Source: an uncultured PS1 clade bacterium (lineage in GTDB: Bacteria > Pseudomonadota > Alphaproteobacteria > MED-G09). Taken from it: a stretch of DNA of 34,987 nucleotides. The notes beneath the pieces were generated by a model. It was not told the origin of the DNA and did no database searches. It saw nothing but the letters and a program-made list of their open reading frames with translations. The stretch lies in NCBI GenBank assembly GCA_902609025.1, contig CACLQD010000010.1, positions 1 through 34,987 on the forward strand. Direction: 5' to 3'. The position numbers and the translations under genes are program-made. Positions 1 through 34,987 of the stretch are shown here, piece by piece. Positions within the stretch are counted from its first letter, which is position 1. Each line of letters starts with the position of its first letter.

Positions 1-394
1 CAGGAAAACTCTCCCATTGCCAATCAATACCTTCAGATAGAGCAGCGCCTGGAATATCTTCAACTCCCTCCATTAACTCAATAAGGAAATCCCTATCCTT
101 TGGTTTAACGGGCGCAAAACCTACACCGCAGTTACCCATAACGACTGTTGTTACACCATGCCAACTTGATGGTGCTAAAACTGGATCCCAAGTAGCTTGG
201 CCATCATAATGCGTATGAACATCAACCCATCCAGGTGTCACTAGCTTACCTTCAGCATCTATCTCTTTATCGGCAGGTTCGTTAATTTCTCCTACACTAG
301 CTATTTTGCCATCTTTTATAGCAATATCACCAACATAACGATCATTTCCTGTACCATCAATAATAGTACCGTTTTTAATAATTAAGTCGTACAT
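1..394 (-). CDS. N-acyl-D-amino-acid deacylase family amidohydrolase (N-terminal part, cut by window edge)
   Basis: The gene runs off the left edge, leaving the first 131 residues. The beginning ([16 protein letters not shown]) is the usual small beta-sandwich start of urease-superfamily amidohydrolases, followed by [18 protein letters not shown] with the metal-binding HxH pair (H60, H62). A GNCGVG stretch follows, whose Cys (about residue 89) matches the zinc-ligand cysteine of D-aminoacylases. Such enzymes hydrolyse N-acyl-D-amino acids or related cyclic amides, using one or two metal ions. The exact substrate cannot be read from this fragment. The ATG at 392-394 is preceded by a GGAGAG ribosome-binding site. 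The gene is last in a minus-strand run but is separated from the next upstream gene by about 100 bp, so it may have its own promoter. Confidence 0.85.
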
Positions 395-497
395 AGGGCT
401 CTCCAATTAATTTTTTTAACAAAATATCATTTGGTTAAAATTGTATCAAGAAAATATATTAAAACTAATTTGAGTAAGAATTATTAAAGTCATAAAA

Positions 498-704
498 TTA
501 TTTATATTTTTCCCTTCTATCAGAAAATTCTCTAACTCTTTTTCTCCATGATTTATATGAACGAGATTTTAAGTTTTCCCGCATTAGTTTTTTAACATCC
601 TTTTCGCCAATCCCATAAACTGATTTAATGTTATCAAAAGTAGCGTGATCAGATAAAGCTAATTCAATAATTTCACTTTTCTCACTTTCTGAAAATTTCT
701 TCAT
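498..704 (-). CDS. DUF2805 / TIGR03643 family small protein
   Basis: This is a 68-residue, very polar protein with many Lys, Arg and Glu. It has the layout of the DUF2805 (TIGR03643) family: an N-terminal helix, a helix-turn-helix-like segment (SVYGIGEKDVKKLMRENL, about residues 29-46) and a basic tail rich in Arg (RSYKSWRKRVREFSDRREKYK region). The function of the family is unknown. The helical pattern and positive charge would fit nucleic-acid binding, but that is inference. The gene lies 42 bp downstream of the HAD phosphatase gene and may be its last operon partner. Confidence 0.75.
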   Translation of the reverse strand: MKKFSESEKSEIIELALSDHATFDNIKSVYGIGEKDVKKLMRENLKSRSYKSWRKRVREFSDRREKYK

Positions 705-746
705 TATCTTCTTTATAGTTTTCTTAAATTAGATTTTTTAAATAGG

Positions 747-1394
747 TCATCTATTTAAAATCTTATATGATCGATCCAAAGCAATCTCTTTTAAATTATC
801 GTCAGGATTTACAACTATTGGATCCCCACAAGCTTCAAACATTGGAAGATCATTTATTGAGTCTGAATAAAAAATTGAATCTTCAATTTTTAAATTTTTT
901 TCAGAACACCAATTCTTAACAGCCTTAACTTTTCCTTCACTAAAAGTTGGTTCACCCGATAAGTTACCTGTAAAGATATCTTTTTTTATTTCAACTGGTG
1001 TCCCAATACTAAATTCTATTCCAAAATATTCAGCAAAACCTTTTACAAGAAAATCATGTGATCCCGATGCAATAAGAACTTTATCTGCAGATTTTGCCTC
1101 TTTTAAAAGTTCAGTAGTAAGCTCATCTGTTAAATTATCAATATTCTTTTTAATAAATTCATCCACTAAATTTTCTACTGCACTGACATCTAAATTTTTG
1201 AGAGGTGCCTGAATATAGCTTGAGTATTCATCAAAATTAAGAATGCCCTTCCTGTAGTCAATATCAAATTGATTAAGTTTTGATGAGTGCTCATCGCCAT
1301 CCAATAATTCTTTAGAAACAAGAAAGTTAATCCAGCCTGCTTCGCAATCCCCACATAGTAAAGTATCATCTAAGTCAAAAATTATAAATTTCAT
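747..1394 (-). CDS. HAD-IB family hydrolase (phosphoserine phosphatase-like)
   Basis: The 215-residue protein has all four HAD motifs. Motif I is FDLDDTLL, with nucleophile D7 and acid D9. Motif II is LIASGSHDF (about 107-115), motif III the lysine in EGKVKAV (about 155), and motif IV YSDSINDLPM, with D178 and D182. The insertion of about 80 residues between motifs I and II is the helical cap of subfamily IB, as in SerB and the HAD-IB phosphatases that act on small phosphomonoesters. SerB itself is usually longer, so I do not name a substrate. The gene begins 24 bp after the GST gene in the same direction and is probably cotranscribed with it. Confidence 0.85.
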   Translation of the reverse strand: MKFIIFDLDDTLLCGDCEAGWINFLVSKELLDGDEHSSKLNQFDIDYRKGILNFDEYSSYIQAPLKNLDVSAVENLVDEFIKKNIDNLTDELTTELLKEAKSADKVLIASGSHDFLVKGFAEYFGIEFSIGTPVEIKKDIFTGNLSGEPTFSEGKVKAVKNWCSEKNLKIEDSIFYSDSINDLPMFEACGDPIVVNPDDNLKEIALDRSYKILNR

Positions 1395-1418
1395 TTTCTA
1401 TTTTCAATCAACAAAAGT

Positions 1419-2207
1419 TTAAATATTTAATTTATCTTTATACCAGTCAAGATATGATCCAAGTACAGAAGAAAATTCTTCTCTTTTAACTAAAGAAAAC
1501 AAGTGTGTAAATGTTTTAGGATATTCATCGTTAAAGTTTATTGCAATTAGTTCGAAGCCTCTCTTGTTTAATATTTCCTCATAATGACCCTCTCTTAAGA
1601 ATTGTGCAAAATCGCAAACAAATGATATATCTGCGATACTTAAATCCTTTCCAGATATATAAGGGTTCTCATTTAATGCAGACTCAATTCCGGATAAATA
1701 AAACTCATATGCTGCAGTCATTCTTTCGTAACCTTCTTTGCTTACATTCTCATAATCCAACATATAAACTTGAGCTTCCCTAGCAAAAACAAGATTTGCG
1801 TCTAGGAAGCTATCAATTCTAGAAGCTTCATACTCATCTTTTCCATATAAATTGAACTTTTTACCAATTCTAGCAACGGCTCTTAGAATACTATTTGATT
1901 CAAATATACCAGTATCTCCATCTGGGCTAAATGCAGCAGGTACTGTTCCAAAAGGATGGGCCTTCAAAAATGAGTCTGTTTTATAGAGAACTCCCGAAAA
2001 ACCTCTTTTGCCTTTCCTAGCATATTTATGCTCAAGACTTCTTTCATTTTCATCCAAAATGTTAGGGTTAAAATCCCAAAGCCATGAACCAAGGTTAGCT
2101 GGTTTATCACCTATAACCTCAACTTCTACTCCACATATTTTACCTGCAATAATAGCTTTCCAGACACGTGGATTAGGAAGATAAGAAAATATTTTTAATT
2201 TATACAT
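1419..2207 (-). CDS. Glutathione S-transferase family protein
   Basis: The 262-residue protein starts with a thioredoxin-like beta-alpha-beta (MYKLKIFSYLPNPRVWKAIIA). It contains the FGTVPAAFSPDGDTGIFESNSILRAVAR segment (residues about 86-113), where the cis-Pro after FGTV and the E-S-N-S motif match the glutathione-binding G-site. The C-terminal half (ASRIDSFLDANLVFAREAQVYML onward) is the all-helical GST domain, with a capping motif at LSIADISFVCDFAQFL. There is an unusual insert of about 45 residues between the first strand-helix and the cis-Pro. Glutathione conjugation or an elongation-factor-1-gamma-like role are both possible. The first 8 bp overlap the end of the upstream methyltransferase gene, indicating translational coupling. 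Confidence 0.8.
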   Translation of the reverse strand: MYKLKIFSYLPNPRVWKAIIAGKICGVEVEVIGDKPANLGSWLWDFNPNILDENERSLEHKYARKGKRGFSGVLYKTDSFLKAHPFGTVPAAFSPDGDTGIFESNSILRAVARIGKKFNLYGKDEYEASRIDSFLDANLVFAREAQVYMLDYENVSKEGYERMTAAYEFYLSGIESALNENPYISGKDLSIADISFVCDFAQFLREGHYEEILNKRGFELIAINFNDEYPKTFTHLFSLVKREEFSSVLGSYLDWYKDKLNI

Positions 2208-3513
2208 CTTTTTTTTCAGTTAATTTAACTGCAACCTGTTTTGAAAAAAATGAAACAGCTAATACTTCATAGTTAAAATTATTTTGAAAACAGAAACTTT
2301 CTAATGCTTTATATTCATCTTGCTCCCAATTTTTATTAATCAAGAATTCATCAAATATAAGGATTGTATCTTTATCAATAATTTTTTTAGAGTAATTCAA
2401 TGCACATATTGTCGAAGAAAATAAATCTGAATCAAAATTTACTAATGATGCAACTGGTCTTTCTTGTGAAAAAAATACAGGTAGTGAGTCTTCAAACTTA
2501 CCCATTATAAATTCCCCTCCTTTCACTTCTGGAACAATGCCATCTGCGGAATATGAACCTGATTTTTCCATTATATTGCCAACATCCCAATCCTCTGGTA
2601 ATCCAGTAAAAGTATCAAATCCGAAACCTTTTTCATAAAATTTAATAAGATAATTAAAGGATGCACCTCTCCACACACCAAATTCGTAAAAAGGTCTGGA
2701 TTTTATCGTCATTTTAGAAATAGACTCAAAAAAATGCCATTTATTAAAGTATAATTGAGGTAAATTTGGTAAATTAAACACCCATGAAAAAGAGCGCATG
2801 TAAGGATGATTCTTAAACTTTGAGTCACTTAATTGATTATATTTTTCTTTATTACCTTTATAATATAAAAATGCAGCTTTAATTAAATTAGCTTCCAGAT
2901 GATTTTTATTAGCAATTAAACACTTATCAATCCAGTGCTCTGCATCATTAATTTCTTTTGTAAGTCCGGCTAAGTTCCAAAAAGCAATATCGTAATCTGC
3001 CTTTAAATCAATAGCCTTTATTAGACTTTTTTTTGCTTCTTCAATTTTAGCTTGATCTTTTAATGTAAGACCAAGATTGTTATGGCTTTGCGGTTGATTA
3101 GGGTCTAAAGCTATTGCTTTTCTTAAATTCTTTTCTGACTCTTCTAATAGACCTCGTTCTTTCAAAGCAAAACCTAAATTACTAAATGCTTCTGCAAAAT
3201 CAGGCTTTAATTTAATTGCCTGTTTTAAGCTCTTTGATGAGTCATAGAATCTTCCAAGTTTTATCAGCATATGTCCTAAATTAAGATAAAGCGCGGCATC
3301 ATTTGGAGATATTTTAATAGCTTTTTGATTTACCTCTAATGCTTCTTCATATCTATTTGTATTTGCATAAATAATTCCAAGCAACCTCCAACCAAAATCA
3401 TTTTTTGGATATTTATCTTTAAAGTTTATCGCTAGCTTCTCAGCAACCTCCAAATTCCCATCTTGGAATTCTTTAATAATTAAATTAATTTTATTTTGAA
3501 TTTTTTGTGCCAT
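2200..3513 (-). CDS. TPR-repeat protein fused to a TylF/MycF-like SAM-dependent methyltransferase
   Basis: The 437-residue protein is a two-part fusion. Residues about 10-200 hold five to six tetratricopeptide repeats, recognisable by N-GxxLxxxGRxxEAxxxxxKAIxLxP spacing. From about residue 240 comes a class I methyltransferase domain: FYEFGVWRGASFNYL (glycine-rich SAM loop), then FDTFTGLPEDW, then NFDSDLFSSTICAL and FDEF near the end, acidic residues that bind Mg2+ in TylF/MycF sugar O-methyltransferases. The likely job is methylating a sugar or a glycan/lipid carrier, with the TPR part docking the partner; substrate unknown. No signal peptide, so it should be cytosolic. It is 47 bp downstream of the exported-protein gene and overlaps the GST gene by 8 bp. 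Confidence 0.82.
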   Translation of the reverse strand: MAQKIQNKINLIIKEFQDGNLEVAEKLAINFKDKYPKNDFGWRLLGIIYANTNRYEEALEVNQKAIKISPNDAALYLNLGHMLIKLGRFYDSSKSLKQAIKLKPDFAEAFSNLGFALKERGLLEESEKNLRKAIALDPNQPQSHNNLGLTLKDQAKIEEAKKSLIKAIDLKADYDIAFWNLAGLTKEINDAEHWIDKCLIANKNHLEANLIKAAFLYYKGNKEKYNQLSDSKFKNHPYMRSFSWVFNLPNLPQLYFNKWHFFESISKMTIKSRPFYEFGVWRGASFNYLIKFYEKGFGFDTFTGLPEDWDVGNIMEKSGSYSADGIVPEVKGGEFIMGKFEDSLPVFFSQERPVASLVNFDSDLFSSTICALNYSKKIIDKDTILIFDEFLINKNWEQDEYKALESFCFQNNFNYEVLAVSFFSKQVAVKLTEKKDV

Positions 3514-3560
3514 TTTCTCGATAAAACTTAACAGATTATATTATGTACTTTCTCTTTCTA

Positions 3561-4073
3561 CTAACGAACTATAAATTTTCCAAAAACATATTTCCCTGCT
3601 TTTTGTATGCCTGACTGACCTATCGGTTTGCCAACTGCACTAGGAACATTTCCAACATAAAATTGATATAAACCAGGTTTAATAGGAACTAAACTAACAT
3701 GTGCAGAACCTATTTCGTCACACTCAATTGCATTAAAACTTAAACCCTGAAGATGAATTTCAATATCACCAACAGTTACAAGTCGAAGATGGGAATTTTG
3801 AAGAAGTTCTTTCATTTCTATGCGCCAGCCTGTGATATCATCTTTTACATCAGGACAGCTGATATTTAGTCGATAGTATTTACCAGTTAAAAGAGTAATT
3901 TCTTCTGGATAAAGTTTAGGAAATCCACTGCTTGAAGTTTTAATCTTAATATCCCTTCCTTCTGGGGGATATTTTGCTAGGTTACCAGCTGAATCGGCGA
4001 TTACAGGATAAAAAGATATCAAAAGAATAATTAATAAAATAAATTGAAATAGTATTTTGATTATCTTATTCAT
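3561..4073 (-). CDS. Exported protein of unknown function, possibly beta-sandwich (cupredoxin-like)
   Basis: The 170-residue protein has a clear N-terminal signal or anchor segment (a basic MNKIIK start, then about 20 hydrophobic residues, then ADSAG at about 27-31). The mature part alternates short hydrophobic strands with polar turns (RLNISCPDV, HLRLVTVGDIEIHLQGL, GSAHVSLVPIKPGLYQFYVGNV), which looks all-beta. The two Cys residues (in SCPD and ECDE) could form a disulphide. I do not see a clean His-Cys-Met type 1 copper site, so the cupredoxin comparison is only by secondary structure. It is divergently transcribed from the GMC oxidoreductase gene, 117 bp apart, and could share regulation with it. 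Confidence 0.6.
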   Translation of the reverse strand: MNKIIKILFQFILLIILLISFYPVIADSAGNLAKYPPEGRDIKIKTSSSGFPKLYPEEITLLTGKYYRLNISCPDVKDDITGWRIEMKELLQNSHLRLVTVGDIEIHLQGLSFNAIECDEIGSAHVSLVPIKPGLYQFYVGNVPSAVGKPIGQSGIQKAGKYVFGKFIVR

Positions 4074-4190
4074 TTTTTTATATAATGATTTTTTTTAGTT
4101 AGATGCAAATTATTCCATTTATATTGACTATTGAAATATATTAAAAGCTATTACATGATTACATTTCATTAATATTTTAGCGAGAAAAAG

Positions 4191-5822
4191 ATGGAAGATT
4201 GTTTTGATTATATAATTGTTGGTGCAGGAAGTGCTGGTTGTGTATTAGCTAATAAATTATCAGAAAACGAAAAGAACACTGTTCTTCTTATCGAAGCAGG
4301 TGGAAAGGATACAAATTTATTTATTCATATGCCTTCTGGTTATTCACAAATTGTTCCAAAAGCAAGTAATCAAAATTATGGTTTTGAAACTGAACCAGAA
4401 AGCAATACAGCTGGAAGAAAGCTTTATTGGCCAAGAGGTAAAGGATGGGGAGGTTCATCTTCCATTAATGCAATGATCTATACAAGAGGACATTCCTCGG
4501 ATTATGACCATTGGAGACAGCTTGGTAATCCTGGTTGGTCTTATGATGATGTACTGCCTTACTTTAAAAGAGCTGAAAATTATGAGGGTGATGGTGATCA
4601 AGAGTATCACGGTAAAAATGGTCCTCTCAATGTAAAGAAATCAACAAGAGATGATGATATACTTTTGGATAAATTTGTTGAGGCTGGTTCACAAGCTGGC
4701 TTTCCTCTAACAAATGATTTCAATGGAAAACAGCAAGAAGGTTTTTCGCGTTATGAACATACTATAAAAGGTTCTAAAAGATTTAGTTCAGCTAGAGCCT
4801 ATCTTTACCCTGCGTTAAAGAGAAAAAATTTGTATACCAAGACCACTATTACAGTTGATAAAGTGATATTTAAAAATAAGAAGGCAATTGGAGTTGAATA
4901 TTTTGAAAAAGGCAAAAAGATTTTCATCACTTGTAATAGAGAGGTAATTTTATCCTCAGGCGCTGTAAATTCTCCACAAATATTAATGAGAAGTGGAATT
5001 GGAGATCCTGAAGAAATTAAAAAACATGGAATTCAAGTTAATCACGATCTCAAAGGTGTTGGAAAAAATTTGCAAGATCATTTTGCTGTAGTGAGTCAAT
5101 TTGCATGCACACAACCAGTAACCCTTCATAGATCGGCAGGTTTTTTTAGTACAATGCTAGCTGGAGCAAAATATTTAATAACAGGAACTGGTGATGCCGC
5201 AAATCCACCCTGTGTTGGTGGTGCTTTTATAAAATCACAACCTGAAAAAGAAATACCTGATATTCAAATACATTATGTATCAATAGCAATGCAAGATGTT
5301 CATGGTAGAGAGGGCGTCCCTCTAGAACATGGTTTTTCTAATCTTGTATATTTATGCAGACCTCAAAGTAGAGGACATATAACACTTAAGAGTTCCGATC
5401 CAAATGATGCCCCATTAATGTATCCAAATTATTTTTCTGTAGAACAAGACCTAATTGATACTAGAAATGGACTTAGAGAAGCTCGTAGAGTCTTTATGCA
5501 GCCTGTTTTTGATGAGTTTAGGGGAGAGGAACTAAAACCAGGATCAAATATAGATATAAATGATGATGATGAATTAGATAATTGGATAAGAGAAACAGGC
5601 GAAACACTCTATCATCCAGTTGGAACATGTAAAATGGGCATAGATGAACTTGCTGTAACTAATGAACATGGTCAAGTTCATGGAATTGAGTCTTTAAGAG
5701 TTGTTGATGCATCATTAATGCCTAGCTTGATTGCTGGAAACACAAATGCACCAACAATTATGATAGCTGAAAAAATATCTGATCATATTAATGGAAAATC
5801 ATTCTTATCGAAAGAAAACTAG
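4191..5822 (+). CDS. GMC family FAD-dependent oxidoreductase (choline/alcohol dehydrogenase-like)
   Basis: The 543-residue protein is a full-length GMC enzyme. The ADP-binding loop GAGSAGC lies at residues 11-17, followed by the acidic end of the second strand (IEAGG). The first GMC signature is at GKGWGGSSSINAMIYTRG (about 84-101) and the second at LSSGAVNSPQILMRSGIG (about 255-272). The catalytic His is in ETLYHPVGTCKMG (H475) and the paired Asn in GNTNAPT (N519), as in choline oxidase and dehydrogenase. It should oxidise an alcohol to an aldehyde with FAD. Choline is one option, but no BetB- or BetI-like gene is adjacent, so betA is not assigned. No signal peptide is visible. Confidence 0.9.
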   Translation: MEDCFDYIIVGAGSAGCVLANKLSENEKNTVLLIEAGGKDTNLFIHMPSGYSQIVPKASNQNYGFETEPESNTAGRKLYWPRGKGWGGSSSINAMIYTRGHSSDYDHWRQLGNPGWSYDDVLPYFKRAENYEGDGDQEYHGKNGPLNVKKSTRDDDILLDKFVEAGSQAGFPLTNDFNGKQQEGFSRYEHTIKGSKRFSSARAYLYPALKRKNLYTKTTITVDKVIFKNKKAIGVEYFEKGKKIFITCNREVILSSGAVNSPQILMRSGIGDPEEIKKHGIQVNHDLKGVGKNLQDHFAVVSQFACTQPVTLHRSAGFFSTMLAGAKYLITGTGDAANPPCVGGAFIKSQPEKEIPDIQIHYVSIAMQDVHGREGVPLEHGFSNLVYLCRPQSRGHITLKSSDPNDAPLMYPNYFSVEQDLIDTRNGLREARRVFMQPVFDEFRGEELKPGSNIDINDDDELDNWIRETGETLYHPVGTCKMGIDELAVTNEHGQVHGIESLRVVDASLMPSLIAGNTNAPTIMIAEKISDHINGKSFLSKEN

Positions 5823-5840
5823 AGAATTAATAAGTTTTTA

Positions 5841-6446
5841 TTATGATTTTTGAGGATTTATACCTCTAAAAGTACTGTAATATTTTTGAATATAGGCTAA
5901 ATCTTCTTCACTATTGCCAGTAGGGTTAAAGATATTTCCTATTTCTATACTTTTAGTTGGCGCATCAATAGAAATTAATAAAATTTTTGAATGTGTTTGT
6001 TTGGCTATTCTCAAAAAACCTGTTTTCCACCTCTTTACCTTCTTTCTAGTTCCCTCAGGGGTCATAGCAATAACAATACTTCTTTCTTTTTTAACTATAT
6101 TTATAACATTCTCGATTAATGATGACGGATTATCTCTATAAACAGGAATTCCACCAAGCCATTCAAAAAACTTTTTAAAACCAGGTTTAAATATTGAATG
6201 TTTTCCAAGCCATCTTACCTTAATATTCAAACCAAAAATTGCTAACATAGCCAAAATAAAATCCCAATTTGATGTATGAGGAGCAGCAATTATCACTATT
6301 CTCTCTTCATCAGGAACCTTTCCCTTTATTGTCCAGCCAGATATATTTATTCCAAATCTAGCAATTTTTCTTAATATTTTAGATCGACTACCTCTCAATC
6401 TTTCAGGTATTTGACTTTCAGAAATTCTTATAATTTTTCTTATCAC
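5841..6446 (-). CDS. PlsC-like 1-acyl-glycerol-3-phosphate acyltransferase family protein
   Basis: The protein carries the HxxxxD acyltransferase motif as PHTSNWDF, about residue 57 from the GTG start. Downstream it has the block GGIPVYRD and then the phosphate-binding block TPEGTRKKV. These are motifs I to III of the PlsC/LPLAT superfamily, here in the short (about 200 residue) form. It probably transfers an acyl chain to a lysophospholipid or related acceptor at the inner membrane. I chose GTG at 6446 because GCGGGA sits just upstream. An upstream TTG (6461) would start inside the att-like repeat and has no ribosome-binding site. This gene appears to be what followed guaA before the insertions, or else an older cargo. 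Confidence 0.8.
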   Translation of the reverse strand: MIRKIIRISESQIPERLRGSRSKILRKIARFGINISGWTIKGKVPDEERIVIIAAPHTSNWDFILAMLAIFGLNIKVRWLGKHSIFKPGFKKFFEWLGGIPVYRDNPSSLIENVINIVKKERSIVIAMTPEGTRKKVKRWKTGFLRIAKQTHSKILLISIDAPTKSIEIGNIFNPTGNSEEDLAYIQKYYSTFRGINPQKS

Positions 6447-6447
6447 T

Positions 6448-6464
6448 TTATTCCCGCTCAATAG
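6448..6464 (-). repeat. att-like site, copy 4 (distal boundary of the guaA array)
   Basis: On the plus strand it reads TTATTCCCGCTCAATAG. Compared with the guaA copy it has T for the first C and G for A in the 7-bp spacer. In the GuaA frame it still spells I-E-R-E-stop. The flanking bases on the right (ATAGTATAAATAAG...) resemble those beside copy 3 for about 28 bp, including an ACTATT hexamer 14 bases from the site. The acyltransferase GTG start lies one base beyond the encoded TAA. Confidence 0.75.
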
Positions 6465-6502
6465 TATAAATAAGAAATACTATTATTCTTCAATAAATAA
6501 AA

Positions 6503-6610
6503 TTAAATACTATAAAAATTAACACCAATCATAATTCTATCTGTTTTTCCATTATTGAAATGGTTAAGAAGATTCTTTTTTTCATTAACTATATTAATAT
6601 CAAAACCTCC
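6503..6610 (-). pseudogene. Possible 3' stump of a lost cargo gene
   Basis: Between att copies 4 and 3 there is no intact gene. On the minus strand a 35-codon open frame without a good start begins right after copy 3 and ends at TAA (6503-6505). It reads GGFDINIVNEKKNLLNHF followed by NNGKTDRIMIGVNFYSI. Its composition and beta-alpha pattern look like the C-terminus of a real protein, for example a methyltransferase, rather than random AT-rich DNA. This is a judgement by eye with no identified parent gene. The rest of this 168-bp unit is AT-rich with nothing else recognisable apart from a GAGGAGG ribosome-binding-like run at 6606-6612. Confidence 0.3.
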
Positions 6611-6615
6611 TCAAT

Positions 6616-6632
6616 TTATTCCCACTCAATAG
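6616..6632 (-). repeat. att-like site, copy 3
   Basis: It reads TTATTCCCACTCAATAG on the plus strand, differing from the guaA copy only in the outermost base; the shared stretch extends one or two bases further (AGTA). In the GuaA frame it encodes T-I-E-W-E-stop, identical to the end of GuaA. An ACTGTT hexamer lies 14 bases to the right (6647-6652). It separates the methyltransferase unit from the 168-bp remnant unit. Confidence 0.8.
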
Positions 6633-6746
6633 TATACATGAAAATAACTGTTATTATTAAATAACTTATGAGGACTTTTTTCAAGTATGTAGTAGATTTT
6701 TCATTAAATTTCACTCAATTTTCATCATAATTTTTCTGTGGATAAG

Positions 6747-7541
6747 TTAGAAAACAGCAAAAATGGAATCTCGAGCAGAGGAAGAATTTCTACCAAAGAA
6801 ATCTACATAAAAATTATCTACCTTGTATAAATTTTTAGCCTTAGACAAAAAACTTGATATTTCTTTAACTTTTATTCCACTATCCTCAACAACTAAATAA
6901 TCTCCTTTTTTTAAAAAAATATCAGTTTTCAATAAAACATTTTCAACATTTACATGAGCATCCTCGATAACAAGTATTTTCTTATTATGAAATTTAGTAT
7001 TAGGAAAATTATCTCTTAAATCAATTTCTTCAAAAGAGACGCCTAAGTATTCAAAACTTGGTTTTTTAATATCATAGCTATAAATTTCAGTGTTCAACTT
7101 CATAGACTTAGTTAGATCAGCTAACCACATTGCGCTTCCTCCTGAACCTGAACCATATTCAATAATAACTTCAGGCTTAATCTCAGAAATTAGTTGCATA
7201 TAGATAATCATATCAAATGCGGTTTTATATAAATCATAATTATTCCATTTTATGGTTTCATATGTGCCTTGGGACATTTCAAAAGTGAATTGATCTAAAC
7301 TAGAGTTGTTACTTGAAAAAGGACATTTTGTCTCTAATCTTGATGAATATGATGAAAACCTATTTTTTTTATTATCCCAAAGATATTTAAAAAGTTCTCT
7401 AAATCTTGCAATTGCCTGACTTGAATTACCAAATTTATTTTTAATTGCTAAATCCATTACCAAGTTGTCAAAAAAAGTAACATTCCCATCTTGTTGTTTA
7501 ATTTTTTCTTTTAGGTTTATCTCTATGTCTTTTTTATCCAT
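6747..7541 (-). CDS. CmcI-like SAM-dependent methyltransferase / cephalosporin hydroxylase family protein
   Basis: From the ATG at 7541 this gives 264 residues. The core has EYGSGSGGSAMWLADL, a SAM-binding glycine loop like the EIGSGSGGSA of the CmcI/rhamnosyl O-methyltransferase family. It is followed by a second strand (YSYDIKKP), then KILVIEDAHVNVENVL and DYLVVEDSGI, the paired acidic strands of that family. Related proteins methylate sugars or antibiotic intermediates; the substrate here is unknown. An in-frame ATG at 7589 would add 16 residues encoded across the att-like site, but the 7541 ATG sits one base after the site-encoded TAA and uses GTGGGA as ribosome-binding site. It is very AT-rich. 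It is cargo of the second unit at guaA. Confidence 0.75.
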   Translation of the reverse strand: MDKKDIEINLKEKIKQQDGNVTFFDNLVMDLAIKNKFGNSSQAIARFRELFKYLWDNKKNRFSSYSSRLETKCPFSSNNSSLDQFTFEMSQGTYETIKWNNYDLYKTAFDMIIYMQLISEIKPEVIIEYGSGSGGSAMWLADLTKSMKLNTEIYSYDIKKPSFEYLGVSFEEIDLRDNFPNTKFHNKKILVIEDAHVNVENVLLKTDIFLKKGDYLVVEDSGIKVKEISSFLSKAKNLYKVDNFYVDFFGRNSSSARDSIFAVF

Positions 7542-7542
7542 T

Positions 7543-7559
7543 TTATTCCCACTCAGTAG
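7543..7559 (-). repeat. att-like site, copy 2
   Basis: It reads TTATTCCCACTCAGTAG on the plus strand, with an identical 7-bp spacer (CCCACTC) to the guaA copy and one change in each arm. In the GuaA frame it encodes A-T-E-W-E-stop. An ACTGTT hexamer lies 15 bases to the right (7575-7580), matching the position of the same hexamer near copies 3 and 4. Confidence 0.75.
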
Positions 7560-7689
7560 CAACGTAGTTTTTAAACTGTTTAATATCAAGTGCTTAATTC
7601 AACCTCATAGTGCGTGTGTAACTAATGTTTAAACCACCTTCATATTGCACGCTTTTCTTACCTCTACGCTTCTGTTGCTTTTCAATAGT

Positions 7690-7836
7690 TCACACAATCT
7701 TTGGCTGCACAATGTACAACCTATTTTGTTCGGTTTTGGAAAGCTCGCTTAGCTTGCGAGTTTTAGCTTTATTACTTTTAAGTAAGTCTCGCAGCTTAGT
7801 GTTTGGTTTCTTCTGCTTGTCATGCCATTCGCTCAT
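7690..7836 (-). CDS. Possible small basic protein (48 residues), unknown function
   Basis: The frame begins MSEWHDKQKKPNTKLRDLLK and ends at a TGA (7690-7692). It is strongly basic and polar, with a Lys/Arg-rich middle (SNKAKTRKLSELSKTEQNR). The frame continues after the TGA for another 32 codons (TIEKQQKRRGKKSVQYEGG and so on) with the same basic character, ending near 7594. It could therefore be the front part of a broken gene of about 80 codons. The upstream region has no good ribosome-binding site. It lies 30 bp beyond the TPR/oxygenase gene in the same direction. I do not recognise it. Confidence 0.3.
   Translation of the reverse strand: MSEWHDKQKKPNTKLRDLLKSNKAKTRKLSELSKTEQNRLYIVQPKIV
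7740..7764. terminator. Possible terminator hairpin downstream of the TPR/oxygenase gene
   Basis: A stem of nine pairs (CTCGC with GCGAG, extended by a G-T and three A-T pairs) closes a seven-base loop. An A run precedes it and only three Ts follow on the minus strand. It could end transcription of the first cargo unit, but it overlaps the possible 48-residue gene and the T tract is weak. Confidence 0.25.
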
Positions 7837-7865
7837 CGCTTAACTCTAGGAATTCTTTGACATAA

Positions 7866-10364
7866 TCATTTTTCTCTCATATCAAATGCTAGGACGATAC
7901 GCTCTTCTTCTGATTCAAATGGAATCGTGTAGTGCATGAGGGACGCCGGAAACAAAACCACACTACCAGTAACTACATTTATTGTTTTTTTCTCGTTTAT
8001 ACGTGTACCAATAGCATCATTTTCTTCACCTAAAGAGACAACCAGATTGCCGCTATCAACCTTTAATTTCCGAGGTACATTTATGTATATACTTCCACTG
8101 AGCCAGCCTTCATTATGGATATGAGGCTTTAAATTACCACCACTTTTCATACTGATGAACCAGCCATAGAGACTGTATTCAGCTGGCATTTTTTTTATCA
8201 ATCCCTCTTCGCTCTCCTTGAATTTTGTTCGATACTTCTCTACTTCCACTCGAATGATATTTTGAATTTCATTTGTGTCATAATTTTTTATATCAAATAT
8301 ATTCCCTGACGTTTGATTACCGTTCTCTAAAAGGGTTTGTCTTCTATTCAAAATCCGGCTTTCATTAAGTATAGACTTTGCTTTTTCTACAAATATTTTT
8401 TCGAAGTCATATCGAGTATTCAAGTCATTATGTAAAACGTAATTTAATGGTTTTGCGCAGAATAAATTTGGCTTTTCCAACCCATATTTCAAGGCGGAAC
8501 GGCAGGCAAGTGAACCGATTATTGAGCTAACTTTATCCTGATTGATCAAATAGTCCAATTCATCAAAAAAAACAGACTTTTTATCTTGCAGAAACAAACA
8601 GTCCAATAATTGATTATGTGCTTCGGTATAGTCAGCCTTCAACGCTATTGCTTGTGTATAGCTTGCTTCAGCTTCGTCCAATCTTCCTAATCGTTTGAGC
8701 GTGTTACCCAAATTGTAGTGAGCTTCGGCAAAGTCAGGCTTCAACGCTATCGCTTGGTTATAGCTTGCTTCAGCCTCATTTAATCTATCCAGTTCTCTGA
8801 GCGTGTTTCCCAAGTTGCTGTGGGCGTTGGCAAAGTTAGGTTGCAACGCTATCGCTTGTTTATAGCTTGCTTCAGCCTCGTCCAATCTTCCTAATCGTTT
8901 GAGCGTGTTTCCCAAGTTGCTGTGGGCGTTGGCAAAGTCAGGTTGCAACGCTATCGCTTGTTTATAGCTTGCTTCAGCCTCGTCCAATCTGCCCAGTCCT
9001 TGGAGCGTGCTACCCAAGTTGCTGTGGGCTTCTGCGAGATTCGGTTCAATCTCCAGTGCTTTTTCAAGATACCCTAAAGCTGACTCCCATTCTCCAGCTT
9101 CCCTTGCCATAGCACCTAAGTTACTCGAGATAGCAGCTGATTTGGGATTAAGAGCTAGCGCCTTTTCGTAAGCTATTTTTGCATCTGTTATTCTTTTTTC
9201 TTGTTGGAATGCAACCCCAAGATTAGTCCATGCATTGGCATCCTCTGGAGCAAGCTCCGTGGCTTTCTCGAGAATATTAATAGCCTCACTCACTTCATTA
9301 CCTTGTCGTAAGAAATCTCCCAGCTGCACCATCAAAGCCAGGTTGTTTGGCTCATTCTTATGTGCATTTCTCAGCGCTTCAATTGCGTGAATAAGATTAC
9401 TAGTCTGGTAGTACAAAGAACCTAATAGCTGCCACGTTTGAGTCAAATGAGGTTTAAGTGAGACAGTCATTTTTGCGTCTTTAATTGCGCCTGCTGCATC
9501 CTTCGCTCGGAGTTTAATGAGTGCTCTATTTGCATACGCTTCAGCGTGATTTGATTTGGCTTTCAATATTTTCTCAATTATTGGCAGTGCTTCTAAGTCT
9601 CTTTGATTTGCTCCGAGACAAGCAGCGAGAACCAATAAACTCTCTAAGTCTTCCGGCGATTGATTGCATCCCAATTGCGCTTTTTCCAGCGCCTCTATGG
9701 TTTTAGACTGCTTTAGTAGTAATCTTGCTTGATTGCGATAGACAGAGGGAAGTTCTGAGTTAATCGATGCAGCTTCTATCAGCACTCTCTCCGCTTCCGC
9801 CTCTTCTTTATCTAGCAAGAGTACATGGGATAGCAGTGACAGAGCCTCTGGATTAGCAGGGTTATGTTGAAGAAATTTATATAGCCACTCCTGAGCCTCT
9901 TTATATTTTCCAACTTCACGCAACTCGATTGCTGGCGATAATTCATCTTGATGACTCTGTAATTGATTATCAAATTCTTGATGAGGTTTGTCGCTACTGG
10001 GAGGTAGATTAGACTGGAGCTTCTCTTCAAATATCTGCAACTTCGCTGCAGTTACTCCGGCTTGCTGTGCGTCAGATAAAACTCGCCTGGCATCATCAAA
10101 TTTCTCTGTTTTGATAAGTGCATCAATGTAACTGAGCCAAAATTGTTCTATCTTTGGATTGGCTTCAAGAGCAGTTTTGAATAATGGCAGTGCCGCGTCA
10201 GCTTTATTAACAGAGACTGCTATCACGCCTAGGTTATGGTTAGCATCGGGGTGTGCCGGCTGAGATTGCAAGATAGCTCGATAAAGACGTTCAGCATCTT
10301 GAAGCTTACCTTCTCGATGTGCGGCAACGCCTTTCTGCAGTGCTTGTTCAGTCGTTAGTTCCAT
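7866..10364 (-). CDS. Large TPR protein with C-terminal 2OG-Fe(II) oxygenase domain
   Basis: The 832-residue protein has roughly 16-18 tetratricopeptide repeats from residue 1 to about 580. Those at about 440-575 are nearly identical (LGRLDEAEASYKQAIALQP). Residues about 620-832 form a 2OG-FeII_Oxy_5-type domain: LKPHIHNEGWLSGSIYINVP gives the His-x-x-Glu-like metal site, and VVLFPASLMHYTIPFESEEERIVLAFD gives the distal His and the 2-oxoglutarate Arg. Bacterial TPR-2OG proteins are often near glycan or lipid modification genes; the substrate is unknown. No signal peptide. The ATG is 3 bp after the guaA stop, and GAGTGGGAA of guaA can act as ribosome-binding site. GC content is far above most neighbours, a sign of transfer. 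Confidence 0.82.
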   Translation of the reverse strand: MELTTEQALQKGVAAHREGKLQDAERLYRAILQSQPAHPDANHNLGVIAVSVNKADAALPLFKTALEANPKIEQFWLSYIDALIKTEKFDDARRVLSDAQQAGVTAAKLQIFEEKLQSNLPPSSDKPHQEFDNQLQSHQDELSPAIELREVGKYKEAQEWLYKFLQHNPANPEALSLLSHVLLLDKEEAEAERVLIEAASINSELPSVYRNQARLLLKQSKTIEALEKAQLGCNQSPEDLESLLVLAACLGANQRDLEALPIIEKILKAKSNHAEAYANRALIKLRAKDAAGAIKDAKMTVSLKPHLTQTWQLLGSLYYQTSNLIHAIEALRNAHKNEPNNLALMVQLGDFLRQGNEVSEAINILEKATELAPEDANAWTNLGVAFQQEKRITDAKIAYEKALALNPKSAAISSNLGAMAREAGEWESALGYLEKALEIEPNLAEAHSNLGSTLQGLGRLDEAEASYKQAIALQPDFANAHSNLGNTLKRLGRLDEAEASYKQAIALQPNFANAHSNLGNTLRELDRLNEAEASYNQAIALKPDFAEAHYNLGNTLKRLGRLDEAEASYTQAIALKADYTEAHNQLLDCLFLQDKKSVFFDELDYLINQDKVSSIIGSLACRSALKYGLEKPNLFCAKPLNYVLHNDLNTRYDFEKIFVEKAKSILNESRILNRRQTLLENGNQTSGNIFDIKNYDTNEIQNIIRVEVEKYRTKFKESEEGLIKKMPAEYSLYGWFISMKSGGNLKPHIHNEGWLSGSIYINVPRKLKVDSGNLVVSLGEENDAIGTRINEKKTINVVTGSVVLFPASLMHYTIPFESEEERIVLAFDMREK
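8641..9048 (-). repeat. Four tandem 102-bp units coding for near-identical TPRs
   Basis: Units beginning at 8641, 8743, 8845 and 8947 are exactly 102 bp (34 codons, one TPR) apart. They share long runs of identical DNA, such as the AACGCTATYGCTTG start and the GCTTGCTTCAGC block. The preceding unit at 9049 has already diverged. Identity at the DNA level, including third positions, indicates recent duplication or ongoing homogenisation. Confidence 0.9.
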
Positions 10365-10367
10365 TAT

Positions 10368-10384
10368 CTATTCCCACTCAATAG
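10368..10384 (-). repeat. att-like site, copy 1 (guaA end; CTATT / AATAG arms)
   Basis: The plus strand reads CTATTCCCACTCAATAG: perfect 5-bp inverted arms around the spacer CCCACTC. It covers the last five codons of guaA plus the TAG stop. Such short inverted arms around a 6-8 bp spacer are the core-site layout of tyrosine recombinases, and the guaA 3' end is a known target for islands. This is the anchor copy for the three further sites to the left. Confidence 0.75.
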
Positions 10385-11930
10385 TACCAGGTGGTTTTGA
10401 TGTTATATCATAAACCACTCTATTAATTCCTTTTACTTCATTAATAATACGAGTACTTACATTAGCTAAGAACTCTTGTTCAAAAGGATAATAATCCGCT
10501 GTCATACCATCAAGTGAAGTCACAGCCCTTAAAGCACAAACAAAATCATATGTTCTCTCGTCTCCCATCACACCAACCGTCTGAACAGGTAAAAGTACAG
10601 CAAAAGCCTGCCAAATCTCATTATAAAGTCCGGCTTTTCTTATCTCTTCAATATAAATAGTGTCAGCTTTCCTTAAAATATCGGCTTTTTCAGAAGAAAT
10701 TGCACCAGGTAAACGAATTGCAAGTCCAGGTCCTGGAAATGGGTGTCTCTCAATAAAGTAACTGGGAATTCCTAGTTCTTTTCCGAGCTCTCTGACTTCA
10801 TCTTTAAAAAGTTCTCGCAAAGGCTCAACTAGCTCCATATTCATTCGTTCTGGAAGCCCTCCTACATTGTGATGGCTTTTAATTGTCACAGATGGTCCGC
10901 CCGTAAAAGAAACGCTCTCAATAACATCCGGATAAAGAGTTCCTTGAGCTAAAAAATCTGCTCCGCCAATTTTGTTTGCCTCTTCTTCAAAAATATCGAT
11001 AAAAGAAGAACCAATAATTTTTCTTTTTTCTTCAGGATCACTTACTCCAGTCAATCTAGTTAAAAAAGTATCGCCTGCATCAACATCTATAAGAGGAATA
11101 TTAAAATTTTCTCTAAATAGATTTACCACTTCATCCGTTTCGTTCTCTCGCATTAAACCGGTATCGACATAAATGCATGTCAATTGGTCTCCTATTGCTT
11201 CATGAATAAGGACAGCTGCAACAGATGAATCTACGCCCCCTGAAAGACCACAAATTACTTTTCCTTTTCCGACTTGAGTTCGTATATTCTCAATAGCAAC
11301 CTTTTTAAATGAATCCATTGTCCAATTGCTCCTGCATTCAGAAATTTTATGAGTGAAATTTTTTATTAATTTTGTACCATTTGGAGTATGAACAACTTCT
11401 GGGTGAAACTGTACACCATAAAATGATCTGACTTCGTCAGAAACCGCAGCAAATGGAGCGTTTTTACTTTCTGCAATAACTTCAAATCCCTTAGGAAGGC
11501 TCGTAACTTTATCACCGTGGCTCATCCAAACAGGTTCAGTATTTCCTTTAATATCGAACCCCTCAAATAAAGGTGAAGACTTCAGGAATTTAATATTTGC
11601 TCTACCAAACTCTCTTTCATTTGATTTTTCTACTTCGCCTCCAAGCAATGAACACATGATTTGTTGTCCATAACAAATTCCTAAGATAGGAATTTTTAAA
11701 TCAAATATTTTATCATCAATTGTTGGCGCATCTTGGTTGTTAACTGATGCAGGACCACCTGATAATATAATGCCTTTTGGTTTTAATTTTTTAATAGCCT
11801 CATCTGCTTTTGAAAAAGGAAAAATCTCAGAATAAATTCCACTCTCTCTTACCCTTCTTGCAATAAGCTGTGTAACTTGGCTACCAAAATCTAAAATTAA
11901 GATTGAATCGTTGTGTTGATCGCTTACCAT
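10368..11930 (-). CDS. guaA: GMP synthase (glutamine-hydrolysing)
   Basis: GuaA converts XMP to GMP using ATP and glutamine, the last step of guanine nucleotide synthesis. The 520-residue length is typical. The class I amidotransferase domain has the nucleophile elbow GICYGQQIM (C86) and the catalytic His-Glu in [12 protein letters not shown]. The ATP-pyrophosphatase domain begins at [16 protein letters not shown] (P-loop SGGVDSS). The C-terminal dimerisation domain ends PPGTIEWE, the conserved GuaA tail. The codons of that tail form the first att-like site. It lies in the guaB - small TPR gene - guaA run with a 13-bp gap upstream, so it is probably transcribed from the guaB promoter. Confidence 0.97.
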
Positions 11931-11943
11931 AACAATTCTAGAA

Positions 11944-12270
11944 CTACTCCTCTTTCTTTTTATTATTTATAAGAGATTCTAAATCTTTTACATCCATTAG
12001 AAGAGGTCCGAGTGCTTTGGCTTTTTTATAAAATCTCTCAGCAGATGGTAAATCTTCACTCAATAGGTAAATTTTACCCGCAATTGCCCAAGCCTTTGCA
12101 TTTTTAGGATCAGCAACTACACTTTGTTGAATAAGAAAGATAGCAGATTCCAAATCTTTTTCTGCTATTTTAATTGCTTCCACTGCAAGATCATTAGAAA
12201 GAGATTTATTCGTTGCATTAGCTAAAAGGGGAGAGAATAAAATACCTATAAAAATTATAACCCTTATCAT
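11944..12270 (-). CDS. Small exported TPR protein between guaB and guaA
   Basis: The 108-residue protein begins with a signal peptide ([19 protein letters not shown], cleavage likely after ANA). It then has two TPR-like helical hairpins: [27 protein letters not shown] and [21 protein letters not shown] (residues about 42-93). It should act in the periplasm as a small protein-protein contact domain. It starts 7 bp after guaB and ends 13 bp before guaA, so it is cotranscribed with purine genes, although nothing in its sequence suggests a purine function. I do not recognise a named family. Confidence 0.7.
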
Positions 12271-12277
12271 AGATATA

Positions 12278-13741
12278 TTAACCTCTTGTTGGATAATTAG
12301 GCGCTTCTCGAGTTACAACTACATCGTGCGTATGACTTTCGTTTAGTGAAGCTGCTGTAATTTTAATAAAGTTAGTTTTCGTCTGGAAATCCTCTAAATT
12401 TTTACAACCTGTGTAACCCATTGATGCTCTTAAACCACCAATTAATTGATAAATTACATTATGTACTGATCCAATATAAGGAACCTGCCCTTCAATTCCT
12501 TCAGGCACAAGTTTATCTGATGCACTGAGATCGGATTGGAAATATCTATCTGCAGATCCTTCAGCCATAGCTGCAACTGATCCCATCCCTCTATAGGATT
12601 TGAATCTCCTACCTTGGTGAAGAAATACTTCGCCTGGTGTTTCATCTGTTCCAGCAAAAAGAGAGCCGATCATTGCAAGATCAGCTCCTCCAGCTAGTGC
12701 TTTGGCTAAATCTCCAGAAAACTTAATACCTCCATCAGCAATGACGGGTATTGAATGCTTTTTAGCCTCATTAACACAATCCATAATTGCCGTAAGCTGA
12801 GGCACACCAACACCGGCAATTATTCTTGTTGTACATATTGATCCTGGACCAATACCAACCTTTATACAATCTGCACCTGCTCCAATTAATGATTTTGAAG
12901 CTTCTTTAGTTGCAACATTACCAGCAACAACCTGAACAGAATTTGATAGTTTTTTTATCCTTTCAATAATCTGCGGAACTTTAATAGAGTGACCATGTGC
13001 AGTATCCACAACAATTATATCTGTTTCGCTATCAATTAATGCTTCAGCTCTTTCAAAACCTTTATCACCAACCGTCGTTGCTGCTGCAACCCTCAACCTA
13101 CCCTTTTCATCTTTTGTAGCATCGGGATGTAAATTAGATTTCTCGATATCTTTTACAGTGATTAAGCCAATACAACGATATTCATTATCAACAACAAGCA
13201 ATTTCTCTATTCGGTGTTTATGAAGTATTTCCTTTGCTTCATTTTCAGAAACATTATCTTTAACAGTAATCAAATCATTCTTAGTCATAAGCTCAGAAAC
13301 TTTTTGATTTTTATTAGAGGCAAATCTAACATCTCTATTTGTCAAAATTCCTTCAAGTTTATTCGTTTTTGTGTCTGTTACAGGAACTCCTGAAATATTA
13401 TTTTCTTTCATTAGAGCTAAAGCATCTTCAAGGGTAGAGTTTGGAGAAATAGTAAGTGGATTAACCACCATTCCAGATTCATATTTTTTTACTTTATTTA
13501 TCTCTTTAATTTGTTGTTCAATTTCTAAGTTTCTATGTATTACACCAATACCACCAGCCTGAGCCATAGCAATTGCCATATTTGATTCTGTTACTGTATC
13601 CATTGCTGCTGAAGCAAGAGGAATATTAAGATCAATATTTTTTGTAATTTTTGTTTTTAAAATTGTTTCAGAGGGTAAGACAGCAGATTCTGAAGGCTCA
13701 AGTAATACATCATCAAAGGTAATAGCTTCTCGGACTGTCAT
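12278..13741 (-). CDS. guaB: IMP dehydrogenase
   Basis: GuaB oxidises IMP to XMP with NAD+, the committed step towards GMP. The 487-residue length is normal. The barrel begins [12 protein letters not shown]. Two CBS domains lie at about residues 95-205 ([19 protein letters not shown]). The catalytic loop [18 protein letters not shown] carries the Cys at about residue 305. The nucleotide-binding [10 protein letters not shown] and the flap [18 protein letters not shown] follow. The ATG is preceded by an AGGAGG ribosome-binding site 5 bases upstream. It heads the guaB - small TPR - guaA run, with the promoter in the short gap after rlmE. Confidence 0.97.
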
Positions 13742-13758
13742 GTCAACCTCCTGTTTTC

Positions 13759-13786
13759 AGGTTATGTTGACATCTGCTTATAACCT
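13759..13786. promoter_or_regulatory. Inverted repeat in the guaB leader (possible operator)
   Basis: AGGTTAT at 13759-13765 and ATAACCT at 13780-13786 are perfect 7-bp inverted arms with a 14-bp gap, so their centres are 21 bp (two helical turns) apart. The distal arm overlaps the proposed -10 box. This could bind a dimeric repressor, or fold in the RNA close to the start codon. Confidence 0.4.
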
Positions 13787-13804
13787 ATACAGAAATAAGT
13801 TCAA
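13777..13804 (-). promoter_or_regulatory. Likely guaB promoter
   Basis: On the minus strand TTGAAC (complement of 13799-13804) and TATAAG (complement of 13777-13782) are 16 bp apart, a good sigma-70 type pair. It sits about 40 bp upstream of the guaB start, in the only gap between rlmE and guaB. Confidence 0.5.
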
Positions 13805-13820
13805 ATACTTTTGAATTTTT

Positions 13821-14483
13821 TTACCCTCTAAAACCTTTAGCTATTACATAATTTTCAGGAGATCCTTTTCTACTGGCATCCGGTTTGTAATGTTTTATCG
13901 TAGTAAAATTCTTTTTTAAAATATCTAGAAGCTTTTGATGAGTTCCACCTTGAAAAACTTTTGAACAGAACGATCCTCCACTCTTCAAAAAATTCAAAGC
14001 ATAGTCTGCGGCTAATTCTGCCAATTCTTGTGTCCTAATATGATCGGTTGATTTATGTCCTGTTGTATCTGAAGCCATATCAGAAAGAACCAAATCAACC
14101 TCAGTAACTACTTTACGTATTTGATCAAATGATTCTTGTAATGATAAATCAAGATTAAAGATCTCAACACCAGATATTGGATCCATTTCTAACCTATCAA
14201 CTGCTATCACTTTATTACCTTTAATTTGATTAACAACTTCTGACCAACTACCTGGTGCTGCTCCAAGATCTAACACCACTTGATTCGGTCTCAACAAATC
14301 AAATTTCTCATTTATCTGTATTAGTTTGTAAGCTGCTCTTGACCTTCGTCCTTCTGCTTTTGATTGTTTAACATAGGGATCATTCAATTGGCGTTGTAAC
14401 CATCTAGTAGAAGATATTTTTCTTTTTTTAGCTGTTTTGACCTTTTCTTTTAATCTTTTATAGGGTTTTTGCTTTTTAATCAT
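13821..14483 (-). CDS. rlmE: 23S rRNA (uridine-2'-O)-methyltransferase RlmE/FtsJ
   Basis: The 220-residue protein matches the FtsJ family, which 2'-O-methylates U2552 of 23S rRNA in the ribosomal A loop. A basic N-terminal extension (KKQKPYKRLKEKVKTAKKRK) precedes the conserved SRAAYKLIQINEKFDLL, which carries the first catalytic Lys. The SAM loop is VVLDLGAAPGSWSEVV (about residues 88-103), the catalytic Asp is in VLSDMA, and the second Lys in SFCSKVFQGG. It is directly upstream of guaB, an order often seen in Alphaproteobacteria. It has a divergent neighbour at 14553. Confidence 0.95.
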   Translation of the reverse strand: MIKKQKPYKRLKEKVKTAKKRKISSTRWLQRQLNDPYVKQSKAEGRRSRAAYKLIQINEKFDLLRPNQVVLDLGAAPGSWSEVVNQIKGNKVIAVDRLEMDPISGVEIFNLDLSLQESFDQIRKVVTEVDLVLSDMASDTTGHKSTDHIRTQELAELAADYALNFLKSGGSFCSKVFQGGTHQKLLDILKKNFTTIKHYKPDASRKGSPENYVIAKGFRG

Positions 14484-14552
14484 AATTGAATCTTATAAGT
14501 TAAATATTACTAACTAGTTAGCACATATAATAACTTTCTAGCAGAGGAAAAT

Positions 14553-15371
14553 ATGTACATTGATAATATTTCTGAATTTGGTGCACATAAACCCTCCTGG
14601 TTAGTCGGTTTAATTATTAAAATAACAAGATCATTAGGAAAAAACTGGTTTTCTAAAAGGCTTATATTTTTTTTAAGGAGAGTGGCATTAAATTTCTCTG
14701 GGGAATGCATTGATACAGAGTTATTTCAATGTCAAACAAGACTATATACTAAAGGGAATATCTGTGAAAAAAGAGCTCTTTTTTCACCACAAATATTTGA
14801 AAGCTTTGAAAGAGATTTCATTTCAAGTTTTGCTAAAGATGATTCAATTTTTATAGATATTGGATCTAATATCGGCTTATATTCACTTTCAGTTGGAGCA
14901 AGGTATAAAGATTTTAATAATACTGAAATTCATAGTATTGAGCCGCACCCAAATTTATTTAAAAGATTGCAATTCAACACATCTTTAAACAAAAATTTTC
15001 CAATAAAAATCCATAATTTGGCAATTATGGATAAAAATGAGGAATTTAATTTAAAAGCAAACGAAAGTAATCTTGGTCAGACAGTAATTTCTAATGAGGG
15101 ACAAATAAAAGTTATAGGAAAGAATCTTAACACCTTTTTAAAAGAAGAAAGCATTAATAAAATATCAGCTCTTAAAATCGATGTAGAAGGTAACGAAGAA
15201 AAGGTTCTTATTCCATTTCTAAAGGAAGAGAATAAAAAACTCTTTCCTAAAATAATTATTATAGAGCGCAATGATAATTTATGGGATAGTGATTTAATAA
15301 AAACCCTTAACAATTTTAATTATAACATCCATAAAAAAACTAAAATGAATTACATATTAATTAATGATTAA
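14553..15371 (+). CDS. FkbM family methyltransferase
   Basis: The 272-residue protein has the FkbM-type SAM domain from about residue 100: SIFIDIGSNIGLYSLSV (glycine loop), then EIHSIEPHPNLFKRLQFN (the EP-P motif after strand 2), then LAIMDKNEEF and the late acidic strand LKIDVEGNEEKVL, all typical for FkbM. The N-terminal 70 residues are hydrophobic/basic and unlike the domain. These enzymes usually O-methylate sugars or lipids. A GAGG ribosome-binding run precedes the ATG. The gene is very AT-rich and sits alone between rlmE (divergent) and the hydratase, with 76 bp to the latter. Confidence 0.8.
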   Translation: MYIDNISEFGAHKPSWLVGLIIKITRSLGKNWFSKRLIFFLRRVALNFSGECIDTELFQCQTRLYTKGNICEKRALFSPQIFESFERDFISSFAKDDSIFIDIGSNIGLYSLSVGARYKDFNNTEIHSIEPHPNLFKRLQFNTSLNKNFPIKIHNLAIMDKNEEFNLKANESNLGQTVISNEGQIKVIGKNLNTFLKEESINKISALKIDVEGNEEKVLIPFLKEENKKLFPKIIIIERNDNLWDSDLIKTLNNFNYNIHKKTKMNYILIND

Positions 15372-15447
15372 TTTTATTTATTTAATAGAAACTAATTTTA
15401 TAAATGTGATAAGATTTTGATTTAAGCTTGGAATAAAGGAGAAGAAT

Positions 15448-16293
15448 TTGTCGAAATATAATTCAATTATTGTTGATTTACCAAAAGATAGGATATCAAG
15501 AATTACTCTTAATAGACCAAAGCAAAGAAATTCTCTTTCAGCAGAATTAAGAACAGAGTTATTTCAAGTTTTAGAAAGTAATGACCTGGATAAAGAGATT
15601 AGCGTAACTATAATAAGGGGTTCTGGTGAAAGTTTCTCAGCGGGTTATGATTTAAAAAGATCTGATGATGACGTTGATCCATATTATTCCGCGGGAGGCC
15701 TTGGGCACTGGCCAAGACATGTTGTTGATGGATGTTTTAAGATTTGGGATTTAGCAAAGCCTGTTATTGCACAAATACATGGATATTGTCTTGCTGGCGG
15801 CACAGAATTAGCTCAATCATGTGATTTAGTGTATGTGGCCGATAACGCAAAAATAGGGTATCCAGTTGTTAGAAATATATCACCACCAGATAACCAATTT
15901 TTTCCTTGGATTGTTGGAATGAGAAAAGCTATGGAACTTATGTTAACAGGAAATTCAATGTCCGGTAATGATGCTGTTGAATGTGGTTTTGCAAACCTTT
16001 CCTTTCCAGAAGAAAAACTTGAGGAAGAAGTTTTAAAAATTGCAGAAAATGTTGCTAAGGTACCCCAAGATGTTCAGCAAATTAATAAAAGAGCAGTTCA
16101 TAGGCAAATGGAGATGATGGGCATTAGATCAGCTTTAAGAGCTGGTACAGAGTTACAACAACTATCTATGCATACAAAGTCTGCAAGGGATTTTTTTAAA
16201 AAGGTTGCTGAAGAGGGTTTAACAAATGCTCTTTCGGATAGAGATACTAAATATGGTGACTATAGAGAAACCAATGATAAAAAAAAGGACTAA
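15448..16293 (+). CDS. Enoyl-CoA hydratase/isomerase family protein
   Basis: The 281-residue crotonase-fold protein carries RNSLSAELRTELFQVLE, then GESFSAGYDLKRS (first oxyanion-hole segment). Next comes IAQIHGYCLAGGTELAQSCDLVYVADNAKIGYP, with the second oxyanion Gly-Gly and an Asp/Glu position as in hydratases. The reaction is hydration or isomerisation of an acyl-CoA; the substrate cannot be fixed. The start is TTG at 15448: AAAGGAG lies 6 bases upstream and no ATG fits the conserved N-terminus. The next gene starts 10 bp downstream. Confidence 0.85.
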   Translation: MSKYNSIIVDLPKDRISRITLNRPKQRNSLSAELRTELFQVLESNDLDKEISVTIIRGSGESFSAGYDLKRSDDDVDPYYSAGGLGHWPRHVVDGCFKIWDLAKPVIAQIHGYCLAGGTELAQSCDLVYVADNAKIGYPVVRNISPPDNQFFPWIVGMRKAMELMLTGNSMSGNDAVECGFANLSFPEEKLEEEVLKIAENVAKVPQDVQQINKRAVHRQMEMMGIRSALRAGTELQQLSMHTKSARDFFKKVAEEGLTNALSDRDTKYGDYRETNDKKKD

Positions 16294-16303
16294 AAAATAA
16301 TAC

Positions 16304-16765
16304 ATGGATAATAAAGAAAAAGTCTTAACATTGGCATCTGCTGCTAGAAAAGTTGGTATAAATCCTGAAGAACTTCGTGACCTTATTCACGAAGGAAGAC
16401 TTGACGCTGTTGAAACCGAAGGTGGAAATTTACTTATTGGAGAAGAATCATTAAAAGGTATAATTAAAGAAATCGAAACAACTGAATTAGTCCAAAGAGA
16501 ACATGAGCATGAAACTGTACTTCATGATGATATAAAAATTCTCTTGAGTCAGGCTGCAAATTTTATAGAAAGACAAGAAGAAGAGCTAAAGATTTATAGA
16601 GAAAGAGAAGAAAAACATATTTCTTTACTTAAGGGCGCAGAAAAACAGATAAATAAAACATTAGATCAAATAAGTATTCTTTATTCTCACAATATAAAAT
16701 TAGGGAATGAAAACAGAAAAATTTTAAAAAAACTTATCGAAATTCAATCCAAAAATTCAGCTTAA
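16304..16765 (+). CDS. HTH (MerR/excisionase-like) plus coiled-coil protein
   Basis: The 153-residue protein starts with a winged-helix-like segment (LTLASAARKVGINPEELRDLIHEGRLDAVETEGG, residues 8-41), which has the helix-turn-helix and wing pattern of MerR/excisionase-type DNA-binding domains. Residues about 80-150 are a long heptad-like coiled coil (NFIERQEEELKIYREREEKH and on to ISILYSHNIKLGNENRKILKKL). There is no effector-binding domain. A DNA-binding dimer is likely; regulator, or structural partner of a membrane complex, is open. It lies 10 bp after the hydratase and 10 bp before the monooxygenase gene, so the three form an operon. Confidence 0.6.
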   Translation: MDNKEKVLTLASAARKVGINPEELRDLIHEGRLDAVETEGGNLLIGEESLKGIIKEIETTELVQREHEHETVLHDDIKILLSQAANFIERQEEELKIYREREEKHISLLKGAEKQINKTLDQISILYSHNIKLGNENRKILKKLIEIQSKNSA

Positions 16766-16775
16766 GGAGAAATAA

Positions 16776-17066
16776 ATGGTTTGTGTATTAGCAACTTTAA
16801 AAGTTAAAGCAGATAAAGCTCAAGATTTTGAAACTATATTCAAAAAACTTAGTGAAGATGTTCGTTCTATTGAAGAGGGAAATATTTTTTATCAGGTAGC
16901 AAAAGATAGAGAAAATGAAAATACTTACCTAGTATTAGAACATTATAAAGATCAAGAAAGTGTTGACGCACATGGAAAAAGTGATCACTTCAGGGCTGCA
17001 GGAAGAGCAATAGGCGAATGTTTGGATGGCCCACCTATTATAAAATACCTTGATGCTCTATTATAA
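16776..17066 (+). CDS. Antibiotic biosynthesis monooxygenase (ABM, YgiN-like) domain protein
   Basis: The 96-residue protein is a single ABM ferredoxin-like fold: MVCVLATLKVKADKAQDFE, then SIEEGNIFYQVAKDRENENTYLVLEHYKDQESVDAHGKSDHF. The pattern G-x-x-x-Y/F...W/Y-x-x-x-x-H is typical of quinol monooxygenase YgiN and its relatives. The H-S-x-H-F end is the conserved DAH-x-x-S-x-H motif. Such dimers act on aromatic or quinol compounds or only bind them. AAGGAG lies just upstream of the ATG. Its 3' end is one base from the end of the convergent TPR gene. Confidence 0.8.
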   Translation: MVCVLATLKVKADKAQDFETIFKKLSEDVRSIEEGNIFYQVAKDRENENTYLVLEHYKDQESVDAHGKSDHFRAAGRAIGECLDGPPIIKYLDALL

Positions 17067-17067
17067 A

Positions 17068-18495
17068 TTAATTGAAATAAATACTATCGTCAGCTAGTTC
17101 AGCTTCTGCTGCTTCTGCTGCAAGTCTATCAGCTTCTCTTCTAGCCTGTTTTGATTCTATAACCTTAACCCATCTTCTTGCATCGGCTTCCATATCTTCA
17201 TAACCAGTAGACCTTTTGAAAGCAAATAATGCAGAATTTTCATATTTAATGCCTTTTTTGTTTCTTGTAATACCAAGAAGAAGCCAAGCTCTTCCAGGAT
17301 TTTCTAGGTCACCTTTTTTAATAGCATATTTAATATATTCCTCAGCTTCTTTCCAATTTTCCTCTTGCATAAAAGTTTGACCTAATCTTAAAAATAATTC
17401 TCCATCTTCAGACATTTCAGCGGCCTTCTTTAGAGGGGGAATGGCTTTTTTCCATTCTCTTGCTGATAACCAAGCATTAGCTAATTGTTCCCAATTTTTT
17501 TCTTCATCTTCAATTCTTCCGCTTTCTAATTCTTCTTCAAGAATAAGAGCAGCTTTATATGGTACTTCATAAAATAAATATAATTGAGCAATCCTTAGTA
17601 ACTCATCATGCTTTTCAAGCATGTCTTTTGAAAACATGATCTGTTGGATATGAAAAGAATCTTCCTCTCTTTGTAATTCGGCATAAAGCGCAGCTAGCTG
17701 TCTATAGTAATTCTTTTTGTCAGGAAACCTGTAAACCATAGCTTCAAGAATTGGAACAGATTCCTCATACCTGTCATCAAATAACAAGATTGATAAGTAT
17801 ATTTGATACCAATTCTCTCTAGGTTCCGCGGCTGAAAATACAGCTTTTTCAGCGTGTGGTTCGGCTTTCCTATAATATTGTTTTTCTTCGGGAGAGTCGC
17901 TTTCAGTTTCCGAAGCAAAATAAAGATAGATTTGCGCTAATAAAGCATGCGCAGATGGTCCAGGAGGAAAACCCATTTTCTCAGCGTCATTAAACCATCG
18001 CAATAATTGATCTCGTCCCTCGTTCCACCTATCTGTTGCGAGATAAAGTTGAGCAATTTGAAACTGCAAATCAAGTTGATCTTGAGGTTGAAGAGCGTTT
18101 AAAGAGTAAACACGTTCAAGATAATCTAAAGATTTTTCATATTGTTCTTTTTCGGCAAATACATAAGCCTGGAGTCTAATAATTTGAGCTTGCTCAAAAG
18201 GTCTTAAATCATCTCTTCTCAGAAGATTACTTAAAATATTAAAAGCTCTATCAGGTAGATCTTCGCCTAATGCTTCCTGTGCCTTAATAAATTCTGCACC
18301 AACCTTCTTACTCATTGTTTGTGTTCTTTTTGCTTTAGGAGGCTTTCTTCTTTCTTTCTTTTTCTGAGCATAGACTGTATCAGAAAATAATCCAGAAATT
18401 GTGATTGTCGCTGGTAAAGCCAATGAGAATATTACAAAAATAAACATAAAATGTTTAATATATATTTTTAAATTATCTAGCATCTTCCAACTCAT
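17068..18495 (-). CDS. TPR protein of the TonB2-type system
   Basis: The 475-residue protein has an N-terminal hydrophobic segment (HFMFIFVIFSLALPATITI) and an AQ cut-like site, then a basic linker and about nine TPR-like hairpins (LGEDLPDRAFNILSNLLRRD onward), with an acidic/Ala-rich tail. Export to the periplasm is expected. A TPR gene directly after tonB is typical of TonB2-type clusters (as in Vibrio and Shewanella), where it assists the TonB complex. The start overlaps the tonB end by 23 bp; an internal ATG (residue 5) is also possible. It is the last gene of the operon. Confidence 0.78.
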   Translation of the reverse strand: MSWKMLDNLKIYIKHFMFIFVIFSLALPATITISGLFSDTVYAQKKKERRKPPKAKRTQTMSKKVGAEFIKAQEALGEDLPDRAFNILSNLLRRDDLRPFEQAQIIRLQAYVFAEKEQYEKSLDYLERVYSLNALQPQDQLDLQFQIAQLYLATDRWNEGRDQLLRWFNDAEKMGFPPGPSAHALLAQIYLYFASETESDSPEEKQYYRKAEPHAEKAVFSAAEPRENWYQIYLSILLFDDRYEESVPILEAMVYRFPDKKNYYRQLAALYAELQREEDSFHIQQIMFSKDMLEKHDELLRIAQLYLFYEVPYKAALILEEELESGRIEDEEKNWEQLANAWLSAREWKKAIPPLKKAAEMSEDGELFLRLGQTFMQEENWKEAEEYIKYAIKKGDLENPGRAWLLLGITRNKKGIKYENSALFAFKRSTGYEDMEADARRWVKVIESKQARREADRLAAEAAEAELADDSIYFN

Positions 18496-19153
18496 AAGTA
18501 ATTAAATGTTGTACTCCAGGTCTGGGTACAGCCTTTCCATCTAAAATTCTTGGTTTATATTTCCATTTAACAATAGTTCTCAAAGCAGAACGATTAAAAA
18601 TACCTGGGGGTTCTGCATCAATAACAATAGGATTTGTTACAGCGCCACTAGGAGTAATTGTAAATTCTACTAATACCCAACCTTCAATTCCTCTTTGTGT
18701 GGCTCTTCTAGGGTATTGAGGTGGAACTTTAACAATAGGTAACACATCTGCATCTGTTGAAGCCGCAAAAGAACCAAATGCAGGGCCACCAAACTCTGGT
18801 GTTGCGATGCTTTCAGCTGACATTTCAGGTCTTGGAGTTTCTGGAATATCCATATCTGGTGGATCAGGCTCTTGTTCTTGCTCAGGTCTATTTGGTTTTT
18901 TCTTAGCTGTTTGAGTTTCAGTATCCTGAAGTTGTCTTAAAAAGCTTATATTGATATTTACACCTTCATCGCCAATATCATACTCATTACTTGTAACTAA
19001 GGCCTGCATAACCAAAAATAAAAAGACAGTTACTATTGCCGCTAATGGAATAGCGGTAACTCTACTGTCTAACTCTTTCAATGAATAACCTGCAATCTCG
19101 ATGTCTTGGGCTTTATTAATATAAAATTTTATTTTATTTATAAGTTCTAACAA
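18473..19153 (-). CDS. tonB: Energy transducer TonB
   Basis: TonB passes proton-motive energy from ExbB/ExbD to outer-membrane receptors. The 226-residue protein has a membrane anchor (AIPLAAIVTVFLFLVMQALV, about residues 34-53), then a Pro/Glu-rich periplasmic spacer (NRPEQEQEPDPPDMDIPETP). The C-terminal TonB domain follows: VKVPPQYPRRATQRGIEGWV, FTITPSGAVTNP and RTIVKWKYKPR (residues about 142-220). It has a longer N-terminal cytoplasmic part than E. coli TonB. It starts 11 bp after exbD. No TonB-dependent receptor gene is in the window. Confidence 0.9.
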   Translation of the reverse strand: MLELINKIKFYINKAQDIEIAGYSLKELDSRVTAIPLAAIVTVFLFLVMQALVTSNEYDIGDEGVNINISFLRQLQDTETQTAKKKPNRPEQEQEPDPPDMDIPETPRPEMSAESIATPEFGGPAFGSFAASTDADVLPIVKVPPQYPRRATQRGIEGWVLVEFTITPSGAVTNPIVIDAEPPGIFNRSALRTIVKWKYKPRILDGKAVPRPGVQHLITYELEDAR

Positions 19154-19164
19154 GTTATCACCAA

Positions 19165-19566
19165 TTAATTTTTCTCAGATGCAGCAATTGAATATTGCTC
19201 TACTCCAGCTAATCTTACTGCATCAATAACCTCAACCATCAAACCAACTTCTGATCTTTCATCAGCTTGAATTACAGCTCCACCCTGAGGATTTTCTGCA
19301 TGAAGTTTTTCAACATTAGCCTGTACAGCATCCATATCAACTAACCTTCTATTAATCCAAACTTCATTTTTGTCACTAATTGCTATTAATATACCAACTC
19401 TATTTTGCTGTTGGGCTGTTTCAGAGTCAGGACGAGTAACATCAATACCAGACTCCTTAACAAACGTAGCAGTAACAATGAAGAAAATAAGCATTATGAA
19501 AACAATATCCAATAAGGGTGTTATATTGATTTCACTTTCTTCATCTAATCTCTGTCTTCTTCTCAT
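19165..19566 (-). CDS. exbD: Biopolymer transporter ExbD
   Basis: The 133-residue protein is typical of ExbD/TolR: a cytoplasmic start with NITPLLDIVFIMLIFFIVTATF (residues about 13-34), where the Asp of PLLDIVF is the proton-carrying residue. The periplasmic part follows and ends with VIQADERSEVGLMVEVIDAVRLAGVEQYSIA, the conserved ExbD/TolR periplasmic fold. It pairs with the ExbB-like proteins upstream, 23 bp apart. Confidence 0.93.
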   Translation of the reverse strand: MRRRQRLDEESEINITPLLDIVFIMLIFFIVTATFVKESGIDVTRPDSETAQQQNRVGILIAISDKNEVWINRRLVDMDAVQANVEKLHAENPQGGAVIQADERSEVGLMVEVIDAVRLAGVEQYSIAASEKN

Positions 19567-19589
19567 TTTTTTCTCCTAATATTCAAATG

Positions 19590-20135
19590 TTAAGATAAAG
19601 ATAAATTATCTTCAACATAGGAAATCTCTCTTTTTGATCTAGACTCTAATTGTGCAATAAAAAATAAACCAGATAAAGATGCTACCATTCCTGACATAGT
19701 AGGAAGAGTTGCTTTTGATATTCCAGCCGCCATTGCGCGAGCATTTGAGGAGCCTGTAATAGCCATAACATCAAAAACTTCTACCATCCCAGTTACCGTT
19801 CCAAGTAAACCAAATAAAGGTGCGGCAGCAACAAGTGTTTTAATGTAAAGCAAACCCCTTTCCGAAGATTGCTTTACTTCACTAATAAGCTTTTCTCTAA
19901 TTCTTCTAGCATACCAGGAACTATGGTCTGATCTTTCATTCCAATGATTTATTGCATTTTTTGATAGACCTTTTTGTGAGGTTGCAAAATGCCAATACCT
20001 TTCAATTATCAAAGCCCACATAATAAAAGTTGCAAGCATTATAGCTAAAAGCACATCGCCGCCAAGCTCAATAAAATCACGTAATGAGCTGAAAGCTAAA
20101 TCAGGTCTAACAAGTTTAATTAAAAAGTCACCCAT
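19590..20135 (-). CDS. exbB: MotA/TolQ/ExbB proton channel family protein (short ExbB)
   Basis: The 181-residue inner-membrane protein has three membrane segments: DVLLAIMLATFIMWALIIERYW (about 28-49), TLVAAAPLFGLLGTVTGMVEVF (about 100-121) and a last one near LPTMSGMVASLSGLFFIAQ. The APLFGLLGTVTGM signature marks the MotA/TolQ/ExbB family. Together with ExbD it forms the proton-driven channel. The lack of the large N-terminal part of the upstream homologue shows that the operon carries two ExbB types, as in the TonB2 system. Confidence 0.9.
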   Translation of the reverse strand: MGDFLIKLVRPDLAFSSLRDFIELGGDVLLAIMLATFIMWALIIERYWHFATSQKGLSKNAINHWNERSDHSSWYARRIREKLISEVKQSSERGLLYIKTLVAAAPLFGLLGTVTGMVEVFDVMAITGSSNARAMAAGISKATLPTMSGMVASLSGLFFIAQLESRSKREISYVEDNLSLS

Positions 20136-20161
20136 TTATATAACCTTTAAATATTCTCAAT

Positions 20162-21553
20162 TTATCTAGATTCTGCTTTTGCAGCAATTAAACCTGCACT
20201 TTGCTCTTCTAATACTTGCTGAATAGACCTACTTCTTTGTTGAGCAACAGAGTGTAACAAAACAAGTGGAATAGCAGCAGTTAATCCTAAGACAGTCGTA
20301 ACCAATGCCTGAGAAATACCGCCAGCCATTAATTTTGGATCACCAGTACCGAATAATGTAATCGCCTGAAATGTAACAATCATACCAGTAACAGTTCCAA
20401 GTAAGCCTAATAATGGAGCTACAGATGATAATAATTTGATGAAATTAATACCTCTTTCTAAAGCAGGTAACTCTTTTAAAATTGCATCATCAAGTTTTAA
20501 TTCCAATGTTTCAACATCAGCACTTTGATTTGAATGATATGCGGAGAGAACTCTACCAAGTGGGTTATCGTCATTTGGATTATCTACATCTTTTGATTGC
20601 GCATTAACAGATCTAGAAACAATAGTTAATCTAAATATCCTCTCAGCTGAAAGAAGAAGTCCGATAATTAAAAGTCCAATAATAATATAACCAACCACTC
20701 CACCTTGACTAACTCTTTCTGATAGACCTGGAGTTTGAATTAATAATCCAAGAATTGCACCTCTAGATGGGTCGATAGCACCTTTAACAATATCGCCTGT
20801 ATCGCCATCAACAACATTGTCTCCTAGGTCAAGAAATCTTGCCTGAGGTTGTCTACCTAGAACTCTATATCTTTCATCATCAGGAAGATAACCTAAAAAA
20901 TTACCTCTTCTATCAAATGCCGTCCAAGGCCCAACTCTAATAACATCCTCTTCAGAAAAACTACCATCTGTATCAACAATCGTACCTGTGAAACGTTTTA
21001 CTTCACCTTGAGCTTTCATTTCCTCTAGAAGATGAAACCACAATAATTCAAGTTCCTCATTAGATGGAAGTTTCTGTGATTTTGCCAAATTTGTTAATGT
21101 TTCATGTCGACCTGATAATTCACCGCTAATAATGGATTCTTTAATTTGAGCACCCATTTCACTTGCAGTACCACGAACGACACCAAATAATTCTCCAAAA
21201 GCGCCAAGTCTTTCTGCTTTAAGATCTTCTAATTCACTTAATTTAACATCATTTTCATCAAATTCTTTCTCTAGAACAACAGCTCTATCTTCCTCAACTT
21301 TTAGGTCGGCAAGAGTTTTATCAAGAATTGTTTGTTGTGTGTCTTTTTCAGCAACAAATTTAGCAATTCTTTGACGGTTTTCTTCAGTGTCATAAAGAGC
21401 TTCCTCTTGAACCTTAAGAATTAATTGCTCTAAAGATGTAACTTCAGCCGGAGTTTCATTTTCATCTTTTTGAGCAAAAGAACTAAGTGGGAAAGCAACA
21501 ATCGATAAAAAAGAAACTAATATAATAATTTTATTTTCTGTAAATTTTTTCAT
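20162..21553 (-). CDS. Large MotA/TolQ/ExbB family protein with periplasmic coiled-coil domain (TtpC-like)
   Basis: The 463-residue protein has a signal sequence (IIILVSFLSIVAFPLSSFAQ) and a long, charged, coiled-coil periplasmic part (residues about 30-150). It then has a beta-rich stretch and three membrane segments, including GGVVGYIIIGLLIIGLLLSAERIF and APLLGLLGTVTGMIVTFQAI with the family signature, ending LTAAIPLVLLHSVAQQRSRSIQQ. The size and order match TtpC, the extra ExbB-like component of TonB2 systems in Vibrio. It lies 26 bp before the short exbB and 14 bp after the DUF3450 gene. Confidence 0.85.
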   Translation of the reverse strand: MKKFTENKIIILVSFLSIVAFPLSSFAQKDENETPAEVTSLEQLILKVQEEALYDTEENRQRIAKFVAEKDTQQTILDKTLADLKVEEDRAVVLEKEFDENDVKLSELEDLKAERLGAFGELFGVVRGTASEMGAQIKESIISGELSGRHETLTNLAKSQKLPSNEELELLWFHLLEEMKAQGEVKRFTGTIVDTDGSFSEEDVIRVGPWTAFDRRGNFLGYLPDDERYRVLGRQPQARFLDLGDNVVDGDTGDIVKGAIDPSRGAILGLLIQTPGLSERVSQGGVVGYIIIGLLIIGLLLSAERIFRLTIVSRSVNAQSKDVDNPNDDNPLGRVLSAYHSNQSADVETLELKLDDAILKELPALERGINFIKLLSSVAPLLGLLGTVTGMIVTFQAITLFGTGDPKLMAGGISQALVTTVLGLTAAIPLVLLHSVAQQRSRSIQQVLEEQSAGLIAAKAESR

Positions 21554-21567
21554 TTTTTTCCCCTAAT

Positions 21568-22353
21568 TTATTCCGAAGTGATCTCAAGCGGAACGACCAT
21601 TAAATCTGGCGCTGCTTGTTCATTAGCAATTCTTATTCCAACCTGGATTGGCAGACGATAAGATCCGCCTAATCTAGTCCACTCTCCATCTGCTTTATTC
21701 CAAACAGCCGCATCATCTCCATCTAGAGTTTGGTAAATGTATGAATTTCTTCCAATTCTTAAGAAATTAACTGTTCTATCATCATCTGGACTAACTTTAC
21801 CGGTATAAGCCTCAATTGTACGACCATACTCATTCTCTATTTCATAAGCTTCAGAAATTTTTCGATATTTTTCAGCTGGTGAAGCATCCGGGTTATTCAT
21901 AAGAGTTCTTAAACCTTGAACTCTCTGTCTTCTTTCATCTATTAAAAATGGAACATCAAGTTCAACAAAAGTATCTAACGCATCTATCATTTTAAACATT
22001 AAAGGCATAACTGATCGTGTTAAACTACTTATACGAGCAACATCTTGCTCGATTCGAACCATTTTTCTCTCTTGCCTATCAATAAGAATTTCTAATTGGT
22101 CATTATATGCTGTTAGATCAATTAATTGCTGATAGTTCTGTCTAAACTCTTGAACTATAACATTTGTAGAGTCATCTAAAGCATCAATTTGTCCTTGAGC
22201 TTCCTTTCCAGAATTATTTGATTGAGCAAAAAGTGATCTTACCGGATCTAATTGTCTAGCAGGATCAATGTTTTTTTGAGAATATGCATCATTTGATAAT
22301 AAAAATATCAACGAAAATAATGCAATTTTTTTAATATTTATGTTTAAAGACAT
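21568..22353 (-). CDS. DUF3450 family exported coiled-coil protein
   Basis: The 261-residue protein has a signal peptide (KIALFSLIFLLSNDAYSQ) and a coiled coil (about residues 50-105), followed by VPFLIDERRQRVQGLRTLM and ENEYGRTIEAYTG, characteristic of DUF3450. It ends in a beta-rich portion naming a Leu/Trp-type core (NFLRIGRNSYIYQTLDGDDAAVW). DUF3450 genes are regularly first in TonB2-type operons, as here. The role is unknown; a periplasmic accessory of the ExbB complex is inferred. It is the first gene of the operon. Confidence 0.85.
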   Translation of the reverse strand: MSLNINIKKIALFSLIFLLSNDAYSQKNIDPARQLDPVRSLFAQSNNSGKEAQGQIDALDDSTNVIVQEFRQNYQQLIDLTAYNDQLEILIDRQERKMVRIEQDVARISSLTRSVMPLMFKMIDALDTFVELDVPFLIDERRQRVQGLRTLMNNPDASPAEKYRKISEAYEIENEYGRTIEAYTGKVSPDDDRTVNFLRIGRNSYIYQTLDGDDAAVWNKADGEWTRLGGSYRLPIQVGIRIANEQAAPDLMVVPLEITSE

Positions 22354-22435
22354 AGTGTTCCCTTTACCATTAAGCTAATAGAATAAAAAAATGAATATTC
22401 TATATAATTAATACACTTTTAAAATTTTACTGAAT

Positions 22436-22441
22436 TGTCAA
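22436..22441 (-). promoter_or_regulatory. Candidate -35 element of the TonB2-operon promoter
   Basis: TTGACA reads leftward here, about 80 bp upstream of the DUF3450 start, in the 258-bp region between the operon and the RND genes. A matching -10 is not clear: the best candidate, TATTAA, sits 20 bases away. I saw no convincing Fur box. Confidence 0.25.
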
Positions 22442-22537
22442 CCTGATTTTTTTCCCCTCTTATCATTAGACCAAAAATTATTAGCAGTCTCAACCAATAT
22501 AATCAATTTAGAAATTAAAAAAATTAACATTTTTATC

Positions 22538-22566
22538 TTGCAAATATGATAGGAGATTATTATATC
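22538..22566 (+). promoter_or_regulatory. Likely promoter of the RND efflux operon
   Basis: TTGCAA (22538-22543) and TATATC (22561-22566) are 17 bp apart. Transcription would start near 22573, just before the palindromic operator and about 40 bp ahead of the ATG at 22612. The earlier ATG at 22546 lies inside this promoter, which argues against its use. Confidence 0.45.
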
Positions 22567-22576
22567 CATAGTAAAT

Positions 22577-22592
22577 ATGACGCTAGCGTCAT
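22577..22592. promoter_or_regulatory. 16-bp perfect palindrome, probable repressor operator of the RND operon
   Basis: ATGACGCTAGCGTCAT is its own reverse complement; beyond one mismatch, three further A-T pairs match. It is richer in G and C than its surroundings and sits right at the inferred transcription start. TetR/AcrR-type repressors of RND pumps bind such sites. No regulator gene is adjacent. As the stem is followed by six Ts it could alternatively act as a small attenuator. Confidence 0.5.
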
Positions 22593-22611
22593 TTTTTATA
22601 ATGCTATTATC

Positions 22612-23691
22612 ATGAGTAAAACAGTAAAAACATCATTAATAACTCTTGCTGTCCTTATTTTTTGGATGTTCACTGGTATTTTTTCAGATGATAATGAAGG
22701 ATCAAATTCAGTAATTGAAATTGAAGGTAACAATGCAATAAATAACTCTACCCTAGTGAGTGCTAGAATTTTTAATGCAAAACCTAAAATATCCTTTGTT
22801 GTTTTAAGGGGCAGAACTGAGTCTGATAGAAATGTTTACATTGCGGCTGAAACTACCGGCATAGTAGAAAATATTTATTTCGAAAAGGGAGATAAGGTAA
22901 AAAAAGGTCAAATTATATGCAAACAATCAATAGATGCTAGAAAAGCCAAACTTGATGAAGCTAATGCATTAATGAAACAAAAAGAGTTAGAATGGCAAGC
23001 CTCTAAGACATTAGTAGAAAAAGGATATAGATCCAAGACACAATTAGCTGCTTCTTCAGCATCATATGATGCTTCAAAAGCATTAGTTAAACAAATGGAG
23101 CAGGAGCTAGATAACATAAATATTAGAGCGCCATTTGATGGTATATTTAATGAAAAAATTGCGGAAATAGGTGATTTTTTATCAATAGGAAAACCTTGCG
23201 GAAAGGTAGTTGACTATAATCCAATTAAAATAACTGCTCAAGTGTCAGAAAAAGAAATTCTTAGTGTAAAAAATGGTCTTCCAGGTAGAGCTAAATTATC
23301 TACAGGAGAAAAAGTTGAAGGTTTAGTGACATATGTTTCAAATACTGCTGATCCAGCAACCAGAACTTTTCGAATTGAAATGGAAGTTGAAAATAATAAC
23401 CTTAGTTATAAAGATGGTTTAACAGCTGAAATTTTTATACCTATAAAAGAAATTAACGGTCATTTGATTCCTCCTTCCTCTTTAACTTTAAATGAATTAG
23501 GTGAAGTGGGTGTTCGCCATATTGTTGATGAAAATAAAGCTAAATTTTCAAAAGTAGAAATCTTAGGTGATGAAAATGAACTTGTTTGGATTTCAGGGTT
23601 ACCTGAAAAAGTTACAATTATTACTGTAGGTCATGAATTTGTATCAAACGGAGATTCAGTGAATTATAGGTTACAGGATGAAAACAGTTGA
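22612..23691 (+). CDS. RND efflux system membrane fusion protein (HlyD/AcrA family)
   Basis: From ATG 22612 (MSKTVKTSLITLAVLIFWMF) the protein is 359 residues. It has an N-terminal membrane anchor, a biotinyl-lipoyl half (AAETTGIVENIYFEKGDKVKKGQI), an alpha-hairpin (ASSASYDASKALVKQMEQEL) and the second lipoyl half (NIRAPFDGIFNEKIAEIGDFLSIG). A beta-barrel and membrane-proximal domain follow (TYVSNTADPATRTFRIEMEV). It bridges the RND pump to an outer-membrane channel; no TolC-type gene is adjacent. An open frame continues upstream to an ATG at 22546, but it would run through promoter and operator. The TGA overlaps the TTG start of the pump gene. Confidence 0.88.
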   Translation: MSKTVKTSLITLAVLIFWMFTGIFSDDNEGSNSVIEIEGNNAINNSTLVSARIFNAKPKISFVVLRGRTESDRNVYIAAETTGIVENIYFEKGDKVKKGQIICKQSIDARKAKLDEANALMKQKELEWQASKTLVEKGYRSKTQLAASSASYDASKALVKQMEQELDNINIRAPFDGIFNEKIAEIGDFLSIGKPCGKVVDYNPIKITAQVSEKEILSVKNGLPGRAKLSTGEKVEGLVTYVSNTADPATRTFRIEMEVENNNLSYKDGLTAEIFIPIKEINGHLIPPSSLTLNELGEVGVRHIVDENKAKFSKVEILGDENELVWISGLPEKVTIITVGHEFVSNGDSVNYRLQDENS

Positions 23692-26600
23692 TCAACATTA
23701 TTGATTATATAATGGCTGCAAGAAAAACTACTGTTTTTCTTATGCTAATTCTTATAACCATTGGGACATTTACTTTCATAACAATACCAAAAGATGCGGA
23801 ACCAGATATAGATGTTCCTTTTGTTTATGTTTCTGTTGTTTTACCTGGAATATCACCTGAAGATTCAGAAAGATTAATAGTTAGACCATTAGAAACAGAA
23901 TTAAAAAATATTGAAGGATTAAAAGAAATATCTGGAATGGCATCCCAAAATTATGGGTCTGCTTTATTAGAATTTGACATAAGCTTTGATAAGGATAAGG
24001 TTTTAAGTGATGTTAGGGAAAAAGTTGATCTAGCTAAATCGGAATTTCCTCAAGATGCTGAGGAGCCACAAGTCTTAGAATTTAATATGGCTACAATGCC
24101 TGTGATGACCGTTTCGTTATCAGGTAAAGTGCCAAATAGGACTTTAATTTATCATGCAAAAGAACTTCAGAATCAAATAGAACGAATACCCGGTATATTA
24201 GAAGCACCAATAGTTGGAGATAAAGAGGAATTATTAGAAATACTTGTTAGTCCATCTAAACTTGAGAATTATGATGTTTCACTTGCCGATTTGATAAGAT
24301 CAATAACTGGAAACAATAGAATAGTTGCAGCTGGTACAATCAATAAGGGACAGGGGAAATTTTCAGTAAAAGTACCAGCAGTTTATGAAAGCGCACAAGA
24401 CGTATATAACATAGGAATTATAGCGCGAGGCGAAGGTACTGTTAAACTTGGCGATATAGCTGAAATAAGAAGTACATTTAAGGAAAATGAGACTTATGCA
24501 AGAATTGATGGCAAGCCAGCGATACACCTAGATGTAAAAAAAAGAATTGGCGAAAATGTAATCCTAATAAATAAAAAAATTAGAGAAGTTGGCAATAAAT
24601 ATAAGCAAGATAATCTTTCTAATAATATATATATAGATTTTTCTGCAGACACTTCTGATTACATTAATGAAATGCTTGGATCTTTATCTAATGCGATTTC
24701 AAATGCAATTATAAGCGTTATGCTTCTAGTTATAGCTTCACTAGGAATAAGATCGGCTTTAATGGTTGGGATATCTATTCCGACTTCTTTTCTTATGGCG
24801 ATTACGCTTCTTGCTGTTTCTGGCGGATATATAAACATGATGGTTATGTTTGGATTATTGGTTTCTGTAGGCCTACTAGTTGATGGCTCAATAGTAATGG
24901 TTGAATATGCAGATAGAAAAATGGCTGAAGGTCTTGATAGGAAGGCAGCTTATACCCAAGCTTACAAAAGAATGATATGGCCAATTATATCTTCTACCGC
25001 AACAACACTCGCAGCATTTCTACCATTGGTTTTATGGCCAGGTATACCAGGGCAATTCATGAAATGGATGCCATTCATGGTGAGTTTGGTTTTAATATCT
25101 TCTTTACTTTCTGCGCTTATTTTCATACCGGTAATGGGCTCTTTATTTGGTAAAACAGAAAATAAAAATAAAATTAAACTAGATGAAGAGTTCAGTTTTA
25201 ATAATCTTAATGGAATAACTCTTACATACGCAAAATTATTGGAGAAATGTCTAAAAAGACCGATAGCAGTTTTAATGTCTGCAGTTCTTGTGGTCTTTAC
25301 ATTGATAATTCTCTACTCAAATTTCAATGCTGGTTCACAGTATTCTGTTGACACTGACTCTAATCAAATGCTGGTACATGTTAATGCAAGAGGAAATTTA
25401 TCCCCTGAAGAAAAATTAGATCTTTCGATAGATGTTGAAGAAATAGTAATGGGTACTGATGGTGTTGATAGAGTTCTTACTTCGATAGGTTCTGGAGATG
25501 GCTTTAATGTTTATTCTGCAATGGGTGGTTCGGGAAATAGGACAGATCAAATTGCCTCATTGATGGTTGAATTAAAGCCAGTTCATGAAAGAAGATCGGC
25601 TGATAAAATAAAAGATGATATTTTAAGTAAATCTAAACTTTTGCCTGGAATCATTGTTGAGGCTTATAAAATTGAAAATAAACCTGATACCGGAAAAGAT
25701 ATTCAAATGGAAATAACTTCGAATAATAAAGATAATCTTGAAAAAGTGACAAAAATTATCACAAGAAGATTAGAAAATATGGATGGTATCCAGGAAGTTG
25801 ATAATACTATGCCTTTACCTGGTATTGAATGGATAATTAATGTTGATAGAGAACTTGCTGGTCGTTTTGGAGCTGATATATCAACTATTGGAGCAATTGT
25901 TCAGCTGGTAACGAACGGAATTCTGGTTGACAAATATAGGCCTGATAATTCTGACGATGAGGTTGATATTCGAGTTCGATTTCCAGAAGAATACAGGATG
26001 ATAGAAGAATTTGATCAATTAAGAATTCCAACAAGCGAAGGTGCTGTACCATTATCTAATTTTGTAACAAGAACACCGAACTCTAAAGTTTCAACAATCG
26101 AAAGGCTTGATGGTTTGCGAATTTTTAAAATAAGAGCAAACACATCTATCGATCCTTCAACAGGGAAAAAGTTTCTTGCGGTTGATAAAAGTAATGATTT
26201 AAAAAAATGGATTTCTCAAGAAAGCTTTCCTAAAAATGTATTTATCAAATTCGCTGGTTCAGATGAAGAAAGAGAGGAATCTGCTGCTTTCCTTGGTAAT
26301 GCTATGATAGGGGCTCTTTTTCTAATGTTCATAATTTTATTAACTCAATTTAATAGTTTTTATCAAGCAGCTATAACCTTATCGACTGTAATCTTATCTA
26401 CAATAGGCGCCTTAACTGGTCTTATGATTGTTGGCCAATATTTCTCAGTCATTATGACTGGTCTAGGAATTGTTTCATTAGCGGGAATAATTGTTAACAA
26501 CTCAATAGTTTTAATTGATACATACAATAGACTAAGAGTTCAACATGAAGACCCAATTGAATCAATATTACACTCTTCTGTTCAAAGGTTTAGACCTATT

Positions 26601-26867
26601 GTTTTAACAACTGCTACCACAATGATTGCTCTCATACCGGTTGCTCTGCAGGTTACAATTGGTTGGTTTGATAGAAGTATTGAATTCGGCGGATTAATGG
26701 CGGCATGGTGGGTTCCATTTTCTACCGCTGTGATTTGGGGATTAGGATTTTCAAGTGTATTAACTCTTTTTCTTGTACCTACACTCTTAAGTATGCCAAT
26801 ATACTTTAAAAAAAATAAGTATAAAATTTTTAAATTTTTTACTAATAGAATTCAACCGGCAGAGTAA
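23688..26867 (+). CDS. RND efflux permease (AcrB/MexB-type superfamily)
   Basis: The 1059-residue inner-membrane proton-driven pump has the normal length and twofold layout. TM1 is followed by FTFITIPKDAEPDIDVPFVYVSVVLPGISPEDSERLIVRPLE. The first membrane block includes the proton-relay motif VGLLVDGSIVMVEYADR with one acidic residue of the usual Asp pair. The second membrane block is near LGIVSLAGIIVNNSIVLIDTYN. The docking/porter halves fill the rest. The substrate is unknown (drugs, lipids or fatty acids). The TTG start overlaps the upstream stop by four bases (TTGA), so translation is coupled; an ATG at residue 9 is possible. Confidence 0.92.
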   Translation: MINIIDYIMAARKTTVFLMLILITIGTFTFITIPKDAEPDIDVPFVYVSVVLPGISPEDSERLIVRPLETELKNIEGLKEISGMASQNYGSALLEFDISFDKDKVLSDVREKVDLAKSEFPQDAEEPQVLEFNMATMPVMTVSLSGKVPNRTLIYHAKELQNQIERIPGILEAPIVGDKEELLEILVSPSKLENYDVSLADLIRSITGNNRIVAAGTINKGQGKFSVKVPAVYESAQDVYNIGIIARGEGTVKLGDIAEIRSTFKENETYARIDGKPAIHLDVKKRIGENVILINKKIREVGNKYKQDNLSNNIYIDFSADTSDYINEMLGSLSNAISNAIISVMLLVIASLGIRSALMVGISIPTSFLMAITLLAVSGGYINMMVMFGLLVSVGLLVDGSIVMVEYADRKMAEGLDRKAAYTQAYKRMIWPIISSTATTLAAFLPLVLWPGIPGQFMKWMPFMVSLVLISSLLSALIFIPVMGSLFGKTENKNKIKLDEEFSFNNLNGITLTYAKLLEKCLKRPIAVLMSAVLVVFTLIILYSNFNAGSQYSVDTDSNQMLVHVNARGNLSPEEKLDLSIDVEEIVMGTDGVDRVLTSIGSGDGFNVYSAMGGSGNRTDQIASLMVELKPVHERRSADKIKDDILSKSKLLPGIIVEAYKIENKPDTGKDIQMEITSNNKDNLEKVTKIITRRLENMDGIQEVDNTMPLPGIEWIINVDRELAGRFGADISTIGAIVQLVTNGILVDKYRPDNSDDEVDIRVRFPEEYRMIEEFDQLRIPTSEGAVPLSNFVTRTPNSKVSTIERLDGLRIFKIRANTSIDPSTGKKFLAVDKSNDLKKWISQESFPKNVFIKFAGSDEEREESAAFLGNAMIGALFLMFIILLTQFNSFYQAAITLSTVILSTIGALTGLMIVGQYFSVIMTGLGIVSLAGIIVNNSIVLIDTYNRLRVQHEDPIESILHSSVQRFRPIVLTTATTMIALIPVALQVTIGWFDRSIEFGGLMAAWWVPFSTAVIWGLGFSSVLTLFLVPTLLSMPIYFKKNKYKIFKFFTNRIQPAE

Positions 26868-26869
26868 AA

Positions 26870-27430
26870 ATGGCTAACATAGGTGTATTTTGTTCATCAC
26901 TTGATGGTAAAAAAATCTTTTCTGAAAAAGCTATAGAGTTAGGCGCTATACTAGCAAAAGAAAATCATTCTCTTGTATATGGAGGCGGAAAACTTGGTTT
27001 AATGGGTGATCTAGCTAAGAGTGTTAAGAAAAACGATTCTAAAGTTATTTCTGTTATTCCAAGTTATTTAAATAAACCTCATATTACCTTTAGTGAATCA
27101 GATGAGATTTATGAAACAAAAGATTTGTTTGAAAGGAAAAAAAAATTAATTGAATTATCAGATGTTTTTATTGCTCTCCCAGGAGGTGTGGGCACATTAG
27201 ATGAAATATTTGATGTCATTGCATTATTTGCTCTTGGAGAAATTAATAAATCAATTTTTTTATTAAATATTAATAATTACTGGTTACCTTTTGATGATAT
27301 GATAAAACATCTTAGAGAGAATAAAATGATTAGACCAAGTGATGATAAATTTATAGAAGCTAGAAGTTTAAAAAATTTATTTATTTCAAATAGCGCTGAA
27401 GAGATATTTTCTCATCCAAAATTTATTTAA
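26870..27430 (+). CDS. LOG family protein (cytokinin riboside 5'-monophosphate phosphoribohydrolase-like)
   Basis: The 186-residue Rossmann-like protein has LVYGGGKLGLMGDLA (nucleotide loop, about residues 37-51) and the LOG signature ALPGGVGTLDEIFDVIALF (about 104-122). The catalytic Arg and Glu come from ERKKKL and PGGxGTxxE. LOG enzymes split ribose 5-phosphate from purine nucleotides such as AMP or hypermodified forms; in bacteria the role is often nucleotide salvage. It is 2 bp after the pump gene, and its end overlaps the convergent cimA end by 8 bp. Confidence 0.88.
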   Translation: MANIGVFCSSLDGKKIFSEKAIELGAILAKENHSLVYGGGKLGLMGDLAKSVKKNDSKVISVIPSYLNKPHITFSESDEIYETKDLFERKKKLIELSDVFIALPGGVGTLDEIFDVIALFALGEINKSIFLLNINNYWLPFDDMIKHLRENKMIRPSDDKFIEARSLKNLFISNSAEEIFSHPKFI

Positions 27431-29006
27431 TATCAGATTTTATTAACTTATAATTTATTGAATCCATTAAAGCTTCAAATGATGCCTCAATAATGTTTGG
27501 GCTGATACCAACAGTAAACCAGCTTTGATTTTTGCTGTCTGAACTCTCAATTACAACTCTTGTAATAGCTTCGGTCCCACCATCTAAAATACGAACTTTA
27601 TAGTCAACCAGAGTAAGATCTTGAATATATTCGTTGTATATTCCAAAATCTTTTCTTAATGCATTATCTAATGCGTTAACCGGCCCATTGCCTTCACCTT
27701 TAGAATTGATAATTCTTTCATCTACATTCAGGACTATATTTGCTTTTGATAAAGAGCTCTTATCTTTAGAGCCGGCAATGGTTACTTCATAATTCTCAAC
27801 TGAAAAAAAGCTTGGAACTTGATCCAAAACATTTTTAGCAAGAATTTCAAAAGAAGCCCCAGCTCCATCATATGAATAACCCATATATTCTCTTTCTTTT
27901 ACTATATCTAAAAGAGTATTTATTCTTTTATCATCATTATCAATTTCCATACCTATAGACTTCAATCTTGATAATAAATTTGATTTTCCTGCCTGATTTG
28001 AAACCAAAATTTTTCTATTATTGCCAACTAACTCTGGATTGACATGTTCATAAGTTGTTGGGTCCTTCATAACAGCTGATACATGAAGTCCACCTTTATG
28101 AGCAAATGCGTTTTCACCAACATAAGGCTGATGATTGTTAGGATGTTTATTCAAAATATCGTCAACAAGTCGAGATAAATTTTTTAATTCAGATAACTTG
28201 CTAGCATTAATTGAAATCTCATATTTTTCAGAATATTCCTTCTTCAGTAATAATGTGGGTATAATAGATATTAAATTAGCATTTCCACATCTTTCACCTA
28301 ATCCATTTATTGTTCCTTGGAGATGTCTTGCACCGGCATCAATTGCAGCCAAACTATTGGCGACAGCATTTTCTGTATCATTATGGCAATGTATCCCTAT
28401 CTTATCGCCTGGGAATTTTTTAGTAATTTCTTCTACAATATTAAAAATCTCATTAGGAAGTGTTCCTCCATTTGTATCACACAATACTACCCATTCAGCC
28501 CCAGATTCTAATGCTGCTTCTATACATTTGAATGAAAATTCAGGATTTGATTTGTATCCGTCAAAAAAATGTTCACAATCAATAAGAGGTTCTTTACCGC
28601 TTGCCTTTACAGACAAGACAGATTCTTTTATAGCCTCGATATTTTCCTCTAATGAAATACCTAATGCCAGATCAACATGAAAATCCCAGGTTTTAGCAAC
28701 TAAACAAACAGAATCAGAATGCGCATCAATTAGTGATCTCAACTGAGGGTCATTATCAGCAGATCTTCCAGATCTTTTAGTCATTCCAAAAGCTGTAAAT
28801 TTAGCATTTGAAAAATTGTTTTTATTTTCAAAAAACTTTGTGTCGGTTGGATTTGCTCCTGGCCACCCACCCTCAATATAGTCTATCCCAATGTTATCAA
28901 GAGCATTGGCAATATTAACTTTATCCTGAACTGAAAAATCTACTCCTTGGGTTTGCTGGCCATCCCTAAGCGTAGTATCAAATAAAATAACCTTTTCTTT
29001 GGGCAT
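27423..29006 (-). CDS. cimA: Citramalate synthase
   Basis: CimA condenses acetyl-CoA with pyruvate to (R)-citramalate, a threonine-independent start for isoleucine. The 527-residue length and the opening FDTTLRDGQQTQGVDFSVQDK match the family. GIHCHNDTENAVANSLAAIDAGARHLQGTINGLGERCGNANL is the conserved metal and active-site block (about residues 198-240). HKGGLHVSAV and a C-terminal LeuA-like allosteric domain (INSKGEGNGPVNALDNALR) complete it. The long middle region is of the CimA type rather than the short homocitrate synthase type. The gap to gltX is one base. Confidence 0.93.
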   Translation of the reverse strand: MPKEKVILFDTTLRDGQQTQGVDFSVQDKVNIANALDNIGIDYIEGGWPGANPTDTKFFENKNNFSNAKFTAFGMTKRSGRSADNDPQLRSLIDAHSDSVCLVAKTWDFHVDLALGISLEENIEAIKESVLSVKASGKEPLIDCEHFFDGYKSNPEFSFKCIEAALESGAEWVVLCDTNGGTLPNEIFNIVEEITKKFPGDKIGIHCHNDTENAVANSLAAIDAGARHLQGTINGLGERCGNANLISIIPTLLLKKEYSEKYEISINASKLSELKNLSRLVDDILNKHPNNHQPYVGENAFAHKGGLHVSAVMKDPTTYEHVNPELVGNNRKILVSNQAGKSNLLSRLKSIGMEIDNDDKRINTLLDIVKEREYMGYSYDGAGASFEILAKNVLDQVPSFFSVENYEVTIAGSKDKSSLSKANIVLNVDERIINSKGEGNGPVNALDNALRKDFGIYNEYIQDLTLVDYKVRILDGGTEAITRVVIESSDSKNQSWFTVGISPNIIEASFEALMDSINYKLIKSDIK

Positions 29007-29007
29007 A

Positions 29008-30345
29008 CTATTTTCTCTTTAATCTATCCATTACTTTATTATAGCCCATTAATAAAATAAGTTTATTTAATTCTGGTCCATTTTTTTTTCCTGTTAAGAC
29101 AAGTCTTATTGGCATAAATAATTCTTTACCTTTTTTTTGTGTTTTTTCTTTTAATTTTGATATCCATTCATCCCATGTTTTTAGATCCCAAGGTTCATTT
29201 GGTAAAAGATCCTGAGCAACAATTAAAAAGTTTTCTTCAACATTAAAATCACCTTTAATTGGTTCATTTAAGATTCTAATCCAATCACTCACTTCTGATA
29301 AAGTTGAGATATTTTGTTTAATACAATCCCAGAATTCTTCATCAAAAATGTTATTTTTATCTTTAATAAGTTGAGATATTTGATCAAAATTATAATTAGA
29401 AATTAATTGTGAATTAAGTTTATCTAACTGATTATTGCTATAGCGAGCAGGAGATTTACTAAGTGAACTAATTTCAAATTTATCAGCTAAAAGATCTAAT
29501 GATTCATAGGCTTCAATATCAACTGAACTACCTATAGACGCATTAAGAGAATTGACTGCATTAGGATCAATACCTTTTTCTTTAAGTTGCTCAATTGAAG
29601 CTGCTGCATTTCTTTTTGAAAAAGGTTCACCATTCTCGGAAACCAATAGAGAATTATGCCCAAAAATAGGTATATTTGCATCAAGGGCATTAAAAATTTC
29701 AATTTGTATTCCAGAATTTGTAATGTGATCTTCTCCTCTAATTATATGAGTTATACTCATATCAATATCATCAACAACGCTAGGAAGATTATATAGGTAA
29801 TTACCATCTTCTCTTTTTATAACAGGGTCAGACTGGGCTGCTAGATCAACATTTATATCCCCCCTAATTAAATCTTCAAATTTAACTTTTTTACTCGATA
29901 GCTTAAATCGCCAATATGGCTTTTTTCCAGAATCCAATAATGATTTTATTTCATCTTGCTCAAGTTTTAAGGCGGCTCGGTCGTAAACGGGTGGCATCCT
30001 TCTTGTAATTAATCTTTTTCTTTTTTTATCTAATTCATCGGGTGTTTCAAAACAAGGATAAATCAATCCTTTAGCTTTCAGAATATCGAATGCCTCGTCA
30101 TAAAGTTTAATTCTATTTGATTGCTGGTAACATTCATCATACTTCAAGCCAAGCCAATTGAGATTCTCTTTAATGCTATCTATATATTTATTCTTACTTC
30201 TCTCTTGATCAGTATCATCAATTCTTAAAATAAATTTTCCATTACTTCTTTTCGAAACCAGGAAATTAAGTAATGCAGTCCTTGCATTCCCTACATGCAA
30301 CAAACCCGATGGACTAGGTGCAAATCTTGTTATCGAATTATTCAA
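29008..30345 (-). CDS. gltX: Glutamyl-tRNA synthetase
   Basis: GltX charges tRNA-Glu with glutamate. The 445 residues begin with the class I signature (RFAPSPSGLLHVGNARTALLNF; HIGH region HVGN), then RIDDTDQERS and IIRGEDHITN. The KMSKS region has the EPFSKRNA form. The C-terminal anticodon part is helical. Alphaproteobacteria often have two GltX copies, and this one sits in the nadE-cimA context, so it could be the second. The first 8 bases overlap the end of nadE. Confidence 0.92.
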   Translation of the reverse strand: MNNSITRFAPSPSGLLHVGNARTALLNFLVSKRSNGKFILRIDDTDQERSKNKYIDSIKENLNWLGLKYDECYQQSNRIKLYDEAFDILKAKGLIYPCFETPDELDKKRKRLITRRMPPVYDRAALKLEQDEIKSLLDSGKKPYWRFKLSSKKVKFEDLIRGDINVDLAAQSDPVIKREDGNYLYNLPSVVDDIDMSITHIIRGEDHITNSGIQIEIFNALDANIPIFGHNSLLVSENGEPFSKRNAAASIEQLKEKGIDPNAVNSLNASIGSSVDIEAYESLDLLADKFEISSLSKSPARYSNNQLDKLNSQLISNYNFDQISQLIKDKNNIFDEEFWDCIKQNISTLSEVSDWIRILNEPIKGDFNVEENFLIVAQDLLPNEPWDLKTWDEWISKLKEKTQKKGKELFMPIRLVLTGKKNGPELNKLILLMGYNKVMDRLKRK

Positions 30346-31987
30346 TTTTATCTCTAAATTTGTTAGTTATTGGATATCTTCTATCTCTTCCAAAGTTTCT
30401 TAAGCTAATTTTAACTCCTGGAGCAGATTGTCTTCTTTTGTACTCTGATACATATAATAAATTCTCAACCTTTTTAATTTCCTCTCTAGAATATCCTTTT
30501 TTCTCAAGTTCGCTTGTGCTTAATTCATACTCGACTAAGCCTTCTAAAATTTGATCTAATTCATCATAAGGGGGAAGTGAATCTGAGTCTTTTTGATTAT
30601 CTCTAAGCTCAGCAGTTGGTTCTTTGCTTATTATCGATGAAGGTATGACATCTTTCTTATCTAGTAGTATATTATTTGGTAAATTATTATTTCGCCAATT
30701 AGCTAGAGCATATAACTCTGTCTTATAAATATCTTTTATAGGATTAAATCCTCCATTCATATCGCCATATAAGGTGGAATAACCAACTGAAACTTCTGAT
30801 TTATTTCCTGTCGTTATTAACATCTTTCCTTTCTTATTTGATATAGCCATCAAGATTGTGCCTCTTATCCTTGATTGTAAATTTTCCTCTGTAATATCGT
30901 TTGGTAAGCCCTCAAATGAAGTCTTTAAAGACTCTTCAAGTGAGAGAAAAGTATCACTTATTGATATAGTTTCTAAATTAATTTCCAGTCTATTTGCGCA
31001 ATCCTCTGCATCAATAGTGCTGTTTTCAGATGTATAAGCTGAAGGCAGCATGTAAGCTTCGACTTTATCTTTGCCAAGGGCATCGACTGCTACAGCAGCA
31101 CAAAACGCAGAGTCTATACCGCCAGATAAACCTAAAATAACACCTGGAAAATTATTTTTACTTACATAATCTCTCAAACCAATAACTGTTGCCATATATA
31201 TATTTTCTAAATCAGAAAATTTGAATTCATCAAAGAATAAGTTATTAAATTTTTTTTCTTTTTCATTCAATTCTATAAGAGCAGTATTCTCTTGCCATGG
31301 AGGAGCTTCATAAATTATCTCTTTATCTCCATTCATTATAAGGCTGCTTCCATCAAAAACTAATTCGTCCTGACCTCCAACTTGGTTAATATATACAAAT
31401 GGGAGTCCAGTTTCAGATACTCTATCTTCTATAATATTTTTTCTCTGATTAATTTTATATTTGTCAAATGGAGAGCCATTTGGAGAAATTATCAATTCAC
31501 ATCCTTTATTCTTAAGCTCTAAACAAACATTGTCCTGCCAAATATCCTCACAAATTGGAACTCCTAACTTAATTCCTCTAAATTCAAATACTCTTGGAAT
31601 ATCATTTTTATGAAAAACACGTTTTTCATCAAAAACGCTATAATTAGGTAAATTAACTTTCTTAGAAAACCCAATCAGCTCACCTTTATCTACAATTGCT
31701 GCAGCATTAAATAAATTGTTTTTCTCGTAAATTGGTAGACCTATAATAAAACCTAATTTTTTTGCTTTTGAGTGCTTTATCAATGTATCTAAAGCATTTC
31801 TGCATTCTTCAACAAATGACTTTTTTAAAACCAAATCCTCAGGAGGATAGCCAGATAAGAAAAGCTCTGAAAAAACAACTAGATCAGAATTTAATCCTTG
31901 TGCTTGATCAAGGATATCGATTGCTCTTTTAAGATTACCGTCGATGTCTCCAACGGTGTTATTTATTTGTGCTAAAAATAATTTCAT
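30338..31987 (-). CDS. nadE: Glutamine-dependent NAD+ synthetase
   Basis: NadE turns deamido-NAD+ into NAD+, here with glutamine as ammonia donor. The 549-residue protein is the two-domain form. The N-terminal nitrilase-type amidase has Glu in FSELFLSGYPPEDL (about 40-53), Lys in FSKKVNLPN and Cys in GVPICEDIWQD. The C-terminal ATP-pyrophosphatase has LGLSGGIDSAFCAAV (P-loop) and LITTGNKSEVSVGYSTLYGD. Operon with gltX and cimA; divergent from the MDR gene with a 100-bp AT-rich gap. Confidence 0.94.
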   Translation of the reverse strand: MKLFLAQINNTVGDIDGNLKRAIDILDQAQGLNSDLVVFSELFLSGYPPEDLVLKKSFVEECRNALDTLIKHSKAKKLGFIIGLPIYEKNNLFNAAAIVDKGELIGFSKKVNLPNYSVFDEKRVFHKNDIPRVFEFRGIKLGVPICEDIWQDNVCLELKNKGCELIISPNGSPFDKYKINQRKNIIEDRVSETGLPFVYINQVGGQDELVFDGSSLIMNGDKEIIYEAPPWQENTALIELNEKEKKFNNLFFDEFKFSDLENIYMATVIGLRDYVSKNNFPGVILGLSGGIDSAFCAAVAVDALGKDKVEAYMLPSAYTSENSTIDAEDCANRLEINLETISISDTFLSLEESLKTSFEGLPNDITEENLQSRIRGTILMAISNKKGKMLITTGNKSEVSVGYSTLYGDMNGGFNPIKDIYKTELYALANWRNNNLPNNILLDKKDVIPSSIISKEPTAELRDNQKDSDSLPPYDELDQILEGLVEYELSTSELEKKGYSREEIKKVENLLYVSEYKRRQSAPGVKISLRNFGRDRRYPITNKFRDKIE

Positions 31988-32087
31988 TATTCTAAAATCT
32001 AATATTTATCATAAGTTTAAACAAGTTTGCTTATTTATTATAACATTATATATACTTATCAATATCTATATCCAAGAGGAGTTGATT

Positions 32088-33098
32088 ATGAGTAGCAATA
32101 GAAGTAAAGAAATTCATTTAGCAAGTAGGCCAACTGGATTCCCTGACGATACAAATTTTATAGTTAAAGAGGTTGATTTAACTGATCCAAATAATAACGA
32201 AGTATTGGTAAAAAACTTATGGATGTCTGTTGATCCTTATATGAGAGGTCGAATGATTGACAGGAAGAGTTATGTTCCGCCTTTTCAAGTAAATCAAGTT
32301 CTCGAAGGTGGAGCTATTGGTATCGTTGAAAAATCTAATTCTAGTGAACTAAATGAAGGTGATTATGTAATGTCAAATTATGGTTGGAGAGAATATTTTG
32401 TAACTAATGAAAATAACTTAAAAGTTATAAATCCTGAATTCGGTCCTATTCAAGCGTATTTAGGAGCCCTTGGTATGCCAGGTCTAACTGCATATGCCGG
32501 TCTACTTGAGGTTGGTAAATTACAAGATGGAGAAAATGTTTTGGTTTCTGCAGCTGCAGGTGCTGTTGGATCTGTAGTATGTCAAATAGCTAAAGCGAAA
32601 GGTTGTAAGGTCTACGGAACATCAGGTTCAGACGAAAAATGCAAATGGCTTGAAGAGGAACTAGGTATAGACAAAGCAATAAATTATAAAAAAGTAGATA
32701 ACCTAATATCAGAGTATAGATCTCAAATAACTGATGGAATAGATGTTTATTTTGAGAATGTTGGCGGCGACCATCTTGAGGCAGCAATCAATATTTTAAA
32801 TGTAGGTGGAAGAATCGCTCTTTGTGGAATGATTGACCAATATAATGATGAGGCTGTAAGAAGTGGACCATCTAATTTGATGATGTTAATTATGAAAAAT
32901 GCGAACATGGAAGGTTTTATTGTTTCAAAGTATAATCACCTTCAAGAACAATTCTTAAATGATATGAAAGGTTGGATTGATTCTGGCAAGCTATCTTGGA
33001 AAGAGACCGTGGTTGAAGGCATTGATAATGCGCCTAATGCTTTTATAAATTTATTTTCAGGAAAAAATACTGGTAAAATGCTTGTAAAAATATCATAA
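32088..33098 (+). CDS. NADP-dependent oxidoreductase, zinc-free MDR family (LTB4DH/PTGR-like)
   Basis: The 336-residue protein begins MSSNRSKEIHLASRPTGFP. It has VDPYMRGRM (a motif of prostaglandin reductase/curcumin reductase-like MDRs). The nucleotide loop is ENVLVSAAAGAVGSVVCQIAKAKGCKVYG (AAxGxxG form for NADP), followed by DVYFENVGG and GGRIALCGMI. No zinc-binding residues. It probably reduces the double bond of enones. I start at 32088 because of the good AAGAGGAG ribosome-binding site; an earlier in-frame ATG (31944) would overlap nadE and lacks one. It is 7 bp before sufE. Confidence 0.9.
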   Translation: MSSNRSKEIHLASRPTGFPDDTNFIVKEVDLTDPNNNEVLVKNLWMSVDPYMRGRMIDRKSYVPPFQVNQVLEGGAIGIVEKSNSSELNEGDYVMSNYGWREYFVTNENNLKVINPEFGPIQAYLGALGMPGLTAYAGLLEVGKLQDGENVLVSAAAGAVGSVVCQIAKAKGCKVYGTSGSDEKCKWLEEELGIDKAINYKKVDNLISEYRSQITDGIDVYFENVGGDHLEAAINILNVGGRIALCGMIDQYNDEAVRSGPSNLMMLIMKNANMEGFIVSKYNHLQEQFLNDMKGWIDSGKLSWKETVVEGIDNAPNAFINLFSGKNTGKMLVKIS

Positions 33099-33105
33099 GA
33101 CAAAA

Positions 33106-33528
33106 ATGAGTGATTTAAAAATTGAAGATTTAGTTACCGATTTTGAATTTTTTGATAATTGGGAAGACAAATACAAATACATTATCGAATTAGGTAAAAA
33201 CTGTCCCCCATTAAATGAGAATGAAAAAAATAATGAAAATAAGGTTGATGGTTGCGCAAGCCAAGTCTGGTTAATTACAGAAAAAGAAAAGCTAAATGAT
33301 AAGATTATACTTAAATTTAAAGGAGATTCAGATGCTTTAATAGTGAAGGGCTTAGTTGTTATTCTTTTCAGTATTTTTTCGAAAAAATCACCAAATGAAA
33401 TTATTAAAATTGATGTTTTTGAGAAATTGAGAGACCTTGATCTTGAAAGAAATCTTACTATGCAAAGATCAAACGGATTATCATCAATGGTTAAAAGGAT
33501 TAAAGAAGAAGCTCAAAAATACATCTAG
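33106..33528 (+). CDS. sufE: SufE family Fe-S cluster assembly protein
   Basis: SufE takes sulfur from the SufS desulfurase as a persulfide. The 140-residue size is right. Diagnostic parts are EDKYKYIIELGKNCPPLNENEK, the NKVDGCASQVWL segment with the acceptor Cys (about residue 50), and FKGDSDALIVKGLVVILFSIFSKKSP. The rest of a suf operon is not in the window, so it stands apart from it. It is followed 2 bp later by the MFS gene. Confidence 0.92.
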   Translation: MSDLKIEDLVTDFEFFDNWEDKYKYIIELGKNCPPLNENEKNNENKVDGCASQVWLITEKEKLNDKIILKFKGDSDALIVKGLVVILFSIFSKKSPNEIIKIDVFEKLRDLDLERNLTMQRSNGLSSMVKRIKEEAQKYI

Positions 33529-33530
33529 AT

Positions 33531-34721
33531 ATGACTAAAAATTTTTTATATTACATGATTGGGCAAGGATCATGGTTCCTTTCTCAAGGCCTTCAAATGG
33601 TTCTTTTTCCAACAATTCTAGTATTAATGCTTAATGTTTCTCCAGCTTTCTATGGTTTGGCGCAAGTATCTATTCTTGCCCCTTCAATTTTCTTAATTGT
33701 TTTAGGGGGAACAATTGCAGATAGGGTTGATACAAGAAGATTACTAGGAGTTATTCATCTTTTAGCTACCTTGCCTTTATTCCTTATATTATTTGGACTT
33801 AATTATAGCTTTCTTTCTTTCCAAATTATGATTTTGTATGGCCTAACAACTGGAACAGCTCAGGCCTTTGCTCTTCCAGCGAGAGATAGCTTACTTAACA
33901 AAGTTGCTGATGGAAATATCCAAAAAACAGTAATAACAGCTATGCTTATTCAGTTTATTTGTCAGCTAAGTGGAATGAGTATGGGCGGTTTAGCAGATGA
34001 ATGGGGGATTTTTCCTTTAGTTATTATGCAAATTGTAGCTCTTGTAGTTGGCGGTTATTTTGCTTTTCGTTTGCCAAAAAAAGAGGAAACCTCTCCATTG
34101 CCTAAACTTAATGAAATGTTTAAAGAAATAGCCGAGGGTTTTACTGAGGTAAAAAAATCAAAGGAAATATTTCCAGTTGTAATGGCAATGGGTATAGTTG
34201 GTATTTGTTATATGGGAAATAATCTAGTTGCTCTTCCTTATATAACCACTGAAAGATACGGCATGGGTTCTGCTGGCTTTGCAATAGTTACCTCTTCTTT
34301 TTGGGCAGGAACAGTTTTTTCAAATATTGTATTAATTCTTAATCAACAACTAAAAAACTGGGGCAAAATAATGGTATTTAATTTATTTTTTGGAACCATA
34401 CTTATTTTCTTAGTATTCAATATTCCTTTTTGGTTATTTTGTTTTCTAGTTTTTGCTTGGGGGAGTGGAGCAGGTGTCGTTATATCAATGAGCAGGACAA
34501 TAACACAAACTTTTGCAAAAGAGACTCATAGGGGAAGAATCTTATCTATTTATTCTTTAGCAATATTTTCCTTTGGTCCATTAGGAGCTCTTATCTGCGG
34601 GTTTATAATCGAAAACTTTGGGATTGCAAATAATGTTATTATATCATCATTGACCGCCATGATAGCTCTTTCAATATTAGTTATAAAAACAGATCTGTAT
34701 AAAATTAAATCTCCAAAATAA
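33531..34721 (+). CDS. MFS transporter (MFS_3 / EntS-like)
   Basis: The 396-residue protein has about 12 hydrophobic segments. The loop-2/3 motif GGTIADRVDTRRLL (about 62-75) is the A-motif of major facilitators, and the corresponding loop of the second half is less clear. SRTITQTFAKETHRGRILSIYSLAIFSFGPLGALICG near the end resembles the EntS/MFS_3 family of exporters. The substrate is unknown. It starts 2 bp after sufE, so it is likely translated from the same transcript. Confidence 0.85.
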   Translation: MTKNFLYYMIGQGSWFLSQGLQMVLFPTILVLMLNVSPAFYGLAQVSILAPSIFLIVLGGTIADRVDTRRLLGVIHLLATLPLFLILFGLNYSFLSFQIMILYGLTTGTAQAFALPARDSLLNKVADGNIQKTVITAMLIQFICQLSGMSMGGLADEWGIFPLVIMQIVALVVGGYFAFRLPKKEETSPLPKLNEMFKEIAEGFTEVKKSKEIFPVVMAMGIVGICYMGNNLVALPYITTERYGMGSAGFAIVTSSFWAGTVFSNIVLILNQQLKNWGKIMVFNLFFGTILIFLVFNIPFWLFCFLVFAWGSGAGVVISMSRTITQTFAKETHRGRILSIYSLAIFSFGPLGALICGFIIENFGIANNVIISSLTAMIALSILVIKTDLYKIKSPK

Positions 34722-34722
34722 A

Positions 34723-34987
34723 CTATGAATACTCTTTTTCATCCCACCAAGGATAGTAATCTGGTATATCTTTAATTCCATCTGAAAATTTGGCTTCTCT
34801 TTTTTCTAAAAATGAAGTAACACCCTCCTTTGCATCTTGCATTCTGCCTCTTGCAAAAATACCTCTGCTATCAATTTTATGTGCTTCCATTGGATGATCA
34901 GCTCCGGCCATTTTCCATAACATTTGTCTTGAAAGAGCAACCGATACTGGTGCACAATTTTTAGTTATTTCAAGTGCAATTTCTTTT
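34723..34987 (-). CDS. Enoyl-CoA hydratase/isomerase family protein (C-terminal part, cut by window edge)
   Basis: The C-terminal 87 residues up to the TAG at 34723-34725 are visible. They read KEIALEITKNCAPVSVALSR, then MLWKMAGADHPMEAHKIDSR and EGVTSFLEKREAKFSDGIKD. The I-A-x-N-x-P-x-S-x-x-x-K/R helix and the EGVxSFLEKRxxxF block are typical of crotonase C-termini. An internal ATG (34923) would only look like a start because of the cut. It faces the MFS gene with one base between the stops. Confidence 0.8.
   Translation of the reverse strand, partial: KEIALEITKNCAPVSVALSRQMLWKMAGADHPMEAHKIDSRGIFARGRMQDAKEGVTSFLEKREAKFSDGIKDIPDYYPWWDEKEYS

Follow-up and report, generated by a model that had tools for sequence, protein, structure and literature searches.

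Repeats of the guaA 3' end with conserved flanking arms as putative attachment sites of integrase-less cassettes in an uncultured PS1 clade bacterium and other Alphaproteobacteria

Introduction

In the genome of an uncultured PS1 clade bacterium, the 3' end of guaA recurs downstream of the gene, and the question arises as to what these repeats are, what lies between them and what the DNA beside them is for. An earlier note on the window, that is, the whole stretch of 34,987 nucleotides that was analysed, had pointed to a hexamer close to three of the repeats as a possible accessory recombinase site at the ends of inserted elements. We examined the locus in the window, in a sample of 18 genomes of its family (a search of the order returned the same 18), in other genomes of the class and in IMG/VR stretches.

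Results

Cores and units behind guaA in the window

The window corresponds to a single contig (G000:C10), and the genome, of 911 kb, is 68% complete. The guaA gene lies on the minus strand with its 3' end at 10368, and three further cores in the same direction start at 7543, 6616 and 6448 (Table 1). The cores at 6448-6464, 6616-6632, 7543-7559 and 10368-10384 have 1, 0, 1 and 1 mismatches to the pattern TTATTCCCACTCAATAG, respectively, which at up to 3 mismatches matches 5 times in the window versus 0.19 expected, the fifth of these, a 3-mismatch match at 854, being on the opposite strand.

Table 1. Coordinates of the guaA array in the window
Feature	Position	Strand	Sequence or content
guaA 3' end, core copy 1	10368..10384	-	CTATTGAGTGGGAATAG in guaA sense; landing site
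Unit 1	7560..10367	-	832-aa TPR/2OG-Fe(II) oxygenase gene at 7866-10364
Core copy 2	7543..7559	-	CTACTGAGTGGGAATAA
Arm of core copy 2	7560..7634	-	hexamer 7575-7580; IHF consensus 7584-7596
Unit 2	6633..7542	-	CmcI-type methyltransferase gene
Core copy 3	6616..6632	-	CTATTGAGTGGGAATAA
Arm of core copy 3	6633..6746	-	hexamer 6647-6652; one repeat unit 6682-6697
Unit 3	6465..6615	-	151 nt, without a gene; hexamer 6479-6484; no 11-bp repeat seen
Core copy 4	6448..6464	-	CTATTGAGCGGGAATAA; adjoins resident acyltransferase gene 5841-6461

The gene of unit 1, a unit with a GC content of 0.41 versus 0.33 for the window, has its start codon 3 nt behind the core, and that of unit 2 has its ATG one nt behind the core and its stop where the conserved right end begins. 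Unit 3 is read as a cassette remnant, and the acyltransferase gene that follows the array is also present in G003, G004, G005 and G006. The arm of core copy 2 holds one repeat-like unit, GTTACACAC, at 7614-7622, and a related arm (84% over 56 nt) was found in G317. The arm of core copy 3 is conserved over about 115 nt with G003, G006, G010 and G016, and is 11 nt shorter than the arms in G006 and G016. The conserved right end of these family-A arms is opened in G000 (6737-6745 of the window), G006 and G016 by the DnaA-box-like TTATCCACA, and the right ends in G003 and G010 carry altered forms of it.

The hexamer and its neighbourhood

The hexamers lie where they had been placed, ACTATT at 6479 and ACTGTT at 6647 and 7575, and the distances from the core end are 14, 14 and 15 nt, in agreement with the 14-15 claimed. 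The further imperfect match over about 28 bp, reported for copies 3 and 4, was recovered as 20/28 at the same offset when the cores at 6448 and 6616 were taken as these copies. The flanks were also correctly assigned to the ends of the elements; at the guaA copy (10368), the corresponding side is guaA coding sequence. When the flanks were aligned over more copies, the check that the earlier note had proposed, conserved arms were found to extend well beyond the 17-bp core. As for the accessory recombinase site, the conservation of arms at element ends thus stood, and the choice of the hexamer as the conserved site did not.

The motif ACTRTT alone occurs at chance frequency (50 in the window versus 48 expected). 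At the fixed distance, the hexamer (AAYAGT on the arm strand) is present in 6 of 36 distal arms versus 0.04 expected from random 90-mers, of which three make up the discovery set and a fourth (G006, core 5804) is orthologous to the copy at 6448, leaving two independent cases (G003 and G009). As a stand-alone site the hexamer was rejected, being at chance frequency by itself and present in 3 of the 33 arms that come from beyond the window. In the same arms, RGTTT at a gap of 9-14 nt occurs in 14 of 36 versus 0.8 expected, and the hexamer is the edge of this position-specific RGTTT stretch, which separates the core from an IHF-like or inverted-repeat site. The candidates for arm-type sites are tandem 11-bp repeats that end 50-55 nt out from the core. 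These repeats could not be seen from the window, because only about one unit is left in each of the arms at 6616 and 7543, and the arm at 6448 shows none. In outline, the original observation is real, and its centre was wrongly placed on the hexamer.

Anatomy of the arms

The arm set consisted of 29 distal cores chosen by eye, for which 90 nt of the far side were read. A tandem repeat of period 11 (at least 9/10 identical) was found between -90 and -38 at 11 of the 29 sites, compared with 0-1 of 29 at the control periods of 7-10 and 12-15 and about 0.8% of random segments at period 11; the remaining 18 sites gave no period-11 signal, and several of them may be chance cores. Kept sites that are doubtful include L063 3772, L062 9194 and 13161, L068 5977 and 6704, and L061 1004. 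Matches at up to 4 mismatches that were set aside as chance or coding were 31258 in the window, L055 13073, L057 13257, L056 13767, L063 19325, L059 13319 and 5195, L067 1744, L062 4613, 11198 and 12561, L066 2564, L068 14509 and all core matches of L076 and L079.

IHF-like sites were scored against the usual consensus. With up to 1 mismatch, they were found at -36/-37 in 7 of the 29 arms and anywhere in 60 nt in 12 of 29 (versus 11.5% of random 60-mers), and the exact consensus on the arm side was found in only 2 of 29, with 0.3 expected from its 1.1% frequency in random 60-mers. On the cassette-start side, 9 of 46 flanks contained the perfect consensus versus 1.1% expected. A CCT ending at 35-39 nt is present in 13 of 36 arms versus 1.7 expected; both this and the RGTTT test were picked after viewing the alignment. 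The set of 36 arms is the 29 plus seven more (one from G010, three from G273, two from G317 and one from G209), some of which were found via their arms and are not independent of the arm test. The order along the arm is tandem 11-bp repeats, CCT, an IHF-like site or inverted repeat, and then the core. The arms of the window itself are degenerate, the copy at 7543 retaining a perfect IHF site and a single unit-like stretch. The right end of about 115 nt is common to units with unrelated cargo.

Arm patterns in genomes

The pattern AGTTACAAAAAAGTTACAAA at up to 2 mismatches gave 5 matches in the 18 family genomes, all of them 53-55 nt before a core, versus 1 for the reversed control, and CTACTACAMACTTACTACAMACTT at up to 3 mismatches gave 2, both 50 nt before a core, with 1 for the reversed form. 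Together, all 7 matches sit 50-55 nt before a guaA core; since both patterns were written from arms already seen, the informative part of this count is that there are no matches elsewhere. The combined pattern GTTACA-N4-6-GTTACA-N48-62-GAGTGGGA was then searched in 385 genomes of the class, a draw that included 5 of the 18 family genomes. As a result, 7 matches were obtained in 5 of the 385 genomes (G004 once, G014 twice, G273 twice, G317 once and G209 once), with 0 for the reversed pattern. G273, G317 and G209 belong to other families and were newly found in this way; within the family of G273, the pattern was present in 1 of 10 genomes, G273 only.

Units and cargo in the family

A guaA gene was found in all 18 family genomes, in some only as pieces, and cores at up to 2 mismatches were found in 17, 11 of which have two or more (42 matches in total versus 5 for the reversed pattern). 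In contrast, among 80 guaA loci of other bacteria, covered up to 10 kb downstream and less at contig ends, a single repeat of the locus's own guaA end was found when up to 3 mismatches were allowed, in L152. Assembly breaks tend to fall inside guaA arrays, as seen from contig ends of G006, G007, G009, G014, G017 and G273, and array lengths are therefore probably underestimates.

Twenty units are bounded on both sides, 17 in this family, two in G273 and one in G317, and they measure 0.17-4.3 kb; two of their boundaries are weak, namely G010 4487, which was placed by its arm with a degenerate core, and G004 4005, which has 3 mismatches and no arm repeat. An ORF of at least 60 aa reading away from guaA is present in 17 of the 20, with two others lacking an ORF and one having only a short reverse ORF, such as is additionally present in 2 of the 17. 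Of the 17 gene-bearing units, 8 have their first ATG 0-9 nt behind the core. The cargo of units and array stretches includes TPR proteins, methyltransferases, a GFA enzyme, a ferric-reductase-like protein, a Fic protein with a DUF4379 protein, a PDDEXK nuclease with a cytosine methylase, and a TdeIII restriction enzyme with a methylase. TPR cargo recurs (7866-10364 of the window; L055, L057, L059, L067 and L068), and several of these cassette proteins have a near-common N-terminus (MELTIEQALQ...) with differing C-terminal parts. Restriction-modification genes and Fic and DUF4379 proteins lie at L059 1-2934, L073 1575-4327 and L072 1703-5762; through such cargo, the locus can serve as a small defence island.

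Similarity of units between families and genera

A 204-aa cassette that lies behind guaA on the same contig in G273 is 98.3% identical over 646 bp to its counterpart in G008 and 93.3% over 626 bp to that in G014, with guaA identities of 66.4% and 66.7%, respectively. The identity of 98.3% between families at a guaA identity of 66.4% indicates that the units move. G273 and G014 agree in cargo and in the first part of the arm, beyond which the same layout continues in different forms, and the G008 arm is cut after one unit. Between G006 and G010, which belong to different genera, 863 bp are 94.9% identical at a guaA identity of 74.9%; more conserved yardsticks than guaA exist, since other stretches common to the genera reach 88.7%. 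G006 and G016, which differ in cargo and have a guaA identity of 74.9%, have in common a 154-nt right end at 91.6% identity.

Search for an integrase

PF00589 matches were present in 16 of the 18 family genomes (55-97% complete), and none of them was an integrase gene in or beside a guaA array. We take these matches to be XerC- and XerD-like from their neighbours; XerC/XerD were set aside as the recombinase, as the core does not appear to resemble dif. The only non-Xer-like match in the 18 genomes is an integrase with an arm-binding domain beside tRNA-Arg in G014. This candidate (G014:C24) was rejected as the partner in view of that position and the lack of a core at up to 3 mismatches within 20 kb, two being found at 4. 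The large ORF there (L365, 8921-11343) matches both Arm-DNA-bind_3 and Phage_integrase, lies directly behind the tRNA-Arg and is apparently the start of another integrated element. Among 28 recombinase loci of G273, G317 and G209, viewed with about 1.5 kb on each side, none had a core plus arms, and one had a 4-mismatch core-like match without arms.

Elsewhere in the Alphaproteobacteria, guaA-linked Arm-DNA-bind_3 integrases were found at L125, L142 and L172. Of 30 loci that came from a search of the class with an alignment of these integrases, the ten best (L375-L384) adjoin guaA, with no guaA seen at the other 20. Integrase-bearing guaA islands were rejected as sharers of the cassette arms, as their left flanks differ in sequence. 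Among 7 guaA islands viewed, most of which are cut by contig ends or by the stretch taken, a second core was present in G057 (2 mismatches), and G082 had one 2-mismatch match without such arms.

Fourteen IMG/VR stretches matched the core pattern, with guaA at L111, L113 and L118 by protein check and apparent guaA ends, judged by eye, at L116, L117 and L121; L113 and L116 contain an integrase-like ORF by a rough motif, and their flanks are unlike those of the cassettes. The arm patterns gave 19 and 23 stretches, in which no core at up to 5 mismatches lay behind the arm, the best having 6 (L362), and the alignment of guaA integrases retrieved 2 relatives. The left-arm 18-mer gave at least 120 stretches, and among the matches listed nearly all are without an integrase nearby. 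Two of these stretches, L267 and L317, carry the cassette start-side motif (core, then AATAAAATCAATAACTTA) in the same orientation directly behind the 3' end of a tRNA, which ARAGORN called as tRNA-Met and tRNA-Ala, respectively, with an integrase-like ORF close by. L236 and L237 resemble them by eye, and at L280 an adjoining tRNA-like stretch, also recognised by eye, faces the other way; ARAGORN called no tRNA in these three. The integrase ORFs near the IMG/VR tRNAs were recognised by motif and eye, with family models run on L237 only. In these small numbers, the start-side motif behind tRNAs fits attL-side DNA of integrase-bearing elements, and the 18-mer AAGTTATTGATTTTATTG abutting the tRNA 3' end may represent an IHF site that tRNA integrases generally have on the attL side. 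No cognate integrase was identified by these searches, and we claim no named integrase family.

Discussion

On the evidence of the cores and arms, we consider it likely that the cores are att sites of a tyrosine-type integrase at the 3' end of guaA and that the flanks are the distal arms of integrase-less cassettes. A short core, separate arm-type repeats and a site for a bending protein, which make up the att anatomy of tyrosine integrases, all appear to be present in the sequence. The typical cassette consists of a core, a start codon at once (in about half), one or a few genes and an arm of about 75-115 nt before the next core, and the typical arm consists of tandem 11-bp units, CCT, an IHF-like site or inverted repeat and an RGTTT spacer that holds the hexamer site. 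A tyrosine integrase brought by a visiting island or phage would bind the 11-bp units, and IHF or another bender would fold the arm. Recombination within GAGTGGG(A) would then allow cassette circles to enter guaA or the cores of the array, resulting in accretion, and the same integrase could also excise cassettes, the genes of which would be co-transcribed from guaA. We put forward more tentatively, as a possibility, that this is a guaA-anchored, integron-like system with attP-type sites, in which mostly promoterless single genes of defence, surface and enzyme classes would be exchanged between families of AT-rich Alphaproteobacteria, with a visiting element providing the integrase only in trans.

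An alternative is that the arrays are scars, that is, decayed guaA islands that lost their integrase in place and are no longer mobile, as could be expected from several degenerate cores and arms (the G010 core, the G008 arm and the window copies with one unit), from the window unit without a gene and from the failure of the above searches to find an integrase. We regard this as unlikely, because two families with a guaA identity of 66.4% have in common an integrase-less unit at 98.3% identity, and 863 bp are 94.9% identical between genera at 74.9% for guaA and 88.7% for the best other common stretch, values which indicate that units of such form moved recently. It is very improbable that the core owes its retention to a role as ribosome-binding leader and that the likeness of the flanks is AT-rich noise: although ACTRTT alone is at chance frequency and cores often lie directly before start codons, the arm patterns occur only at cores in the 18 genomes (7/7), the signal is at period 11 and absent at other periods, and the reversed combined pattern was absent from 385 genomes, and as an account of the arms this explanation is largely refuted. 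Integron-type cassettes with attC sites would likewise be mostly single genes read in one direction behind an anchor, and 8 of the 17 gene-bearing units here have a start codon that follows the site by 0-9 nt, but the probability of this explanation is negligible, as the sites resemble attP arms, the single-stranded folding of 7 arms gave inconsistent z values of -2.65 to 2.17, one below -2, and no IntI integrase was recognised among the PF00589 matches of the 18 genomes, which were judged without an IntI-specific model.

With the cores read as att sites and the flanks as cassette arms, we file the arrays, as judged from sequence comparison, as a probable variant of cis-mobilisable, att-bounded units (CIMEs), since cores and arms form attL/attR-like boundaries at the end of the host gene. 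In a study of Dehalococcoides, 15 of 31 ssrA islands are without an integration module and were suggested to be cis-mobilisable, and they resemble the guaA arrays in having tandem units bounded by repeats of the 3' end of a host gene, with extra conservation beside the repeat (PMC3146451). For those islands, a serine recombinase is proposed and integrase-bearing sister islands are described within the same array (PMC3146451), whereas the guaA cassettes have attP-type arms, use guaA, measure 0.17-4.3 kb with mostly one gene, and no integrase-bearing sister was found for them. The integrase of GIsul2 is described as acting on guaA-type cores with a common GAGTGGGA and as also excising the CR2-sul2 unit, and the likeness thus includes the guaA 3' end, the core GAGTGGGA, which the arrays have, and one integrase on several att sites (PMC9376610). 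In that account, GIsul2 is a large resistance island of Shigella and E. coli with its own integrase gene (PMC9376610), unlike the cassettes, for which no integrase gene of their own was found and which are likened to it here by the core and not by the arms. The guaA islands of other Alphaproteobacteria (L125, L142, L172 and L375-L384) have the landing gene in common with the cassettes, together with an integrase type that uses arm sites, and differ in having their own integrase next to guaA and left flanks unlike those of the cassettes. Our literature search found no paper that deals with guaA cassettes of single genes.

The arm sequences provide exact probes with which to look for cassette circles and for the missing integrase, and the question of what moves these genes is therefore directly testable. 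The arrays suggest a route by which bacteria with small genomes and few mobile-element genes could gain single genes at a fixed address, and the genes gained at the guaA address include those of restriction-modification and Fic type.
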